A stretch of 64,000 nucleotides of DNA, from contig CAMDGX010000006.1 of the NCBI GenBank assembly GCA_945897825.1, forward strand, positions 1 to 64,000, written 5' to 3'. This document shows positions 1-64,000 of this stretch, one piece after another (position 1 is the stretch's first letter; every line of letters starts with the position of its first letter). A program made the position numbers and the translations under genes. The notes below the pieces were generated by a model, which did no database searches, had not been told where the DNA came from, and worked only from the letters and a program-made list of their open reading frames with translations. Origin of the DNA: Asaia bogorensis (GTDB lineage Bacteria; Pseudomonadota; Alphaproteobacteria; Acetobacterales; Acetobacteraceae).

Positions 1-13
1 AGGGAGAGATGCG

Positions 14-652
14 ATGCGCAAGGCCGCGACACCGTTCCTGAGCGGGCGCCGCTGGATGCTGGCGGGGCTGGCGGCCGCCGCCGTGCCCGGGGTCGCGCGG
101 GCCCAGGCGCTGGCGCCGACGCCGCGGCAGACGACGGGGCCGTTCTATCCGGTGGACTGGTCCGGCGACATCGACGGCGACCTGGTGCGCGTCACCGGCG
201 CGGCGGCGCAGGCGCAGGGGGTGGTGACGCATCTGCGCGGGCGCGTGCTGGACGAAGCCGGGCGCCCGGTGCCGGGTGCCACGGTGGAGATCTGGCAGTG
301 CGACGCCTTCGGCCGCTACCGCCATCCGCGCGACCGGGCCGACGGGCGCGACGCGGGGTTCCAGGGGCGCGGGCGAGTGGTCTCCGGCATCGACGGCAGC
401 TACGCGTTCCGCACCATCCGGCCGGTGACCTATCCCGGGCGCACGCCGCATATCCATGTCTCGGTGGCAACCGGGGGCGCGAAGCTGGTGACGCAGTTCT
501 ACGTCGCGGGCGAGGCGCAGAACGAGCGCGACTTCCTGTTCAACAGCCTGCGCGACGAACGCGCGCGGGAGGCCGTGCTGTTGCGGCTGGCGGCGGCGGA
601 GCGCGTCGAGGCGGGGGCGCTGCTGGGGGAGAAGGATATTGTTCTAGGGTAA
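14..652 (+). CDS. Intradiol ring-cleavage dioxygenase, exported
   Basis: A 212-residue member of the intradiol dioxygenase family, non-haem Fe(III) enzymes that open catechol-type rings between the two hydroxyls. The Fe ligands are visible as Tyr102 (GRYRHP), Tyr140, His146 and His148 (YPGRTPHIH). The short loop between the second Tyr and the His pair is typical of the small single-subunit branch rather than of protocatechuate 3,4-dioxygenase. Residues 1-32 form a Tat-like leader (GRRWML, then a hydrophobic stretch ending ARAQA), so a periplasmic enzyme is likely. The ATG at 14 follows AGGGAGAG. It may belong to an operon entering from the left. No catabolic partner lies next to it, so the substrate is unknown. 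Confidence 0.85.
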   Translation: MRKAATPFLSGRRWMLAGLAAAAVPGVARAQALAPTPRQTTGPFYPVDWSGDIDGDLVRVTGAAAQAQGVVTHLRGRVLDEAGRPVPGATVEIWQCDAFGRYRHPRDRADGRDAGFQGRGRVVSGIDGSYAFRTIRPVTYPGRTPHIHVSVATGGAKLVTQFYVAGEAQNERDFLFNSLRDERAREAVLLRLAAAERVEAGALLGEKDIVLG

Positions 653-792
653 GGAAGACCTTCTTTTTCTGAAGAAAAAGAAGCAAAAAGACTTCATCCA
701 TTTGCACCGTGCGTTTCCTGTTTGGCGCGGCGCAAAGGAATGAAAGTTTTTTGGTTCTTTTTTTTCAAAAAAGAACGTTCTTACTTGCTTGC
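653..792. repeat. Compound palindromic intergenic element, copy 1
   Basis: First of five related elements in the window. Left hairpin 660-683 (11-bp arms, loop GA) and right hairpin 754-776 (10-bp arms, loop TTC) bracket an inner region with CAAAAAGACTTCATCCATTTG on the left and AATGAAAGTTTTTTGG on the right. The left hairpin uses CTTCTTTTTCT arms and the right GTTCTTTTTT arms. It separates two convergent genes, and its right edge supplies the TAA stop of the minus-strand gene. The A-tract/stem/T-tract layout suggests a bidirectional terminator; that function is inferred. Short reading frames through it (Lys/Phe/Leu-rich) are artefacts. Confidence 0.85.
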
Positions 793-2859
793 TGTGGCCA
801 TGATCCGCTCCCGCGTCAACGGCATATCCCTGAGCCTCAGCCCGAGCGCATGGGCCGCCGCGTTGGCGATGGCCGCGGCCGTCGGCCCCATGGTGCATTC
901 ACCCATGCCGAGTGGCGGCTCGTCGGGCGTGTCCATCAGCTCGATCTCGATCGGCGGGATTTCGGAGAAGCGCAGGATCGGGTAGTCGGCCCAGCTGCGC
1001 GTGGCGGTGCCGGTTTCGTCGATGCGGTGCTGTTCCTTCAGCGCCATGCTGGCGGCCTGGATGATGCCGCCTTCGAGCTGGGCGCGCACGCCGTCGGGGT
1101 TGATGGCCAGGCCCGAATCGGCGGTGCACCAGATGCGGCGCAGGCGGATCTCGGTGTCGGCCTCGACCTGGACGACGACGCAGGCGTAGCCGCTTTTGTT
1201 CTTGTAGCGCGCGAAGCCCATGCCGAGGCCGGTGCCGGTGCCGGCGGGGCCGCGACGGGCCCAGTCCGATAGGGCGGCGGCGCGGACGACGAGGGCGTGG
1301 GCGCGGGGTTCGCTGAGCAGGCGCAGGCGGTAGGCGGCGGGGTCGATGCCGGCGCGGTCGGCGAGTTCGTCGAGGAAGCATTCGAGCGCGAACACGTTCA
1401 CCACGGCGCCGAGGCCACGCAGGGCGGAGGTGCGGATGGGGGTGCCGGCGACGAGGTGGTGCGTGTAGCGCCAGGCCGGGATGTCGTAGTACGGCACGAT
1501 GTTGCGGGTGCCGGCGCCGGGATAGGGGTCGGAGGATTCGGCGGGCGGCGGCAGGGGCTGGGCGTTCGGCAGGGTGCGCGAGGCGAGCAGGCGGCCGGGG
1601 GCGCGGTTGACGTGGACGCCGCTGGTGATGGTGGCGGACAGGTCGATAGGCAGGCCTTCGTCGTTGAGCACGGCGCGCAGCGTGGTTTGCATGGCGGTGC
1701 CGGCGGGGGCGAAGGCGAATTCGTCGGCGCGCGACCACAGCACGCGAACCGGCGTGCCGGGGACGAGGGTGGCGATGATCGCGGCATCGAGGGCCGCGTC
1801 GTCGGCGCCGTTGTGGCCGTAGCAGCCGGGGCCGTGGGCGTGGCGGACGATGATGCTCTCGGGGTCGCGTTGGAGGGTTTGCGCGGCGTTGAGGCGGAAC
1901 GGATAGACGCCCTGGACGTGGGTGAACACCTCCAGGATACCGCCCTGTTCGTGCGCCACGGCGCAGGACGGGCCGAGCGAGGCGTGGGCGATGTAGGGGC
2001 GGGAGTAGGTGGCTTCGTGGGCCGGGCCGGCGGGGGGCGGGGCGTCGCTGCCGCGGGTTCGGGTGTCGGATGGTTGGGTGGCGAGCCAGGCGGCGTCGGC
2101 CATGTCGGGCGTGGGCGTGTCGCAGTTGTCCCAGCGCGGGGCGGCGGCATCCACGGCGTGGCGCAGGGCGGGTTCGCTCGGGGCCAGGATGGCGGCGAAG
2201 TCGCCGGAGCGGACCAGGCGGGCGCCGTGGCGCGCGAGGGCCGCTTCGTTCACGCCGGCCAGCGTGGCGCCGGGGCGAGGCTGGCGGAGGACGCGGGCGT
2301 GGAGCATGCCGGGCAGGGTCATGTCGTGCACGAAGCCGCCGCCGGCGAGCTTTTCCGGCAGGTCCCGGCGCGCGGTGCTGGTGCCGACGATGCGGTGTTT
2401 TGCGCGCGGCTTCGGGGCCACGGCGCCGGTGGCGTCGCGGGCGAGGCTGATGCGGGGGGCGAGGGTCCAGTAGTCGTGGCCGGTGGCGCTGCCGTCGTGC
2501 AGGATGGCGCCGTCCTCGATGTCCAGCGCCTCGGGGGCGGTGTTCAGCAGCCGGGCCGCCTCGGCGAGGAACAGCGCGCGGGTCTCGGCGCACACCAGCC
2601 GCAGCGAGGCGCCGCCGATCTCGATCGACAGCGAGCTGGAGGTGGAGCCCTCGTCGGGCGCGAGCTGCGTGTCGCCGGCGCGCCAGGACAGGCGGTCGAG
2701 CGAGACGTCCAGCTCCTCGGCGGCGATCTGGGCCAGCGCGGTGGCGATGCCCTGGCCGATCTCGACCTTGCCGACATTCACCTGCACCTGCCCGGCCTGG
2801 AAGCGCAGCCAGCGGTCGAGGCGGGGGTTGTCGGCGAGGCTCTTGGGCAGGTCGGTCAT
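781..2859 (-). CDS. Molybdenum hydroxylase large subunit (IorB/aldehyde oxidase type)
   Basis: A 692-residue molybdopterin-binding subunit of the xanthine dehydrogenase/aldehyde oxidase superfamily, which hydroxylates an aromatic or aldehyde carbon with water-derived oxygen. The N-terminal motif VGKVEIGQGIATALAQIAAEELD is characteristic, and the C-terminal GMGECTMGPTAAAIANA carries the presumed catalytic Glu (usual form GVGE). There is no obvious export signal. It overlaps the 2Fe-2S gene by 4 bases (ATGA), so the two are translationally coupled. No FAD-binding medium subunit lies nearby, which points to an IorAB-like two-subunit enzyme that passes electrons to another carrier. It is slightly shorter than usual (about 730-780). 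The substrate cannot be read from sequence. Confidence 0.88.
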   Translation of the reverse strand: MTDLPKSLADNPRLDRWLRFQAGQVQVNVGKVEIGQGIATALAQIAAEELDVSLDRLSWRAGDTQLAPDEGSTSSSLSIEIGGASLRLVCAETRALFLAEAARLLNTAPEALDIEDGAILHDGSATGHDYWTLAPRISLARDATGAVAPKPRAKHRIVGTSTARRDLPEKLAGGGFVHDMTLPGMLHARVLRQPRPGATLAGVNEAALARHGARLVRSGDFAAILAPSEPALRHAVDAAAPRWDNCDTPTPDMADAAWLATQPSDTRTRGSDAPPPAGPAHEATYSRPYIAHASLGPSCAVAHEQGGILEVFTHVQGVYPFRLNAAQTLQRDPESIIVRHAHGPGCYGHNGADDAALDAAIIATLVPGTPVRVLWSRADEFAFAPAGTAMQTTLRAVLNDEGLPIDLSATITSGVHVNRAPGRLLASRTLPNAQPLPPPAESSDPYPGAGTRNIVPYYDIPAWRYTHHLVAGTPIRTSALRGLGAVVNVFALECFLDELADRAGIDPAAYRLRLLSEPRAHALVVRAAALSDWARRGPAGTGTGLGMGFARYKNKSGYACVVVQVEADTEIRLRRIWCTADSGLAINPDGVRAQLEGGIIQAASMALKEQHRIDETGTATRSWADYPILRFSEIPPIEIELMDTPDEPPLGMGECTMGPTAAAIANAAAHALGLRLRDMPLTRERIMATASK

Positions 2860-3305
2860 CGCGCCATCTCCCGTGAAGCGCGTTCGACGGCGCGCAGGAT
2901 GCGCGGATGGGCGCCGCAGCGGCACAGCTGCGGGTCGAGGGCCGCGGCGATCTGGTCGCGGGTCGGCGTGGGGTTGCGGGCGAGCAGGGCGGCGGCGGCG
3001 ACCGCCATGCCGGACAGGCAGTAGCCGCACTGCCCGGCCTGTTCGGCGAGCAGGGCGGCGATGATCGGGTGGTCCTGGAGCCCCTCGAGGGTGGTGACCG
3101 CCCTGCCCTGCAGCGTGCCGATCTCGCGGCCGCAGGATTGCACGGGCGCGCCGTCGACCAGCACGAGGCAGGCGCCGCATTGTTCCTCGCCGCAGCCGAA
3201 GCGGCTGCCGGTCAGGCCGAACTCGCCGCGCAACACGTCGAGCAGGGGCGTGGTGGCGGGGGCGGCGCTCTCGCGCGGCGTGCCGTTGACGACGACGGTG
3301 GTCAT
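2856..3305 (-). CDS. 2Fe-2S subunit of molybdenum hydroxylase (IorA/CoxS type)
   Basis: A 149-residue iron-sulfur subunit with the two-cluster pattern of the family. The N-terminal plant-ferredoxin-like cluster has FGCGEEQCGACLV plus a later Cys (QSCG). The C-terminal helical domain has GQCGYCLSGM and LCRCGAHPRI. It passes electrons from the Mo cofactor of the neighbouring large subunit. It overlaps both neighbours by 4 bases, the large subunit downstream and the PhyH gene upstream, so the three genes form one translational unit. Start chosen at the ATG inside the PhyH stop region (3305-3303). Confidence 0.92.
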   Translation of the reverse strand: MTTVVVNGTPRESAAPATTPLLDVLRGEFGLTGSRFGCGEEQCGACLVLVDGAPVQSCGREIGTLQGRAVTTLEGLQDHPIIAALLAEQAGQCGYCLSGMAVAAAALLARNPTPTRDQIAAALDPQLCRCGAHPRILRAVERASREMAR

Positions 3306-4123
3306 GCCTTGGCGAACCCCGCGTTCTGGATGGCGGCGAAGCGGTCCGACGCGAGCTGGTGGGCGGCCTTCGCCTCGGCCGACATCTCGCCCACGAGGCG
3401 CGATTCGGCATGGAAGTGCCCGAAGCGGTCCTCGCCGCGCACCAACAACGCGCTGGGCTTGGCGGGGCCGGTGGGGCGGACGGTGGTCGGGATGTAGCTG
3501 ATGCCGTAGCCCATGCGGCGGTCGGAATTGTTGTTCGGGCCGGAGCTGTGGATGGTCTTGGTGTGGTGCAGCGACAGCTGGCCGGCGCGCAGCGGCACCG
3601 CGACGCCGGTCTGGCCCTCGTAGCCCGGCAGGCCCTGGCCGCGGCGGATCATGTTGTGCTTGGCCGGCTTGTCCTCGTGCTGGAGCCACGGTCCGGTGTG
3701 GCTGCCGGGGATCATGTGCATGCAGCCGGCCTCGACGCTGGCTTCGGACAGCGCCACCCAGGCGGTGACGTGCAGCGCCGGGTCGAGGTGGAAATGCGCG
3801 CCGTCCTGGTGCCACAGCACATAGGCCGGCGTGTTCGCCTCCTTGATCCACATGGTCGAGTGGAAGGCCAGGATGTTCGGACCGATCACGTCCTCCACCG
3901 CATCCAGCACGCGCGGATGGTGGACGATGGCGTCGGCCCAGTCGAACAGCAGGTAGGATTTCGACTTCTCCGGGAAATCCAGCGGATGACCCATGCGCTG
4001 CTCCCACCGCTCCAGGCCGGCGCGGTACTGCGCGACCTCGTCGGCGGCGAGAACATCGACCGGGCCGCAGAAGCCGTCGGCCTCGTACTGGGCGCATTGC
4101 GCGGCGCTGAGGATCTTGGGCAT
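3302..4123 (-). CDS. Phytanoyl-CoA dioxygenase (PhyH) family protein
   Basis: A 273-residue Fe(II)/2-oxoglutarate-dependent oxygenase. The facial triad is visible as His105-x-Asp107 (WHQDGAHFH) and His192 (TIHSSGPN). Arg202/203 after the Asn-rich turn is the likely 2-oxoglutarate anchor. Start ATG at 4123 follows GGGAGGAG on the coding strand. It is the first gene of a three-gene overlapping operon with a molybdenum hydroxylase, so it probably hydroxylates a substrate or product of the same catabolic route. PhyH homologues act on many small molecules and CoA is not required in most, so the substrate is open. Confidence 0.88.
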   Translation of the reverse strand: MPKILSAAQCAQYEADGFCGPVDVLAADEVAQYRAGLERWEQRMGHPLDFPEKSKSYLLFDWADAIVHHPRVLDAVEDVIGPNILAFHSTMWIKEANTPAYVLWHQDGAHFHLDPALHVTAWVALSEASVEAGCMHMIPGSHTGPWLQHEDKPAKHNMIRRGQGLPGYEGQTGVAVPLRAGQLSLHHTKTIHSSGPNNNSDRRMGYGISYIPTTVRPTGPAKPSALLVRGEDRFGHFHAESRLVGEMSAEAKAAHQLASDRFAAIQNAGFAKA

Positions 4124-4246
4124 GGCGTGTCTCCTCCCTGGTGAGGCAGCGTAACGCGCGGGGGGCGGCCTTGAAAGCATTCGGTGGCGATGTTGGTATG
4201 GTGCGCCGCCACGCGACGCCGGGCCGCGCAACCAGGAGTGCTGACC

Positions 4247-5215
4247 ATGCTTCCACCCGCCGACCGGCTGACTGTCTGTTTCGCCCATGTCGCCTACCAG
4301 ATGCAGGCGCGGTTCGCGCTGCGCGAGGCGGGGATCGCCAGCTTCGAGGTGCGCGACCGCGCTTCGCTGGAGGCGCGGATCGGCGAGGCCGACGTGCTGG
4401 TGGTGTCCGGCCTGTGGCGCAACGAGCTGGCGGCGATGGCGCCGAAGCTGAAATTCATCCAGTCGATCGGCGCCGGGACCGACCAGTTCGACCGCGCGCT
4501 GCTCGACTCCAAGGGCATCAGGCTCGCCAGCGCCGCCGGCGTCAACGCGCGCGCGGTCAGCGAGCATGCGATGTCGCTCGTGCTGGCGCTGGCCCGCCGG
4601 CTGCCGGAGGCGCGGGACAACCAGGGGCGGAAATTCTGGCGCGGCATGATCGGCGACCTGGCCCAGCGCGAGGACGAGCTGGAGGGCAAGACGATGGTGG
4701 TCGTCGGGCTCGGGCGCATCGGTGGGCGGCTGGCGCAGCTGGCGAAGGCGTTCGACATGCGGGTGATCGGCGTGCGGCGCGACCCGGCCGGCGGGCGCGG
4801 GGCGGCGGACGAGGTGCATGCCCTCGCCGCCCTGCCCTCGCTGCTGCCGACGGCGGATTTCGTCGTGCTGACCTGCCCGCTAACCGCCGAGACGACCAAT
4901 CTGATCGACGCGCGGGCGCTCGCGGCGATGCGCCCCTCGTCCTACCTGGTGAACTGCGCGCGCGGCCGCGTGGTCGACGAGCCGGCGCTGGTCGCCGCCC
5001 TGCATGAAGGCACCATCGCCGGCGCCGGGATCGACGTGACGTGGGAGGAGCCGCTGCCGGCCGAAAGCCCGCTGTGGGATGCGCCGAATGCCTTCGTCAC
5101 GCCGCACACCGCCGGCGAGACGCGGCGCTACGAGGACAATGTGCTCGACATCCTGATGGAGAACCTGTCGCGCCAGTGGCACGGCGAGGCGGCGCTGCTG
5201 AATCAGGTGGTCTAG
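4247..5215 (+). CDS. D-2-hydroxyacid dehydrogenase, NAD(P)-binding
   Basis: A 322-residue D-isomer-specific 2-hydroxyacid dehydrogenase that interconverts a 2-oxoacid and a D-2-hydroxyacid. The Rossmann motif GLGRIGGRLA starts near residue 154. The catalytic Arg239 (NCARGR), Glu268 (TWEEPL) and His287 (TPHTAG) are all present. Start ATG 4247 is preceded by AGGAG; in-frame codons further upstream lie in the divergent intergenic region and lack a ribosome site. It diverges from the PhyH/Mo-hydroxylase operon and is followed 12 bases later by an esterase-like gene, so the two may be co-transcribed. Substrate not assignable. Confidence 0.9.
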   Translation: MLPPADRLTVCFAHVAYQMQARFALREAGIASFEVRDRASLEARIGEADVLVVSGLWRNELAAMAPKLKFIQSIGAGTDQFDRALLDSKGIRLASAAGVNARAVSEHAMSLVLALARRLPEARDNQGRKFWRGMIGDLAQREDELEGKTMVVVGLGRIGGRLAQLAKAFDMRVIGVRRDPAGGRGAADEVHALAALPSLLPTADFVVLTCPLTAETTNLIDARALAAMRPSSYLVNCARGRVVDEPALVAALHEGTIAGAGIDVTWEEPLPAESPLWDAPNAFVTPHTAGETRRYEDNVLDILMENLSRQWHGEAALLNQVV

Positions 5216-5227
5216 GCACCGCACCCC

Positions 5228-6673
5228 ATGGCGGCGGCGAGCTACTCGCACGAGGAGATCGCGGCCCGCGCGGCGGCGGCGCGCCGGCGCTCCCTCGAGC
5301 TGGCGGCGACGGGCAGCGGGAGCGCCGCGCGCCCGGCCTGGGACTTCAACCATGTCATCGCCTATGGCCAGTCGCTGTCGAGCGGCTGGGAGGGCTGGCC
5401 CGCGCTGTCGGTGCGGCAGCGCCACGACAGCCTGATGATCGGGGGCTCGGTGCACGGCACCAGCGAAAGCGGGCCGCGCTTCGAGGCGGCGGGGTGGGAG
5501 GCGTTCCGCCCGCTGGTCGCCACCGTGATGAGCAACGGCGCCCGTGGCGAGGTGCTGCCGCCCGAGGCGGTCGCCGCCCTGCCGCCGGACAGCCCGGCGC
5601 TGGGCGAGACGGTGCTGGAGGGGGCGCTCGATTTCTGGCGCGGGCGGCAACTGGCGCTGCGCGCGGCGCGCGGCGACGCCAGCTTTCCCGGCCGGCTGGT
5701 CGCGACTTCCTGCGGCGTGGGCGGGAACTCGATCGAGCAGCTCGGCTTCGGCGCGCCGGCATTCGGCCGCCCGCTCACGGCCGCCGAGGCGGGGCGGCGG
5801 CTGGCCGAGGCGGCGGGCGGCACCTACGGCATCGCCGCCCTGCTGTGGCTCCAGGGCGAAAGCAATGCGGTCGGGCAGCACGGCACCCAGGACCGCGCGG
5901 ACTACCTCCGGCTGAGCGCGGCGCTGCGGGAGGACTTCAACCGCGCGGTCGTCGCCGGCGTATCGGGCCAGGCGACGATGCCGGCGGTGTTCACGCACCA
6001 GGTCAGCGGCCCATACGTGCGCGACGCGGCCGGATTGTCGATCCCGATGGCGCAGCTGGACTGCATGGACCGGCTGGCCGACTGGTTCATGGTCGGGCCG
6101 AGCTATCCGGTGACCGAGAAGGGCGGCCACCTGGACCCGAACGGCTATCGCTGGCTCGGCCAGCAATTCGGCAAGGTGATCCACCTTGTGCTCGACCTCG
6201 GCGCCGGCTGGCGGCCGCTGCATCCGCTGCGCGCGACGTCGCGCGGGGCGCAGGTGCTGGTCGATTTCCACGTGCCGCACCCGCCGCTGGTGTTCGGCCC
6301 CTGCTATCGCGGCACGGTCCCGGGCGAATTCCCCGATGGCGGCTTCAGCGTGACCGACGATGCCGGGCGGATCGGCGTGTCGTCCGCCCAGGTCGTGGCG
6401 GAGACCTGCGTGCTGCTGGCGCTGGAGCGTGCGCCGGGGCCGGGCGCGGCGCTGTGGTATGCCGGCGAGGCGCTGCATGGCGGCTACGGCAACCTGCGCG
6501 ACAGCGACCCGACGCCGGCCAGCGCCTGCTACGAATTCCGCGCCGGCAGCGGCCAGCGCCCGGAGGCCAACCGGCCGGAACTGGTCGGCCGGCCCTATCC
6601 GCTGTGGAACTGGTGCGTTGCGTTCCGCGCCGTGCTGGAGCGCGCCGTGCTGGAGCGCGAGGGAGCGGGGTAA
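5228..6673 (+). CDS. SGNH/sialate O-acetylesterase-like protein
   Basis: A 481-residue protein with the block pattern of the SASA/DUF303 carbohydrate-esterase fold. The nucleophile block is AYGQSLSSGW (Ser near residue 49), the middle block LWLQGESNA is near residue 207 and the C-terminal block GGHLDPNGYRWLG is near residue 300, followed by about 160 residues that look like a beta-rich accessory domain. No signal peptide is seen, so it is probably cytoplasmic. It starts 12 bases after the hydroxyacid dehydrogenase. The family deacetylates sugars, but this member is long and divergent, so the substrate is a guess. Confidence 0.65.
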   Translation: MAAASYSHEEIAARAAAARRRSLELAATGSGSAARPAWDFNHVIAYGQSLSSGWEGWPALSVRQRHDSLMIGGSVHGTSESGPRFEAAGWEAFRPLVATVMSNGARGEVLPPEAVAALPPDSPALGETVLEGALDFWRGRQLALRAARGDASFPGRLVATSCGVGGNSIEQLGFGAPAFGRPLTAAEAGRRLAEAAGGTYGIAALLWLQGESNAVGQHGTQDRADYLRLSAALREDFNRAVVAGVSGQATMPAVFTHQVSGPYVRDAAGLSIPMAQLDCMDRLADWFMVGPSYPVTEKGGHLDPNGYRWLGQQFGKVIHLVLDLGAGWRPLHPLRATSRGAQVLVDFHVPHPPLVFGPCYRGTVPGEFPDGGFSVTDDAGRIGVSSAQVVAETCVLLALERAPGPGAALWYAGEALHGGYGNLRDSDPTPASACYEFRAGSGQRPEANRPELVGRPYPLWNWCVAFRAVLERAVLEREGAG

Positions 6674-6735
6674 CCGCCGTTGCCGCGCTGCGGGCCGGGG
6701 GGCAGGATGCAAGCGACCAGGCCAGGAGTCCCCCA

Positions 6736-7236
6736 ATGAACGCCGACGAACTGCGCGCCGTGCAGGCGCCGATCAAGCAGCGCTACCGCGACGATCCGGC
6801 CAGCGCCCGCATCCCGGCCCGCGCCGAGGCGGTGCTGTCCAGCGACGACATCGCCTGCACCGTGGTGGGGCGCGAAGGGAAGCTGGTCGCCGGGCTGCAC
6901 CCGGCCGCCGGCGGCAGCGGCGAACTCGCCTGCTCGGCGGACATGCTGCTGGAAGCGGTGGTGGCCTGTGCCGGCGTGACGCTGCGCGCGGTCGCTACCG
7001 CCATGGGGGTCACGATCCGCAGCGGCCGCGTGGTCGCCGAGGGGGTGTGGGATGCGCGCGGCACGCTGGGCGTGGACCGCGCCACGCCGGTGGGGCTGAC
7101 GGAGGTGACGCTGGCCTTCGAGATCGACAGCGACGCCGACGCGGCCAAGCTCGACCGGATGATCCAGACCACCGAGCGCTACTGCGTCATCCTGCAAACC
7201 CTCCGCACGCCACCGGTGATCACGCTGCGGCGGTAG
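6736..7236 (+). CDS. OsmC family protein
   Basis: A 166-residue OsmC/Ohr-type protein. The two redox Cys of the family are visible, in VVACAGVTLRAVA and in TERYCVILQTL. Family members reduce organic peroxides or act as small thiol-dependent hydrolases. The second Cys block matches the OsmC rather than the Ohr type. ATG 6736 is preceded by CCAGGAG. It stands after the esterase gene and converges with the DUF3108 gene only 8 bases away, without an obvious hairpin between them. Confidence 0.85.
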   Translation: MNADELRAVQAPIKQRYRDDPASARIPARAEAVLSSDDIACTVVGREGKLVAGLHPAAGGSGELACSADMLLEAVVACAGVTLRAVATAMGVTIRSGRVVAEGVWDARGTLGVDRATPVGLTEVTLAFEIDSDADAAKLDRMIQTTERYCVILQTLRTPPVITLRR

Positions 7237-7244
7237 GAAGGGCG

Positions 7245-8132
7245 CTACCGGCGCGGCGGCGCCAGGGCGGCATCAGCGCGCTGGCGGACCAGCGGGGCGC
7301 CGCTCTGGGTGGCGGCGGTCAACGTCATCGTCGCGCTGCCCATCCAGCGCATGTCGAAGCGCATCCGCACCGGCAGCAGCGGTGCGCCGGGGCTGAGCCG
7401 GGCGAGCCAGGCGGTGCCGAGCTGCGGGCGGGCGACGCTCTCGCGGTCGGCGTCGCGCGGGAAGCCGGCGAGCAGGCGGCCCTCGAAATCGCAGCGCAGC
7501 GTGGGGCCGACGGAAATCGGCAGGGCCTGGGGCGGCAGGATTTCCCACCCGCCGGAGCGCACCGCGACCTCGAACAGCCGGCGGCCGTCATAGGTGCGAG
7601 CCTCGCCGTCGCAGCGGCCGGTCGTGGTGGCGCGCCGCGCCAGCAGGGCGGCGGCGCTGATGGTGTCGATCGTCTCGCGCTGGAGGTCGGGCGGCACCGG
7701 CTCGCGCTCGGTGTCGTTGGCCGGCTCCAGGCGCAGGAGGGTGGGTTGGCCGGCGGCGTATTCCATCAGCGTGCGCCGCGGCGTGCCGCGCCAGGCGCCG
7801 TCGACGGCGTAGCGCTGCGGCGCCACCAGGGCGGCGGCCATGGTCCCGGCCCAGCGCCCCTGGGCGAGGGAGCGCGTTTCGCCGCGCATCACCAGCCCGA
7901 AGGCGCCGACGGTGCGGGTGGCGATGTCGATGCGGTAGCCCGTGGCGTCCAGTTCCACATCCGCCTCGGTGGCCATCACCGACAGGCCGGCGACCTGGGT
8001 GGTGAAGGCCAGCGTGGTGAAGCTGCTTCCGGGCTCGGCGGCGCGCACGGGCCCGGCCGCGCCCATGGTGAGCGGCAAGGCGGCCAGGGCGGCAAGGAGG
8101 GGGGCACGCATGCCAAGGATGTAGGCCCGCAT
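7245..8132 (-). CDS. DUF3108 domain protein, exported
   Basis: A 295-residue protein with a cleavable-type signal (hydrophobic run to about residue 31, GPVRAAE), followed by an all-beta-looking chain of the DUF3108 type (GYRIDIATRTVGAFGLVMRGET, then YDGRRLFEV). A periplasmic or outer-membrane-associated location is inferred. The function of DUF3108 proteins is not established. The start at 8132 has GGAG six bases upstream; the internal ATG at 8111 has no ribosome site. It is transcribed away from the tRNA gene. Confidence 0.75.
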   Translation of the reverse strand: MRAYILGMRAPLLAALAALPLTMGAAGPVRAAEPGSSFTTLAFTTQVAGLSVMATEADVELDATGYRIDIATRTVGAFGLVMRGETRSLAQGRWAGTMAAALVAPQRYAVDGAWRGTPRRTLMEYAAGQPTLLRLEPANDTEREPVPPDLQRETIDTISAAALLARRATTTGRCDGEARTYDGRRLFEVAVRSGGWEILPPQALPISVGPTLRCDFEGRLLAGFPRDADRESVARPQLGTAWLARLSPGAPLLPVRMRFDMRWMGSATMTLTAATQSGAPLVRQRADAALAPPRR

Positions 8133-8197
8133 GCCACACTCCGCAACCGGCGGCTTGACTTGGCCGGCGTTCCCCCCTAATCCGCGCTTCCCGGGCC

Positions 8198-8272
8198 GGG
8201 CGCGTAGCTCAGCGGGAGAGCATTCGCTTCACACGCGAAGGGTCACAGGTTCAATCCCTGTCGCGCCCACCA
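8198..8272 (+). tRNA. tRNA-Val (anticodon CAC)
   Basis: A complete cloverleaf can be drawn by hand. Acceptor arm GGGCGCG pairs with CGCGCCC, D-arm GCTC with GAGC, anticodon stem TTCGC with GCGAA around the loop TTCACAC (anticodon CAC), and T-arm ACAGG with CCTGT around TTCAATC. The discriminator is A and CCA is encoded at 8270-8272. It is 75 nt with CCA. No integrase or direct repeat of the 3' end is seen downstream, so there is no sign that it serves as an attachment site here. Confidence 0.96.
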
Positions 8273-8308
8273 TTCCGGCCCGCCTTCCCCTCGCGCCGCA
8301 TTCCATCA

Positions 8309-8746
8309 TCAGCCGCGCGGCGAGAATTCCAGCTCCAGGCGATTGATGCCCCCGTCGTTGCGCGCATAGCGGGCCACGTCGGCATTGTGGCGGATCAGGT
8401 GCAGGCCGAAGCCACCCTGGTGGGTGCCGGCCATGGCGCCGGCGGTCGGGCGCAGCGGGGCCGCCAGCGGGTCGAAGGCCGGCCCGTCATCCTCGATCGC
8501 AACCGTCGCCCCCCCTGCCCCACACCATGCCAGCACCCACGCCCGCGTCGCGCCGCCCGCATGGCGGATCAGGTTCATCACCGCCTCCTCCACCACCAAC
8601 TCGGCGCGGAACAGCACGTCGGGCGGGCACCCGCCTGCCGCCAGATAGGCCTCCAGCCGCCGCTGGGCGCCGGCGAGGCTCGCGATCTCCAGCACGAGGC
8701 ACAGCCGCAGCCCGCCCGCAGGCGGACCGGCGGGAAGCAGGGTCAT
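8309..8746 (-). CDS. Anti-sigma-type ATP-binding kinase (RsbW/HATPase_c_2)
   Basis: A 145-residue single-domain GHKL ATPase. The N-box is LVVEEAVMNLIRHA, G1 is IEDDGPAFDP and G2 is GGFGLHLIR. Proteins of this size without a histidine phosphoacceptor domain are serine kinases of partner-switching systems that phosphorylate a STAS protein. It overlaps the STAS gene by 4 bases and lies in one unit with a PP2C phosphatase, which supports this. The final target (sigma factor or other output) is not encoded next to it. Confidence 0.85.
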   Translation of the reverse strand: MTLLPAGPPAGGLRLCLVLEIASLAGAQRRLEAYLAAGGCPPDVLFRAELVVEEAVMNLIRHAGGATRAWVLAWCGAGGATVAIEDDGPAFDPLAAPLRPTAGAMAGTHQGGFGLHLIRHNADVARYARNDGGINRLELEFSPRG

Positions 8747-9084
8747 TCGCCCAGCAGCGCCAGGGCCGCGTGCTGGTCCGGGGCGTGCGGGATCAGGTCC
8801 AGCAGCGCCATGGTCTCGAACACCTCGAGCACCTGCGGCTGCACCCCGGTCATCGCCATCCGGTCGCCGCGCCGGGCGACGACGCGGGCGAGGGAAATCA
8901 GCATGCGGATGCCGAGCGAGCCCATGAACGGCACGCCCGCGAGGTCAACCAGTACATGGCCCGCGGTGTCGCGCAGCTGGGCGCTGAGCGCGGCCTCGAC
9001 CGCATCCACGGCCGCGGCGTCCGCGCGGCCGGCCAGCACGACGCGGCAGGAAGCTTCACCGAGTGGCATGATATCGAACTTCAT
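8743..9084 (-). CDS. STAS-domain anti-sigma factor antagonist
   Basis: A 113-residue STAS protein. The conserved loop reads DLAGVPFMGSLGIRML, so the Ser of GSLGI is the likely phosphorylation site (usual form DSSGL). It would be phosphorylated by the overlapping HATPase kinase and dephosphorylated by the upstream PP2C protein, switching binding partners. The start at 9084 lies 34 bases after the phosphatase stop, and AAAGG precedes it on the coding strand. Confidence 0.88.
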   Translation of the reverse strand: MKFDIMPLGEASCRVVLAGRADAAAVDAVEAALSAQLRDTAGHVLVDLAGVPFMGSLGIRMLISLARVVARRGDRMAMTGVQPQVLEVFETMALLDLIPHAPDQHAALALLGE

Positions 9085-9118
9085 GGCGGTCCTTTCAAAG
9101 GTCGGTTCTTGCGGCGGA

Positions 9119-10246
9119 TCAGGCGAGCTGGACGGTCAGCACGGAGAAGTCGTCGTCCAGTTGCCGCGCCCCGGACAGGGCGCGAACGCGGCGATACAGC
9201 CGGTCGGGCGCCTCGCTCCAGTCGGCGGCAGCGCACAGCGTGGCGCTCACCTGCGCCATGCCCCACGGCTCGGCGATGTCCTCGGCCAGTTCCACCGCGC
9301 CGTCGCTGAACAGGTGCAGCCGCGTGCCGGGGGCCAGTTCGGCGGTGGCGGTGCGGTAGGCGTAGCCGGGCATGGTGCCGATCCCGGCCCCGCGCGCCGG
9401 AAGCGTGCGCACCTCGCCGGTGGCGGGATCGTGCAGCAGCGCCGGATGGTGGCCGCCCGCGGCATAGTCCAGCCGGCGGGTCGGCAGGTGCAGCACGCCG
9501 TACCACATGGTGAAATACATGCCGTGGTGCTTTTCCATGTCGAACATGTCGTTCAGCGCGGCGAGCACGGCGGCGGGGTTGCGCGTGTCGGTGCCCGGCA
9601 GGGCCTGCTGGCGCATCACGTTCATGATGCTGACCGAATGCATCGCCGAGCCGACGCCGTGGCCGGCGACATCGAGGATGTAGGCGTGGAACCAGTCGCC
9701 GTCGCGATGGTAGCCCAGCGCGTCGCCGCCGAGCGTGGCGCAGGGCTGGAAGGTCCAGGCCACACGGACCGGCCCGTCGGCCACCGGCGGCGGCAGCAGG
9801 GCGTTGACGTAGGCGCGGGCCTTGGCGATGTCGCTCGCCAGGCTCGCCGCCGCCATCGCCTCGCCCCGGCGGCGGCGCTCGTAGCGCAGCGTGTGCGGGC
9901 CGACCTGGATGCGCGCGCCATCGGCCAGCAGCACCGGCTCCGTCACGCGCATGCCATCCACATAGGTGCCGTTGGTGGAGCCGAGATCCATCACCCGCAC
10001 CTGGTCGCCCGCCCGGTCGAGCATACAGTGCCGGCGCGAGACGGCACTACCTTCCAGCACGATCGCCGCCGGCGCCACGCGGCCGATGACCAGCGGGGCC
10101 GCCCCGATCGCCATCCGGCGCAGCTCGCCGCCATCGGCCTCCACCACCAGGGCATGCACCACGGTGCCGTCCACCGGCCCGGCGGGCACGGCGGCGCGGC
10201 TCATCATCGTCCGCTCGGTCTCGGTGCCGTCGTTCCGTTCGCTCAT
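9119..10246 (-). CDS. FHA-domain PP2C-type (SpoIIE/RsbU) phosphatase
   Basis: A 375-residue two-domain protein. An N-terminal FHA domain (about residues 30-125) shows the phosphothreonine-binding signature VIGR, SRRH and STNGTYVDG. A C-terminal SpoIIE-type PP2C domain has metal-binding blocks LGGDALGYH, DVAGHGVGSAM, FSDGAVEL and DDDFSVL. It should dephosphorylate the STAS protein encoded next to it. FHA input implies that a Ser/Thr kinase recruits or controls it, but none is in the window. Start 10246 follows GGGGAGGGG. First gene of the three-gene module. Confidence 0.9.
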   Translation of the reverse strand: MSERNDGTETERTMMSRAAVPAGPVDGTVVHALVVEADGGELRRMAIGAAPLVIGRVAPAAIVLEGSAVSRRHCMLDRAGDQVRVMDLGSTNGTYVDGMRVTEPVLLADGARIQVGPHTLRYERRRRGEAMAAASLASDIAKARAYVNALLPPPVADGPVRVAWTFQPCATLGGDALGYHRDGDWFHAYILDVAGHGVGSAMHSVSIMNVMRQQALPGTDTRNPAAVLAALNDMFDMEKHHGMYFTMWYGVLHLPTRRLDYAAGGHHPALLHDPATGEVRTLPARGAGIGTMPGYAYRTATAELAPGTRLHLFSDGAVELAEDIAEPWGMAQVSATLCAAADWSEAPDRLYRRVRALSGARQLDDDFSVLTVQLA

Positions 10247-10389
10247 CCAACCCCTCCCCGCCCACGCGGCCGCCCATACGCGGCATTAGATCGCAAGCGA
10301 GGCTGTCACGCACCTGTCATCGGCCGCATCGCTCGCGCGCCGGGCGAGGCAGGTCAAGTGAAGGATTTGCGGCAGCGAAGCCGTCTGGC

Positions 10390-11778
10390 CTACGGCACGC
10401 CGGGCTCGCCCAGGTCCCACCACAGCCCGGCATAGGCGGCCAGGCCCTCGCGGGCGGGGGCGATCAGGAAATGCTCGTTCGGCCCGTGCTGCTTGCAGCC
10501 GTTGTAGCTCAGCGGAATCCACACCAGCGGCACGCCGAGATGGTCCACGAACACATCGCCCGGCAGCCCGCCGCCGCCGTTCGGGATCACCTGCACGCGC
10601 TTGCCGAGCGATTTCTCCATGCTGCGCACGGTCCAGTTCACCCAGGGGTTGTCCAGGTCGGTGCGGCTGGCCGGCATGCCGATCTTGGGGTTCTCGATCA
10701 GCACCTCCGGGAAGCCCGCGGCATCGAGGTGCCGGCGCAGCGCGGCCTCGAAGCCGGCCACGTCGCTGTCCACCGTGTAGCGCAGCTGGATGTTGGCGCT
10801 GGCCCAGGGGGCGACGGCGTTCACCGGCGCCTCGGGCCTGCCGGCGATCATCGCCAGCACGATGAAGCTGGTCCAGCCGAACACCTTCTCGGCGGAGGAG
10901 AATCCCGGCTCGCCCCAATTCGGGTCGATCGTCGCGGCCTCCTCGCTGGGCAGCTCCAGTCCGGCCAACGCGCCGCGCACCTGCGCCGGCAAGCCGTTGC
11001 GGGGCAACCAGTCGCGCACCAGGATCTTGCCGTGGCGGTCCGAAATCGAGGCCAGGGCGTGCGACAGCACCACGACGGGGTCGACGATCATGCCGCCCCA
11101 GTTGCCCGAATGCACCCCGCCCGGCCGCAGCCGGACGGACAGGTCGCAGCCCCAGGAGCCGCGCGTGCCGGTCGTCACGGTCGGGATGCCGGCGGCCACG
11201 CGCGGGCCGTCGCTGGCGATCAGCACATCGGCGGCCAGTTCCTTGGTGTGCGCGGCGACGAACTCGCGCAGCCCGGTCGAGCCGCGCTCCTCGCTCATCT
11301 CCAGCACCAGCTTCAGGTTGAAGCCGAGCTTGCCGCCGCGCGCCGCCAGCACATGCTCGAGTGCCGTGAGGTGGGTGGCGTGCTGCCCCTTGTTGTCCGC
11401 GGTGCCGCGGCCATACCAGCGGTCGCCGACCTCCTTCAGCTCCCAGGGCTTGAGCCCCTCGTCCCACTGGTCATCCAGCCCGCGCACGGTGTCGCCATGT
11501 CCATAGGTCAGCACGGTGCGGTAGGCAGGATTCTCGATCCGCTCGGCGACCATGATCGGCCCGAAGCCGGGGCGGGGGTTGTCGTGGATGGTCGCCTTGA
11601 AGCCCATGCGCGCGACCCACGGCTCGATCGCCTCGCGCAGGTAGCGCCAGACATCCTTCTCGTAGGCCGGGTCCTGCATGGTGCTGGGGATGGAAACCAG
11701 ATCCGCCAGCCGATCGCGGAACCCGCCCGCGTCGAAGAAGGCCAGGGCGGAGGAAATGGCGTGGTCGCGGCTGGACAT
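10390..11778 (-). CDS. M20 family metallopeptidase (dipeptidase-like)
   Basis: A 462-residue di-zinc peptidase of family M20. Metal and catalytic blocks are visible: TYGHGDTV (His and Asp), GRGTADNKGQH (bridging Asp), MSEERGS (catalytic Glu and ligand Glu) and, near the C-terminus, QHGPNEHF (last His). The lid domain lies between about residues 190 and 320. No signal peptide, so cytoplasmic. The ATG at 11778 is preceded by GGAG, which favours it over the longer reading from 11856. Likely cleaves dipeptides or N-acyl amino acids brought in by the peptide-type transporters of this region; the exact substrate is not known. Confidence 0.88.
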   Translation of the reverse strand: MSSRDHAISSALAFFDAGGFRDRLADLVSIPSTMQDPAYEKDVWRYLREAIEPWVARMGFKATIHDNPRPGFGPIMVAERIENPAYRTVLTYGHGDTVRGLDDQWDEGLKPWELKEVGDRWYGRGTADNKGQHATHLTALEHVLAARGGKLGFNLKLVLEMSEERGSTGLREFVAAHTKELAADVLIASDGPRVAAGIPTVTTGTRGSWGCDLSVRLRPGGVHSGNWGGMIVDPVVVLSHALASISDRHGKILVRDWLPRNGLPAQVRGALAGLELPSEEAATIDPNWGEPGFSSAEKVFGWTSFIVLAMIAGRPEAPVNAVAPWASANIQLRYTVDSDVAGFEAALRRHLDAAGFPEVLIENPKIGMPASRTDLDNPWVNWTVRSMEKSLGKRVQVIPNGGGGLPGDVFVDHLGVPLVWIPLSYNGCKQHGPNEHFLIAPAREGLAAYAGLWWDLGEPGVP

Positions 11779-11830
11779 GGGCAACTCCGTGGGAACGTCG
11801 CGCCAGTATGCGGCGGCGGCGGCCGCGCGG

Positions 11831-12658
11831 CTACCGCAGGGCGTCGTCGAATGCACCGCGCAGCACCCGCGTCACCACCAGCATCCGCGCGATCGCATCG
11901 CCGGTGAACAGCGCCAGCGCCGCATCGACACGCGGCACCAGCGCGGCATCGAGCGGCGGTACGTCGGCCACACGCGGCAGGGTCCCGGCGCGCCGGCGTG
12001 CGAGGGCCAGGCCGCCAGCGATCGCGCGCTCCAGGTGGCGGTCGGCATCGAGCGGCGCCAGCACCGGCCAGCACAGCGCCAGGAATCCGGGCCAGTGCGC
12101 CAGGTTGCGCCACATGCTGGCCAGAACCGGATCGGGCCGGGTCGAACCCAGCCGGTTCAGCGCCCGCACGAGCTCGGCCGTCGCCGGCGCCATCTCGGCG
12201 AGGTCGAGCAGCTTCGGCAGCGCCAGCGCCGCCTCCGGAGCTACGACGGCGCCGGGTTGCCAAGCCTCCCCACCCCGCCCTTCCAGCCGCGCCCGCGCCG
12301 CCGACAGCGCCACCAGCGCCATCGCATTGGTCCGGTCATAGGCCGCCATCACCTGCGCCACCCCGGCCCGCGCCGCCGCATCGAGCCCGGCGGCCTCCAG
12401 CACGCACCGCGGCACCTCGGGCGCGAACGGCACCGCCATCGCGCCCCGCAACGCCGCCGCCTCCCGCGCGACGGTGCCGTCGACATAGAGCGGCCGCAGC
12501 GCGCCCCACACATGCGCCAGCGCGCCGGGCATGGTGGCGAGGTGGCGCCAAACGAGGTTCACCACGCTGACGCCATAGACGGCGCGAATGTCGGCGAACA
12601 GCGACGCGGTCTCCCCGCGCGCCTCCGCCTCGCTGATCGCCGCGACCGGATCGCTCAT
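11831..12658 (-). CDS. DehI-like protein (haloacid dehalogenase, DehI fold)
   Basis: A 275-residue, almost entirely helical protein with an internal pseudo-repeat: YGVSVVNLVWRHLATMPGAL near residue 28 and a second, weaker copy (MWRNLAHWPGFLAL) near residue 182. This duplicated architecture and the Asn at about 111 (YDRTNAMAL) resemble the D,L-2-haloacid dehalogenase DehI family. Whether the catalytic Asp is conserved (perhaps in RPDPVLAS) I cannot confirm, and many family members have no shown dehalogenase activity. Start 12658 follows AGGGGGGA. Divergent from the SDR gene. Confidence 0.6.
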   Translation of the reverse strand: MSDPVAAISEAEARGETASLFADIRAVYGVSVVNLVWRHLATMPGALAHVWGALRPLYVDGTVAREAAALRGAMAVPFAPEVPRCVLEAAGLDAAARAGVAQVMAAYDRTNAMALVALSAARARLEGRGGEAWQPGAVVAPEAALALPKLLDLAEMAPATAELVRALNRLGSTRPDPVLASMWRNLAHWPGFLALCWPVLAPLDADRHLERAIAGGLALARRRAGTLPRVADVPPLDAALVPRVDAALALFTGDAIARMLVVTRVLRGAFDDALR

Positions 12659-12741
12659 CCGTGTTCCCCCCTGCCGCCGGCGAGGTTGCCGGAAGCCGCG
12701 CACTGCGCCAAGAACGCAGGCGACACACCAGGGAGTCGACC

Positions 12742-13506
12742 ATGACCGCCGCACCGCTTGCCGGAACCGTCAGCTTCGTCATGGGCGCCAGCGTCGGCAT
12801 CGGCGCGTCGGTCGCCGAGATCCTGGTGGCCCAGGGCGCCTCGATCGCCATTGCCGCGCGCCGTGGCGATGAGCTGCGCGCACTCGCCGCCCGCCTCGGC
12901 CCCAAGGTGCTGCCGCTGGTGTGCGACGTTTCCGACCACGCGGCGGTGAAGGCCGCCGTCGACAAGGCGGTGGCGCATTTCGGCCGGCTGGATCACCTGG
13001 TCAACAATGCCGGCGTGATCGAGCCGATCGGCCGCGTCGGCGACACCGATCCGGCCGAATGGGCGCGGGCGATCCAGATCAACCTGGTCGGCGCCTACCA
13101 CGCCATCCACGCCACCCTGCCCCACCTCGTCGCCAGCAAGGGCGTGATCGTGAACGTCAGCTCCGGGGCCGCGCACCGGCCGCTGGAGGGTTGGGGCAGC
13201 TATTGCTCATCGAAGGCGGGGCTCGCGATGCTCGGCCGCTCGCTGATGCTGGAATACGGCCCGCAGGGCGTTCGCGTGTATGGCTTCGCGCCGGGCGGCG
13301 TGCGCACCGCGATGCAGGAGAAGATCAGGGCGTCGGGCCTGAACCCGGTCAGCCAGATCCTGCCCGAGGACCACCTGCCGCCCGAACTGCCGGCCCAGGT
13401 GATCGCCTGGCTGTGCCGTGCCGAGGCGGCGGACTACCCGCAGGGCGAATGCAACATCCGCGACGCCGCCCTGCAGGCCCGCGCCGGGATCACCCTGCCC
13501 GGCTAG
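12742..13506 (+). CDS. Short-chain dehydrogenase/reductase
   Basis: A 254-residue classical SDR. The cofactor motif is GASVGIGAS (TGxxxGIG variant), followed by NNAG near residue 89, catalytic Ser in VSSGAAH and YCSSK as the YxxxK pair. After the catalytic Lys, APGGVRTAMQ replaces the usual PGxxxT. An NAD(P)-dependent alcohol/ketone oxidoreductase; the substrate is not predictable. ATG 12742 is preceded by AGGGAG. It diverges from the DehI-like gene across about 83 bases. Confidence 0.88.
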   Translation: MTAAPLAGTVSFVMGASVGIGASVAEILVAQGASIAIAARRGDELRALAARLGPKVLPLVCDVSDHAAVKAAVDKAVAHFGRLDHLVNNAGVIEPIGRVGDTDPAEWARAIQINLVGAYHAIHATLPHLVASKGVIVNVSSGAAHRPLEGWGSYCSSKAGLAMLGRSLMLEYGPQGVRVYGFAPGGVRTAMQEKIRASGLNPVSQILPEDHLPPELPAQVIAWLCRAEAADYPQGECNIRDAALQARAGITLPG

Positions 13507-13522
13507 TGCCGCTTGCGGGCAA

Positions 13523-13540
13523 CCGTCATCAAGTCGTCAT
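13523..13540 (+). promoter_or_regulatory. Candidate Pho box upstream of phnC
   Basis: Two heptamers, CCGTCAT at 13523 and TCGTCAT at 13534, spaced exactly 11 bases apart, match the direct-repeat architecture of PhoB sites (consensus CTGTCAT, four bases, CTGTCAT) at 6/7 and 5/7. The site lies 70 bases before the phnC start, a sensible distance for PhoB activation, and phosphonate transporters are classic Pho-regulon members. PhoB control is inferred. Confidence 0.6.
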
Positions 13541-13609
13541 CGAAGCTTCAACGATCTGACGCCGACCGCTTGCCATAAGCCCCTCGTCGATTGAACGAGG
13601 GACTCGCTG

Positions 13610-14416
13610 ATGCTGGTGCTGGAGGGTGTTGCGAAGCAGTTCGGGGCGGTGCGCGCCGTGGATGGCGTATCGCTCGAGATCCCGCGCGGCCAGTTCGTCG
13701 GCGTCATCGGCCGCTCGGGCGCGGGCAAGTCCACCCTGCTGCGCACCATCAATCGGCTGAACGACCCCAGCGCCGGGCGCATCCTGTGGAACGGCGCCGA
13801 CGTGACCGCCCTGCGCGGCCAGGCCCTGCGCGACTGGCGGCAGCGCTGCGCCATGATCTTCCAGCAGTTCAACCTGGTCGGCCGGCTCGACGTGCTGACC
13901 AACGTGCTGATGGGCCGGCTGAACCAGCGCAACACGGTCGCCACGATGATGAAGCTGTTCAGCCGCGAGGACCGCATGATGGCCATCGCGGCACTGGAAC
14001 AGCTCGACATGGGCGACCACCTCGCCCAGCGCGCCGAGACGCTCTCCGGCGGCCAGCAGCAGCGCGTTGCGATCTGCCGCGCCCTGGTGCAGGAGCCCGA
14101 CATCATCCTCGCCGACGAGCCGATCGCCTCGCTCGACCCGCGCAACACCACGGTGGTGATGGACGCCCTGGCGCGCATCAACCGCGACACCGGCATCACC
14201 GTGCTGTGCAACCTGCACGACCTCGACATCGCCACCGAATACTGCACCCGCCTGGTTGGCATGAAGGCCGGGCGCGTGGTGTTCGACGGGCCGCCCGCCG
14301 CGCTGACGCCCGAGATCTCGCGGCAGCTCTACGATCTCGACGCCACCCCGGCGTCGGCCGCCCTCCCCGCCGGCCTCGGCGCCGCGGCCGAAGCCTTCCA
14401 GCCCGCGGCCGCCTGA
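13610..14416 (+). CDS. phnC: Phosphonate ABC transporter ATP-binding protein
   Basis: A 268-residue ABC ATPase of the phosphonate/phosphate-ester importer. Walker A is [10 protein letters not shown]-loop [21 protein letters not shown] (the long form typical of PhnC), signature LSGGQQQR, Walker B IILADEP and H-loop NLHDLD. It energises import through the two PhnE permeases encoded downstream. First gene of phnC-D-E-E. No C-P lyase or phosphonatase gene follows, so the imported compound may be a phosphonate, phosphite or phosphate ester used elsewhere. Confidence 0.93.
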
Positions 14417-14461
14417 TCCCCGCCTCGCCACTCCCCCCAATTCCCGGAGTACCCTGACGTG

Positions 14462-15370
14462 ATGAACCGCCGCACCCTGCTGACGGTCGCTGCCGGCGCA
14501 GCCCTGCCCGTCGCCCTGCCGCTCGCCGCCCGCGCCCAGGCGATGCCCACCGAACTCGTCATCGCCGTCGTGCCCTCCGAGAACTCCTCGGGCGTGATCG
14601 ACCGCCTGACCCCGCTGGCCAACTACCTCACGAAGCAGACCGGCGTGAAGACGACCCTGCGCGTCGCCAGCGACTACGCGGCCGTGATCGAGGGCCAGAA
14701 GGCCGGAAACATCCACATCGGCGGCTACGGACCCGGCAGCTATGTGCGCGCCCACCAGCAGTCGAACGGCAATGTCCAGGCCTTCACCACCACCAAGAGC
14801 AAGGCCGGTGCGGTCGGCTACTACGCGGTCGGCTACGTCCGCGCCGACAGCCCGTACAAGACCATCCAGGACCTCAAGGGCCGCAAGCTCGGCTTGGTCG
14901 ATCCCAACTCGACCTCCGGCAACTTCGCGCCGCGCTATTTCCTCGACAAGGCCGGCATCAACCCGGAGACCTTTTTCTCCAACGTCGCCTTCACCGGCAG
15001 CCACGAGAACGCGGTGATCGCGCTGCTGAACGGCACCGTCGACATCGCGATGAACTGGTGGAATGCGGACGGCGATTCCAACTTCGACCGCATGGTCAAC
15101 AAGGGCATGGCCAAGAAGACCGATGTCCGCATCGCCTGGAAGTCCGACCTGCTCGCCGGTTCGCCCCTCGCCTACCTGGCCAACATGCCCGCCGAGCTGA
15201 AGAAGAAAATTGAAGATGCTTTCTACAACATGCACATCAACGACAAGGCGATGATGGACAAGATGGAGGACGGCCAGACCGAAGCCTGGGTGAAGGTGAC
15301 CCACGCCGACTACCTCGATACCGCCAACATGCTGAAGTTCATCGACGCGCTGCGTCGCCGTTCCTCCTGA
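14462..15370 (+). CDS. phnD: Phosphonate ABC transporter substrate-binding protein
   Basis: A 302-residue periplasmic binding protein of the PhnD family. The leader MNRRTLLTVAAGAALPVA is Tat-like and ends at ARAQA. Typical blocks follow: VVPSENSSGVIDRLTPLANYL, GGYGPGSYV, and DPNSTSGNFAPRYFL, the ligand-binding Ser/Thr loop. ATG 14462 is chosen over the GTG at 14459; CCGGAG lies upstream. It delivers the phosphorus ligand to the PhnE permeases. Confidence 0.93.
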   Translation: MNRRTLLTVAAGAALPVALPLAARAQAMPTELVIAVVPSENSSGVIDRLTPLANYLTKQTGVKTTLRVASDYAAVIEGQKAGNIHIGGYGPGSYVRAHQQSNGNVQAFTTTKSKAGAVGYYAVGYVRADSPYKTIQDLKGRKLGLVDPNSTSGNFAPRYFLDKAGINPETFFSNVAFTGSHENAVIALLNGTVDIAMNWWNADGDSNFDRMVNKGMAKKTDVRIAWKSDLLAGSPLAYLANMPAELKKKIEDAFYNMHINDKAMMDKMEDGQTEAWVKVTHADYLDTANMLKFIDALRRRSS

Positions 15371-15431
15371 CCGGTTGAAGTGGGGCGACGGCTCTCCTCC
15401 AGCGGGAGGGCCGCCACCCTGCGCCCATCCC

Positions 15432-16316
15432 ATGGCCGCCTTGCCCCTCCCCACCGACGCGCCCGCCACGCGGCAATTGTTCGACGCCTACCGCGCCGAG
15501 CAGGCTGCCAGGCGCCAGCGCACCCTGCTGTTCGCGGCCGCCACGCTGGTCGCCTGCCTGCTCGCCGCCTGGATGGGCGAGGTCGATCCGGCGAAGTTCG
15601 TCGAGAACTTCCACAAATTCCCCAACTATATCCTTTCGATCACCCCGCAACTCCGCTGGGCCACGCTGGGCGAGGATTTCGCCGAGTGGTACTGGGGCTG
15701 GAAGCGCTGGGGCCGGCTGCTGGTCGACACGGTGTTGATCGCCTATGCCGGCACGCTGCTGGGCTTCGTCGGCGGGATCATGCTGTGCTTCACCGCGTCG
15801 GCAAACCTCACGTCGCGGCGCTGGCTGGTGATTGGCGCGCGGCGGCTGCTGGAGATCCAGCGCAGCGTCCCGGAGCTGGTCTATGCGCTCATCTTTGTCG
15901 TGGCCTTCGGTCTCGGGCCGTTCCCCGGGATGCTGGCGATCGCCATCCACACCACCGGGGCGCTCGGCAAGCTGTTCGCCGAGGTGAACGAGAACATCGA
16001 CCTCAAGCCGGTCGACGGCATGTATGCCGCCGGCGCCTCCTGGGTGCAGGCGATGCGGTTCGGGGTGCTGCCGCAGGTGTTGTCCAACTATGCCAGCTAC
16101 GCGCTGCTGCGCTTCGAGATCAATGTCCGCGGCGCCGCGGTGCTCGGCTTCGTCGGCGCCGGTGGCATCGGGCAGGAGCTGCTCAGTGCCATCCGGCAGT
16201 TCTACCTCTCGGACGTCAGCGCCATCCTGCTGATGATCGTGGCGACGGTGGCGGTGATCGACATGGCCACCGAGCGGCTGCGCCACGCGCTTATCGGATT
16301 GGAGCATCGGTCGTGA
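15432..16316 (+). CDS. phnE: Phosphonate ABC transporter permease (first PhnE)
   Basis: About 294 residues, inner-membrane permease of the binding-protein-dependent type. The EAA-loop block reads DGMYAAGASWVQAMRFGVLPQVL and the C-terminal block GFVGAGGIGQELLSAI, both typical of PhnE. The hydrophobic segments are easily seen. The start is uncertain: ATG 15432 gives the normal length, while an in-frame ATG at 15375 would add 19 Pro/Gly-rich residues; neither has a strong ribosome site. It overlaps the next permease gene by 4 bases. Confidence 0.9.
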   Translation: MAALPLPTDAPATRQLFDAYRAEQAARRQRTLLFAAATLVACLLAAWMGEVDPAKFVENFHKFPNYILSITPQLRWATLGEDFAEWYWGWKRWGRLLVDTVLIAYAGTLLGFVGGIMLCFTASANLTSRRWLVIGARRLLEIQRSVPELVYALIFVVAFGLGPFPGMLAIAIHTTGALGKLFAEVNENIDLKPVDGMYAAGASWVQAMRFGVLPQVLSNYASYALLRFEINVRGAAVLGFVGAGGIGQELLSAIRQFYLSDVSAILLMIVATVAVIDMATERLRHALIGLEHRS

Positions 16317-17182
16317 GCGTCAATCCGGGTGCCGCGCTGCGCCATGCCGCCCTGGCCGATGCCGCCGGCATCGCCGCCCGCCATCCGGCGGTGTTCCATC
16401 CGCCGCTGGCCAACCGCCTGCTCGGGCCGGCGGTGGTGGCCCTGATCCTGGGGCTGTTCGCCTACAGCCTGGTGGTGCTCGGCTTCACCTTCGAGCGCGT
16501 CTGGAACGGGCTTGGGCGGCTGGGCTACATCGTCGGCTACATGCTACCGCCCGATCCCGGCCGGCATTTCTGGAAGTATTTCCACGCGCTTGGCGAGACG
16601 GTGGCGATCGCGCTGCTCGGCACGCTGCTCGCGGCGGTGATCGCGGTGCCGCTGGCGCTGCTGGCGGCCAGGAACATCATTCCCAACCGGCTGTTCCATT
16701 TCGGCTGGCGGCGGGGGCTCGATTTCTTTCGCGCCATCGACGTGCTGATCTGGGCGCTGATCTGGATCAACGTGGTCGGGCTCGGGCCGTTCGCCGGCAT
16801 CCTGGCGATCGCGATGTCGGATATCGGCGGGTTTGCCAAGCTGTTCTCCGAGGCGATCGAGGCCTCCGACCGCAAGCCGGTCGAGGGCGTGGTGGCGGCC
16901 GGCGGCGGGGCGCCGCATGGCATCCGCTTCGGCATCCTGCCGCAGGTGTTCCCGATCATGATCAGCCAGGTGCTGTACTACATCGAGTCCAACACCCGCT
17001 CGGCCACCATCATCGGCATTGTCGGCGCCGGCGGGATCGGGCTGCACCTGTCGGACACGATCCGCCTGAACGAGTGGCAGAACGTGTCCTTCCTGATCGT
17101 GATGATCCTCGTGACCGTGGCGGTGATCGACGCGATCTCGACGCGGCTGCGCTTCGCGATCATCGGCCGCCGCGGCACCTGA
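16313..17182 (+). CDS. phnE: Phosphonate ABC transporter permease (second PhnE)
   Basis: A 289-residue second permease, starting at GTG 16313 inside the end of the first phnE (GTGA overlap). It keeps the family blocks GFGILPQVFPIMISQVLYY and IVGAGGIGLHLSDTI. The EAA loop reads EGVVAAGGGAPHGIRFGILP, with an unusual Gly-rich centre. Two non-identical PhnE proteins probably form a heterodimeric channel, as in other alphaproteobacterial phn operons. Its stop lies 3 bases from the stop of the convergent dehydrogenase, with no visible terminator. Confidence 0.9.
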   Translation: MSVNPGAALRHAALADAAGIAARHPAVFHPPLANRLLGPAVVALILGLFAYSLVVLGFTFERVWNGLGRLGYIVGYMLPPDPGRHFWKYFHALGETVAIALLGTLLAAVIAVPLALLAARNIIPNRLFHFGWRRGLDFFRAIDVLIWALIWINVVGLGPFAGILAIAMSDIGGFAKLFSEAIEASDRKPVEGVVAAGGGAPHGIRFGILPQVFPIMISQVLYYIESNTRSATIIGIVGAGGIGLHLSDTIRLNEWQNVSFLIVMILVTVAVIDAISTRLRFAIIGRRGT

Positions 17183-17185
17183 CCG

Positions 17186-18085
17186 CTAGAGGCGCGGGGT
17201 TTCCACCCCGGCGTTGCGGGAGGCGGCGACCAGCACGGCGGTGATGTCCTCCTTGCCGAGGCCGTGGACGGAGCGGGCGATGCCCATCGCTTCGCGGGCG
17301 GCGCTGCCGGTGATGACGGGGACGCCGGCGGCGGCGGCGGTGGCGACCGCGATCGAGAGGTCCTTGAAGGCGAGGTCGATGGCGAAGCCCGGCGTGGTGT
17401 CGCCGGCCAGGACCTTTGTCGGCCAGTACTGGCGGAAATGCTCGTTGCAGGCCAGGCCGCTGGTGATGATGGTGTGCATGTCGGTCATCTTCAGGCCGAG
17501 CTTGGTGCCGAGGGCCAGGGTCTCGGCGGTGAGCTGGCAGGTGGCCATCGACATGAAGTTCAGCACGATCTTCATCGAGATGCCGGCGCCGGGGCCGCCG
17601 CACTGGACGATGGTGGTGCCCATGGCTTCCAGGATCGGCTTGGCCCGAGCGAAGTCGGCGTCGGTCGCGCCGACCATGAAGCTGCTTTCGCCGCGGTCGG
17701 CGTGGGCCGGGGAGCGGCCGACGCCGGCGTCGACCCAGCCGATGCCTTTCTCCGCGAGGGCGGCGGCCATCGCCTTGCTGGCGAGCGGGTCGATCGTGCT
17801 CATGTCGATGTGCAGCATGCCGGGGCGGCCGGCGGAGAGCAGGCCGCCTTCGCCGAGGACGACGCCCTGCACGTCGGGCGTGTTGGGCAGCATGGTGACG
17901 ATGACGTCGCTGCTGGCGACGAGGGCGGGGATGCTGTCGGCGCGCTTGGCGCCCTTCTGGCGGAGGATTTCCATCGGGGCTTCGGCGAGGTCGAAGACGG
18001 TGGTGTCGAAGCCCTTGACGGTGAGCTGGCCGGCCATGGGGCGCCCCATGTTGCCGAGCCCGATGAAGCCGATGCGTTCGCTCAT
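17186..18085 (-). CDS. NAD(P)-dependent beta-hydroxyacid dehydrogenase (HIBADH family)
   Basis: A 299-residue 3-hydroxyisobutyrate dehydrogenase-family enzyme. The cofactor motif is GFIGLGNMGRPMA at residue 6, the substrate loop is DAGVGRSPAHADRGE and the catalytic Lys lies in GAGISMKIVLNF. The family oxidises beta-hydroxyacids or reduces semialdehydes; the Arg/Ser-containing substrate loop also resembles sulfolactaldehyde reductases, so the substrate is open. Start 18085 has AGGAAAGAGG upstream. It diverges from the amidase gene. Confidence 0.85.
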   Translation of the reverse strand: MSERIGFIGLGNMGRPMAGQLTVKGFDTTVFDLAEAPMEILRQKGAKRADSIPALVASSDVIVTMLPNTPDVQGVVLGEGGLLSAGRPGMLHIDMSTIDPLASKAMAAALAEKGIGWVDAGVGRSPAHADRGESSFMVGATDADFARAKPILEAMGTTIVQCGGPGAGISMKIVLNFMSMATCQLTAETLALGTKLGLKMTDMHTIITSGLACNEHFRQYWPTKVLAGDTTPGFAIDLAFKDLSIAVATAAAAGVPVITGSAAREAMGIARSVHGLGKEDITAVLVAASRNAGVETPRL

Positions 18086-18182
18086 GTGTGCCTCTTTCCT
18101 GAATGCCGCCTGCGCGGTGCTCTTTCTAAAGTGCCGCGTGCGCGGCAGGGTGTGCATTGAAACCCGCCCGGAGGAAACCGCA

Positions 18183-19595
18183 ATGGCACATGACGTTCTG
18201 CTGATGTCGCTGGACGAGCTTTCGGGGCATTACCAGAAGGGCACGTTGTCGCCGGTCGAGGTCGCCAAGGCGCATCTGGGGCAGTTGGCGGCGATGGAGC
18301 CGGTGCTGCATGCGTTCCAGATCGTGGACGAGGCGGGGGCGCTGGCGGCGGCGAAGGCGAGCGAGGCGCGGTGGCGGGCGGGGGCGGCGCTGGGGAAGCT
18401 TGATGGGGCGCCGGCGTCGATCAAGGACAATGTGGACATGAAGGGGTTCCCGACGCGGTCGGGATCCACGACGACGCCGGAGACCAAGGCGTTGGCGGAT
18501 GCGCCGGTGGTGGCGCGGCTGCGGGAGGCCGGTGCGGTGTTCCTCGGCAAGACGACGACGCCGGAGTTCGGGTGGAAGGGGATTACCGATTCGACTCTGC
18601 GGGGGGAGGCGACGCGGACGCCGTGGAAGGTTTCGCATTCCTCGGGCGGGTCGTCCGGTGGGGCGGCGGCGGCGGTGGTTTCGGGGATCGGGACCGTGGC
18701 CTTCGGGAATGATGGGGGTGGGTCGATCCGGATTCCGGCGGCGTTCTGCGGGGCGTTCGGGATCAAGCCGACGTTCGGGCGGGTGCCGCATCATCCGCTG
18801 GAGAGCCCGTTTGCCACCGTGGTGGCGGGAGGGCCGATCACGCGGACGGTGCAGGATGCGGCGACGACGCTTTCGGTGATGGCGCGGGCGGATGAGCGGG
18901 ATTGGTATTCGATTCCGCCGGCTGCTCCGGGGTGGCTGGCGGATTTGGTGCCGGCGGTGAAGGGGGTTCGGTTTGCGTGGTCGCCGGATCTGGGCGGGGC
19001 ACGGGCGGATGACGAGGTTTTGGGGGTGCTGGGGCCGGTGCTGTCGGTGCTGCGGGGGGCGGGGGCGGCGGTGGAGTCGGTCGGGCCGGTGATCGATCCG
19101 TTGAAGCCGGTGTTCGAGGATTTCTGGCTGGGGGGGTTTGCCAATCGGCTGCGGCAGATTCCGGAAGCGCGGTGGGAGGAGACCGACCCCGGGTGGCTGG
19201 CGTTGGCGAAGGCGGGGTTGGATATTCCGGTGGATCGGGTGCTGGCGGGGATGGTGGCGCGGCCGCGGCTGCATAACCGGGTGGCGGCGCTGTTTGCGAC
19301 GCATCACCTGCTGCTGACGCCGACGACGCCGCATGTGGCGCCGCGGGCGGACATTGCCTACCACTCGCAGGGCTATGACCGGTGGGATGATGGGGTGCCG
19401 TACACCCTGCCCTTCAACCTGACCGGGCATCCGGCGGCGACGATTCCGGTGGGGCTTTCGGCCTCGGGGCTGCCGGTGGGGCTGCAGGTGGTGGGGCCGC
19501 GGTTCGCGGAGCGGGCGATCCTGGAGGCGTGCCTGGGGATCGAGGCGCTGCTCGGCTTTCCCGCGAAATACGAGGGGCTGATGAAGGCGGGGTGA
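18183..19595 (+). CDS. Amidase signature family hydrolase
   Basis: A 470-residue amidase. The Ser-cisSer-Lys triad is visible as Lys81 (ASIKDNVD), Ser157 (HSSGGSSGGAAA) and Ser181 (GNDGGGSIRIPAAF), with normal spacing. It hydrolyses a carboxamide or related C-N bond; the family includes acyl-amide, indoleacetamide and urea-derivative hydrolases, and sequence alone does not choose. It lacks the neighbours expected for GatA. Start ATG 18183 follows GGAGGAAACC. Its coding strand is strikingly G-rich at third positions. Confidence 0.9.
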   Translation: MAHDVLLMSLDELSGHYQKGTLSPVEVAKAHLGQLAAMEPVLHAFQIVDEAGALAAAKASEARWRAGAALGKLDGAPASIKDNVDMKGFPTRSGSTTTPETKALADAPVVARLREAGAVFLGKTTTPEFGWKGITDSTLRGEATRTPWKVSHSSGGSSGGAAAAVVSGIGTVAFGNDGGGSIRIPAAFCGAFGIKPTFGRVPHHPLESPFATVVAGGPITRTVQDAATTLSVMARADERDWYSIPPAAPGWLADLVPAVKGVRFAWSPDLGGARADDEVLGVLGPVLSVLRGAGAAVESVGPVIDPLKPVFEDFWLGGFANRLRQIPEARWEETDPGWLALAKAGLDIPVDRVLAGMVARPRLHNRVAALFATHHLLLTPTTPHVAPRADIAYHSQGYDRWDDGVPYTLPFNLTGHPAATIPVGLSASGLPVGLQVVGPRFAERAILEACLGIEALLGFPAKYEGLMKAG

Positions 19596-19656
19596 ATTTT
19601 GTTTTGATTTCGTAATATTTAGGGCATGCGTGAGCGCCCCCCTTGCGAGGGCGTTC

Positions 19657-20082
19657 TCATGCGCGGGCGGTGGTGGGCGGGTCGCGCTTGGGACGGGCGC
19701 GGGTGGGAGCCAGGGTGAAGGTTCGCCGGGCGCCGGGGTTGCGGGACCACCAGATGCGGATGCGCAGCGGGCGCAGTTCGGGTGCGGGGCGGATGCGCGG
19801 GGTGTACGGGCGGGGGTTTCGGCGGCGCGCGGACGCGGTGCGGCGGGCACGCGAGAGCGGCGCGCGGGGTTCGCGGGGTTCGCGGGTGGGCGGCGGCGGA
19901 GGGAGGATGCCCTGGGCCCAGAGGGCGATCATGTCTTCCAGGCGGGCGAAGATGCGGGCGAGCAGGGATAGGATCAGGGCGTGCCCGGCATCGGGCAGCC
20001 AGCACGGCGCGGGGGTGGCCAGGACGGATTCGCGCAGTGCGGCCGCTTTCTCGGCCAGGGGAGAGGTGGGGGGGTTTGACAT
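19657..20082 (-). CDS. Small protein of unknown function, paralogue of the 54.3 kb gene
   Basis: A 141-residue protein. Residues 1-70 align with the product at 54252-54710: both begin MS, have a Cys/Trp block (APCWLPDAGHALI here, KCAWIPAGVHALI there), then LLARIFARLEDMIALW, a helix, then GILPPPP. The remaining ~75 residues are Arg/Pro-rich and unlike the paralogue. This alignment, not the frame length, decides strand and start, because a plus-strand frame of similar length runs opposite. I do not recognise the family with certainty. The helix-Pro hinge-basic tail layout could suit nucleic-acid or membrane contact; that is speculation. Confidence 0.65.
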   Translation of the reverse strand: MSNPPTSPLAEKAAALRESVLATPAPCWLPDAGHALILSLLARIFARLEDMIALWAQGILPPPPPTREPREPRAPLSRARRTASARRRNPRPYTPRIRPAPELRPLRIRIWWSRNPGARRTFTLAPTRARPKRDPPTTARA

Positions 20083-20096
20083 GATGGAGAGAGTGT

Positions 20097-20141
20097 ATCT
20101 AACTGTTAGTTAGATGGGAAGGGGTTTTTCTACGTACGTAG
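20097..20141. promoter_or_regulatory. Two palindromes in the leader of the small paralogous gene
   Basis: An inverted repeat ATCTAAC/GTTAGAT with a 5-base centre occupies 20097-20115, and a perfect 12-base palindrome CTACGTACGTAG occupies 20130-20141. Both sit within 60 bases upstream of the minus-strand gene that starts at 20082, in a locally AT-rich patch. Position suggests an operator for a dimeric regulator, but no regulator is encoded nearby. The paralogue at 54252 also has a GTTAGTTA stretch just upstream. Confidence 0.35.
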
Positions 20142-20220
20142 CTGGTTGCTGTTTGGGGGGAAGGAAGGGGGTGGCGGTTACCTTTCGGGATCGGGACCGC
20201 GCATCAAGCGTGGGTCCTTC

Positions 20221-20299
20221 ACTTCGTTCAGGATGACGAGGCTTGTGGGCACTTCGTTCAGGATGACGAGGCTTGTGGGCCCTTCGTTCAGGATGACGG
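20221..20299. repeat. 30-bp direct tandem repeat (about 2.6 copies)
   Basis: Two identical 30-base units, 20221-20250 and 20251-20280, begin ACTTCGTTCAGGATGACG and are followed by a partial third unit to 20299. The core CTTCGTTCAGGATGACG resembles a short dispersed motif common between genes in many GC-rich bacteria. No protein is encoded. It lies between the small paralogous gene and the end of the RidA gene. Confidence 0.85.
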
Positions 20300-20331
20300 G
20301 GGTTGGGGGGCGCGTTGCCCCCCTGCCCTGG

Positions 20332-20796
20332 TCAGTCGCGGATGGCGGCGACGAATTCGATCTCGACGGGGGTGTTGCGGGGCAGGACGGCCATGCCGAT
20401 GGCGGAGCGGGCGTGGCGGCCGTGTTCGCCGAAGATTTCGCCGAGCAGCTTGCTGGCGCCGTCGACGACCTGGGCCTGGTCGGTGAAGTCGGGGTGGGAG
20501 GCGACGAAGCCGACCACCTTCACCATGCGCTTGACGCGGTCGAGCGAGCCGAGGGCGGCGCGGAGCGAGGCCAGGCCGTGGAGGACGCACATGCGGGCGC
20601 AGGCCTGGCCGGTCGGGATGTCCACCCCTGCCCCGAGCTTGCCGGTGGCGACCAGGGTGGTGTCGCCGGTCCAGGGGAGTTGGCCGGAGACCCAGGCCAG
20701 GCCACCTTCGACGACGACGGGGACGTAGGCGTAGAGCGGCGGCTTGGCGGGGGGCAGTTCGATGCCGAGTTCCTTCAGGCGGGCTTCGAAGCTCAT
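20332..20796 (-). CDS. RidA family (YjgF/YER057c/UK114) protein
   Basis: A 154-residue RidA-fold protein of the slightly longer subfamily (about 150 residues). The N-terminus LKELGIELPPAKPPLYAYVP and the active-site strand VLPRNTPVEIEFVA are characteristic; the Arg of that strand is the residue that binds the carboxylate of imine substrates in RidA. Canonical members hydrolyse reactive enamines/imines; the longer subfamily often sits in catabolic clusters. Divergent from the enoyl-CoA hydratase gene over 97 bases. Confidence 0.88.
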   Translation of the reverse strand: MSFEARLKELGIELPPAKPPLYAYVPVVVEGGLAWVSGQLPWTGDTTLVATGKLGAGVDIPTGQACARMCVLHGLASLRAALGSLDRVKRMVKVVGFVASHPDFTDQAQVVDGASKLLGEIFGEHGRHARSAIGMAVLPRNTPVEIEFVAAIRD

Positions 20797-20893
20797 GGGG
20801 CGGGCCTTTCGTGGTTGCGGCGAGGCTATCGGATTCCGGCGGGTTCGGGATAGGGTGACGCCGCAAGACGGTACGATACAAAAGGAAGCGCCC

Positions 20894-21631
20894 ATGTCTG
20901 TTGTGACCACGGAACACGTCGGCAAGGTCTCGGTGATCCGGATCAACCGGCCCGACAAGATGAACGCCATCAGCAAGGCGGTTGCCGAGGAAATCCAGAC
21001 GGCGTTTCAGGCATTCGACGCCAGCGACCAGCGCGTGGCGGTGCTGTCGGCGGTGGGGTTGAAGTCGTTCTCCTCGGGCGCCGATGTCTCCGACCTGCCG
21101 GAGCTGTGGCGCTGCATTCCGACGGTCGGGTTCAAGACGAACAAGCCGATCATCGCGGCGACATCCGGCTGGTGCGTCGGCGGGGCGATCGTGATGGCGA
21201 TGATGTGCGACATGATCGTCAGCACGCAGGATACGATCTTCTACTATCCCGAGGCCAAGCTGGGGCTGACCGGGGGGATGATCTCATCCCTGGTGACGCG
21301 GATGCCGCACAAGCTGGCGATGGAGGTGATGCTGCTGGGCACCAAGGTCGGCGCGCAGCGAGCCTATGACGTGGGGTTCATCAACCGCGTGACCGAGAAC
21401 GGGGGGCACGAGAAGGAGGCGATCGCGATGGCGGAGGAGCTGGTCGGCTCGGCGCCGCTGGTGATCGCGACGCTGAAGCACTTCGTCAACGACATCATCA
21501 TGCCGGCGGGACCGGTGGAGCGGATGGTGGCGGTGAGCCAGCAACTGGGCGCGGTGCGGGCGAGCAACGACCTCAAGGAAGGGGTTGCAGCCTACAAGGA
21601 GAAGCGGAAGCCTAATTTTACCGGGACTTAA
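20894..21631 (+). CDS. Enoyl-CoA hydratase/isomerase family protein
   Basis: A 245-residue crotonase-fold enzyme. Oxyanion-hole blocks are KSFSSGADVSDL and SGWCVGGAIVMAMMCDM, and PEAKLGLTGG supplies a Glu at the position used by hydratases. It is slightly shorter than typical (about 257-265). It acts on a CoA thioester, but hydratase, isomerase and other crotonase activities cannot be told apart from sequence. ATG 20894 follows AAAGGAAG. Its stop codon abuts repeat copy 2. Confidence 0.88.
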   Translation: MSVVTTEHVGKVSVIRINRPDKMNAISKAVAEEIQTAFQAFDASDQRVAVLSAVGLKSFSSGADVSDLPELWRCIPTVGFKTNKPIIAATSGWCVGGAIVMAMMCDMIVSTQDTIFYYPEAKLGLTGGMISSLVTRMPHKLAMEVMLLGTKVGAQRAYDVGFINRVTENGGHEKEAIAMAEELVGSAPLVIATLKHFVNDIIMPAGPVERMVAVSQQLGAVRASNDLKEGVAAYKEKRKPNFTGT

Positions 21632-21771
21632 GGAAGCACGTTCTTTTTTGAAAAAAAGAACCAAAAAACTTTTGTCCATTTGCATCGCGGCTGGCCGGTT
21701 AAGCGCGGTGCAATGGATGAAGTTTTTTTGCTTCTTTTTGTTCACAAAAAGAAGACTCTTACTTGCTTGAG
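21632..21771. repeat. Compound palindromic intergenic element, copy 2
   Basis: Left hairpin 21640-21661 (GTTCTTTTTT arms) and right hairpin 21731-21754 (CTTCTTTTTGT arms, loop TC). Between them are CAAAAAACTTTTGTCCATTTGC and GCAATGGATGAAGTTTTTTT, whose TCCATTTGC and GCAATGGA parts can pair with one mismatch. Here the flanking genes run in the same direction, so the element would sit as a terminator or attenuator between the hydratase and the molybdopterin oxidoreductase gene, which starts 11 bases beyond it. Confidence 0.85.
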
Positions 21772-21782
21772 GAGATACGCCG

Positions 21783-24080
21783 ATGACGCACTACACGCAG
21801 GCGCACTGGGGCACCTACCGGGTGGAGCGGGGCAGCGACGGCGCGCCGGTGCTGCGGAATTGGGAGCAGGATCCGGACCCGAACGAGATCGGGTTGCACA
21901 TGCTGTCGCCGGAGTTGGACCGGGTGCGGGTGCGGCGGCCTTCGGTGCGGCGGAGCTGGCTGGAGCGGGGGCCGGGGAGTGCGCCGGAGCTGCGCGGGCG
22001 GGAGCCGTTCGTGGAGGTGGATTGGGGGACGGCGCTCGATCTGGTGGCGGGCGAGCTGTCGCGGGTGAAGGCTTCGCATGGCAACGAGGCGATTTTTGGC
22101 GGGAGCTATGGGTGGGCGAGCGCGGGGCGGTTCCATCATGCGAACAGCCAAGTGCACCGGTTCCTGAATATGATCGGGGGGTATGTTCGGCACAATGACA
22201 GTTATTCGCTCGGGGCGGGGCGGGTGTTGTTGCCGCATGTGCTGATGCCGATCGACGAGAGCTGGAACCAGATGACCAGCTGGGATGTGATGGAGCAGCA
22301 CACGAAGCTGTTCGTGGCGTTTGGCGGGGTGCCGCTGAAGAACGCGCAGATTTCGCAGGGCGGCGTGGGGCGGCACCAGCATAAGCCGGGGCTGTATGCG
22401 ATGGCGAAGGCGGGGGTTCGCTTCGTCAATATCTCGCCGGTGCGGGACAATCTGGATACCGGCGGGGAGGTGGAGTGGATACCGATCCGGCCGAACACGG
22501 ACACGGCGCTGATGCTGGCGCTGGCGCACCAGTGGGTTCTGGACGGGACGGTGGACCGGGCATTCCTCGCGCGGTGCTGTTCGGGGTTCGAGAAGTTCGA
22601 GCCGTATCTGATGGGCGGGCCGGACGGGGTGGCGAAGACCGCGGAATGGGCGAGCGGGATCACCGGGGTTCCGGCGGCGCGGATCGTGTCGCTGGCGCGG
22701 GAGATGGCGGGCACGCGGACGATGATCAACACGGCGTGGTCGCTGCAGCGGGCGTCGCATGGCGAGCAGCCGTTCTGGATGACGATCGTGCTGGGCTGCA
22801 TGCTTGGGCAGGTGGGGCTGCCGGGGGGCGGGTTCGCGCTGGGGTATGGGCCGACGAACCGGATGGGGTCGCCGCAGACGCGGCTGTCGGGGCCTTCCCT
22901 GCCGCAGGGGACGAACAAGGTTCGGGCGTTCATTCCGGTGGCGCGGATTGCGGACATGCTGCTGAACCCGGGGGCGGAGTTCCGCTACAATGGTGGGGTT
23001 CATAAGTATCCGGATATCAAGCTGGTGTATTGGGCGGGCGGCAACCCGTTCCATCATCACCAGGATCTGGCGCGGCTGATGCAGGCGTGGCGCAAGCCGG
23101 AGAGCATTATCGTCAATGAGCCGTTCTGGACCTCGACGGCGAAATTGGCGGATGTGGTGCTGCCGGTGACGACGACGCTGGAGCGCAACGATATCGGGTT
23201 CGGCAGCCACGAGGGCGTGGTGGTGGCGATGCGCAAGGTGGTGCCGCCGGCCGGCGAGGCGCGGGATGATTATGCGATCTTCACCGGGCTGGCGGAGCGG
23301 ATGGGGGTGCGCGAGGCGTTCACCGAGGGGCGGGACGAGATGGGGTGGGTGGAGCACCTGTATGGGGTGCTGCACAAGCGGGCGGCGGCGACGGGGATTG
23401 CGTTGCCGGATTTCGCGACGTTCTGGGAGGAGGGGCTGGTCGACCTTGCCGCGCATGCCAAGCCGGTGGTGATGCTGGAGGAATACCGGCGCGATCCGGC
23501 CGGGAACATGCTGAATACGGAGTCGGGGAAGATCGAGATCTTCTCGGAGCGGATCGCGGGGTTCGGGCTGGCGGACTGCCCGGGGCATCCGACGTGGTTC
23601 GAGCCGGGGGAGTGGCTGGGGGGGGCGGAGGCCGGGGCGCATCCGTTGCATTTGCTGTCCGACCAGCCGGCGCGGAAGCTGCACAGCCAGCTGGATGCCA
23701 GCCCGCATAGCGCTGCGGCGAAGGTGGCGGGGCGGGAGCCGGTGTATCTCAACCCGGACGACGCGGTGGCGCGGGGGATCGCGGACGGGGACGTGGTGGA
23801 GGTGTTCAACGACCGCGGGCGGTGTTTGGCCGGGGCGGTGGTGACGGCGGACATCATGGCGGGGGTGGCCCGGCTGGCGACCGGGGCGTGGTATGACTAC
23901 GACTGGCAGACGGGGCTGGAGAAGCACGGCAATCCGAATGCGGTGACGCGCGATGTCGGCGCGTCGGGGCTGTCGCAGGGGTGCACGGCGCAGACCTGCC
24001 TGGTGGAGGTGCGGCGGATGGACGGGCCGGTGCCGGGGGTGACGGCGCATGCGCTGCCGGAGTTTGCCGGGCGGCGATGA
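21783..24080 (+). CDS. Molybdopterin-dependent oxidoreductase (DMSO reductase family, BisC/TorA-like)
   Basis: A 765-residue Mo-bisMGD enzyme. The segment GGSYGWASAGRFHHANSQ near residue 105 is the Ser-ligand motif of the DMSO/TMAO/biotin sulfoxide reductase branch. No N-terminal 4Fe-4S Cys motif and no signal peptide are present, so it is most like cytoplasmic BisC-type enzymes that reduce S- or N-oxides. The C-terminal MopterinIX-binding domain starts near residue 620 (HLLSDQPARKLHSQ). It overlaps the downstream sensor kinase by 4 bases. It starts directly after repeat copy 2, and GAGGAG lies before the ATG. Confidence 0.9.
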   Translation: MTHYTQAHWGTYRVERGSDGAPVLRNWEQDPDPNEIGLHMLSPELDRVRVRRPSVRRSWLERGPGSAPELRGREPFVEVDWGTALDLVAGELSRVKASHGNEAIFGGSYGWASAGRFHHANSQVHRFLNMIGGYVRHNDSYSLGAGRVLLPHVLMPIDESWNQMTSWDVMEQHTKLFVAFGGVPLKNAQISQGGVGRHQHKPGLYAMAKAGVRFVNISPVRDNLDTGGEVEWIPIRPNTDTALMLALAHQWVLDGTVDRAFLARCCSGFEKFEPYLMGGPDGVAKTAEWASGITGVPAARIVSLAREMAGTRTMINTAWSLQRASHGEQPFWMTIVLGCMLGQVGLPGGGFALGYGPTNRMGSPQTRLSGPSLPQGTNKVRAFIPVARIADMLLNPGAEFRYNGGVHKYPDIKLVYWAGGNPFHHHQDLARLMQAWRKPESIIVNEPFWTSTAKLADVVLPVTTTLERNDIGFGSHEGVVVAMRKVVPPAGEARDDYAIFTGLAERMGVREAFTEGRDEMGWVEHLYGVLHKRAAATGIALPDFATFWEEGLVDLAAHAKPVVMLEEYRRDPAGNMLNTESGKIEIFSERIAGFGLADCPGHPTWFEPGEWLGGAEAGAHPLHLLSDQPARKLHSQLDASPHSAAAKVAGREPVYLNPDDAVARGIADGDVVEVFNDRGRCLAGAVVTADIMAGVARLATGAWYDYDWQTGLEKHGNPNAVTRDVGASGLSQGCTAQTCLVEVRRMDGPVPGVTAHALPEFAGRR

Positions 24081-26008
24081 CAGCGGAGCGCGAGCAGGCG
24101 GGGGGGAAGCGCGGCGACAGCGGCGTGCTGCGCATCACCGAGGGCGACCTGCGCGCCATGCTGGATACGATTCCGGCGCGGGTGGCGCTGGTGGACCGGC
24201 AGGGGCGGCATTGCTACGTCAACGCGGCTTACTGGACCTATCTGCAACAACCGCCGGAATACCTGCTGGGGCGGACGATCCGCGAGATCGTCGGCGAGGC
24301 GGTGTATGCGGCGATGCGGCCCGATCCGATCCATCGCACGCTGTTCGAGCGGGCGCTGGAGGGCGAGGTCGGCGTGTGGGAGGGCTGGCTCGGCCATTAC
24401 GAGGGCGAGCGCTATGTGCATCGGACCTACTATCCGTTCCGCGATGCCGGCGGCGCGGTGGTGGGGGTGGTTGGCTACAGCCGCGACATGACGGAGCTGA
24501 AGGCGAGCGAGGCGAACCATGCCGCGGTGATCGATGCCGCACTGGACTGCATCATCGTGTTCGACGATGCGGGACGGGTGGTGGAGTTCAACCCGGCGGC
24601 GGAGCGGGGGCTCGGGCTGTCGCGCGCGGCGGCGATCGGGCGGGCGGTGGGGTCGCTGGTGGATGTTGCGGCGTTGCGGGCGGATGCGGGCGGGGCGTGG
24701 GCGCCACCGGAGGGGACGCCGGACTGGGTCGGCTGCCGGATCGAGACCGAGGGGGTTCGCGCCGACGGGTCGCGGTTTCCGGCGGAGCTGGCGGTGGGGG
24801 AGGTTCGGCTGCCGGCGCGGCGCTTGTTCACCGCGTATCTGCGCGACCTGACCTCGGTGCGCCGGGCGGAGGCGGAGATCCGGCGGCAGCGCGAGGCGCT
24901 GGTCGAGAGCGAGCGGATGGCGGCGTTCGGATCGCTGCTGGCCGGCGTGGCGCATGAGCTGAACAACCCGCTGTCGATCGTGATGGGCAACGCGATGATG
25001 CTGGGGGAGGAGGCGCGGGAGGTGGCGCCGGCGCTGGTGGGGCGGACGGACCGCATCCAGGCGGCGGCGGAGCGGTGCGGGCGGATCGTGCGCAGTTTCC
25101 TCGCGCTGGCGCGGCAGAACCGCAGCCAGGTGAAGCCGATGGCGGTGGGCACGGCGGTGCAGACGGCGCTGGAGCTGCTGGCCTACGGGTTGCGCGGCAG
25201 CGGGGTGGCGGTGGAGCGGGACATCCCGGACGACCTGCCGCTGGTGCCCTGCGACCATGACCAGTTCAACCAGGTGTTGAGCAACCTGCTGGTGAATGCC
25301 CGCCAGGTTCTGGAGGCGCGGCCGCAGCCGCGGCGCGTGCGGGTAACGGCCGCGGTGGAGGGCGAGTTCGTTCGCGTGGCGGTGGCCGATAACGGGCCGG
25401 GGGTGCCGGCGGCGCTGCGCGGGCAGATCTTCGATCCGTTCTTCACCACCAAGCCGGCCGGGATCGGGATGGGGATCGGGCTGGCGGTGTCGCGCGGGAT
25501 CGTCGAGGTGCATGGCGGGACGCTGACGCTGGAGGACGGGCCGGATGGCGGGGCGTGCTTCGTGATCCGGCTGCCGCGGCGGGGGGCGGAGGCGGAGGCG
25601 GTGGCGGAGGAGGAGGCGGCGCCGATGGGGGCGCGCCAGCCGGCGCTGGTGCTGGACGACGAGCCGGAAATTGCCGCCCTGCTGGCCGACATGCTGGGGC
25701 GGCTGGGGTTCGATTGCGACGTGGCGGAGAGCGGCGAGGCGGCGCTGGGGCTGCTGGAGGAGCGGGAGTATGCGCTGATCCTGTGCGACCTGCGCATGCC
25801 GGGGGTGGATGGGCCGGCGGTGTACGGATGGCTGGAGCAGCATCGGCCGCATTTGTGTGCCCGCGTCGGGTTTGTGACCGGCGATACGCTGGGTTCGGCG
25901 ACCGAGGGGTTTGTCACGCGGTCGGGGCGGCCGGTGCTGGAGAAGCCGTTCGTGCCGGCCGCCCTTCGCCGGCTGGTGGCGGATATCCGGGGCGGCGCCG
26001 CCGACTGA
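24077..26008 (+). CDS. PAS-domain hybrid histidine kinase with C-terminal receiver
   Basis: A 643-residue cytoplasmic sensor. PAS domain 1 is at about residues 25-140 (PARVALVDRQGRHCYVNAAY), PAS 2 at about 155-270, and the HisKA phosphoacceptor is GVAHELNNPLSI near residue 292. The ATPase domain has N-box NQVLSNLLVNARQ, G1 DNGPGVP and G2 GIGMGIGLAVSRG. A receiver domain follows with CDLRMPGVDG. No transmembrane segment, so it senses a cytoplasmic cue. Start ATG 24077 overlaps the oxidoreductase stop, so synthesis is coupled to that enzyme. No separate response regulator is adjacent. Confidence 0.92.
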   Translation: MTAEREQAGGKRGDSGVLRITEGDLRAMLDTIPARVALVDRQGRHCYVNAAYWTYLQQPPEYLLGRTIREIVGEAVYAAMRPDPIHRTLFERALEGEVGVWEGWLGHYEGERYVHRTYYPFRDAGGAVVGVVGYSRDMTELKASEANHAAVIDAALDCIIVFDDAGRVVEFNPAAERGLGLSRAAAIGRAVGSLVDVAALRADAGGAWAPPEGTPDWVGCRIETEGVRADGSRFPAELAVGEVRLPARRLFTAYLRDLTSVRRAEAEIRRQREALVESERMAAFGSLLAGVAHELNNPLSIVMGNAMMLGEEAREVAPALVGRTDRIQAAAERCGRIVRSFLALARQNRSQVKPMAVGTAVQTALELLAYGLRGSGVAVERDIPDDLPLVPCDHDQFNQVLSNLLVNARQVLEARPQPRRVRVTAAVEGEFVRVAVADNGPGVPAALRGQIFDPFFTTKPAGIGMGIGLAVSRGIVEVHGGTLTLEDGPDGGACFVIRLPRRGAEAEAVAEEEAAPMGARQPALVLDDEPEIAALLADMLGRLGFDCDVAESGEAALGLLEEREYALILCDLRMPGVDGPAVYGWLEQHRPHLCARVGFVTGDTLGSATEGFVTRSGRPVLEKPFVPAALRRLVADIRGGAAD

Positions 26009-26109
26009 GCGATTGCAGCATGACAGAATTATAATCGACTTGCGCGGCGCGCAATGCTGGTGTCTGATCCGATGCATAGGCCGAATGGTCGACCGCAGGA
26101 GAACCACGC

Positions 26110-27714
26110 ATGCTGAAACTGTCGCGCCGCCAAACGCTGGCGGCGTTCACTGCCATGGCACCGTTCGCCACCTGGAGCCCCGCCGCCGAGGCCGCGACGC
26201 CGCGCGATGCGCTGGTGGTCGCCAAGTCGATCGACGACACCATCACGCTCGACCCGGGCGAGTGCTACGAGCTGACCGGCATCGAGATCTGCACCAACCT
26301 CTATGACCGCATCCTGCGCTACGAGGCGGACGACCTGAACAAGATGGTCGGTGGCGTGGCGGAATCCTGGACGGTGGGGACGGACGGCAAGACCTATACG
26401 TTCAAGATCCGCGCCGGGCAGAAGTTCATGTCGGGCAATCCGGTGACCGCGGAGGATTGCGCCTGGTCGCTGCAGCGCGTTGTGCAGATGAACAAGACGT
26501 CGGCGTTCCTGCTGACGCAGTTCGGCTGGAGCAAGGACAATGTCCAGGAGCTGGTGAAGGCGACCAGCCCGGACACGCTGACCGTGGTGGTGCCCTCGGC
26601 GTTCGCGCCGACGCTGGTGCTGAACATGATGACCTCCATCGTCGCCTCGGTGGTGGACAAGAAGGTGGCGCTGGCCAACGAGAAGGCCGGCGATTTCGGC
26701 AATGCGTGGCTGAAGACCAACTCGGCCTCCTCCGGTGCCTACCGGCTGGTGGCGTGGCGGCCGAACGAGAGCATCACGCTGGAGGCGAACCCGAATTTCC
26801 GCCTCGGCGCGCCCAAGCTCAAGCGCGTGATCATGCGCCATGTGCCCGAGCCCGGCTCGCAGCGGCTGCTGCTGGAGAAGGGCGACATCGACGTGGCGCG
26901 CGGGCTGACGCCGGACCAGCTGACGCCGATCGCGGGTGCGAAGGACATCCGCATCGAGAGCTTCCCGGGCGTGAACAATTTCTACGCGATCATGAACCTC
27001 AAGCACGGCCCGTTCGCCGATGTGCGGGTGCGGCGCGCGGTGAAGATGCTGGTCGACTACGACGCGATGGCGAACACCTTCCTGAAGGGGCGCTTCTTCG
27101 TTCACCAGACCTTCCTGCCGATGGGCTTCTTCGGCGCCACGCCGTACAACCCGTTCAAGCTGGACGTGGAAGGGGCGAAGAAGCTGCTGGCCGAGGCCGG
27201 GTTCCCGAACGGGTTCGAGGTGAAGCTGTCGGCCAACACCAACAATCCGTTCCCGCAGATCGCCCAGGCAATCCAGGCGACGCTGGCGCTGGGCGGCATC
27301 AAGGTGACGATCGCCTCGGGCGATGCGCGGCAGGTGATTGGCGAGATCCGCGGGCGGACGTTCCAGATGGCGGTGATCTCCTGGGCGCCGGACTATTTCG
27401 ATCCGCACACGAACGCGGATTTCTTCGTGCAGGGCGATGACATCGGCGATCCGCCGAAGGCACGCACCGGCCCGTGGCGCGCGAGCTGGCTGATCCCGGA
27501 GCTGACGGCCGAGATGAAGAAGGCCGCGCAGGAGCTGGACGGCAAGAAGCGCGAGCAGATGTATGTCGACCTGCAGAAGAAGGTGACGGACGACGGGCCG
27601 TATGTGTGGATGTTCCAGAACAACTGGGTGATCGCCATGCGTTCCAACCTGCGCGGCTATCCGAAGGGGTTGTTCGAGGACCAGTTCTTCTACCGCACTA
27701 TCGCCAAGGCCTGA
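26110..27714 (+). CDS. Peptide-type ABC transporter substrate-binding protein (family 5), system 1
   Basis: A 534-residue periplasmic binding protein of the DppA/OppA superfamily. The leader LSRRQTLAAFTAMAPFATW is Tat-like and is followed by EAATPRDALVVAKSID. Family blocks include TYTFKIRAGQKFMSGNPVTA and VRVRRAVKMLVDYDAM. It is paralogous to the product at 48597 (shared ATPRDALV start and RLLLEKGDIDVAR block). Ligands of the family are peptides, opines, glutathione or nickel complexes. CAGGAG precedes the ATG. A TATAAT at 26030-26035 lies 75 bases upstream, but I find no convincing -35 partner. First gene of a tightly packed five-gene operon. Confidence 0.92.
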   Translation: MLKLSRRQTLAAFTAMAPFATWSPAAEAATPRDALVVAKSIDDTITLDPGECYELTGIEICTNLYDRILRYEADDLNKMVGGVAESWTVGTDGKTYTFKIRAGQKFMSGNPVTAEDCAWSLQRVVQMNKTSAFLLTQFGWSKDNVQELVKATSPDTLTVVVPSAFAPTLVLNMMTSIVASVVDKKVALANEKAGDFGNAWLKTNSASSGAYRLVAWRPNESITLEANPNFRLGAPKLKRVIMRHVPEPGSQRLLLEKGDIDVARGLTPDQLTPIAGAKDIRIESFPGVNNFYAIMNLKHGPFADVRVRRAVKMLVDYDAMANTFLKGRFFVHQTFLPMGFFGATPYNPFKLDVEGAKKLLAEAGFPNGFEVKLSANTNNPFPQIAQAIQATLALGGIKVTIASGDARQVIGEIRGRTFQMAVISWAPDYFDPHTNADFFVQGDDIGDPPKARTGPWRASWLIPELTAEMKKAAQELDGKKREQMYVDLQKKVTDDGPYVWMFQNNWVIAMRSNLRGYPKGLFEDQFFYRTIAKA

Positions 27715-28800
27715 ATGACGCAGAACGTGTCCGCCGCTTCCGGGGCAGGGCACGCGGATGGGGGGGTGGCGCGGCGGTTGGCCGCGCCACTTCGCCGTCT
27801 GGGTGCGTTGCTGTTCTCCGTTTCCCTGACATTCCTGGGCCTCACCTGCGTGACCTTCGCGATCGGGCGGTTCATGCCGATCGACCCGGTGATCGCCATC
27901 GTGGGCGACAAGGCGAGCCAGGAGACGTACGACCGCGTGTATCGCGAGCTGGGGTTCGACCAGCCGGTGGTGGTGCAGTACGGCGCCTACCTGGCCAAGA
28001 TCGCGCAGGGGGATTTCGGCAATTCGGTGATGACGGCGCGGCCGGTGTTGGAGGACCTGGTGCGGGTGTTTCCGGCGACGATCGAGCTGGCGGCCCTGGC
28101 GCTGGTGATCGGGGTGGTGTTCGGGATTCCGGCCGGGGTGGTGGCCGCCACCAACCGCGGGCGGTGGCCGGACCAGGTGATGCGGTTCCTGTCGCTGGTG
28201 GGCTATTCGATGCCGGTGTTCTGGCTCGGGCTGGTCGGGCTGCTGCTGTTCTACGCCAAGCTCGGCTGGGTGGAGGGGCCGGGTCGGCTGGATGTCGTGT
28301 ATGACGACATGGTGGCGCCGGTGACGGGGCTGCTGACCATTGATGCGCTGCTGGCGGGCGAGGACGAGGTGTTCGCCAATGCGCTGGGGCACCTGGTGCT
28401 GCCGGCTTCGATCCTGGGGTTCCTCTCGCTGGCCTATGTGGCGCGGATGACGCGCAGCTTCATGCTGGAGCAGCTGGAGCAGGAATACATCCTGGCCGCC
28501 CTCGCCAAGGGGCTGTCGCCGTGGCGCGTGGTGTGGGTGCATGCGCTGGGGAATATCTGGGTGCAGCTGGTCACCGTCATCGCGCTGACCTTCGGCAGCC
28601 TGCTGGAGGGGGCGGTGCTGACCGAGACGGTGTTCGCCTGGCCGGGGCTGGGGCTCTACATGAAGAACTCGCTGTTCGCGGCCGATCTCAACGCGGTGCT
28701 GGGCGGCACGCTGCTGATCGGGGCGATCTACATCCTGCTGAACATGCTGTCCGACGTGGTCTATGCGCTGGTCGATCCGCGCGCGCGGGAGCCGAATTGA
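27715..28800 (+). CDS. Peptide-type ABC permease (DppB-like), system 1
   Basis: A 361-residue inner-membrane permease. The DppB N-terminal signature appears as IGRFMPIDPVIAIVGDKAS, and the EAA-type loop is YILAALAKGLSPWRVVWVHALGN. An insertion of about 30 residues before the last third (GWVEGPGRLDVVYDDMV) is shared with the paralogue at 50232. Its ATG directly follows the stop of the binding-protein gene. About 30 Gly/Ala/Arg-rich residues precede the first membrane segment. Confidence 0.92.
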   Translation: MTQNVSAASGAGHADGGVARRLAAPLRRLGALLFSVSLTFLGLTCVTFAIGRFMPIDPVIAIVGDKASQETYDRVYRELGFDQPVVVQYGAYLAKIAQGDFGNSVMTARPVLEDLVRVFPATIELAALALVIGVVFGIPAGVVAATNRGRWPDQVMRFLSLVGYSMPVFWLGLVGLLLFYAKLGWVEGPGRLDVVYDDMVAPVTGLLTIDALLAGEDEVFANALGHLVLPASILGFLSLAYVARMTRSFMLEQLEQEYILAALAKGLSPWRVVWVHALGNIWVQLVTVIALTFGSLLEGAVLTETVFAWPGLGLYMKNSLFAADLNAVLGGTLLIGAIYILLNMLSDVVYALVDPRAREPN

Positions 28801-29693
28801 TGCAGATGCGCGCCTGGCTGCTCGACCCCGCGCCGGCGAGCCGGCGGCAGGCCCGGATGGGGGGATGGTTCCGTGCGTGGCTCGCCTTCCGGCGCAACAC
28901 GCTGGGGATGGTGGGGCTGGGGATCGTGCTGCTTCTGCTGGCGATGGCGGCGTTCGCGCCGGTGATCGCCGACCCGGCCAGCGCGCTGACGCAGGTTTTG
29001 GAGAACCGGCTGCAGCCGGCGTCGTGGGCGCATCCGTTCGGCACCGACGAGCTGGGGCGGGATATCTTGGCGCGGGTGATGTTCGGGGCGCGGATCACGC
29101 TGACCATCGTGGTGCTGGTGAGCTTGATCGTGGTGCCGATCGGGCTGGCGATCGGGTTGCCGGCGGGGTATTTCGGCGGCTGGGTCGATGCGGCGCTGAT
29201 GCGCGTCACTGACATCTTCCTGGCGTTTCCGCGGCTGGTGCTGGCGCTGGCTTTTGCCGCGGCACTGGGGCCGGGGATCGAGAACGCGGTGATCGCCATC
29301 GCGCTGACGGCGTGGCCGCCCTATGCGCGGCTGGCGCGGGCGGAGACAATGACGCGGCGGCGCAGCGAGTTCATCCAGGCGGCCGAGCTGCAGGGCGCCT
29401 CGCATTTGCGGATCATCTCGACCCAGATCGTGCCGCTGTGCATGCCCTCGGTGATCATCCGCCTGACGCTGGACATGGCCGGGATCATCCTGACGGCGGC
29501 CGGGCTGGGGTTCCTGGGGCTGGGGGCGCAGCCGCCTTCGCCGGAATGGGGGGCGATGGTCTCGACCGGGCGGGAGGTTCTGCTGGACCAGTGGTGGGTG
29601 GCGACGATCCCGGGGCTGGCGATCTTCATCACCAGCCTGGGGTTCAACCTGCTGGGCGACGGGCTGCGCGACGTGTCGTCCGGTCGGGGTTGA
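28800..29693 (+). CDS. Peptide-type ABC permease (DppC-like), system 1
   Basis: A 297-residue permease. The hallmark HPFGTDELGRDILARVMFGAR and the coupling loop FIQAAELQGASHLRIISTQIVP are present, and LSFLG-type text appears as LGFLGLGAQPP. The start ATG overlaps the preceding stop by one base (TGATG). It pairs with the DppB-like protein to form the channel. Close paralogue of the permease at 51296. Confidence 0.92.
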   Translation: MQMRAWLLDPAPASRRQARMGGWFRAWLAFRRNTLGMVGLGIVLLLLAMAAFAPVIADPASALTQVLENRLQPASWAHPFGTDELGRDILARVMFGARITLTIVVLVSLIVVPIGLAIGLPAGYFGGWVDAALMRVTDIFLAFPRLVLALAFAAALGPGIENAVIAIALTAWPPYARLARAETMTRRRSEFIQAAELQGASHLRIISTQIVPLCMPSVIIRLTLDMAGIILTAAGLGFLGLGAQPPSPEWGAMVSTGREVLLDQWWVATIPGLAIFITSLGFNLLGDGLRDVSSGRG

Positions 29694-29698
29694 GCATC

Positions 29699-30565
29699 AT
29701 GGACGGTCCGTTGCTGCGGGTGCGCAACCTCAGCGTCACCTACCCTTCCGACACCGGCGACTTCCGGGCGGTGCGCAACGTGAGCTTCAGCGTCGGGCGC
29801 GAGCGGCTGGGGATCGTGGGCGAGTCGGGGTCGGGCAAGTCCACCACCGGGCGGGCGATCATGGGGCTGGTGCGGCACCCGGCGCGGGTGGCCAGCGACG
29901 AGATGATGCTGGGCGATACCGACCTGCGCGCGCTGCCGGAGCGGGGGTTCCGCAAGCTGCGCGGCAAGCGGATCGCCATGGTGCTGCAGGACCCGAAATA
30001 CTCGCTCGACCCGGTGATGCAGGTGGGGCAGCAGATCGCCGAGACGCATCGGACGCATCTTTCGAGCAGCAAGGCGGAGGCGCGGCAGGCGGCGCTGGAG
30101 ATGCTGGAGGCGGTGCATATCCGCGACCCCGAGCGGGTCTATGCCATGTATCCGCACCAGGTCTCCGGCGGCATGGGTCAGCGGATCATGATCGCGATGA
30201 TGCTGATCGCCGGGCCCGAGCTGCTGATCGCCGATGAGCCGACCTCGGCGCTGGATGTGACGGTGCAGAGCCAGGTGCTGTCGATCATGGACGAGCTGGT
30301 GCGCAGCCGGGGGATGGGGCTGATCCTGATCAGCCACAATTTGCACCTGGTCTCTTCGTTCTGCGACCGGGTGCTGGTGATGTACGCCGGGCAGGTGGTC
30401 GAGGTGTGCGCGGCGTCGCGGCTTTCGGAGGCGCAGCATCCCTATACGCGCGGGCTGCTGGCGGCGTTGCCGGAGCTGGGGCGGCGGCGGGCGGAGCTGC
30501 CGCAGTTGCAGCGCGATCCGGCGTGGATGGAGGACATTTCGGCGCCGCTGGAGACGCTTGCGTGA
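29699..30565 (+). CDS. Peptide-type ABC ATPase (DppD-like), system 1
   Basis: A 288-residue ATPase with intact motifs: Walker [11 protein letters not shown]-loop MVLQDPKYSLDPVM, signature VSGGMGQR, Walker B LLIADEP, H-loop ISHNLHLV. It is shorter at the C-terminus than classical DppD; the Cys-rich tail that binds an Fe-S cluster in DppD/OppD is absent. Start ATG 29699, 5 bases after the permease stop. Paralogue of the ATPase at 52377. Confidence 0.9.
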   Translation: MDGPLLRVRNLSVTYPSDTGDFRAVRNVSFSVGRERLGIVGESGSGKSTTGRAIMGLVRHPARVASDEMMLGDTDLRALPERGFRKLRGKRIAMVLQDPKYSLDPVMQVGQQIAETHRTHLSSSKAEARQAALEMLEAVHIRDPERVYAMYPHQVSGGMGQRIMIAMMLIAGPELLIADEPTSALDVTVQSQVLSIMDELVRSRGMGLILISHNLHLVSSFCDRVLVMYAGQVVEVCAASRLSEAQHPYTRGLLAALPELGRRRAELPQLQRDPAWMEDISAPLETLA

Positions 30566-31353
30566 GCATCATCCTGGAGCATGTGACGGTCAGCTACGGG
30601 CGCGGCGCCAAGCGGGTCGACGCGGCGAGGAATGTGTCCCTCGCGGTGGCCGAGGGCGAGGCCTATGGGCTGGTCGGCGAATCGGGCTCGGGCAAGTCGA
30701 CCGTGTTGCGGGCGGTGGCTGGGTTGATCCCGCATGCCGAGGGACGAGTGGCGCTGGCCGGGCAGACGATGGGCAAGGCGCGCACGACAGCGCAGCGCAA
30801 GACGGTGCAGATGGTGTTCCAGGACCCGTACGGGTCGTTGCATCCGAGCCAGACCGTCGACCAGATCCTGTCGATGCCGATCGCCATCCACAAGCTGGGC
30901 GATGCCGACCGGCGGGTGGCGGCCGCGTTGGACGAGGTGGGGCTGGGACCCGCGCACCGCTTCCGCTACCCGCACCAACTTTCGGGCGGCCAGCGGCAAC
31001 GGATTGCGATTGCCCGCGCGCTGATCCTGGAGCCGCGCATCCTGCTGCTGGACGAGCCGACCTCGGCGCTCGATGTGTCGGTGCAGGCGGAGATCCTGAA
31101 CCTGCTGTCGCGGCTGCGGCGCGAGCATGGGCTGACGATGCTGATGGTCAGCCACGATCTGGCGGTGATCGCGCATCTGTGCGACCGGATCGCGGTGATG
31201 AACCGCGGCGAGATCGTGGAGACGACGACCGCGGACGCGCTGGCGGCGGGCGAGGTGAGCAACGCCTATACGCAGCAACTGCTGCGCTCGAACAAGGGGT
31301 TCGATGCGTCGGGCGGCGAGATGGACCGGCTGGACGCGGTTCCTGCTCGCTGA
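30562..31353 (+). CDS. Peptide-type ABC ATPase (DppF-like), system 1
   Basis: A 263-residue ATPase starting at GTG 30562 inside the end of the preceding gene. Motifs are intact: Walker [11 protein letters not shown]-loop MVFQDPYGSLHPSQ, signature LSGGQRQR, Walker B LLLDEP, H-loop VSHDLAV. It completes system 1 and is the last gene of the operon; no strong hairpin follows in the next 50 bases. Paralogue of the ATPase at 53218. Confidence 0.92.
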   Translation: MSIILEHVTVSYGRGAKRVDAARNVSLAVAEGEAYGLVGESGSGKSTVLRAVAGLIPHAEGRVALAGQTMGKARTTAQRKTVQMVFQDPYGSLHPSQTVDQILSMPIAIHKLGDADRRVAAALDEVGLGPAHRFRYPHQLSGGQRQRIAIARALILEPRILLLDEPTSALDVSVQAEILNLLSRLRREHGLTMLMVSHDLAVIAHLCDRIAVMNRGEIVETTTADALAAGEVSNAYTQQLLRSNKGFDASGGEMDRLDAVPAR

Positions 31354-31654
31354 GCGCACTGGTTCCGACGGCCGCTTTCACGAATCGATCTCGACGAGCC
31401 GACGGGGCACGCGGCCTTCGCGGGATCGATGCGTTCCATGGCGCCATGGCGCCGACACATTCCATGGTATGTGAAGTAACTCTTGGTAACTTATTGATGT
31501 AGAATATTTTTACACTATTTGCTGCGCCAACTCTTTGAGTAAATACTTTGGTATGCCAGCCTGAAAAAAGCATTACTTCTCGCTCATCTGTGATCGTGAC
31601 CGGGATGTGAACACATGTAGCTTTCGCCCCGCCACCTTTTGGGGATGAAGTGCC
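31354..31654 (+). other. AT-rich intergenic leader with CCATGG palindromes
   Basis: No gene is seen. The stretch 31470-31650 is far more AT-rich than anything around it. A perfect 14-base palindrome CCATGGCGCCATGG lies at 31436-31449, and a third CCATGG lies inside the near-palindrome ATTCCATGGTAT at 31459-31470. The region serves as the leader of the PEP-CTERM gene and probably carries its promoter and a regulator site, but I cannot place -35 and -10 boxes with confidence. Confidence 0.5.
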
Positions 31655-32386
31655 ATGAGCCTCTTTAAGAAAATTACCCTTGCAGTGGGCACTGCCGCGG
31701 TGCTGGCGCTGGCGCCCGTTGCGGCAAACGCCGACATTTGCTCGTCCACGACCGAGTGCACGTTGCTGTTCAGCAAGCTGAACTCCGGAGCGACAGGCGA
31801 CTACGGTTATGTGAACATGACACTGTCCTCCGGGACGGCGACCATCAACATCGTGATGACGAGCGGGTACGAGATCATCACGACTGGTTTCCCGGCTGGT
31901 GGCGGCACCAACTATTCCGTTGCGTTCAACGACACCGTGAACGGCACTCTGACGATCGCGAATTTCGATCCGAACACGTATGGTGGCTTCAGCAGCCTGG
32001 AGACGCAGACGCTCCAGTTCGACGGGTTCGGCAGCTTCAACAACGCCGTGGCCACCGCACCGAACCAGGGCGGCAGCGGCACCTCCAGCAGCACCCTGTC
32101 GTTCACCGTCTTCAACCCCAACCTCGTCGACATCGAGCAACTGGTCGCGCCGAGCGCCAGCCCTGCCGGTGCCGGCAACGCGCTGTGGGTCGTCGATGTC
32201 GTGGGCCCGGGCGGGGTGACGAACCTTGCCGGCGCCTTCGGGATCGCTGTCTGCGCGAACGGGGCGCCGAACTACCCGATCTGCACGCCCCAGCAGGTCG
32301 AGACGCCGGAGCCGATGAGCATGGCGATCCTGGGCATGGGCCTGCTCGGCCTGGGCGCCGTGCGCCTGCGCCGTCGCGCCGCCTGA
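31655..32386 (+). CDS. PEP-CTERM sorting domain protein
   Basis: A 243-residue secreted protein. Signal peptide 1-26 (KKITLAVGTAAVLALAP, cut after ANA) is followed by a Ser/Thr/Gly/Asn-rich, beta-rich body. The C-terminal tripartite sorting signal is TPEPMSMAILGMGLLGLG, then RLRRRAA: PEP-like motif, hydrophobic helix, Arg cluster. Such proteins are processed by an exosortase/EpsH system and are usually tied to exopolysaccharide or biofilm. No exosortase gene is in the window. Base composition and codon choice are visibly less GC-rich than in its neighbours. Isolated single gene followed by a strong terminator. Confidence 0.9.
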   Translation: MSLFKKITLAVGTAAVLALAPVAANADICSSTTECTLLFSKLNSGATGDYGYVNMTLSSGTATINIVMTSGYEIITTGFPAGGGTNYSVAFNDTVNGTLTIANFDPNTYGGFSSLETQTLQFDGFGSFNNAVATAPNQGGSGTSSSTLSFTVFNPNLVDIEQLVAPSASPAGAGNALWVVDVVGPGGVTNLAGAFGIAVCANGAPNYPICTPQQVETPEPMSMAILGMGLLGLGAVRLRRRAA

Positions 32387-32407
32387 CCGCCTGACGGCAG
32401 CCAGCCA

Positions 32408-32455
32408 GACAAGAAGGGGCCCGTGCCTGATGCAGGCACGGGCCCCAATCTTGTC
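32408..32455. terminator. Strong bidirectional terminator hairpin
   Basis: A long inverted repeat: inner perfect arms GGGGCCCGTGCCTG and its complement around a two- to three-base loop, then one or two unpaired bases, then outer arms GACAAGA and TCTTGTC. It sits between the convergent PEP-CTERM gene (ends 32386) and the CoxE-type gene (ends 32465). There is no long T tract, so it may act by pairing strength or with Rho. Confidence 0.85.
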
Positions 32456-32464
32456 CGCCAGGCG

Positions 32465-33922
32465 TCAGCGCCTTGCGGTGGCCAGCAGTTCCTCGACGAC
32501 GCGCTCCAGCTGGGCGATCGTGTTGCAGGTGACCATCTGGTTGCAGAACGGCGCGTAGCGATACATGTCGCTGTCGCCGGTGCCCCAGAGCGGCTGCGGC
32601 TCCGGGTTCAGCCAGATGACGCGGCCGGCGCGGTTGAAGATGTCGCCCATCAGCTCGACGCGGGCCTCGTTGCGGTTGCCGCGGGCGTCGCCGAGGATGA
32701 TCACCGTGGTCTGGCGGTTCACGCCGCGCAGCGCCATGCCGCAGAAATCCTCCAGCGACTTGCCGTAGTTGGTGGAACCGAAGCCCACCGTCTCGAGGAT
32801 CTTGGTGACGGCATCATCGCTGTTCTCGCGCCGCAGGATGTCGCTGACCTCGACGAGGTGGCTGGAGAAGGCGAAGCCGCGCAGATCGGCCAGCACGTCG
32901 TTCAGCGAATAGAGGAACATCAGCAGGAAGCGCGCGACGGTGGAGACCGAGCCGGAGACGTCGCACAGCGCCATGACGCGCGGCTTGTCGATGCGCTCGC
33001 GCTTCCAGACGGTGCGGAACGGCACGCCGTCGAAGGCCATGTTCTTGCGCATGGTGCGCCGCGTATCCAGCACGCCGCGGCGGTCGCGGTAGCGCTTGCG
33101 GCTGTAGCGCTCGGCCAGCTTCTTGGCCATCTCGCGGATGAGCTGGCGCATGCGCTGGATGTCGCGCCGGTCGAGCTGGGAGAGGTTGACTTGGCGCAGC
33201 GCCCCCTCGCGGATCTCGCGCGTGGTGCCGGTGGCGAACAGGGCGAGTTGGCGCTCCATGTAGCCGCGGGCGCGCTCGCCGAGGTCGCGGCGCGCCTTGG
33301 TCAGTCGGTCGGCAAGCTCCGTGTTGCCCTCGGCGCGCAGCCGGGTGATCTCGCGCTCCAGCTCCGGCAGGCCCATGCGGTCGAGGATGCGGCGGGCGTA
33401 GAGGTTGGTTTGGGTGAACAGGGTGATGTTGGTGGCGCCCGCGGCCTCGGCGGCGCGCTCCATCGCGGCGGCCAGGCCGGCGATGTCGTTGTCCAATAGC
33501 ATCTGGCCGAGCCGGGAGGCCGCACCGCTGCCTTCGCCCTGCGGCTCGCCGCCCATGCTGTCGCCGCCCGGGCCTTCGCCGTCCTGCGGCTGGCCATCGG
33601 CGGCGGCATCCGGGTCGCGGGACGCATCCGGCGATTTGGCGGCGTAGGAGGAGGTGTCGCGCTTGAAGTAGGTCTCGAACGCCTGCTCGAAGATCTGCTT
33701 CTCCTCCATCGTCTTGGCGATGGTGAGGGTGAGCGCGTCCTTCAGCGCCTGGCGGTCGGCGAACCCGACGGCGTTGGCGGACTCGAAGGCATCGAGCGAT
33801 TCGGCCACCGAAATGCGCACGCCCGCCCCGCGCGCCACCCGCAGCAGGCGCAGCAGCATGTCCGACGAGAGCGGCGGGTCGGACGCGGCGGCCCCGAACG
33901 GGCTGCGGGACGAGGCGGACAT
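32465..33922 (-). CDS. CoxE-type von Willebrand factor A protein
   Basis: A 485-residue VWA protein of the CoxE family. An N-terminal helical half contains an acidic/Gly low-complexity linker (about residues 95-135). The C-terminal VWA domain has MIDAS motif DVSGSVS near residue 320, GSTNYG, and a final Asp in LGDARGN. In the cox system CoxE works with the MoxR-type ATPase CoxD to mature the Cu-Mo cluster of CO dehydrogenase. Here the partner ATPase lies just upstream but no CO dehydrogenase is adjacent, so another metalloenzyme or a general chaperone role is equally possible. Confidence 0.85.
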   Translation of the reverse strand: MSASSRSPFGAAASDPPLSSDMLLRLLRVARGAGVRISVAESLDAFESANAVGFADRQALKDALTLTIAKTMEEKQIFEQAFETYFKRDTSSYAAKSPDASRDPDAAADGQPQDGEGPGGDSMGGEPQGEGSGAASRLGQMLLDNDIAGLAAAMERAAEAAGATNITLFTQTNLYARRILDRMGLPELEREITRLRAEGNTELADRLTKARRDLGERARGYMERQLALFATGTTREIREGALRQVNLSQLDRRDIQRMRQLIREMAKKLAERYSRKRYRDRRGVLDTRRTMRKNMAFDGVPFRTVWKRERIDKPRVMALCDVSGSVSTVARFLLMFLYSLNDVLADLRGFAFSSHLVEVSDILRRENSDDAVTKILETVGFGSTNYGKSLEDFCGMALRGVNRQTTVIILGDARGNRNEARVELMGDIFNRAGRVIWLNPEPQPLWGTGDSDMYRYAPFCNQMVTCNTIAQLERVVEELLATARR

Positions 33923-33926
33923 CGCG

Positions 33927-34889
33927 CTACTTCGCCGCCAGGCCCTGCGTCTCGCGCAGCGCCTGGTGCGTCATCTCGCCCACCAGCTTGCCGGCGCTGG
34001 ACATGTCGCCCTCGAACTTGAGCAGCACGTTCAGCGTGTTCTGCACCAGCTCGGGCTCGAGCTGCGAGGCGTTCAGCAGGATGAGCGCGCGCGCCCAATC
34101 GAGCGTCTCGCTGACCGAGGGGAGCTTGCGGAGGTCTTGCGTGCGCAGGCCCTGGACGAAATGCACCAGCTGGCGCAGCAGGTTGGCCTGCACATGCGGG
34201 ATGCGGGTCTGCACGATCCGCTCCTCGCGCCGCGCATCGGGGTAGCCGATGTGCAGGTGCAGGCAGCGCCGCTTCATGGCATCGCCGAGGTCGCGGGTGT
34301 TGTTCGAGGTCAGCAGCACGATCGGGATGACCTTGGCGGTCTGGGTGCCGAGCTCCGGGATGCTGACCTGGTAGTCGGACAGGATCTCGAGCAGGAAGGA
34401 CTCGAACTCCTCGTCGGCCTTGTCCACCTCGTCGACCAGCAGCACGCAGCCGATCGGCTCGCGCAGGGCGCGCAGCAGCGGGCGCGGCTCCAGGAAGCGC
34501 TCGGAGAAGAACAGGTCGTCCACCTTCTCCAGGCGCACCAGCGCCTCGTCGAGGTCCGCGGCGTCGCGCAGCTGTTCGCCCAGCTTGTCCTTGAGGATCT
34601 GGGTGTAGAGGAGCTGCTTGCCGTATTTCCACTCGTAGAGCGCCTTGGACTCGTCGAGCCCCTCGTAGCACTGCATGCGGATGAGCGGCAGCTCGAGGAA
34701 GGTGGCGGTCGCCTTGGCCAGTTCGGTCTTGCCGACGCCGGCCGGGCCTTCGACCAGGATGGGCTTGCCGAGCCGCACCGCCAGGAACAATGCAGTGGCG
34801 ATCTGGCGAGAGCTGATATAGCCGGTGCTGGCAAGCCCGGCCTCGATGCTCTCGATCGTGGGTATCTTCTGGTCCAGGCTCGTGCTCAC
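33927..34889 (-). CDS. MoxR/CoxD-type AAA+ ATPase
   Basis: A 320-residue AAA+ protein. Walker A is GPAGVGKTE near residue 45, Walker B is VLLVDEVDKAD, sensor 1 is LLTSNNTRDLGDA and the Arg-finger region is AMKRRCLHL. The GTG at 34889 is chosen because AGGAGGAG precedes it at normal spacing; an in-frame ATG at 34919 has no ribosome site. It lies 4 bases upstream of the CoxE-type gene. MoxR ATPases pair with VWA proteins as maturation chaperones. Confidence 0.88.
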   Translation of the reverse strand: MSTSLDQKIPTIESIEAGLASTGYISSRQIATALFLAVRLGKPILVEGPAGVGKTELAKATATFLELPLIRMQCYEGLDESKALYEWKYGKQLLYTQILKDKLGEQLRDAADLDEALVRLEKVDDLFFSERFLEPRPLLRALREPIGCVLLVDEVDKADEEFESFLLEILSDYQVSIPELGTQTAKVIPIVLLTSNNTRDLGDAMKRRCLHLHIGYPDARREERIVQTRIPHVQANLLRQLVHFVQGLRTQDLRKLPSVSETLDWARALILLNASQLEPELVQNTLNVLLKFEGDMSSAGKLVGEMTHQALRETQGLAAK

Positions 34890-35080
34890 GCGCAGCGCTC
34901 CTCCTCGTGATTCAAACATGCCTAGCGCGATTCCGCGCCCCCGGCGAGAGGCTGCGCAACAGAGCCGCCATCCCTTCCGCAAAGGGGTGACGCACGCGCA
35001 ACGGATGCGCTTTCCCCCTTGGCGAAGGGCGCGCGGACTGATCTTATGTCTACAATCGACCGTCCAGGGATAAAATACGC

Positions 35081-36037
35081 ATGCGGGCCTATGTGATCCG
35101 CCGCCTTCTGGCGCTGATTCCGACGTTGTTCTTCGCCAGTGTCATCGTTTTCGCCACCGTCCGCATGATTCCGGGCGACATCATCGACCTGATGATCTCG
35201 CAGAACGACATCAGCGCCGGCGGCACCGACCGCGAGAAGCTGGAAATGGCGCTCGGCCTCGATCAGCCGATGTACATCCAGTATTTCCGCTGGATGGGCG
35301 GGATCCTTCTGCGCGGCGATTTCGGCTCGTCGCTCTGGCAGGAGCAGTCGGTGATCGGCGAGATCCTCGCCCGCCTTCCCACCACCTTCCAACTCGGCGC
35401 CATGGCGCTGTTCGTGGCGCTCGTGGTGGCCGTGCCGATCGGCGTGTGGTCCGCGATCCGCCAGGACACCTGGGGCGACTACCTCGGCCGCTCGTTCTCG
35501 ATCATCAACCTGGCCGTGCCCGGCTTCTGGGTCGGCACCATGGTGATGGTGTTCCCGGCGATCTGGTGGGGCGTCTCGCCGGACGTGAAGTTCATCCCGT
35601 TCAGCGAAGACCCGTGGGGCAACCTCGTCCAGCTGTCGATTCCGGCCGCGATCCTCGGCACGTCGCTGTCGGCCATCACCATGCGCATGACGCGCACGAT
35701 GATGCTGGAGGTGCTGCGGCAGGACTACATCCGCACCGCCTGGGCCAAGGGCATGAACGAGCGCACGATGGTGGTGCGCCACGCGCTGCGCAACGCGCTG
35801 ATCCCCGTGGTGACGCTGATCGGCCTGCAGGCGCCGATCCTGATCGGCGGCACCGTGATCATGGAGCAGATCTTCGTCATCCCCGGCATGGGGCTGATGC
35901 TGCTGGAGGCGGTCGGCCGGCGCGACTACCCGGTCATCACCGGCGTGTTCCTGGTGGTGGGCGTGGCGGTCGTGCTGATCAACCTGATCGTCGACCTGAG
36001 CTATGGCCTGCTCGACCCGAAAGTGAGGTACCGCTGA
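35081..36037 (+). CDS. Peptide-type ABC permease (DppB-like), system 2
   Basis: A 318-residue permease. N-terminal MRAYVIRRLLALIPTLFF and FATVRMIPGDII are the standard DppB start, and the coupling loop is YIRTAWAKGMNERTMVVRHALRNAL. AGGGA lies 11 bases before the ATG. First gene of system 2, in which both permeases precede the binding protein. Not especially similar to systems 1 and 4: it lacks their insertion before the last third. Confidence 0.93.
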   Translation: MRAYVIRRLLALIPTLFFASVIVFATVRMIPGDIIDLMISQNDISAGGTDREKLEMALGLDQPMYIQYFRWMGGILLRGDFGSSLWQEQSVIGEILARLPTTFQLGAMALFVALVVAVPIGVWSAIRQDTWGDYLGRSFSIINLAVPGFWVGTMVMVFPAIWWGVSPDVKFIPFSEDPWGNLVQLSIPAAILGTSLSAITMRMTRTMMLEVLRQDYIRTAWAKGMNERTMVVRHALRNALIPVVTLIGLQAPILIGGTVIMEQIFVIPGMGLMLLEAVGRRDYPVITGVFLVVGVAVVLINLIVDLSYGLLDPKVRYR

Positions 36038-36930
36038 TGTCGGCCGCCGTGCAGGCCCCGCTGGTCGCCAAGACCGAGCGAGGCCCGACCGCCACGTTCT
36101 TCATCCGGCTGTTCCGCGAGAAGCCGCTCGGGGCGGCCGGCCTGGTGATCGTGGCACTGTTCCTGTTCTGCGGCATCTTCGCCGACGTGCTGGCGCCCTA
36201 TGGCCTGAACCAGATCAGCCCGGCCAACCGCCTGAAGCCACCCTCGGAGCGGTTCTGGTTCGGCACCGACCATCTCGGGCGGGACCTGCTGTCGCGCATC
36301 CTCTACGGCGCGCAGCTCTCGGTGATCATCGGCTTCGCCGCGGCAACCCTGGCCACGATCATCTCGGTGTTCCTGGGCATCGTCACCGGCTACCTGGGCG
36401 GCAAGGTCGACCTGCTGGTCCAGCGCATGGTCGATGCCTGGATGAGCTTCCCCGACCTGATCATCCTGATCGTCGTGGTCTCGGTGCTCGGGCCGGGCAT
36501 GCCGCAGGTGATCTTCGTGCTTGGCCTGGTGTTCGGCATCGGCGGCAGCCGCATCGTGCGCGGCGCGGTCGTGTCGGTGCGCGAGAACATGTACGTGCAT
36601 GCCGCGCAGTCGATGGGTGCCAGCACCACGCGCATCCTGCTGCAGCACATCCTGCCGAACATCCTGCCGCCGGTGATCGTGCTGTTCACCACGCGCGTGG
36701 GCGCGGTGATCCTGGTCGAATCCGGCCTCAGCTTCCTCGGCTTCGGCGTGCCGCCGCCCGCGCCCACCTGGGGCGGGATGCTCAGCGGATCCGGCCGCAC
36801 CTACATGTACATGGCGCCCTGGCTGGTGCTGGCCCCCGGGCTGTGCATCACCATCGTCGTGTATGCCATCAACGTCCTCGGCGATGCGATGCGCGATCTG
36901 CTCGATCCGCGCATGCGTGGCAGCCGCTGA
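36037..36930 (+). CDS. Peptide-type ABC permease (DppC-like), system 2
   Basis: A 297-residue permease; its ATG shares one base with the preceding stop. Hallmarks are FWFGTDHLGRDLLSRILYGAQ, the coupling loop YVHAAQSMGASTTRILLQHILPN and ESGLSFLGFGVPPPAPTWG. About 30 hydrophilic residues precede the first membrane helix. Confidence 0.93.
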   Translation: MSAAVQAPLVAKTERGPTATFFIRLFREKPLGAAGLVIVALFLFCGIFADVLAPYGLNQISPANRLKPPSERFWFGTDHLGRDLLSRILYGAQLSVIIGFAAATLATIISVFLGIVTGYLGGKVDLLVQRMVDAWMSFPDLIILIVVVSVLGPGMPQVIFVLGLVFGIGGSRIVRGAVVSVRENMYVHAAQSMGASTTRILLQHILPNILPPVIVLFTTRVGAVILVESGLSFLGFGVPPPAPTWGGMLSGSGRTYMYMAPWLVLAPGLCITIVVYAINVLGDAMRDLLDPRMRGSR

Positions 36931-36958
36931 CCCAAACCAAGAAAACAAGGAGGGATTC

Positions 36959-38650
36959 ATGAAGGCTAGAATGCTCGCCGCCGGTCCGCTGGCCGTGGCG
37001 CTCGTCGCCGCCAGCGGTGCCGCGCTGGCACAGGCGCCCAAGCCGCAATACGGCGGCAACCTGGAGATCGTCACCGTCTCGTCGACCATTTCCGCCCTGT
37101 CGTGGGATCCCGGCGACTACGCCTGGAAAACCAACCACGACAACCTGCATTTCGAGACGCTGTTCGCCGGCGACCTCGACAAGTCGATCCGCCGCGGCGG
37201 CAAGTACAATTACCGCCCGGATGCCTGGCTGGCAGAGGACGCCCTGCGCGGCGAACTGGCCGAGACGTGGGAGTGGAAGCAGAACCCGCTGCGCATCGAG
37301 ATCAAGCTGCGCAAAGGCATCATGTGGCCCGCCAAGGCCGGCGTCATGGAAAGCCGCGAATTCAACGCCGACGACGTTGTCGCCACCTTCAACCGCCAGC
37401 TGACCAGCCCCAAGGCGTTCAAGGACTACTACTACTACGTCGACAAGGTGGAGGCGACCGACCGCCACACCGTCACCTTCTTCATGAAGGAATACCACGC
37501 CGACTGGGACTACCGCTTCGGCTGGGGCTACTATTCCGCGATCTATCCGCAGGAACTGGTCAAGGCTGGCATCGGCAACTGGCGCAACGCGGTCGGCACC
37601 GGCCCGTTCCAGCTGGTCGACTACGTGCAGGGCAACTCCCAGACCTACGCCAAGAACCCGATCTACTGGGACAAGGACAAGATCGACGGCGTCGAATACA
37701 AACTGCCCTTCGTCGATCGCGTCACCTACCGGATCATGCGCGACGAGACCACGCAGCACACCGCGCTGCGCACCGGCAAGATCGACATCCTCGAGTCCAT
37801 CAGCTGGACGGCGGTGGAGAGCCTGAAGAAGAGCGCGCCGCAGCTGCAGTGGTCGAAGTGGCTGAACTACTCGGGCGTGTTCCTGTCGATGCGTGTCGAC
37901 CAGAAGCCGTTCGACGACATCCGGGTGCGCCGCGCGCTGAACCTGGCCGTCAATCAGGTCGAGATCGCCAAGGAATACTACGGCGGCAATGCGGAGCTGT
38001 TCGCCTATCCGCAGCACCCGGACTACATCGGCTATTTCGAGCCGCTGGACAAGATGCCTGACTCGGTGAAGGAGCTGTTCACCTACAACCCCGAGAAGGC
38101 CAAGAAGCTGCTGGCCGAGGCCGGCTATCCCAAGGGCTTCAGCTTCAAGGTCCAGGTCTGCTCCTGCTCGCCCGACAACATGGAGCTGCTGCCGCTGGTG
38201 GCCGGCTACCTGGAGCAGGTGGGCGTGAAGGTCGAGATCCAGCCGATGGAATACGGCGCCTACCTCTCGGCCATGACCACGGCCAAGCACACCGCCGGCT
38301 ACTTCATGACCAACGGCCACACCAACCCCACCCGCACGCTGCACAAGAGCTTCACCCCCGGGCAGCTCTGGGGCCCCTCGATGTGGAGCACGCCCGAATA
38401 CACTGCCAAGATGGACAAGGCCTACGCCACGAAGGATGAAGGCGAGCGCCAGGCGATCATCCGCGAAATGACCCGCGAGGTGCTCGACGCCGCGCCCTAC
38501 ATCTGGCTGCCGATCCAGTACCGCTACACCGCGTGGTGGCCCTGGGTGAAGAACTACGACGGCGAGCTGCGCGTCGGCGCGGTGAAGCCGGGCCCGGTCT
38601 ATGCCCGCATCTGGCTCGACCAGGAAATGAAGAAGAAGATGGGGTACTAA
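36959..38650 (+). CDS. Peptide-type ABC transporter substrate-binding protein (family 5), system 2
   Basis: A 563-residue periplasmic binding protein. The signal peptide is KARMLAAGPLAVALVAASGAALAQA, followed by KPQYGGNLEI. Family blocks are RIEIKLRKGIMWPAKAG and IRVRRALNLAVNQVEIA. It is Tyr/Trp-rich (for instance DYYYYVDKVEA), which may suit an aromatic or bulky ligand; this is only suggestive. Start ATG 36959 has the strong site AAGGAGGG. C-terminal QEMKKKMGY resembles binding proteins of several alphaproteobacterial opp clusters. Confidence 0.93.
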   Translation: MKARMLAAGPLAVALVAASGAALAQAPKPQYGGNLEIVTVSSTISALSWDPGDYAWKTNHDNLHFETLFAGDLDKSIRRGGKYNYRPDAWLAEDALRGELAETWEWKQNPLRIEIKLRKGIMWPAKAGVMESREFNADDVVATFNRQLTSPKAFKDYYYYVDKVEATDRHTVTFFMKEYHADWDYRFGWGYYSAIYPQELVKAGIGNWRNAVGTGPFQLVDYVQGNSQTYAKNPIYWDKDKIDGVEYKLPFVDRVTYRIMRDETTQHTALRTGKIDILESISWTAVESLKKSAPQLQWSKWLNYSGVFLSMRVDQKPFDDIRVRRALNLAVNQVEIAKEYYGGNAELFAYPQHPDYIGYFEPLDKMPDSVKELFTYNPEKAKKLLAEAGYPKGFSFKVQVCSCSPDNMELLPLVAGYLEQVGVKVEIQPMEYGAYLSAMTTAKHTAGYFMTNGHTNPTRTLHKSFTPGQLWGPSMWSTPEYTAKMDKAYATKDEGERQAIIREMTREVLDAAPYIWLPIQYRYTAWWPWVKNYDGELRVGAVKPGPVYARIWLDQEMKKKMGY

Positions 38651-39649
38651 GTGTCCAAGCTCCTGGAGGTCCGCAACCTCACCACCCGCTTCCGCACGGA
38701 ACGCGGGTCGGTGACCGCGGTGGACGATGTGTCGTTCGAAGTGGATGCCGGCGAAACCCTCGCGATCGTCGGCGAAAGCGGATCGGGCAAGAGCGTCACG
38801 GCGCTCTCGCTCATGCGCCTCATCCCCAACCCGCCCGGCGAGATCGTCAAGGGCTCCGTGATGTTCGAGGGGCGCGACCTCCTCAAGATCACGGAATCCG
38901 AGATGCGCGACGTGCGCGGCGACCGCATCGCCATGATCTTCCAGGAGCCGATGACCTCGCTGAACCCCTCGCTCACCGTGGGGTTGCAGGTGGGGGAACC
39001 GGTGGCGCTGCACCGCGGCGCCAGTTGGAAGGCGGCCATGGAGAGGGCCGGCGAAATGCTGGCACGGGTGCGAATCCCCGACGCGAAGGCGCGCGTCGAG
39101 GCCTACCCGCACCAGTTCTCCGGCGGCATGCGCCAGCGCGCCATGATCGCCATGGCGCTGTCCTGCCAGCCGAAGCTGATCATCGCCGACGAGCCGACGA
39201 CCGCACTCGACGTCACTGTGCAGTCGCAGATCCTGTCGCTGCTCAAGGAACTGACCCGCGAGACCGGCGCCGCGCTCATCCTGATCACCCACGACCTCGG
39301 CGTCGTCGCGCGCTATGCCGACCGGGTGTGCGTGATGTATGGCGGCCGCGTCGCCGAAACCGGCACGGCGCGCGACATCTACAAGCGCCCGCAGCATCCC
39401 TACACGATGGGCCTGATGGCCTGCGTCCCGCGCCTCGACCAGGTGCTCGGCCGCCGCCTGGTGCCGATCGACGGCCAGCCGCCCGACCTCACCCGCATGC
39501 CGCCGGGCTGCGCCTTCGCCCCGCGCTGCCGCTTCGTCACCGACCGTTGCAACGCCGAACGCCCGACGCTCGACCCCGTCGGCAACGGCCACATGAAGGC
39601 GTGCTTTGTCGATGCCCATGCCGAATCAGCGGTCCACGCCGATGCCTGA
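38651..39649 (+). CDS. Peptide-type ABC ATPase (DppD/OppD-like), system 2
   Basis: A 332-residue ATPase starting at GTG 38651 directly after the binding-protein stop. Intact motifs: Walker [11 protein letters not shown]-loop [13 protein letters not shown], signature FSGGMRQR, Walker B LIIADEP, H-loop ITHDLGV. The C-terminal oligopeptide domain has the Cys cluster ([17 protein letters not shown], later KACF) that binds an Fe-S cluster in OppD/DppD. It overlaps the next gene. Confidence 0.94.
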
Positions 39650-40625
39650 CGCCACGCCGCTGCTGGTCGTCGAAGACCTCAAGGTGCACTTTCCGGTCAT
39701 GTCCGGCGCGGTGTTCTCGCGCCAGGTGGCCTCTGTGAAGGCCGTCGACGGCGTGTCCTTCACGCTGAACCGCGGCGAAACGCTGGGCCTGGTCGGCGAA
39801 TCCGGCTGCGGCAAGTCCACCACCGGCCTTGCCATCCTGCGCATGCTCGACATCACCGGCGGGCGGATCGTGTTCGACGGCGAGGACATCACCGGCCACG
39901 GCCGCACCCAGATGCAGCCAATCCGCAAGCGCATGCAGATGGTCTACCAGGATCCGTTCGGATCGCTGAACCCGCGCATGAAGGTCGTCGACCTGATCGC
40001 CGAGCCGATGATCGTGCACAACCTCCTGCCCAGCAAGCAGGCCCGTGCCGACCGCGCCCGCGAACTGCTCGCCCTGGTCGGCCTGCGCCCGGACATGGCG
40101 GACCGCTACATCCACGAATTCTCCGGCGGCCAGCGCCAGCGCATCGGCGTCGCCCGGGCGCTGTCGATGGAACCGGAGCTGCTTATCTGCGACGAGCCCG
40201 TCTCGGCGCTGGACGTTTCGATCCAGGCCCAGATCGTCAACCTGTTCCAGGACCTGCAGCAGAGCCTCGGCCTCACCTACGTCTTCGTCGCCCACGACCT
40301 CGCCGTCGTGCGCCACATCAGCGACCGCATCGCCGTGATGTATCTCGGCCGCATCGTCGAGATCGCCGACCGCGAGACGCTCTACAACCGCCCGCTGCAC
40401 CCCTACACCCAGGCACTGCTGGCCGCCGTCCCGATCCCGGACCCCGAGATCGAGGCCACCCGCCCGCAGATCGCGGTCACCGGCGAAGTGCCGAGCGCGC
40501 TCCGCCCGCCGCCGGGCTGCCGCTTCCACACCCGCTGCCCGCGCGCCACCGATGTCTGCAAGGTCGACGAACCCAACCTGCGCGATCTCGGCGGCGGACA
40601 ACTGGTGTCCTGCCACCACGTTTGA
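39642..40625 (+). CDS. Peptide-type ABC ATPase (DppF/OppF-like), system 2
   Basis: About 327 residues. Walker A GESGCGKST, Q-loop MVYQDPFGSLNPRM, signature FSGGQRQR, Walker B LLICDEP and H-loop VAHDLAV are all intact, and the C-terminal Cys cluster is PPGCRFHTRCPRATDVC. The start is uncertain: ATGs at 39612, 39618 and 39642 are in frame and none has a clear ribosome site; 39642 gives an 8-base overlap with the previous gene. Last gene of system 2, followed by two hairpins. Confidence 0.93.
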   Translation: MPDATPLLVVEDLKVHFPVMSGAVFSRQVASVKAVDGVSFTLNRGETLGLVGESGCGKSTTGLAILRMLDITGGRIVFDGEDITGHGRTQMQPIRKRMQMVYQDPFGSLNPRMKVVDLIAEPMIVHNLLPSKQARADRARELLALVGLRPDMADRYIHEFSGGQRQRIGVARALSMEPELLICDEPVSALDVSIQAQIVNLFQDLQQSLGLTYVFVAHDLAVVRHISDRIAVMYLGRIVEIADRETLYNRPLHPYTQALLAAVPIPDPEIEATRPQIAVTGEVPSALRPPPGCRFHTRCPRATDVCKVDEPNLRDLGGGQLVSCHHV

Positions 40626-40631
40626 GAAAGA

Positions 40632-40673
40632 CCAGGGCTCTGCCCTGGACCCGCAAAGGGCCGGCGGCCCTTT
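40632..40673. terminator. Paired hairpins (REP-like) after system 2
   Basis: Two adjacent palindromes: CCAGGG/CCCTGG at 40632-40648 and AAAGGGCC/GGCCCTTT at 40655-40673. They start 7 bases after the last stop of system 2 and lie between convergent operons. The CCAGGG...CCCTGGACCC wording recurs at 52219-52240, which suggests a REP-type repeat that can also terminate transcription. Confidence 0.65.
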
Positions 40674-40773
40674 GATCCCCATTACTTGAAAGGGGCTCGG
40701 CGCGTCGCGCCCGGGTGCGCGAAGTATCAGGCGGGGTGCGGGGATGAGCCCCGCTCGCCGCGGAGATCAGTAT

Positions 40774-41745
40774 TCAGCGCGACAGCGGAATCCGGCTCGT
40801 GCCTTCCAGCACCCGCAGGCACGCCACGCGCCGGTCAGCGCCGACCAGGTTCGGCGTCGGCGCGCCGCTGCGGCAGCGGTTCTCGGCGATCGGGCAACGC
40901 GGCGCGAAGCCGCAGCCCGGCGTGCGGTCCTCCGGGGTCGGCGGTTCCCCGCGCAGGCGAATGCGCCGCCCCCGGCGCGCCAGGTCGGCCGCAAGATGGG
41001 CCGACAGCAGCGCCTGGGTATAGGGATGCAGCGCATCGCGCAGGATGTCCGCGGTCGCCCCCTCCTCCACGATCTCGCCCAGGTAGAGCACGGCGATCCG
41101 GTCGGCCACCGGCTGCACCGCGGCGATGTCGTGGCCGGTCATCACGATCGCCGTCCCGCCCGCGCGCAGCTCCGCCAGCAGGTTCAGCAGGTCCGCCGCC
41201 GCCGCCACGTCGAGGTCGCGCGTCGGCTCGTCGAGCACCAGCAACCGCGGCTGGGTCACGATCGCGCGGCCGACATTGACCAGCTGTCGCCGGTCGATGC
41301 CCATCTCCCCCGGCCGCCGCTCCAGCTCCGCCGGCAACAGCCGCAGCCGCTCGGCCAGCGCATCCACCGTCGCGCGCCGCTCCCCGGCGCTCATGCCCGT
41401 GTGCAGGCGCAGCGGTTCCTCGATCAGCGCGCGCGCCGTCATGCGCGGGTCCAGCACCATGGCCGCGTCGCGGAACACCATCGCCATCCGGCTGCGCAAC
41501 CGCCGCAGCCGGCGCTCCGGCATCGCGGTGATGTCGCTGCCCTCGAACAGGACCGCCCCGCCATCCGGCACCACCAGGCGCAGGAAGCTGCGCGCCAGCG
41601 ACGATTTCCCGGACCCGGCCTCGCCGACCACGCCGAGGAGCTGCCCTTCCTCCACCTGCAGGTCGATGCGCGTCAGCGCCGCCACGCGGCGCTCGCCGGG
41701 CCCCACGCTGACCGACACGCGGCGCAGTTCGCCCACCACGCTCAT
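40774..41745 (-). CDS. Degenerate peptide-type ABC ATPase (DppF-like), system 3
   Basis: A 323-residue ATPase with Walker A GEAGSGKSS and Walker B LLVLDEP but clear departures elsewhere. The Q-loop Gln is Arg (MVFRDAAMVLDP). The LSGGQ signature is unrecognisable (RPGEMGIDRRQL). The D-loop reads TRDLDV. The H-loop His is kept (MTGHDIAAV), and the C-terminal Cys cluster (PGCGFAPRCPIAENRC) remains. Ribosome start at 41745 overlaps the upstream ATPase by 4 bases. It is full length without frameshift, so it is not an ordinary pseudogene. Its partner is degenerate at other positions. Confidence 0.85.
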   Translation of the reverse strand: MSVVGELRRVSVSVGPGERRVAALTRIDLQVEEGQLLGVVGEAGSGKSSLARSFLRLVVPDGGAVLFEGSDITAMPERRLRRLRSRMAMVFRDAAMVLDPRMTARALIEEPLRLHTGMSAGERRATVDALAERLRLLPAELERRPGEMGIDRRQLVNVGRAIVTQPRLLVLDEPTRDLDVAAAADLLNLLAELRAGGTAIVMTGHDIAAVQPVADRIAVLYLGEIVEEGATADILRDALHPYTQALLSAHLAADLARRGRRIRLRGEPPTPEDRTPGCGFAPRCPIAENRCRSGAPTPNLVGADRRVACLRVLEGTSRIPLSR

Positions 41746-42686
41746 GCGGCACCGATGCGCGCGAAATGGCAGCGCGCGGCATGCACCCCGGCCCCCACCA
41801 GCGGCGGCGCCGTGGCGCAGCGCTCGGTGGCCTGGTCGCAGCGCGGCCGGTAGGGGCACCCCTCCCCGCCTTCCGGCAGCGGCCCGCCATAGGCCCGCCC
41901 GCCGCCGGTCGCCAGCCGGTCCGGCATGATCCCGATCAGCGTGCGCGTGAACGGATGCGCCGGGCGCGCGAACACCTGCGCCACCGGCCCCTGCTCCACC
42001 ACCTGCCCGGCGAACATCACCGCCACGTCGTCGCAATACTGCGCCACCACGCCGAGGTCGCGGGTGATGATCACGCCGCCGATCCGCCGCCGCCGCAGCT
42101 CCAGGTGCAGCAGGTCGAGGATCTGCATCTGCGTGGTGATATCCAGCCCCGCCGTCGGCTCGTCGGCGATCAGCAGCTGGGGCTCGTTAATCAGCGCCAG
42201 CGCCACCACCACCCGCTGCACCGTCCCCGGCGTCAGCTCGTGCGGCCACTCCCGCACCCGCAGCCGCGGCTCCGGAATGCCCATCGAGGACATGATCGTC
42301 TCCGCCCGCCACGCCGCCTCGGCCTTGACGATGGGGCGATGGATGCTCATCGCGCGGATCAACTGCGCACCCACCCGGGTCGAGGGATCCAGCGTGGCAT
42401 GCCCCGACTGCACGACGAAGCCGATGCGCGCGCCGCGCACGCGCGTGAGGTCGGCGTCGGACATGCGCAGCAGGTCCTGCCCCTCGAACAGCGCCCTGCC
42501 ACCCACCACGCGCGCTGCCGGCCGCAGCAGCCCCAGGATGGCGCTGGCGGTCAGGGACTTGCCCGCCCCATGCTCGCCCACCAGCCCCAGGATCCGCCCC
42601 TTGACGACGCGGAACGACACCCCGGCCAGGGCCGGAGCCCCGTCGGCGACGCGCTCCACGCGCAGGTCCTGCACATCCAGCAGCAT
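41742..42686 (-). CDS. Degenerate peptide-type ABC ATPase (DppD-like), system 3
   Basis: A 314-residue ATPase. Walker A is GEHGAGKSL, the Q-loop Gln is kept (FVVQSGHATLDP) and Walker B is LLIADEP. The signature reads LTPGTVQR instead of LSGGMRQR, and the switch His is Arg (ITRDLGVV, codon CGC where CAC is expected). The C-terminal Cys cluster is present (GCPYRPRCDQATERC). The defects complement those of the DppF-like partner only in part: each protein has lost a canonical signature. The start overlaps the permease stop by one base. Confidence 0.85.
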   Translation of the reverse strand: MLLDVQDLRVERVADGAPALAGVSFRVVKGRILGLVGEHGAGKSLTASAILGLLRPAARVVGGRALFEGQDLLRMSDADLTRVRGARIGFVVQSGHATLDPSTRVGAQLIRAMSIHRPIVKAEAAWRAETIMSSMGIPEPRLRVREWPHELTPGTVQRVVVALALINEPQLLIADEPTAGLDITTQMQILDLLHLELRRRRIGGVIITRDLGVVAQYCDDVAVMFAGQVVEQGPVAQVFARPAHPFTRTLIGIMPDRLATGGGRAYGGPLPEGGEGCPYRPRCDQATERCATAPPLVGAGVHAARCHFARIGAA

Positions 42687-43564
42687 CAGCCCCGCCCTCC
42701 CGCGCCGATGCCCGACCCGGGAGCGCCCCGCAGCAGCAACCGCTCATCGAGCGACCCCGCCAGCGTGTGCAGCGCCGCGCCGAACAGCAACAGCGCCAGG
42801 CCCGGGAACACCGCCGCCCACCACTGCCCGGCCAACAGGTACTCGGTGCCCTCGCGGATCATCGTCCCCCATTCGGTCGCGCTGGTCGCGGTCGCGATGC
42901 CCACGAACCCCATCGCCGCCAGCGTCCCCAGCGCCCAGGCCGCCTGGCGTGGAATCTCGCCGGCGATGCGCGCCAGGGTGTTGGGCAGCAAGTGCACCAG
43001 CACCGTGCGCAGCACCGGGCTGCCGATCGCCGTCGCCCCTTCGATGAACCCGCTGTCGTGCATGGCGCGCACATGGTCGCGCATGGCCCGCGCGAACACC
43101 ACCGCCTGCAGCAGGCCGATCGCCACCACCACATGGCGCAGCGACGGGCCCATCGCCACCACCAGCGCCATGGCCAGCAGCATCGGCGGCACCAGCCCGA
43201 CCCCCTGCACCAGGCGCCGCAGCAGCCGGTCGAGCCACCCGCCGCGCAGCCCAGCCGCCAGCCCGACCGGCGCGCCGATCCCGATCCCCACCAGCAGCGC
43301 GGCCAGCGGCACGAGGAAGGCATAGCGCGCGCCATCGATCACCCGCGCCAGAACGTCGCGCCCGCTGGCATCGGTGCCCATCGGATGGCGCAGCGACGGG
43401 AACGCCAGCACGCGCTGCGCATCCTCGAACGCGAGACCCTGCGGCCAGGCCACCGGGCGCACCAGCAGCGCCGCCGCGAACCCCGCCAGCACCAGCAGGC
43501 CGAACGCCACCCCCAGCCCCCGGTCCTGGAGCCCGCGCAACAGCCGCATCGCCCGCGTCGTCAT
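42686..43564 (-). CDS. Peptide-type ABC permease (DppC-like), system 3
   Basis: A 292-residue permease. The family hallmark survives as HPMGTDASGRDVLARVIDGAR, and the coupling loop is FIEGATAIGSPVLRTVLVHLLPN. It is more divergent than the other DppC proteins of the window, for example TSATEWGTMIREG in place of the usual P-P-x-x-W-G block. Overlaps both neighbours by 1-4 bases. Confidence 0.87.
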   Translation of the reverse strand: MTTRAMRLLRGLQDRGLGVAFGLLVLAGFAAALLVRPVAWPQGLAFEDAQRVLAFPSLRHPMGTDASGRDVLARVIDGARYAFLVPLAALLVGIGIGAPVGLAAGLRGGWLDRLLRRLVQGVGLVPPMLLAMALVVAMGPSLRHVVVAIGLLQAVVFARAMRDHVRAMHDSGFIEGATAIGSPVLRTVLVHLLPNTLARIAGEIPRQAAWALGTLAAMGFVGIATATSATEWGTMIREGTEYLLAGQWWAAVFPGLALLLFGAALHTLAGSLDERLLLRGAPGSGIGAGGRG

Positions 43565-44577
43565 GCCCGGCGCACCCGCAGCCGCACCAGGCGCAGCACC
43601 AGCGCATGGAACCCGTGCACCAACAGCGCGAACACCCCGGTCAGCAGGATGAAGCCCTGCACCGCCGCGAAATCGGCCTTTGCCATCGCATCCAGCCCAT
43701 AGTGCCCCACCCCGCCCCAGGCGAACACGAACTCCACCAGCGCCGTGGTCCCGATCAGCGTCGCCGTCTGCGCCGTCAGCCCCGACAGGATCGCCGGCAG
43801 AGCGCCCCACAGCGCAATCCCCGTCAGCATCTCGCGCGACATCCCCTGGGCGCGCGCATAGGCCAGGTGGGCAGTCTGCAACTGCACCAGCACCGCCGAG
43901 CGCACCAGCAGCGTCAACGACGCGCCCACCAGCAGCGCCAGCGACAGCACCGGCAGGATCAGCTGCCCGAGCGCCGCGCGCGCCGCCACCGCGTCCTGCA
44001 TCAGCACCGCATCGACGAACACGCTGCCGGTCACCACCGGCGGCGGGGTCAGCACCACGCTCAACCGCCCCGACGGTGCCGGCGACAGGTCCAGCCAGCG
44101 GAAGAACACCAGCAGCAGCACCAGGCACAGCAGGAAGGGCGGCATCGCCTCGCCCAGGATCGCCGCCCCCCGCACCGTCCGATCCTCGGCGCCGCCGCGG
44201 GCAAACGCCGCCGCAACCCCCATCGGCACGCCGATCATCGCGCCGATCAGCAGCCCGAACAGCATCAGTTCCAGCGTCGCCGGCACCCGGCGCATCAGCT
44301 CGGCCAGCACCGGCTCGGCGGTCAGCCACGAACGGCCGAAATCGAGGCTGACGACGCGGATCACATAGCGGATGAACTGCACCGCCGCCGGCCGGTCGAG
44401 CGCGTAGTCGGCCACCAGCTGCGCCTGCTCCTCCGGCAACGGGCTCGGCCCGCCCAACAGCACCACCGGCGGCGCCGCCCCCAGCTTCAGCAGCACAAAG
44501 CTCAGCACCACCAGCACCAGGATCAGGAGCGCGGCAAGCCCCAGCAGGCGCAGGAGATAACGGCCCGGTCGCTCCAT
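43561..44577 (-). CDS. Peptide-type ABC permease (DppB-like), system 3
   Basis: A 338-residue permease and first gene of system 3. The N-terminus is ERPGRYLLRLLGLAALLILVLVV and the coupling loop AYARAQGMSREMLTGIALWGALP; it is divergent, with a long periplasmic loop between residues 175 and 215. Start ATG 44577; an in-frame extension to a TTG at 44670 would translate a 24-base tandem duplication (PGAWRRGL twice) and is not favoured. No substrate-binding protein gene belongs to this system. Confidence 0.85.
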   Translation of the reverse strand: MERPGRYLLRLLGLAALLILVLVVLSFVLLKLGAAPPVVLLGGPSPLPEEQAQLVADYALDRPAAVQFIRYVIRVVSLDFGRSWLTAEPVLAELMRRVPATLELMLFGLLIGAMIGVPMGVAAAFARGGAEDRTVRGAAILGEAMPPFLLCLVLLLVFFRWLDLSPAPSGRLSVVLTPPPVVTGSVFVDAVLMQDAVAARAALGQLILPVLSLALLVGASLTLLVRSAVLVQLQTAHLAYARAQGMSREMLTGIALWGALPAILSGLTAQTATLIGTTALVEFVFAWGGVGHYGLDAMAKADFAAVQGFILLTGVFALLVHGFHALVLRLVRLRVRRA

Positions 44578-44945
44578 GGGTTCAGTCAGCCCTCGGCGCC
44601 ATGCGCCCGGCAGCCCTCGGCGCCATGCGCCCGGCTCGGCGGCGGGAAGGGGATGCCATCGCTCGCTCAATCATAGGCTCACTCCCTGGGATCGGTGCTC
44701 CCGGGCCCCCTGCCGCATGATGCCACCCGTCATCGGCCAGCGTCCGGCGCCCCGGCGAGCGTGAGGCCCGGCGCGCCACAGGGCCGGCGTCCGAACATCG
44801 TCCGTGCCGTCCAAACGCCACGCTCCATCCACGCACAACCGGATCGATCGAGCAAAGCGGAACCACGGCCCAGCGCATACCACGAATCGCGCCGATGACA
44901 ACCTTCTGATTGCCCGGCTGAAACCGCTCCGTTACCGCTTGCGCC
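44578..44945. other. Gene-free spacer upstream of system 3, with a 24-bp tandem duplication
   Basis: No convincing gene is found in these 368 bases. An exact 24-base direct duplication occupies 44588-44611 and 44612-44635 (unit begins AGCCCTCGGCGCCATGCGCC), immediately before the start of the system 3 permease on the minus strand. The rest should hold the promoter of system 3 on the minus strand. I see no clear hairpin, operator or RNA motif in it. Confidence 0.55.
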
Positions 44946-45812
44946 TCAGCCCTTCACCGCCCCCGCCGTCAGCCCCGAGGCGTACTGGTCCACGAAGAAC
45001 GAATACACCAGCGCCACCGGCACCGACCCCAGCAAGGCGCCCGCCATCAGCGGCCCCCAGAAATAGAAATCCGCCCGCGTCAGCTGCACCAGAACCCCCA
45101 CCGGGATGGTCCGCTCCGCACTCGCCGTCACCAGCGTCAGCGCATAGATGAACTCGTTCCACGACAGCGTGAACGAGAAGATCCCCGCCGACAGGATGCC
45201 CGGCCGCGCCAGCGGCAGCGCGATCCGCAGCATCGCCCCCAGCCGCGTCAGCCCATCGATCCGCGCGCATTCCTCCAGCTCGGCCGGGATGGTGCGGAAA
45301 TACCCGCTCATCAGCCAGGTCACGAACGGCACCAGGAAGGTCGGATACACCAGCACCAGCGCCCAGATCGTGTCGTCCATGCCGATGCTGGCCATCACCT
45401 CCACCATCGGGATGAACAGCAGCGTCGTCGGCACCAGGTAGGTCACGAAGATCGCCGTGCCCACGAACTCCGCGCCCCGGAACCGCAGTCGCGCCAGCGC
45501 ATACCCCGCCGGCACCCCCATCACCAGCGCGATCGCCGTCGACAGCGTGGCGACCAGCATCGTGTTGCCGACCCAGGTGACGAAATCGGTCTTCTCGAAC
45601 AGGAACAGGAAATGGTCGAAGGTCGGGTTCGCCACATACAGCGGGCTCTTCGACCCGTCATACAGCTCCGAATCCGGCTTCAGCGCCGTGATCAGCATCC
45701 AGTAGAAAGGCCCCACCAGGAACACCAGGAAGAACCCCAGCGGCGCCCATACGAACAGCGCCCGCTCCATCCGTGGATGGTTCGACGTGATCGCCCCGCG
45801 CGCGATGGCCAT
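44946..45812 (-). CDS. Sugar-type ABC transporter permease (MalG-like)
   Basis: A 288-residue inner-membrane permease of the CUT1 carbohydrate family. The EAA loop is LEECARIDGLTRLGAMLRIALPLARPG, near residue 190, and six hydrophobic segments are visible. ATG 45812 is chosen because GAGGGGGG precedes it; the codon at 45818 is TTG. Downstream-most gene of a three-gene operon with a MalF-like permease and a binding protein. Confidence 0.92.
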   Translation of the reverse strand: MAIARGAITSNHPRMERALFVWAPLGFFLVFLVGPFYWMLITALKPDSELYDGSKSPLYVANPTFDHFLFLFEKTDFVTWVGNTMLVATLSTAIALVMGVPAGYALARLRFRGAEFVGTAIFVTYLVPTTLLFIPMVEVMASIGMDDTIWALVLVYPTFLVPFVTWLMSGYFRTIPAELEECARIDGLTRLGAMLRIALPLARPGILSAGIFSFTLSWNEFIYALTLVTASAERTIPVGVLVQLTRADFYFWGPLMAGALLGSVPVALVYSFFVDQYASGLTAGAVKG

Positions 45813-45825
45813 GCCCAAGCCCCCC

Positions 45826-46782
45826 TCAGGCCACCGTGCTGCGGCGGATGCGCCGCAACTGCCAGATGATCAGCACCAGCAGAACCGGCAGCATGGTCAG
45901 CGAGATCGCCGCCCCCTCGCCGATGTTCCCGCTGGCAAGCCCGGTCTGGTAGCTCAGCGTCGCCAGCACGTGCGTCGCGTTCATCGGCCCGCCCTTGGTC
46001 AGCCCATAGACGATGCCGAAATCCGAAAACGTCCAGATGATCGACAGCACCAGCGCCGTCAGCAGCACCGGCATCACCAGCGGCAGCGTCACGTAGCGGA
46101 AGCGCTGCAGCTTCCCCGCCCCGTCGATCGCCGAGGCGTCGTAGAGGTCCTGCGGAATCGCCTGCAGCCCCGCCAGCACCGTGATCGCCATGAACGGCAC
46201 CCCGCGCCAGGCATTGACCAGCAGCACCGAGAACAGCGCCAGGTCCGGATCGGTCAGCCACTCGAACCCGCGCGCCGACAGCCCCGTCGAGACCAGGATG
46301 TAGTTCAGCACCGAGAAGTTCGGGTTGAACATCCATAGCCACGCCATCGTCCCCAGCACCGTCGGCACGATCCATGGCAGCAGGATCGCAGCCCGCACGA
46401 AGCGCCGTCCGCGGAAACTTTCGTTCAGCAGCAGCGCCAGCCCCACCCCCAGCACCAGCCGGATCGCCACCGACCCGGCGGTGAAGATGAAGGTGTTGCG
46501 CACCGTCTGCCGGTAGATCGAGCTCTCCCACAGGTATTCGAAGTTCTCCAGCCCCACGAACACCCCGGGGTCGGCCAGCGTCCGGTCCGACAGCGCGTAG
46601 CCGATCGCGATGAAGAACGGATACGCCACCAGCGCCAGCAGCAGGATCACCACCGGCGCCACCAGCAGCATGCCCAGCGACCGCTCGCCGTCGATCAGGT
46701 CGGTCAGCAGGTTGCGCCGGACCACCCGGGTCGGATGGGCCGGCGCGCCGTTCACCGCAGGCGAGGAGGTCGAGGTGCCCAC
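45826..46782 (-). CDS. Sugar-type ABC transporter permease (MalF-like)
   Basis: A 318-residue CUT1 permease with the EAA loop LYDASAIDGAGKLQRFRYVTLPLVMP and the MalF-type block GGPMNATHVLATLSYQTG. About 35 hydrophilic residues precede the first membrane segment. The start is a GTG at 46782, ten bases after the binding-protein stop; the ribosome site is weak. It forms the heterodimeric channel with the MalG-like protein. No cognate ATPase gene is present. Confidence 0.9.
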   Translation of the reverse strand: MGTSTSSPAVNGAPAHPTRVVRRNLLTDLIDGERSLGMLLVAPVVILLLALVAYPFFIAIGYALSDRTLADPGVFVGLENFEYLWESSIYRQTVRNTFIFTAGSVAIRLVLGVGLALLLNESFRGRRFVRAAILLPWIVPTVLGTMAWLWMFNPNFSVLNYILVSTGLSARGFEWLTDPDLALFSVLLVNAWRGVPFMAITVLAGLQAIPQDLYDASAIDGAGKLQRFRYVTLPLVMPVLLTALVLSIIWTFSDFGIVYGLTKGGPMNATHVLATLSYQTGLASGNIGEGAAISLTMLPVLLVLIIWQLRRIRRSTVA

Positions 46783-46792
46783 GCCGCCCGCG

Positions 46793-48127
46793 TCAGGTCC
46801 GGCGGCGGCGGCGGGCGATCTGGGCGTATTCCTTCTCCGCCCAGTCCACCGCCGCGCGCGGCGAAAGCTGCCCGGTGCAGGCCTTGGCGAACATGTCCAC
46901 CAGGATGTACTTGTTCACCGCCTCCGCCGCGGCGGGGCTCGGCGGCCCCGCATGGCCCGGCAGCCGGTTGATCTTGTTCAGTTCCCGGAAGATCCGCAGC
47001 TTCGGATCGCTCGGCCACACATCCTCCTTGTCGAAGCCCACCAGCTGCGGGATGAAGTAGCTCTCGCCCACCTTCGTCCACTTCGGCAGGAAGGTGCGGC
47101 TGTACCACGCCTTGAGGAACTCGCGCTGCCCGGCCTTGTTCGGGCTGGAGGCAAACGGCAGCCACACGTTGATGTTGTAGTTGGCGAACCGCCCCGCCGG
47201 CCCCGCCGGCCAGTTGGCGTGGTCCATGTTGTCCACGATCATCTTGCGCGCCGGGTCCGTCGCCGCCGCGGCGCGCGAGGCCAGATAGATCGTGTTGACG
47301 TTCACCGTCGCCGACACCTTGCCGGCCAGGAACGCCTGGTTGTTGTCCGGGTCCAGCCACGCCGTCGTGCCGGGAATGAAATACTGGTACACTTCCTTGT
47401 ACCACTCCACCGCCGCCAGCGTGCCCGGCGAGTTGATCGCCACCGTCTGCCCGTCGGCCTCGAACTCCTTGCCGCCGAACCCCCACAACACCGGATAGTT
47501 GGTCGATCGCCCGTCGCCGGCCGCATGACCCAGCGTCATCCCGATCGGCGTGCCCTTGGCATGCAGCTTCTTCGCCGCGTCCAGCAGCCCGGCGAAGGTG
47601 TCGGGGAAGGTCTCCACCCCGGCCGCGCGGAACATGTCGGTCCGCCAGTTCCACGCCGCCGGCGCCTGGCCGATCGGCAGGCTCTTCCACCGCCCGCCCA
47701 CCACGGCGGCCGACTTCGCCGCATCCATCCAGCCGCCATAGGTGCGGCCGATATCATCGGCGAGGTCGGTCACGTCGACCAGCCGGTTGGCATACACATA
47801 GGTGTCGAACTCGACGCCGACCGCCAGGTCCGCCCCGCGGCCGGTGGCGATCACCGAGGCCGTCTTGGTCATCAGCTCGTCGGTGGCGAAGCGCTCGACC
47901 CTGATCTCCATGCCGGTGTCGCGCGCAAGGTCGGCGGCGAGCTGGTCCAGCATGGTGTTGGTCTGCGGCACATACCACTGCCCGGCGAGGATGGTCAGCT
48001 TGCTGCCCTTCAGCGTCCCCTGCGCGATGGCGGGCGTGGCCAGCCCCGCGGTCAGAACGGGGGCGGCGGCGGCCCCGGCGAGCAGCTTGCGCCGCGTCAC
48101 ACGGGCCTGGCGGCGATCCTGGGTCAT
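46793..48127 (-). CDS. Sugar-type ABC transporter extracellular binding protein
   Basis: A 444-residue family 1 solute-binding protein. The twin-arginine leader VTRRKLLAGAAAAPVLTAGLA ends at AIAQG, so Tat export is likely. The mature protein has the usual lobes (LTILAGQWYVPQTNTMLDQLAADL at the start; WPAGPAGRFANYNINVWLPF near residue 320). First gene of the operon; ATG 48127 is preceded by GGAGA. The ligand is probably a sugar, polyol or glycerol derivative, and the sequence does not narrow it further. Confidence 0.9.
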   Translation of the reverse strand: MTQDRRQARVTRRKLLAGAAAAPVLTAGLATPAIAQGTLKGSKLTILAGQWYVPQTNTMLDQLAADLARDTGMEIRVERFATDELMTKTASVIATGRGADLAVGVEFDTYVYANRLVDVTDLADDIGRTYGGWMDAAKSAAVVGGRWKSLPIGQAPAAWNWRTDMFRAAGVETFPDTFAGLLDAAKKLHAKGTPIGMTLGHAAGDGRSTNYPVLWGFGGKEFEADGQTVAINSPGTLAAVEWYKEVYQYFIPGTTAWLDPDNNQAFLAGKVSATVNVNTIYLASRAAAATDPARKMIVDNMDHANWPAGPAGRFANYNINVWLPFASSPNKAGQREFLKAWYSRTFLPKWTKVGESYFIPQLVGFDKEDVWPSDPKLRIFRELNKINRLPGHAGPPSPAAAEAVNKYILVDMFAKACTGQLSPRAAVDWAEKEYAQIARRRRRT

Positions 48128-48596
48128 GGGCTGTCTCCTCGTTGAACGTTTCTTGCGTGCCGCACCGGTCCGCGGGCTCAGCGCGGCCGGCGGAGGCGGG
48201 CGGGCGGTTGGGCGGAAAACCAATGGCCGCTCCATGCGCGGCCGCGCCCGTGCCGCGCGCAGCGCACGGAAGCACAGGTCGGGCGGCCCAGGCTGGGTGG
48301 CACGTTCGCGTTCCCCCTGCGGGCCGCCAGTCCCTGCCGGGCGACGGCCTGCCTGCCGAGGGTGCCTTCGTGGCGCCCGGTTGCGGCAGCTAATATAATA
48401 CTATGCACCCTTCCGCCGGGCTGGCCAGAGGATTCCGTCGCCCCAGGGCATCGCCGCGCATGCGCGCGCGCCGAACGCCGATCGATTTGCAGGGGGAGGC
48501 CGCGCCACGCTTGTTGGTTGCGCAAAAGCTCAGCTAGGATTGCTGCACTGCCGCGAAAGCGGCACCCACGATTCCCCCCCATGATCGGAGGCCGAG
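48128..48596. other. Gene-free divergent regulatory region
   Basis: These 469 bases separate the divergent sugar-type operon (minus) and peptide system 4 (plus). No gene is supported. An AT-rich island TAATATAATAC at 48391 contains a perfect TATAAT (48394-48399), unusual for this GC content, about 200 bases before the system 4 binding-protein gene; no good -35 box lies at the normal distance. A similar TATAAT lies upstream of the paralogous gene at 26110. Confidence 0.4.
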
Positions 48597-50228
48597 ATGC
48601 CCACGACGGTTCGAGCCGCGTTCGCCACAACATTGCTGTCCGCCGGCCTGCTCGCCGGCGCAGTCGCCACGTCACCCCAGGCCCATGCCGCCACCCCGCG
48701 CGACGCGCTGGTCATGGCCTGGAACCTCGACGCCCTGATCACCTTCGACCCCGCCCAGATCGCCGAGGTCAACGGCAACGACATCATCCGCAACGTCTGC
48801 GAGCCGCTGGTCAACTACGACCTCAAGGACGTCTCCAAGATCGTCCCGAACAACGCCGCCAGCTGGTCGGTCTCCGACGACGGGCTCACCATCACCCTGA
48901 AGCTGCGGCCGGACCTGAAGTTCCCGTCCGGCAAGAAGGCCACCGCCTACGACGCCGAGTGGTCCATGCACCGCGTCATCCAGCTCGGCTTCGGCAACTC
49001 GGCCAACTTCACCCAGTGGGGCTTCTCCCGCGACAACGCGGCCGAGACCATCAAGGCCACCGACGACACCACCCTTGTCGTCAAGCTGTCCAAGCCCTAC
49101 CCGATCGGCCTGCTGCTCTCCGCCATGTTCGCCTCCGGCTCCACCGGCATCATGGACAAGGAGGAAGGCATCAAGAACGCCAAGGTCACCGACGGCAAGA
49201 GCGACTACGGCAACGCCTTCTTCAAGACCTCCCCCATCTGCGTCGGCGCCTACCGCGTCACCCGCTGGAACACCAACGAGGTCGTCATCCTCGAGCGCAA
49301 CGAGAACTACTGGGGCGAGAAGGCCAAGCTGCGCCGCGTCATCATCCGCCACGTCCCGGAATCCGGCGCCCAGCGCCTGCTGCTGGAGAAGGGCGACATC
49401 GACGTGGCCCGCCTGCTGAACACCGACGACCTGCGCGCCCTGGCCAAGAACCCGGCCATCAACGTCGAAACCACCGTCATGCACGGCTACGGCTACCTCG
49501 CCTTCAACGGCAGCGACCCGATCCTCGGCAAGCCGCTGGTCCGCGAGGCGTTCCGCTACCTCATCGACTACGAGGGCCTCGGCAAGACCATCCTGGAATA
49601 CCAGGGCAACCCCCGCGCCAGCCTGGTGCCGGAAGGCGCGTTCGGCGCGCTCGACACCAAGGAAGGCCAGCCCTTCAAGCTCGACCTGGAGAAGGCCAAG
49701 GCCCTCATCGCCGAAGCCGGCTTCCCCGACGGCTTCACCAAGAAGTACATCGTCTCGGCCAACAACATCGCCCCCGTCGTCGCCCAGCACGTCCAGGCCA
49801 ACGCCGCCAAGATCGGCATCAAGCTGGAACTCGAGCAGATGGCCGACGCCAACCTCTTCACCCGCGCCCGCTCGCGCGACTTCGAGGTGCTGCAGATCGG
49901 CTGGGGCGCCGGCTACCCCGACGCCGACAGCATGATCTCCCGCCACGCCGTGAACCCGGACAACCGCGCCGAAGCCCGCCTCGCCCAGTACCCCTCCTGG
50001 CGCTCGTCCTGGCAGGACGAAAAGGTCAACGAGATGGCCGAAGCCGCCCGCATGGAGCGCGACCCGGCCAAGCGCATCGCGATGTACCACGACATCCAGC
50101 GCTACATGATGAAGAACGGCCCGATGGCCTACATCTACCAGACCGTCCGGCCGATCGCGCTGCGCAAGGAAGTCAAAGGCTTCGCGATCACCCCGTTCAA
50201 CGTCGTCTACGCCACCGCCGGCAAGTGA
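48597..50228 (+). CDS. Peptide-type ABC transporter substrate-binding protein (family 5), system 4
   Basis: A 543-residue periplasmic binding protein with signal peptide 1-31 (TLLSAGLLAGAVATSPQAHA). It is a paralogue of the protein at 26110, sharing ATPRDALV after the leader, VIIRHVPESGAQRLLLEKGDIDVARLL, and the same C-terminal order. It heads a five-gene operon with the same gene order as system 1. Ligand is peptide-like or opine-like by family. GGAGGC lies near the ATG at 48597. Confidence 0.92.
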   Translation: MPTTVRAAFATTLLSAGLLAGAVATSPQAHAATPRDALVMAWNLDALITFDPAQIAEVNGNDIIRNVCEPLVNYDLKDVSKIVPNNAASWSVSDDGLTITLKLRPDLKFPSGKKATAYDAEWSMHRVIQLGFGNSANFTQWGFSRDNAAETIKATDDTTLVVKLSKPYPIGLLLSAMFASGSTGIMDKEEGIKNAKVTDGKSDYGNAFFKTSPICVGAYRVTRWNTNEVVILERNENYWGEKAKLRRVIIRHVPESGAQRLLLEKGDIDVARLLNTDDLRALAKNPAINVETTVMHGYGYLAFNGSDPILGKPLVREAFRYLIDYEGLGKTILEYQGNPRASLVPEGAFGALDTKEGQPFKLDLEKAKALIAEAGFPDGFTKKYIVSANNIAPVVAQHVQANAAKIGIKLELEQMADANLFTRARSRDFEVLQIGWGAGYPDADSMISRHAVNPDNRAEARLAQYPSWRSSWQDEKVNEMAEAARMERDPAKRIAMYHDIQRYMMKNGPMAYIYQTVRPIALRKEVKGFAITPFNVVYATAGK

Positions 50229-50231
50229 TCC

Positions 50232-51299
50232 GTGGCCGGTAGCGAAACCTCGGCGCGCCCGGCGGAAGGCGAAAGCCCCTCCGCCGGGTCACGCTGGCTG
50301 AAGCTCGCAGGCCGGCAGGCCGCCTCCGTGGCGGTCACCCTGCTCGGCCTGCTCGCACTCACCTTCTTCATGGGCCGCATGCTGCCCATCGACCCCGTCA
50401 TCGCCATCATCGGCGAACAGGCGGAGAAGGAAACCTACGACATGGTCTATGCCCAGCTCGGGCTCGACCAGCCGCTTTACGTCCAGTTCTGGCGCTTCAT
50501 CCGCGACATGATGACCGGCGAATTCGGCGACGCCCTGTTCACCGGCAACAAGGTCGCCGACGACCTGCGCCGCGTCTTTCCCGCCACAATCGAGCTCGCG
50601 ACCGTCTCGATCATCATCGGCATCGGCCTCGGCGTCCCCTTCGGCATGCTCGCCGCCGTCTATCGCGGCAGCCTGCTCGACCACGTCGCCCGCTTCATCG
50701 GCCTGCTCGGCTATTCCAGCCCGAACTTCTGGCTCGGCCTCATGGGCCTCATCCTGTTCTACGCCACCCTCGGCTGGGTCGGCGGCCCCGGCCGGCTCGA
50801 CGTCATGTTCCTCGACATGGTCGAACCCGTCACCGGCATGCTCCTGCTCGACGCCCTGATCGCCGGCGAACCCGACGTCTTCTGGGACGCGTTCAGCCAC
50901 ATCGTCCTGCCAGCCTCCATCCTCGGCTACTCCTCCATGGCCTATATCAGCCGCATGACGCGCAGCTTCATGCTCGAACAGCTCAGCCAGGAATACATCA
51001 TCGCCGCCCGCGTGAAGGGCATGTCCCGCTGGCGCGTCGTCTGGCGCCACGCCTTCCGCAACATCCTGGTCCAGCTCGTCACCGTCATCGCGCTCGCCTA
51101 CGCCTTCCTCCTCGAAGGCGCCGTCCTCACCGAAACCGTCTTCGCCTGGCCGGGCTTCGGCCGCTACCTCACCTCGGGCCTGCTCGCCGGCGACATGAAC
51201 GCCGTCCTGGCCTGCGTGCTCATCATCGGAATCATCTTCGTGGGCCTGAACCTGCTGAGCGACCTGCTCTACCGCACCCTGGACCCGCGCACCCGATGA
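50232..51299 (+). CDS. Peptide-type ABC permease (DppB-like), system 4
   Basis: A 355-residue permease starting at GTG 50232, three bases after the binding-protein stop. It carries MGRMLPIDPVIAIIGEQAE and the same insertion as its paralogue at 27715 (GWVGGPGRLDVMFLDMVEP). The coupling loop is YIIAARVKGMSRWRVVWRHAFRN. Its third codon positions favour C, whereas the system 1 paralogue on the same strand favours G. Confidence 0.92.
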   Translation: MAGSETSARPAEGESPSAGSRWLKLAGRQAASVAVTLLGLLALTFFMGRMLPIDPVIAIIGEQAEKETYDMVYAQLGLDQPLYVQFWRFIRDMMTGEFGDALFTGNKVADDLRRVFPATIELATVSIIIGIGLGVPFGMLAAVYRGSLLDHVARFIGLLGYSSPNFWLGLMGLILFYATLGWVGGPGRLDVMFLDMVEPVTGMLLLDALIAGEPDVFWDAFSHIVLPASILGYSSMAYISRMTRSFMLEQLSQEYIIAARVKGMSRWRVVWRHAFRNILVQLVTVIALAYAFLLEGAVLTETVFAWPGFGRYLTSGLLAGDMNAVLACVLIIGIIFVGLNLLSDLLYRTLDPRTR

Positions 51300-52204
51300 G
51301 CGGCACCTCCCCCTCCTGGCGCGCCTGGCTGACCGCGGATGTCACCACCTCGCCCCGCCACGCCAGCATCCAGCGCTTCTACTACGGCTGGCTCCGCCTG
51401 CGCGCCAACCCGCTCGCCCTCATCGGCCTGCTGATCCTGTTGGCACTCGTCGTCATCGCCATCCTCGCCCCGGTCATCGCCCCCGTCGGCCCCAACGACC
51501 AGGATCTCACCCGCCGCCTCCTCCCCCCCAGCGGCACCCACTGGTTCGGCACCGACGAACTCGGCCGCGACGTCTTCGCCCGCGTCGTCTACGGCTCGCG
51601 CATCACCCTCTACATCAGCTTCCTCGTCGCCATCATCGCCGCCCCCATCGGCCTGGCCGTCGGCACCACCGCCGGCTACTTCGGCGGCTGGACCGACACC
51701 GTGCTGATGCGCATCAACGACATCTTCCTCTCCTTCCCCGGCCTCATCCTCGCCCTCGGCTTCGTCGCCGCCCTCGGCCCGGGCATCGAGAACGCCGTCA
51801 TCGCCATCGCGCTCACCGCCTGGCCCCCCATCGCCCGCCTCGCCCGCGCCGAGACGCTGACCGTCCGCTCCTCGGACTACATCGCCGCCGTCCGCATCCA
51901 GGGCGCCTCCCCCGCGCGCATCATCATGCGCCACATCGTGCCCATGTGCGTCCCCTCCGTCGTCGTGCGCATCACGCTGAACATGGCCGGCATCATCCTC
52001 ACCGCCGCCGGCCTCGGCTTCCTCGGCCTCGGCGCCCAGCCCCCGCTGCCCGAATGGGGCGCCATGCTCTCCACCGGCCGACAGAACATGCTCGGCGCCT
52101 GGTGGCTCGCCGCCATCCCGGGCCTGGCCATCCTGCTCACCTCGCTCGCCTTCAACCTGTTCGGCGACGGGCTGCGCGACGTGCTGGATCCGAGGTCGGA
52201 ATGA
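51296..52204 (+). CDS. Peptide-type ABC permease (DppC-like), system 4
   Basis: A 302-residue permease overlapping the DppB-like gene by 4 bases. Hallmarks are HWFGTDELGRDVFARVVYGSR and the coupling loop YIAAVRIQGASPARIIMRHIVP; LGFLGLGAQPPLPEWGAML matches the system 1 paralogue almost word for word. It is followed by a 170-base palindrome-rich spacer before the ATPase genes, unlike in system 1. Confidence 0.92.
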   Translation: MSGTSPSWRAWLTADVTTSPRHASIQRFYYGWLRLRANPLALIGLLILLALVVIAILAPVIAPVGPNDQDLTRRLLPPSGTHWFGTDELGRDVFARVVYGSRITLYISFLVAIIAAPIGLAVGTTAGYFGGWTDTVLMRINDIFLSFPGLILALGFVAALGPGIENAVIAIALTAWPPIARLARAETLTVRSSDYIAAVRIQGASPARIIMRHIVPMCVPSVVVRITLNMAGIILTAAGLGFLGLGAQPPLPEWGAMLSTGRQNMLGAWWLAAIPGLAILLTSLAFNLFGDGLRDVLDPRSE

Positions 52205-52218
52205 GTAGGAAGACAAGG

Positions 52219-52321
52219 CCAGGGGCGTTGCCCCTGGACCCCACCAGGTCCGGCGCGCGCCTTTGCGCGACGGGCCGAGCCCCTGGACCTCAAAATATTG
52301 AGGGTCCAGGGGGCTCGGCCC
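52219..52321. repeat. REP-like palindromes with a large hairpin inside operon 4
   Basis: A short hairpin CCAGGGGC/GCCCCTGG lies at 52219-52237. A large inverted repeat follows: left arm GGGCCGAGCCCCTGGACC from 52272, a centre containing CCTCAAAATATTGAGG, and a right arm ending GGCTCGGCCC at about 52321, with one extra base. The wording resembles the hairpins at 40632-40648. It separates the permease and ATPase genes of system 4, so it could reduce ATPase expression or stabilise the upstream mRNA. Confidence 0.75.
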
Positions 52322-52376
52322 CCTGGCGGGCCTGGGCAGAGCCCAGCCTTACTTTCTTCTCTTGGGATCACCATTC

Positions 52377-53213
52377 ATGACCCCCCAGCTGATCGTCGAA
52401 GACCTTCACGTCCGTTTCCGCACTCCCCAGCGCATGGTCCACGCCGTCCGCGGCGTCTCCTTCACCGTCGGGCGCGAGAAGGTTGGCATCGTCGGCGAAT
52501 CCGGCTCCGGCAAGTCGCAAACCGGCCGCGCCATCATGAAGCTCACCCCGCCCAACGGCACCGTCGAGGCCAAGCGCCTCCAGTTCCAGGAGCTCGACCT
52601 CGCCCGCGCCTCCGAGCGCGACATGCTCAAGGTGCGCGGCCGCCGCATCTCCATGATCATGCAGGACCCCAAGCACGCGCTCGACCCGGTCATGCGCGTC
52701 GGCGCCCAGATCGCCGAAGCCATCCCTAACGACGCCCGCCTCTCCAAGGCCGAAAAGCGCGACCGCGTGCTCGCCATGCTGGAGGCCGTCCACATCCGCA
52801 ACCCCGCCCGCGTCCACGAGCTCTACCCCCACGAAGTCTCCGGCGGCATGGGCCAGCGCGTCATGATCGCCATGATGCTCATGGCCGACCCCGACCTGCT
52901 GATCGCCGACGAACCCACCTCGGCGCTGGACGTCACCGTGCGCATGCAGGTCCTGGCCATCCTGGACGACCTGGTCACCCGCCGCGGCCTCGGCCTCATC
53001 TTCATCAGCCACGACCTCAACCTCGTCGCCACCTTCTGCGACCGCGTGCTGATTATGTACGCGGGCCGCATCGTCGAGGAATGCGCCGCCTCCGAGCTGC
53101 AGAACGCCACCCACCCCTACACCCGCGGCCTGCTCGCCTCCCTGCCCCGCATCGGCTCGCGCCACGAGAAACTCGCCGTCCTCACCCGCGACCCCGCCTG
53201 GCTGAACGGTTAG
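52377..53213 (+). CDS. Peptide-type ABC ATPase (DppD-like), system 4
   Basis: A 278-residue ATPase, intact: Walker [11 protein letters not shown]-loop MIMQDPKHALDPVM, signature VSGGMGQR, Walker B LLIADEP, H-loop ISHDLNLV. Like its paralogue at 29699 it lacks the C-terminal Cys cluster. It starts at ATG 52377 after the palindrome-rich spacer; no strong ribosome site is visible, only weak purines. Confidence 0.91.
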   Translation: MTPQLIVEDLHVRFRTPQRMVHAVRGVSFTVGREKVGIVGESGSGKSQTGRAIMKLTPPNGTVEAKRLQFQELDLARASERDMLKVRGRRISMIMQDPKHALDPVMRVGAQIAEAIPNDARLSKAEKRDRVLAMLEAVHIRNPARVHELYPHEVSGGMGQRVMIAMMLMADPDLLIADEPTSALDVTVRMQVLAILDDLVTRRGLGLIFISHDLNLVATFCDRVLIMYAGRIVEECAASELQNATHPYTRGLLASLPRIGSRHEKLAVLTRDPAWLNG

Positions 53214-53217
53214 CGCC

Positions 53218-54015
53218 ATGACAACCGAACCAATGATCAGCGTCGAGAACCTGCGCGTCACCTTCGGCACCGGCGAAGGCCGCGTCGCCGCCGTCGACGG
53301 CGTCTCCTTCGCCGTCAAGCCCGGCGAAACCTACGGCCTGGTCGGCGAATCCGGCTGCGGCAAGTCCACCATCCTGCGCGCCCTCTGCGGCCTGAACCCC
53401 AACTGGTCCGGCACCGTCACCATCGGCGGCGAACCCATGACCCCGCAGCGCAGCCGCAGCTTCTACCGCCGCGTCCAGATGGTCTTCCAGGACCCCTACG
53501 GCTCGCTCCACCCCCGCCACATCGTCAACACCACCCTGGCCGAACCGCTCGCCATCCACGGCATCGGCGACGCCGACGAGCGCATCGCGAAAATCCTGGA
53601 CCAGGTCGGCCTCGGCCCCTCCTTCCGCTACCGCTACCCCCACCAGCTCTCCGGCGGCCAGCGCCAGCGCCTGGCCATCGCCCGCGCCCTCATCCTCGAA
53701 CCCCAGGTCCTGCTGCTCGACGAACCCACCTCGGCGCTGGACGTCTCGGTCCAGGCCGAAATCCTCAACCTGCTGGTCGACCTGCGCGAACGCCTCGGCC
53801 TCACCTGCATCCTGGTCAGCCACGACCTCGCCGTCGTCGCCCATATGTGCGACCGCATCGCCGTGATGAACGCCGGCCACCTGCTCGAGGAACTCCCCGT
53901 CTCCGCCCTGGAGGACAACTCCCCCACCCACCCCTATACCCGCCAATTGCTCACCGCCAGTCTCGGCTATGACCGCAAGCTCGCGCCCGAGGCGGTCGAA
54001 GATATCGAAGGGTAA
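53218..54015 (+). CDS. Peptide-type ABC ATPase (DppF-like), system 4
   Basis: A 265-residue ATPase with intact Walker A GESGCGKST, Q-loop MVFQDPYGSLHPRH, signature LSGGQRQR, Walker B LLLDEP and H-loop VSHDLAV. It starts 4 bases after the DppD-like stop. Paralogue of the gene at 30562. Its stop codon abuts repeat copy 3. Confidence 0.92.
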   Translation: MTTEPMISVENLRVTFGTGEGRVAAVDGVSFAVKPGETYGLVGESGCGKSTILRALCGLNPNWSGTVTIGGEPMTPQRSRSFYRRVQMVFQDPYGSLHPRHIVNTTLAEPLAIHGIGDADERIAKILDQVGLGPSFRYRYPHQLSGGQRQRLAIARALILEPQVLLLDEPTSALDVSVQAEILNLLVDLRERLGLTCILVSHDLAVVAHMCDRIAVMNAGHLLEELPVSALEDNSPTHPYTRQLLTASLGYDRKLAPEAVEDIEG

Positions 54016-54210
54016 GGATTCTTCTTTTTGTGAACAAAAAGAAGCAAAAAAACTTTTTCCATTCCGCGCGATGCGCTCTGTGACTTCCATATCCGCGCGC
54101 CGACGTCACTCCATCCACTGATCAATTGACCCGGATCTCCTCGTTGGCTTTGAAGGAAGTTTTTTTGCTTCTTTTTGTTCACAAAAAGAAGATTCTTTCG
54201 CTTGCCTGAA
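54016..54210. repeat. Compound palindromic intergenic element, copy 3 (long form)
   Basis: Left hairpin 54021-54044 (arms CTTCTTTTTGT, loop GA) and right hairpin 54168-54191 (same arms, loop TC) with CAAAAAAACTTTTTCCATTCC inside the left and GGAAGTTTTTTTG inside the right. The interior is longer (about 120 bases) and the inner ATCCATTTGC/GCAAATGGAT pairing seen in other copies is lost. It follows the last gene of system 4 and precedes the small paralogous gene. Confidence 0.83.
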
Positions 54211-54251
54211 TCCCCTTGCCTCCATCGGATAAGTTAGTTATGTTCCCTTCA

Positions 54252-54710
54252 ATGTCAGTTTCATCCACCCCCTTGGCCCGGCAGGTGGCCACCATCCGCG
54301 GCGCGATTCTCACGCAGGAGAAGTGCGCCTGGATTCCGGCGGGGGTGCATGCCCTGATCATCGCCTGCCTGGCCCGCATTTTCGGCCGCCTGGAGGAGAT
54401 GATCCGCCTCTGGCAATCCGGCCAACTCCCCCCGCCCCCTGCCTCGCGCCCCCATGCCGCGCGCCGCGCCTCCCTCACGCCGCGAATCCGCCATTGGCCG
54501 ACCGCGCGCCCACGCCATGCCAGGTCCTTGCCGATCCCGGACTCCGCCTCGGCCATCGCCGTCCCGGCCGTCTCGTTCCCCATGGCCACCCCGCGCGCCG
54601 GTCGCAAATCAACCGCGACGCGCCCTGCGCACCACCGACCCGACGCGCCCATTCCGCAAAAATCCCAAGCAACCCAAACGCCCTGGCACGTCTATTTCAT
54701 TACGATTTAG
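54252..54710 (+). CDS. Small protein of unknown function, paralogue of the 20.0 kb gene
   Basis: A 152-residue protein. Its first 68 residues match the product at 19657-20082: MS start, KCAWIPAGVHALIIACLARI, FGRLEEMIRLWQSGQLPPPP. The tail is Arg/Pro/Ala-rich and unrelated. The ATG at 54252 is chosen because the alignment of the two genes, including the bases just upstream (GTTAGTTA then a pyrimidine-rich stretch then ATGTCA), starts there; ATGs at 54216 and 54240 lie outside the conserved part. No known domain recognised. A good hairpin follows at 54748. Confidence 0.65.
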   Translation: MSVSSTPLARQVATIRGAILTQEKCAWIPAGVHALIIACLARIFGRLEEMIRLWQSGQLPPPPASRPHAARRASLTPRIRHWPTARPRHARSLPIPDSASAIAVPAVSFPMATPRAGRKSTATRPAHHRPDAPIPQKSQATQTPWHVYFITI

Positions 54711-54747
54711 AAATTAAATACCATAATTCGCTGAAACCAGGCCAGAA

Positions 54748-54791
54748 TCACAGAGAGGCAGAGAGCGCTCTGCCTTTCTGCCTCTTTGTGA
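54748..54791. terminator. Hairpin terminator between convergent genes
   Basis: Outer arms TCACAGAGAGGCAGA and TCTGCCTCTTTGTGA pair over 15 bases with one mismatch, enclosing an inner GAGCGCTC palindrome. It lies between the small unknown gene (plus, ends 54710) and the M20 amidohydrolase (minus, ends 54807), the expected place for a bidirectional terminator. Confidence 0.75.
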
Positions 54792-54806
54792 ACCTTCTTC
54801 CTTCCT

Positions 54807-56243
54807 TCAGCCCCCCGCAGGCCGAGGCTGCAAATTGGGCTGAACATCCGCCGGAATCGGGCACACATAGGGCGTCGCTGCCGTCCGCGCCGCATGGTCC
54901 GCCTTGGCGGCGGCCAGCAGCTCAGGATTGCGGATCGCCTCCACGGCGGTCGCCGCCATCACCTTGGCCACGTGCACCATGCCCTTCTTGGCATGCGGCG
55001 ACTTGCCTTGCGCCGTCATCTGCCAGGAGTGGAACGGCGTCCCCACCGCCACCGTCGCCCCGTCCGCCTGCACCAGCGGTACCTTCCAGCTCACATCGCC
55101 CACGTCGGTTGAGCCCAGCATCGGCGCCCCGGTCTGCCCCAGCGTGGTGATGAAATCGGCCAACGGCTGGTCGGCCTTGAACGGAACCCCATGCCGCCGA
55201 TACGGATACGCGATGTCGTCCGCCGACAGCGTCGCCCGGATCTCCTCGGCAAACGCCCGGTCCGCCTCGTCGAACGGCGGCGGCCCCAGCCGCTCGAACT
55301 GCCCCTGCATCGCCCGCTCCAGCGGCGTATTGCCCATCAGGTTGGACACCGCGGAGATCACCTTCTCCTCCACGGTCGTCTCCGTCATCAACGCCGCCCC
55401 CTGCGCGATCTTGCGCACCCGGTCGTTGAGCTGCTGCATCTCCACCAGGTCCCGCGCCCGCACCGCGTAGCGGATCTTCGCCGTCCCCTGCACCACGTTC
55501 GGCGCGATCCCGCCGGTATCGAGATACGCATAATGGATGCGCGCATCGGAAGGCATGTGCTCGCGCATGTAGTTCACGCCAACGTTCATCAGCTCCACGG
55601 CATCCAGCGCCGACCGCCCCAGATGCGGCGAAGCGGCGGCATGCGAAGGCCGCCCGGTGAACGTGAAATCGATCCTCGTATTGGCCAGGGAAAGCGCGTC
55701 ATTCACCCCGGCGAACGGCATCGAATGCCAGGTAATGGCAACGTCGACATCGTCGAAGCACCCCTCGCGCACCATGAAACCCTTCGCCGCCCCGCCCTCC
55801 TCGGCCGGGCACCCATAGTAGCGAACCCGCCCCTTGATCCCCTGCGAAGCCAGCCAGTCCTTCACCGCCGTCGCCGCCAGCATCGCCCCGGAGCCAAGCA
55901 GATTATGCCCGCACCCATGCCCCATCCCATCCCCCGGCAACGGCCGCGGCTCGGCCACCCCCGGCTCCTGCGACAGCCCAGGCAGCGCGTCGTACTCGCC
56001 GAGAATGGCAATCACCGGCCCGTCCTCGCCCGCCTCGCCCATGATCGCGGTCGGAATGCCGGCGAGGTTCTCGGTGATCCGGAACCCCTGCCGCTCCAGC
56101 TCCGCCTTGTGTTCGGCGACCGACCGGAACTCGGTGTAGGCAATCTCCGGCATATCGAACACCCGATCGCTCAGCGCCTCGAACGCCTCGCGCTTCGCGT
56201 CGACAAGCTGCCAGATGATGTCCGAATTCTGCATGTTCTGCAT
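54807..56243 (-). CDS. M20 family amidohydrolase (AbgB-like)
   Basis: A 478-residue M20D-type metal-dependent amidohydrolase. Blocks are LGEYDALPGLSQ, GHGCGHNLLGSGA (metal-binding Cys/His), CPAEEGGAAKGFMVR (catalytic Glu pair) and the lid-domain GRPSHAAASPHLGRSALDA. The family contains p-aminobenzoyl-glutamate hydrolase subunit B and aminoacylases. No signal peptide. Start ATG 56243 follows GGAGG. It lies in one direction with the CMD-like gene upstream, 34 bases apart, so the two are probably co-transcribed. Confidence 0.9.
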   Translation of the reverse strand: MQNMQNSDIIWQLVDAKREAFEALSDRVFDMPEIAYTEFRSVAEHKAELERQGFRITENLAGIPTAIMGEAGEDGPVIAILGEYDALPGLSQEPGVAEPRPLPGDGMGHGCGHNLLGSGAMLAATAVKDWLASQGIKGRVRYYGCPAEEGGAAKGFMVREGCFDDVDVAITWHSMPFAGVNDALSLANTRIDFTFTGRPSHAAASPHLGRSALDAVELMNVGVNYMREHMPSDARIHYAYLDTGGIAPNVVQGTAKIRYAVRARDLVEMQQLNDRVRKIAQGAALMTETTVEEKVISAVSNLMGNTPLERAMQGQFERLGPPPFDEADRAFAEEIRATLSADDIAYPYRRHGVPFKADQPLADFITTLGQTGAPMLGSTDVGDVSWKVPLVQADGATVAVGTPFHSWQMTAQGKSPHAKKGMVHVAKVMAATAVEAIRNPELLAAAKADHAARTAATPYVCPIPADVQPNLQPRPAGG

Positions 56244-56277
56244 GGGGGGGCCTCCGCGTTGGAGGCCCCGTTCTACG

Positions 56278-56829
56278 TCAATCCGTCGGCAGCGGCCAAC
56301 GGTCCAGATAGCCCTGATACTCCAGCTCCACGTCGATCTGCATCGTCGCCAGGAACCGTACCACCGCGCAGTAGAACGCAATCGTCACCACCAGGTCGGT
56401 CAGGTGCTCGGTGCTGAAATGCCCCTTCAGCTCCGCGAAGGTGGCATCGCTCGCCGCCCCCTCCACCGTCATCTCCCGCGCCGCCCGCAACACGCAGCGC
56501 TCAACGGCGCCGAGCGACGTCGCCTTACCCGCGGTATCGTCGATCAGCGCCTGGATATCGGCGTCGCTCACCCCGAAATCGTGCCCGATCTTCACATGGT
56601 GCGACCACTCGTAGGGCGAGCGCGCCAGCCACCCCACCTGCAGGATCGCCAGCTCCCGCAACCGCCCGTCGAGCGTGGACTTGTTGCGGATGTAGCCGCC
56701 GAGCCCCTGGAACGCCCGCGTGGCGCCCGGGCTGTGGACCATCAGCCGCATCAACGCGATGTCGCGTGCCAGCAGCTTCTTGTCGTCAGGCGCCAAATCG
56801 TCCTGGGTCAGGTACGGCAAGCGGGCCAT
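56278..56829 (-). CDS. Carboxymuconolactone decarboxylase-like (AhpD fold) protein
   Basis: A 183-residue protein of the CMD/AhpD superfamily. The core block LRELAILQVGWLARSPYEWSHHVKIG has no CxxC, so it lacks the thiol-disulfide chemistry of AhpD and resembles the CMD-like branch in which Glu and His line the pocket. Function is probably a decarboxylase, isomerase or unknown lactone-related step. ATG 56829 follows AGGAGGAA. Divergent from the alpha/beta hydrolase over 49 bases. Confidence 0.8.
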   Translation of the reverse strand: MARLPYLTQDDLAPDDKKLLARDIALMRLMVHSPGATRAFQGLGGYIRNKSTLDGRLRELAILQVGWLARSPYEWSHHVKIGHDFGVSDADIQALIDDTAGKATSLGAVERCVLRAAREMTVEGAASDATFAELKGHFSTEHLTDLVVTIAFYCAVVRFLATMQIDVELEYQGYLDRWPLPTD

Positions 56830-56878
56830 GGGCGTTCCTCCTCGTGTGATCTTGCCGCGAAGCATAGAATGGCTTTGA

Positions 56879-57793
56879 GTGTCGGCACAGTTGCAGCGCG
56901 GAGCGGATTTGAACGTGGACGGAACAAGGATCGCCCACCAGCCTTTCGTCGCCGAGCCGGTGCCGGCCCTGGCCAATAGCGCCGAGATCCTGCGCACACC
57001 TTGCGGCGACGGGTCCATGGTCTGGCGCCGCTGGGGCCAGGGCGTCCCGCTGGTGCTGCTGCACGGCGGCACCGGCTCCTGGCGCCACTGGGCCGGCAAC
57101 ATTGCTGCCCTGTCGCAGCACTACCAGGTCTATGCCGCCGACGCCCCCGGCCTGGGCGATTCCGACATGATGCACGAACATCCGGAGATCACGCCGGAAA
57201 GCGTCAGCGCCATCGTGGCAGACGGCCTCGCACACATCCTGCCCGAGGGCACCCGCTTCCACATCATCGGCTTCTCCTTCGGCGCCATGGTCGCCACCCA
57301 CGTCGCAGCCCAGCACGGCCCTCGCGCCCGATCGCTCACCGTCGTCGGCCCCGCCGCCCTCGGCTTCACCCGCCCCGCCGTGCCGCTGGAGAAGATTCGC
57401 AACAAGCACGGCCAGGAGCGCTACGAGGCCAACCGCAAGAACCTCGGCATGTTCATGTTCGCCGACCCCGCCCGCATCACCGAGGAAGCCGTCGCCATCC
57501 AGGACTGGAACACCGTCCACGCCCGCTTCAAGAGCAAGGGCTTCGCCGGCTCCACCTCCCTGCGCGATGCCGCCGGCCGCGCCACCGCCCGCCTGACCGC
57601 CGTCTGGGGCGATGGCGACATCACCTCCTTCCCTTCGATCGAGGCCCGCATCGAATCCCTGCGCATCACGCGCCCCGACGCCGCGCTGCGCGTCATCAAG
57701 GGCGCCGGCCACTGGGTCGCCTACGAGGCCGCCGAGGAATTCAACGCCCTTGCGCTGGAGATCCTGCGCGAGGCCGAAGACTCCGGAGCCTGA
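56879..57793 (+). CDS. Alpha/beta-fold hydrolase
   Basis: A serine hydrolase of about 304 residues. The oxyanion region is LLHGGTGSWRHW, the nucleophile elbow GFSFGAM (Ser near residue 133), the acid WGDGDITS and the catalytic His GAGHWVAYEA. Likely substrates are esters, lactones or C-C bonded diketones; the neighbouring CMD-like protein hints at a ring-cleavage pathway. The start is uncertain: GTG 56879 has no ribosome site, and TTG 56909 or GTG 56915 would shorten the protein by 10-12 residues. Confidence 0.83.
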   Translation: MSAQLQRGADLNVDGTRIAHQPFVAEPVPALANSAEILRTPCGDGSMVWRRWGQGVPLVLLHGGTGSWRHWAGNIAALSQHYQVYAADAPGLGDSDMMHEHPEITPESVSAIVADGLAHILPEGTRFHIIGFSFGAMVATHVAAQHGPRARSLTVVGPAALGFTRPAVPLEKIRNKHGQERYEANRKNLGMFMFADPARITEEAVAIQDWNTVHARFKSKGFAGSTSLRDAAGRATARLTAVWGDGDITSFPSIEARIESLRITRPDAALRVIKGAGHWVAYEAAEEFNALALEILREAEDSGA

Positions 57794-57794
57794 C

Positions 57795-58490
57795 ATGCCA
57801 GGGCGGCGCGGCCTGCTGGCCTCCGCCGCCCTGCTCTGCGTGACCGAGCCCGCGCGCGCCGCCGAGATCGACCTGCTGCTGGCCCTCGCCGTCGATGCCT
57901 CCGGCAGCGTCAGCGAAAGCCGCTTCATCCTCCAGCGCCAAGGCTACGCCGACGCCTTCCGCGCCCCGCGCCTGCACCAGGCCGTCCGCTCCGGCCCAGC
58001 CGGCGCCATTGCAGTGACGATGTTCCAATGGACCGGCCCGCAACTCCACGCCGAAGTCGCGCCCTGGACCCGCCTCGCCACGCCCGCCGACGCGCTGGCC
58101 TTCGCCCATACCATCGAGACAACCCCACGCGCCCTGTTCGGCGGCGGCACCTCGATCAGCGGCGCCATCGACCACGCGCGGCGCCTGATCGCCCGCGCAC
58201 CGCTCCAGGCCCCGCGCCGGGTGATCGACGTCTCGGGCGACGGCGCCAACAACCGCGGCCGCGAGGCCACCGACGCGCGCGACGATGCCATCGCCGCCGG
58301 CATCACCATCAACGGGCTGCCGATCCTGGCGCTGGAACCGGAGCTGGACCTGCACTACCGCGACGAGGTGATCGGCGGGCCGGGCGCGTTCATGATCCCG
58401 GTGGCCGCCTTCGAGGCATTCGGCGAGGCGGTGCTGCGCAAGCTGGTGACCGAGATTGCCAGCAAGGGGAAGAAAGTCGTTCTTTTTTGA
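57795..58490 (+). CDS. DUF1194/VWA-like protein, exported
   Basis: A 231-residue protein with a short signal (RRGLLASAALLCVTEPARA) followed by a VWA-type fold: MIDAS LAVDASGSVSESRF, TSISGAIDHAR and VIDVSGDGANNRG. This is the DUF1194 layout; function is not established, and metal-dependent protein binding in the periplasm is the obvious guess. The last residues (VVLF) and the stop codon are encoded inside the left hairpin of repeat copy 4, so the C-terminus was apparently reshaped by that element. Confidence 0.82.
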   Translation: MPGRRGLLASAALLCVTEPARAAEIDLLLALAVDASGSVSESRFILQRQGYADAFRAPRLHQAVRSGPAGAIAVTMFQWTGPQLHAEVAPWTRLATPADALAFAHTIETTPRALFGGGTSISGAIDHARRLIARAPLQAPRRVIDVSGDGANNRGREATDARDDAIAAGITINGLPILALEPELDLHYRDEVIGGPGAFMIPVAAFEAFGEAVLRKLVTEIASKGKKVVLF

Positions 58491-58606
58491 AAAAAAGAAC
58501 CAAAAAACTTCTATCCATTTGCTCCGTTGATGATCGGTCAGCCACGATGCAAATGGATGAAAGTCTTTTTGCTTCTTTTTCTTCAGAAAAAGAAGACTCT
58601 TCCTTC
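58479..58606. repeat. Compound palindromic intergenic element, copy 4
   Basis: Left hairpin 58479-58500 (GTTCTTTTTT type) and right hairpin 58572-58595 (CTTCTTTTTCT arms, loop TC). The inner arms ATCCATTTGC and GCAAATGGAT pair perfectly and are flanked by CAAAAAACTT on the left and AAAGTCTTTTTG on the right, giving an A-tract/stem/T-tract terminator shape on both strands. It separates convergent genes and contains the stop codon of the upstream one. Confidence 0.88.
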
Positions 58607-59291
58607 ATGCCTCCGGCAACGCAATCTCCGGCGTTTCCAGCGCGCGGCAATCGGGCGCGAAGGAGAGCTTCGCGCCGGTACGAGCCTGCAGCACCTCGCG
58701 CGAGATGCCGGGCAGGATCTCGTGCACCAGGAACCCGTCTTCCGTCACCGACAGCACGGCGATGTCGGTATAGATTCGCTTCACGCACCGCACGGCGGTA
58801 AGCGGCAGGGTGCAGGCCTCGAGCAGCCTTGGCGCGCCTTTGCGGGTGTTGTGCTCCATCATCACCCACACCGCGCGCGCGCTGGCGGCGAGGTCCATGG
58901 CGCCGCCGACCAGCGGGCCCTTGTCGGGGATGCGGTTGTCCCAGTTGGCCAGGTCGCCGTTGCTGGCGACTTCGAATGCACCGAGAATGGTCACGTCGAT
59001 ATGCCCGCCGCGGATCATCGCGAAGGAATTGGCGGAATCGATGATGGTGGCCCCGGCGCGCAGCGTCACCCGGCGGCTGCCGGCGTCGACGAGGTCGGGA
59101 TCGGCGGCGTTGGCCGAGGCGAGCGGGCCGACGCCGATGATGCCGTTCTCCGACTGCACCACCACGTCGTAGTCGTGCGGCACGTAGTCCGAGACGCCCA
59201 CGGGCATGCCGAGGCCGAGGTTCACCACGGTGCCGTCCTCGATGTCCTGCCCCACGCGCCAGGCCATCTGCAACCGGTTCAACGGCTTCAT
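58605..59291 (-). CDS. 3-oxoacid CoA-transferase-type subunit B
   Basis: A 228-residue beta subunit of a family I CoA-transferase. The catalytic Glu is in QSENGIIGVGP near residue 47, with GMPVGVSDYVP before it and GAMDLAASARAVWVMMEH as the conserved core. It moves CoA between a 3-oxoacid (or adipyl-type acid) and succinate or a similar donor. It lies 3 bases downstream of subunit A. The acid specificity (SCOT, PcaIJ or other) is not resolvable here. Confidence 0.92.
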   Translation of the reverse strand: MKPLNRLQMAWRVGQDIEDGTVVNLGLGMPVGVSDYVPHDYDVVVQSENGIIGVGPLASANAADPDLVDAGSRRVTLRAGATIIDSANSFAMIRGGHIDVTILGAFEVASNGDLANWDNRIPDKGPLVGGAMDLAASARAVWVMMEHNTRKGAPRLLEACTLPLTAVRCVKRIYTDIAVLSVTEDGFLVHEILPGISREVLQARTGAKLSFAPDCRALETPEIALPEA

Positions 59292-59294
59292 TGC

Positions 59295-59969
59295 TCAGCC
59301 CCCTGCCACGAAGATTCGGTCCACGAACACGCCGGAAAGCTGCACCTGCTCGGGCGGGATCGGCGCGTCGCTGAAGGCGCGCACCTCGGCCACCACCAGC
59401 TTCGAGGCGGTGGCCATGGCCGGGCCGAAATTCATCTGGGCGTGGCGGAAGGTGAGGTTGCCCCAGCGGTCGGCGGTATCGGCACGGATCAGCGCGGCAT
59501 CGCCGGCGATGGCTTGCTCCAGCACGTAGTCGCGCCCGCCGAAGTTGCGCGTTTCCTTGCCGGCGGCCAGCTCGGTGCCGTAGCCGGTGGGGGTGAAATA
59601 GGCCGGGATGCCGGCGCCGGCGGCGCGGATGCTTTCGACGAAGGTGCCTTGCGGCAGCACCTCCAGCTCGATCTTGCCCTCGCGGTAGAGGAGTTCGAAG
59701 GCGGAAAGGGCGGACTTGTCGTGGCCGCGGGCGGCGGAGCAGATGACCTTGCGCACCAGGCCGGCGGCGATCAGCTCGTGGGTGTTGGACAGGCGGTGGG
59801 TGGCGGAGTTGACCACCAGCGTCAGGTCGCGCGGCGCGAGGTCGCGAAGGGCGGCGACCAGCCTGTTGGCGAAGCCGGCACCCGCGAAACCGGAGAGCAT
59901 GATGGTCGACCCGTCGGTGATTCCGGCGACAGCTTCGTCCGCCGTCGTTCTGCGCTTCTCGATCGCCAC
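59295..59969 (-). CDS. 3-oxoacid CoA-transferase-type subunit A
   Basis: A 224-residue alpha subunit. The CoA-binding glycine loop is GFAGAGFANRLVAAL, and the block FTPTGYGTELAAGKETR is typical. The start is GTG 59969, preceded by GGGGGAG at good spacing. With subunit B it forms a degradation-type CoA-transferase, in line with the acyl-CoA dehydrogenase and enoyl-CoA hydratase genes of the window. Divergent from the GST gene. Confidence 0.92.
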   Translation of the reverse strand: MAIEKRRTTADEAVAGITDGSTIMLSGFAGAGFANRLVAALRDLAPRDLTLVVNSATHRLSNTHELIAAGLVRKVICSAARGHDKSALSAFELLYREGKIELEVLPQGTFVESIRAAGAGIPAYFTPTGYGTELAAGKETRNFGGRDYVLEQAIAGDAALIRADTADRWGNLTFRHAQMNFGPAMATASKLVVAEVRAFSDAPIPPEQVQLSGVFVDRIFVAGG

Positions 59970-60050
59970 GCCTGTCTCCCCCGTGCAGCCGGCGCGGAGT
60001 CTAGGCGAGGGTGAGGCGCGATGCCAACATGGCGCGATGGAGGACATCGC

Positions 60051-60680
60051 ATGAACGCTTCGGATCGGATGGTGCTGCACTGGTCGCCGCGCTCGCCCTA
60101 TGTGCGCAAGGTGGTGATCGCGGCCCACGAGCTTGGCCTCGCGGGGCGGATCGACCAGGTGCGCACGGTGGTCGGCGGCACCGATCCGCATCCCGAGCTG
60201 ATGCGCGAGAACCCGCTGGGTAAGATCCCGACGCTGGTGCTGGCCGACGGGACGATCATCTACGACAGCCCCTTGGTGTGCGAGGCGCTGGACCGGATGG
60301 CCGGCGGATCGCTGTTCCCCGCCGAGTGGGGCGCTCGGCTGGTGGCGCTGCGCTGGCAGGCACTGGGCAGCGGGATGCTCGACATTTCGCTGCTGCGGCT
60401 GACCGAGCGCAACAAACCCGAGGCGATGCGCTCCGGACCGCATGAGGCGCTGTGGAAGGGCAAGATCGACTGTTGCGTTGACGCATTGGAGCACGAGGCC
60501 GGGGCGCTGGCGGCAACGCAGTTCAACATCGGCCACATCGCGATCGGCGTGGCGCTCGGCTATCTCGATTTCCGTTTCGCCGCCGAGGCGTGGCGCACGG
60601 GGCATCCGCAGCTTGCCGCCTGGCACGCGACGTTCAATGCGCGGCCCTCGGTTGCCGCCAACATGCCGCAAGAGGGCTAG
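60051..60680 (+). CDS. Glutathione S-transferase family protein
   Basis: A 209-residue GST. The thioredoxin-like N-domain has WSPRSPYVRKVVIAAHELGL (Ser near residue 13 is the likely thiol-activating residue), the cis-Pro block GKIPTLVLADG and YDSPLVCEALD as the glutathione-binding Asp-Ser pair. The C-domain has NIGHIAIGVALGYLDFR. ATG 60051 follows GGAGG. The MBL gene starts 4 bases after its stop, so both are likely in one operon; a glyoxalase-like or detoxifying role is possible. Confidence 0.88.
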   Translation: MNASDRMVLHWSPRSPYVRKVVIAAHELGLAGRIDQVRTVVGGTDPHPELMRENPLGKIPTLVLADGTIIYDSPLVCEALDRMAGGSLFPAEWGARLVALRWQALGSGMLDISLLRLTERNKPEAMRSGPHEALWKGKIDCCVDALEHEAGALAATQFNIGHIAIGVALGYLDFRFAAEAWRTGHPQLAAWHATFNARPSVAANMPQEG

Positions 60681-60684
60681 GACC

Positions 60685-61578
60685 ATGCTGCAGTCGCGCA
60701 TGATCGGCGATGCGAAGGTGACGCGGGTGCTGGAGTATTCCGGCCCCACCCATGCGCCGGAGTTCCTGTTCCCGGAGATCGCCAAGGCCGAGCGCGATGC
60801 CGGCATTGCGGCACAGGCGCACTGGATGGCGCCGCACCATTATGTTCCGGCCATGGACAGGTTCATCGTCACCATCCAGGTCTGGGTGGTGCATGCGGGC
60901 GGCAATGTCATCCTGATCGACACCGGCGTGGGCAACTTCAAGAACCGTGCCGCTCCGCGCATGAACCAGCTCAACACGCTGCTGCTGCCCTGGCTGGAGG
61001 CCGCCGGCGCCGGGCCGGAGCAGGTGACGCATGTGGTCCATACCCACCTGCACACCGACCACGTCGGCAACAACACGGTGCTGCAGGACGGGCGCTGGGT
61101 GCCGACTTTTCCGCGCGCGCAATACTTGTTCCCCAGACAAGAGTTCGATTTCTGGAAGGCCGAGTACGACCGCGGCGACACCATGGTCCAGGCCGGCTCC
61201 TTCGCCGATTCGGTGCTGCCGATCCTGGAAGCCGGGCTCGGCGCGTTCTACGACGGCAGCCGCGAGCTTGCCGGCTGCCTCGCGCCGGAGCCGGTGTTCG
61301 GCCATGCGCCGGGGATGTTCTCGCTGCGGCTGCGCTCGGGGGGCGAGGAGGGGATGTTCACGACCGACACGATGCACTCGCCGATCCAGGTCGCCTATCC
61401 GCACTGGAACGACCGCTATGTTCTGGATGCCGGCATGGCGAAGGAGGCGCGGGCGCGCACGCTGGAGAACGCCGCGCAGCGCGGGGCGCTGATCATGCCG
61501 TTCCATTTCGGCGCGCCCTATTGCGGCCACGTGCGGCGGCAGGGCGGCGGGTATGCGTTCGAACCTGCTGGATGGTGA
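60685..61578 (+). CDS. MBL-fold metallohydrolase
   Basis: A 297-residue metallo-beta-lactamase-fold hydrolase. The zinc motif is HTHLHTDHVGN near residue 118, and TTDTMHSP supplies the bridging Asp further on. A further His lies in FHFGAPYCGH. It resembles the lactonase/methyl-parathion-hydrolase-like branch by length and layout, without a signal peptide. Likely substrates are lactones or esters. ATG 60685 is preceded by TAGGA. Confidence 0.87.
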   Translation: MLQSRMIGDAKVTRVLEYSGPTHAPEFLFPEIAKAERDAGIAAQAHWMAPHHYVPAMDRFIVTIQVWVVHAGGNVILIDTGVGNFKNRAAPRMNQLNTLLLPWLEAAGAGPEQVTHVVHTHLHTDHVGNNTVLQDGRWVPTFPRAQYLFPRQEFDFWKAEYDRGDTMVQAGSFADSVLPILEAGLGAFYDGSRELAGCLAPEPVFGHAPGMFSLRLRSGGEEGMFTTDTMHSPIQVAYPHWNDRYVLDAGMAKEARARTLENAAQRGALIMPFHFGAPYCGHVRRQGGGYAFEPAGW

Positions 61579-61662
61579 TCGGCGCGATCCGCTGCATCGG
61601 GCAGATGAATGCATGACGGCGCGTGGGATTATCCACAACTTGCAGTCATTTGCTCGACTCGA

Positions 61663-61691
61663 TTGACAGGGACGTGCTGCGTCTGATTGAT
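61663..61691 (+). promoter_or_regulatory. Candidate sigma-70-type promoter of the M23 peptidase gene
   Basis: A perfect TTGACA at 61663-61668 is followed after 17 bases by ATTGAT at 61686-61691, a weak -10 match. Transcription would begin about 20 bases before the ATG at 61717, which agrees with that start choice. A lone TTATCCACA (DnaA-box sequence) lies 26 bases further upstream at 61629-61637. Confidence 0.4.
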
Positions 61692-61716
61692 GGCCTCCTG
61701 GATTCTGGGGGCTCGG

Positions 61717-62958
61717 ATGCCGCGCGGATTGATTGCTCGACTGTATCGGATTGGCGCTTTGGCAGCGCTTGCCCTCGGCGCCATGCCGGCGCATGCGGAC
61801 CCATCCTTGCAGGAGCAGGCCCTGCAGGAGCGGGTCATGGTGGTGCGGCCGGGGGACACGCTCGCCGGCATTCTGCTGGGCGCGGGCATCGACCGGGCGG
61901 TGGTGCATGGCGTCGTGGGCGCGACGGCCACACTCTTTCCGCCGAGATCGCTGCGGCAGGGCCAGGAGGTCGCGGTCACGCTCGATGCCGCGCGCGACGA
62001 CGCGCTGGTGGCCATGGAGGTGAATGCCGCCCCCGGGCGCACCATCCGCGCCAGGCTTGACGGGGAGCGCTGGCACGCCGAGGAGGTGATCGCGCCGCAG
62101 CAGCGCATGCTGGCGGTCGCGGCGGGCTCGATCGATGGCGGGCTGTTTCCCGCCGCCGTGGCCGCCGGACTGCCGCCGGGCCTGGCGCTGGCCGTGGTGC
62201 GGATGATGGGCCACCAGGTGGATTTCCAGCGCGATATCCAGCCCGGCGACAACTTCGCCATCCTGTTCGAGCGCTTCCGCGACACCGAGGGCGGGCTGCT
62301 CGGCCATGGGCGGGTGCTGCATGTCGAGCTGGAATTGTCGGGGCGGCGCCTAGCCTATTGGCGCCACGAAGGCCGCGACGGCAGCGCGGATTGGTATGAC
62401 GAGCAGGGCAACAGCCTGCGCCGGACCTTCCTGCGCACGCCGCTGGACGGGGCGCGCATCTCGTCGGGCTTCGGGCCGCGCAACCACCCCGTGCTCGGCT
62501 TCAACCGTTTCCATCGCGGCACGGATTTCGCGGCACCCTCCGGCACGCCGGTCTATGCCGCGGCGAATGGCACCGTGCTGTCGGCGCGGCACGAGGGCGA
62601 CTACGGGCGCATCGTGCGGCTGCGCCATGCGGCGGGGACCGAGACGCGCTATGCGCATCTGTCGCGCTTCGCCCGCGGCATCGGGCCGCGCAAGGCGGTG
62701 CGGCAGGGCGACGTGATCGGCTACGTGGGCTCGACCGGGCTGTCGACCGGGCCGCACCTGCACTACGAGGTTGTGATCGCCGGGCGGGCGGTGAACCCGG
62801 CGCAGCACGTGTCGCGGCCGGTGCGGCTGGCTGGGCGGGAGCAGATGGCGTTCCAGGCAGCGCGGCGGGCGCTGGCGCTGTATGCCGCGCGGCTCGCGGG
62901 GGAGGCGGAGATTGCGATGGCGGAGCCGGATGGCGGGGTCCAGATGATTCGAAGGTAA
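61717..62958 (+). CDS. M23 family peptidoglycan endopeptidase, exported
   Basis: A 413-residue envelope protein. Signal peptide MPRGLIARLYRIGALAALAL ends at PAHA. An OapA/LysM-like domain follows (VVRPGDTLAGILLGAGI), then a middle beta domain, and the zinc peptidase domain at about residues 255-360 with HRGTDFAAPSGTPVYAA and GPHLHYEV. It cleaves peptidoglycan cross-links in the MepM/NlpD style. ATG 61717 is preferred over 61690, which would fall inside the candidate -10 box and lacks a ribosome site. Single gene ending in repeat copy 5. Confidence 0.9.
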   Translation: MPRGLIARLYRIGALAALALGAMPAHADPSLQEQALQERVMVVRPGDTLAGILLGAGIDRAVVHGVVGATATLFPPRSLRQGQEVAVTLDAARDDALVAMEVNAAPGRTIRARLDGERWHAEEVIAPQQRMLAVAAGSIDGGLFPAAVAAGLPPGLALAVVRMMGHQVDFQRDIQPGDNFAILFERFRDTEGGLLGHGRVLHVELELSGRRLAYWRHEGRDGSADWYDEQGNSLRRTFLRTPLDGARISSGFGPRNHPVLGFNRFHRGTDFAAPSGTPVYAAANGTVLSARHEGDYGRIVRLRHAAGTETRYAHLSRFARGIGPRKAVRQGDVIGYVGSTGLSTGPHLHYEVVIAGRAVNPAQHVSRPVRLAGREQMAFQAARRALALYAARLAGEAEIAMAEPDGGVQMIRR

Positions 62959-63078
62959 GGCAGGATTCTTCTTTTTGTGAACAAAAAGAAGCAAAAAAAC
63001 TTTATCCATGGCGCCGGGCAAAATGGATAAAGTCTTTTTGCTTCTTTTTGTTCAGAAAAAGAAGGTCTTGCTTGCTAG
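62959..63078. repeat. Compound palindromic intergenic element, copy 5 (short form)
   Basis: Left hairpin 62968-62991 (CTTCTTTTTGT arms, loop GA) and right hairpin 63041-63064 (one arm mismatch). The inner arms ACTTTATCCAT and ATGGATAAAGT pair perfectly around a short GC loop, preceded by an A-tract and followed by CTTTTTG. This is the most compact copy and the clearest bidirectional-terminator shape. It lies between convergent genes, and its right edge reaches the stop of the acyl-CoA dehydrogenase gene. Confidence 0.88.
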
Positions 63079-64000
63079 CTCGGTAGCGCGAGCACGTTCT
63101 TGGCCAGGACGTTGCGTTGGATTTCGTTGCTGCCGCCGTAGATCGAGCTGGGGCGGGACTGGATGAACTGGCCTTGCGGGTTCAGTTCGCGGTTGCCGCC
63201 GATCGGCTCCAGCAGGCCGGTGTTCTCGCCGGCGATCTCGACCATCGCCTCGGTGATGCGCTGGTAGAGCTCGGTCTGGTTGACCTTGAGCATCGACACA
63301 TCGGGGCCAAGCTGCTCGCCGCGGCGGACCTTCTCGGCGAAGGTTTCATACAGCGCCTTGTGGTCCTCGAGGTCCATGCGCAGGCGGGTGTAGCGGTCGA
63401 CGAACTGCGGGTCGTCCTCCAGGCCCATGTGCTCGGCGAGCAGCTTGAGGCGCTGCAGCGCGTAGCCGGACTGGCGGGGGGAACCGATGCCGATGCGCTC
63501 GAAGCTGAGCAGGTTCTTGGCCATCGTCCAGCCCTTGTCGATGGCGCCGACAATCTGGCCCTTGGGCACGCGGACATTGTCGAAGAACACCTCGCAGAAC
63601 TCGTCGCCCATGTCGAGGTTGCGGATCGGGCGGACGGTGATGCCGGGGGAATTCATCTCGACGAGCAGGAAGGAGATGCCCTCCTGCTTCTTCGCGTTCT
63701 TGTTGGTGCGGACGAGGAGGAAGATCCAGTTGGCGTCCATGGCCAGCGACGTCCAGATCTTCTGGCCGTTGACGACCCAGTGCTCGCCGTCGAGCACCGC
63801 CTCGGTGCGCAAATTGGCGAGGTCGGAGCCGGCATTCGGCTCGCTGTAGCCCTGGCACCAGATATGCTCGCCGGCGATGATCTTGGGTAGGAAGTGAGCG
63901 CGCTGTTCGTCTGTTCCGAAGCGGATCAGCAGCGGGCCGATCATCGTCATGCCCATGTCGTTGAGGCGGGTGCAGCCGTGGCGCTGGAATTCCTCCAGCA
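63075..64000 (-). CDS. Acyl-CoA dehydrogenase, 5' part beyond the window
   Basis: The C-terminal 308 residues of an acyl-CoA dehydrogenase; the frame stays open through base 64000, so the start lies outside. Visible are the FAD/substrate block QGYSEPNAGSDLANLRTEA, KIWTSLA, FDNVRVPKGQIVG, and the C-terminal RPSSIYGGSNEIQRNVLAKNVL. The catalytic Glu typical of short-chain enzymes is not evident in the final block (YGGSNEIQR carries Gly-Gly-Ser), as in several long-chain or specialised members. Catalyses alpha,beta-dehydrogenation of an acyl-CoA. Ends next to repeat copy 5. Confidence 0.92.
   Translation of the reverse strand, partial: LEEFQRHGCTRLNDMGMTMIGPLLIRFGTDEQRAHFLPKIIAGEHIWCQGYSEPNAGSDLANLRTEAVLDGEHWVVNGQKIWTSLAMDANWIFLLVRTNKNAKKQEGISFLLVEMNSPGITVRPIRNLDMGDEFCEVFFDNVRVPKGQIVGAIDKGWTMAKNLLSFERIGIGSPRQSGYALQRLKLLAEHMGLEDDPQFVDRYTRLRMDLEDHKALYETFAEKVRRGEQLGPDVSMLKVNQTELYQRITEAMVEIAGENTGLLEPIGGNRELNPQGQFIQSRPSSIYGGSNEIQRNVLAKNVLALPS

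Follow-up and report, generated by a model that had tools for sequence, protein, structure and literature searches.

Two small open reading frames in the Asaia bogorensis DNA analysed here (64,000 nt of contig CAMDGX010000006.1; the whole stretch is called the window) are probably members of a large, previously unnamed superfamily of stand-alone small-gene cassettes, and the reading toward which we lean is that these are dispersing gene cassettes whose small proteins are under selection. The unit is approximately 550–700 bp long and is made up of a 5' module, a reading frame that includes a conserved helical segment, a class-specific body, and a 3' element. As judged from sequence comparisons, the units are intergenic and number in the tens per genome, their presence varies by species, and common sites hold different members. 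The family is common also in parts of the Acetobacteraceae.

The first open reading frame (copy 1; class A, 141 aa) occupies positions 19657–20082 on the minus strand, with its ATG at 20082–20080 and its stop codon at 19659–19657, and the second (copy 2; class A, 152 aa) occupies positions 54252–54710 on the plus strand. Both had been described in a first-pass annotation and both exist, but the former is a minus-strand gene, the plus strand of 19657–20082 being interrupted by stops. The shared head described there is borne out and far exceeds chance (51% identity over 59 residues, 59 bits, E = 2e-15 for the whole genome), as are the HALI-ARIF-RLE-MI-LW pattern and the Pro run. The Cys of the proposed Cys/Trp block is not a feature of the family; the invariant columns in 53 heads are L40, R42, and W54. 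The copy 1 protein has a helical head until approximately residue 65 and an Arg/Pro-rich tail thereafter; the tails of the two copies diverge, as had been noted, to the point of giving no alignment.

The likeness of the pair, previously seen as limited to the head, in fact reaches into the DNA outside it: the two copies also share a 5' module and a 3' element. The 5' module of copy 1 (20084–20129, minus strand; model R2, 22.8 bits, E = 5e-6 in the window) is a promoter-like TTCCCA...TACACT with the ATG 9 nt after the -10-like box, and that of copy 2 (54209–54259, plus strand; R2, 32.3 bits, E = 5e-9) is CCCCTTGCC...AAGTTAGTTATGTT, where 8 nt separate the -10-like box from the ATG. The 3' element of copy 1 (19597–19630, minus strand; model R1, 27.0 bits, E = 3e-7) is located 26 nt past the copy 1 stop and abuts the stop codon of an amidase gene (TGA, 19593–19595). 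In copy 2 the element, CACGTCTATTTCATTACGATTTAGAAATTAAA (54686–54718, plus strand; R1, 24.8 bits, E = 1.5e-6), contains the end of the reading frame and its stop codon. At the two copies, a simple sigma-70 scan called no promoter, and an intrinsic terminator scan called none at the 3' element itself.

The paralogy of the pair is real, but its extent had been put too low. At E ≤ 10 the copy 1 head has 44 matches in the genome; approximately 30 of these are below E = 0.01, and some are at chance level. The profile search of the head that had been proposed as a check, run with 26 heads, finds 53 places in this genome, 20–83 in each of eight congeners, and, in two other genera, 84 and 23; the remaining Acetobacteraceae members searched have no more than one place each. 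When matches to the protein, the 5' module, and the 3' element are pooled, there are 82 distinct loci in 4.93 Mb; the cassettes make up about 1% of the genome. The relatives that carry the family are records filed under Acetobacteraceae, Asaia, or Rhodospirillales, and this genome and most of the relatives are draft, probably metagenomic, assemblies. Pfam, NCBIfam, and PHROGs contain no family for classes A, B, or C, and further family proteins scanned in Pfam gave none; Rfam gave no match, the single PADLOC hit, to class C, is at chance level (E = 0.05), no match came from plasmids (searched with classes A and C) or from phages (searched with class C), and open-access papers searched for such a family yielded nothing on point. 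By a simple codon-model call, the flanking genes of the 25 cassettes read on both sides are convergent in 12, co-directional in 8, and divergent in 5. In this genome, 22 of 79 cassettes are situated within 600 nt of a contig end versus 5% expected, an approximately fivefold excess; near-identical copies, or GC-rich tails, could have broken the assembly there.

Loci reached via the 3' element encode proteins other than class A. In class C proteins (~207 aa), which are conserved along their whole length, an Arg/Pro linker joins the conserved N-terminal half to a second domain (LPRGFAW...QAGRLLRPLCxALGI), after which comes a C-terminal helix. The two-helix head of class A aligns with class C residues 48–97 (hhalign probability 96%, E = 2e-9), and the helical segment common to the two classes ends in LWQAGxLPxP. 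Classes B and D have the 5' module in common with the others and carry a short GLVPDWIL or GPGPNRGLRP motif. Class C was found in 30 of the 150 family genomes, in 22 genera, several with approximately 20 or more copies where about 20 candidates were scored per genome.

The invariant residues of class C are mainly Pro, Arg, and Trp, unlike a catalytic set, and an enzyme is therefore unlikely. In fold searches with the class C AlphaFold model (pLDDT 85, pTM 0.69), the best Foldseek match had E = 2.7 in PDB and E = 0.64 in a viral library; the best VIA result (Z = 6.7, to four-helix proteins) is within chance for helical bundles, and a sequence search against solved structures gave nothing convincing. 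A doubtful guess is that the protein is a small, non-enzymatic helical autoregulator, possibly binding nucleic acid. The adaptor or nucleic-acid-associated role suggested earlier for the family is neither shown nor excluded.

In most members, the 5' module contains TTGCA followed by GTTAGATATAAT, with a -10-like box 6–9 nt before the start codon. When 28 copies are aligned on GTTAG, the common form is (A-rich)CCCTTGCA, 11–12 variable bases, and (A)GTTAGATATAAT, with the start codon approximately 6–9 nt on. Because TTGCA and the TATAAT-like box are spaced by approximately 17 nt, the module is read as a promoter whose transcript would begin on the start codon or immediately beside it. Most family mRNAs should accordingly be leaderless, and the module predicts many co-regulated leaderless mRNAs within one cell. 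Four class A genes (C32, C20, C121, and C58) start approximately 45 nt further down, behind AAAGG, and the R2 places without a head match, as read, are family genes that start 34–45 nt past the model start.

An inverted repeat of GTTAG often covers the -10-like box, and on the evidence of the sequence the module may combine a promoter and a leaderless start with an operator. In copy 1, the repeat ATCTAAC-TAACA-GTTAGAT (20115–20097) spans the -10-like box and is related to the perfect palindrome GGTTAGTTATATAACTAACC found in the module of the congener G006 directly before the ATG. With up to two mismatches allowed, the palindrome GTTAGTTATATAACTAAC precedes class C genes in eight of eight occurrences in G006, occurs once in our genome, before a family gene, and was not found in G003. 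Whether it might lead to a regulator gene was also considered, and this was rejected because it is present before family genes only.

The 3' element is palindromic and 30–35 nt long, with the consensus CGCACGCCCTTTTTATTnCGATATCGnAACAAAA, and in 32 copies (strict score) it is located 370–520 nt past the head start. Model R1, built on 32 copies from our genome, finds additional copies there with other classes, and finds the element in most loci of three congeners outside the model building and in several other genera. The element either overlaps the end of the reading frame, in varying frames, or sits past the stop, and is therefore a feature of the DNA or RNA level. Considered as a hairpin, the palindrome has no compensatory changes and shows less covariation than shuffles do, which makes an RNA hairpin less likely and favours either a site in double-stranded DNA or no such site.

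This bears on two known routes of mobility. In an integron-like scheme, the 3' element would be an attachment site and a tyrosine recombinase would move the unit. The cassettes resemble integron gene cassettes in being mobile-looking units with one small reading frame and an imperfect palindrome at the 3' end; moreover, the integron core site has the form GTTRRRY, which GTTAGAT in the 5' module fits, and the genome has at least two tyrosine-recombinase-like genes. However, the two recombinase hits are weak and such hits occur in 14 of 14 control genomes, the best match to the integrase model TIGR02249 reaches 77 bits against a cut-off of 265 (in a genome 96.7% complete), the units are scattered rather than arrayed and have their own promoters, and an attC-type fold is not supported by the palindrome. 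We regard this scheme as very unlikely.

Slightly less probable still is mobilisation by a single-strand (Y1) transposase acting on non-autonomous elements comparable to REP sequences or derivatives of IS200/IS605. Palindromes near both ends and scattered intergenic copies would fit such elements. A PF01797 match, present in 5 of 14 control genomes, is absent here, though at 96.7% completeness a gene may have been missed, and covariation lends the hairpin no support. REP elements in 3'-UTRs of Bradyrhizobium (PMC5082802) are one example of dispersed intergenic repeats in bacteria. The cassettes share with MITE-like and REP-like repeats the many intergenic copies and the palindromic DNA, but they carry a selected protein gene and a 5' module of their own, and in the two window copies no pair of inverted repeats joins both unit ends; the pair I6 of copy 2 is outside the unit, within terminator-like repeats. 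No recombinase or transposase was tied to the unit.

The composition of the class A genes differs between head and tail. The GC contents by codon position are 73/73/79 in 26 tails (7,143 nt) versus 79/52/89 in the heads, and at each codon position the tails have approximately 49% C and 26% G, compared with 33% and 36% in genes. From this near-absence of codon periodicity and the C-rich coding strand, it follows that the Arg/Pro content of the tails is largely a matter of nucleotide composition. Stops are scarce in all three frames of the tails (2/5/11 versus approximately 24 expected from base composition) and rarest in the head frame; in 17 of the 26 copies, that frame and the 3' element are in phase. 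Of the earlier readings of the tail, drift in GC-rich DNA comes closer for class A, although plain drift does not agree with the strand-asymmetric composition or with the phase of the 3' element. In two close class A copies, L007 (C121) and L008 (C20), the tails read through a dispersed repeat (CTCTGTCTCTCTG..CTCTTTGTG) into peptide, showing that unrelated intergenic repeats occur inside tails.

The tails also bear on the notion that the units are not protein genes at all, RNA or DNA being what is conserved and the reading frames being by-products of GC-rich sequence. The want of codon structure in the tails agrees with this, as do the nucleotide-level character of the 5' and 3' elements and the varying frames in which the latter overlaps the reading frames. 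Against it are the normal codon periodicity of the heads, the confident fold of class C, the lack of an Rfam match, and the ratios of nonsynonymous to synonymous change (dN/dS) of 0.11–0.24 in close class C duplicates of our genome; we consider it the least credible of the explanations.

The dN/dS values of the class C duplicates rise to 0.40–0.43 when the C14 copy is included and are 0.33–0.62 in G006 and G003. For class A heads, they are 0.11–0.17 in two close pairs, 0.39–0.60 in others of the subgroup, and mostly approximately 0.4–1 in wider pairs. The first-pass annotation would have been contradicted by a lack of homologues and of purifying selection on the head; instead, tens of homologues per genome and low dN/dS in close pairs were found. 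Class C genes at the same site in different species give values near 1 (0.73–1.14), with dS probably underestimated in this GC-rich DNA. Such pairs were tried as orthologues and rejected owing to strong differences inside the element.

Comparison between species points to turnover of the cassettes. At locus 1, the stretch 19596–20341 of the window (no strand assigned), between convergent amidase and RidA-like genes, is an insert relative to six congeners. Of its approximately 745 bp, which hold copy 1, its 5' module, and its 3' element, approximately 200 bp with other repeats are outside the unit. In G001, G004, G006, and G008 the ends of the flanking genes abut, leaving an empty site of zero length, and in G003 and G005 short gaps separate them; thus the cassette is missing in these six. 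G002 has approximately 4 kb of something else there (partly read), and no matching site was obtained in G007. Locus 2 is empty in G005 and has other genes in G001. No target-site duplication was established, where junctions were read closely at one empty site between species approximately 85% identical.

By our own count, 16 of 80 congener cassette loci are at the site of a cassette of our genome. At five such sites with class A in both species, the partner ranks 34–68 among 73 other heads by identity, so the class A genes at one site resemble each other no more closely than random members do, and three are reversed; at some common sites, class A is swapped for class C. Recent copies within our genome match at 89–93% and have unrelated flanks. 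C96 matches C87 and C46 at approximately 92% from CCCCTTGCATCG (the -35-like box) onward, with an unrelated upstream flank; the match of C164, C138, and C14 begins at or near the module start; and in the sister species G006 the homology of L249 and L250 breaks off precisely where the R1 element ends. Upstream homology extends 100–400 bp past the module in G006 and for C87 and C46, so the 5' boundary is not constant.

These patterns may be set against an ordinary gene family with fast birth and death, in which normal recombination makes the duplicates, loss is easy, and the pieces that survive are just those from promoter to terminator, the rest being unselected; the 3' element would then be a transcription end or an RNA-processing signal. 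The purifying selection on class C speaks for it, as do the class C sites common to different species, where the orientation is the same in 13 and opposite in 1, and the recent pairs with homology beyond the unit. It accounts poorly for the opposite-orientation replacement at class A sites, the exchange of class A and class C, the abrupt loss of homology that several independent pairs show at the 3' element, and the zero-length empty site at locus 1. We hold it to be possible rather than likely. Tens of small paralogues of unknown function are a feature of lineage-expanded small-protein families of alphaproteobacteria, which the cassettes resemble in number; the cassettes differ in having a standardised 5' module and 3' element across differing bodies, and in the exchange of members at the same site.

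If dispersing cassettes are taken as the preferred reading, the unit from the 5' module through the 3' element would be copied to new sites by machinery acting in trans. The inverted repeat would serve as an operator, and a regulator common to the copies, perhaps the encoded protein, would silence them through it, although repression via the GTTAG palindrome, with the encoded protein as its possible agent, is a guess. The class C protein would be the functional product, as the dN/dS values below 1 in recent duplicates suggest, and in class A copies selection would be left on the head only. More tentatively, the cassettes may represent a bacterial mobile unit of a new kind, namely a self-contained cassette of operator-promoter, leaderless small-protein gene, and palindromic 3' element, in tens of copies per genome and with members exchanged at fixed intergenic sites, in which the encoded protein, and no transposase, is selected and perhaps represses all copies. 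If the units move, their ends and the empty sites in sister species are a direct handle on the mobilisation route; if they do not, they are unusual small genes with a standard start and end and a changing middle.

Several other repeats occur near the cassettes. Three near-copies of GTCATCCTGAACGAAG are present upstream of copy 1 (window positions 20200–20310), in the part absent from congeners. A few cassettes have a second palindrome, TACGTACGTA, ahead of the promoter-like module: at 20130–20141 of the window (minus strand, CTACGTACGTAG), upstream of the C39 and C35 cassettes, and at L209. Finally, a near-palindromic, AT-rich dispersed repeat, AAGTTTTTTTGCTTCTTTTTGTTCACAAAAAGAAG / CTTCTTTTTGTGAACAAAAAGAAGCAAAAAAACTT, follows many genes in the genus and often forms facing pairs around cassettes (window positions 54020–54060 and 54157–54192; also, for example, L133, L177, and L188); it looks like a family of bidirectional terminators.
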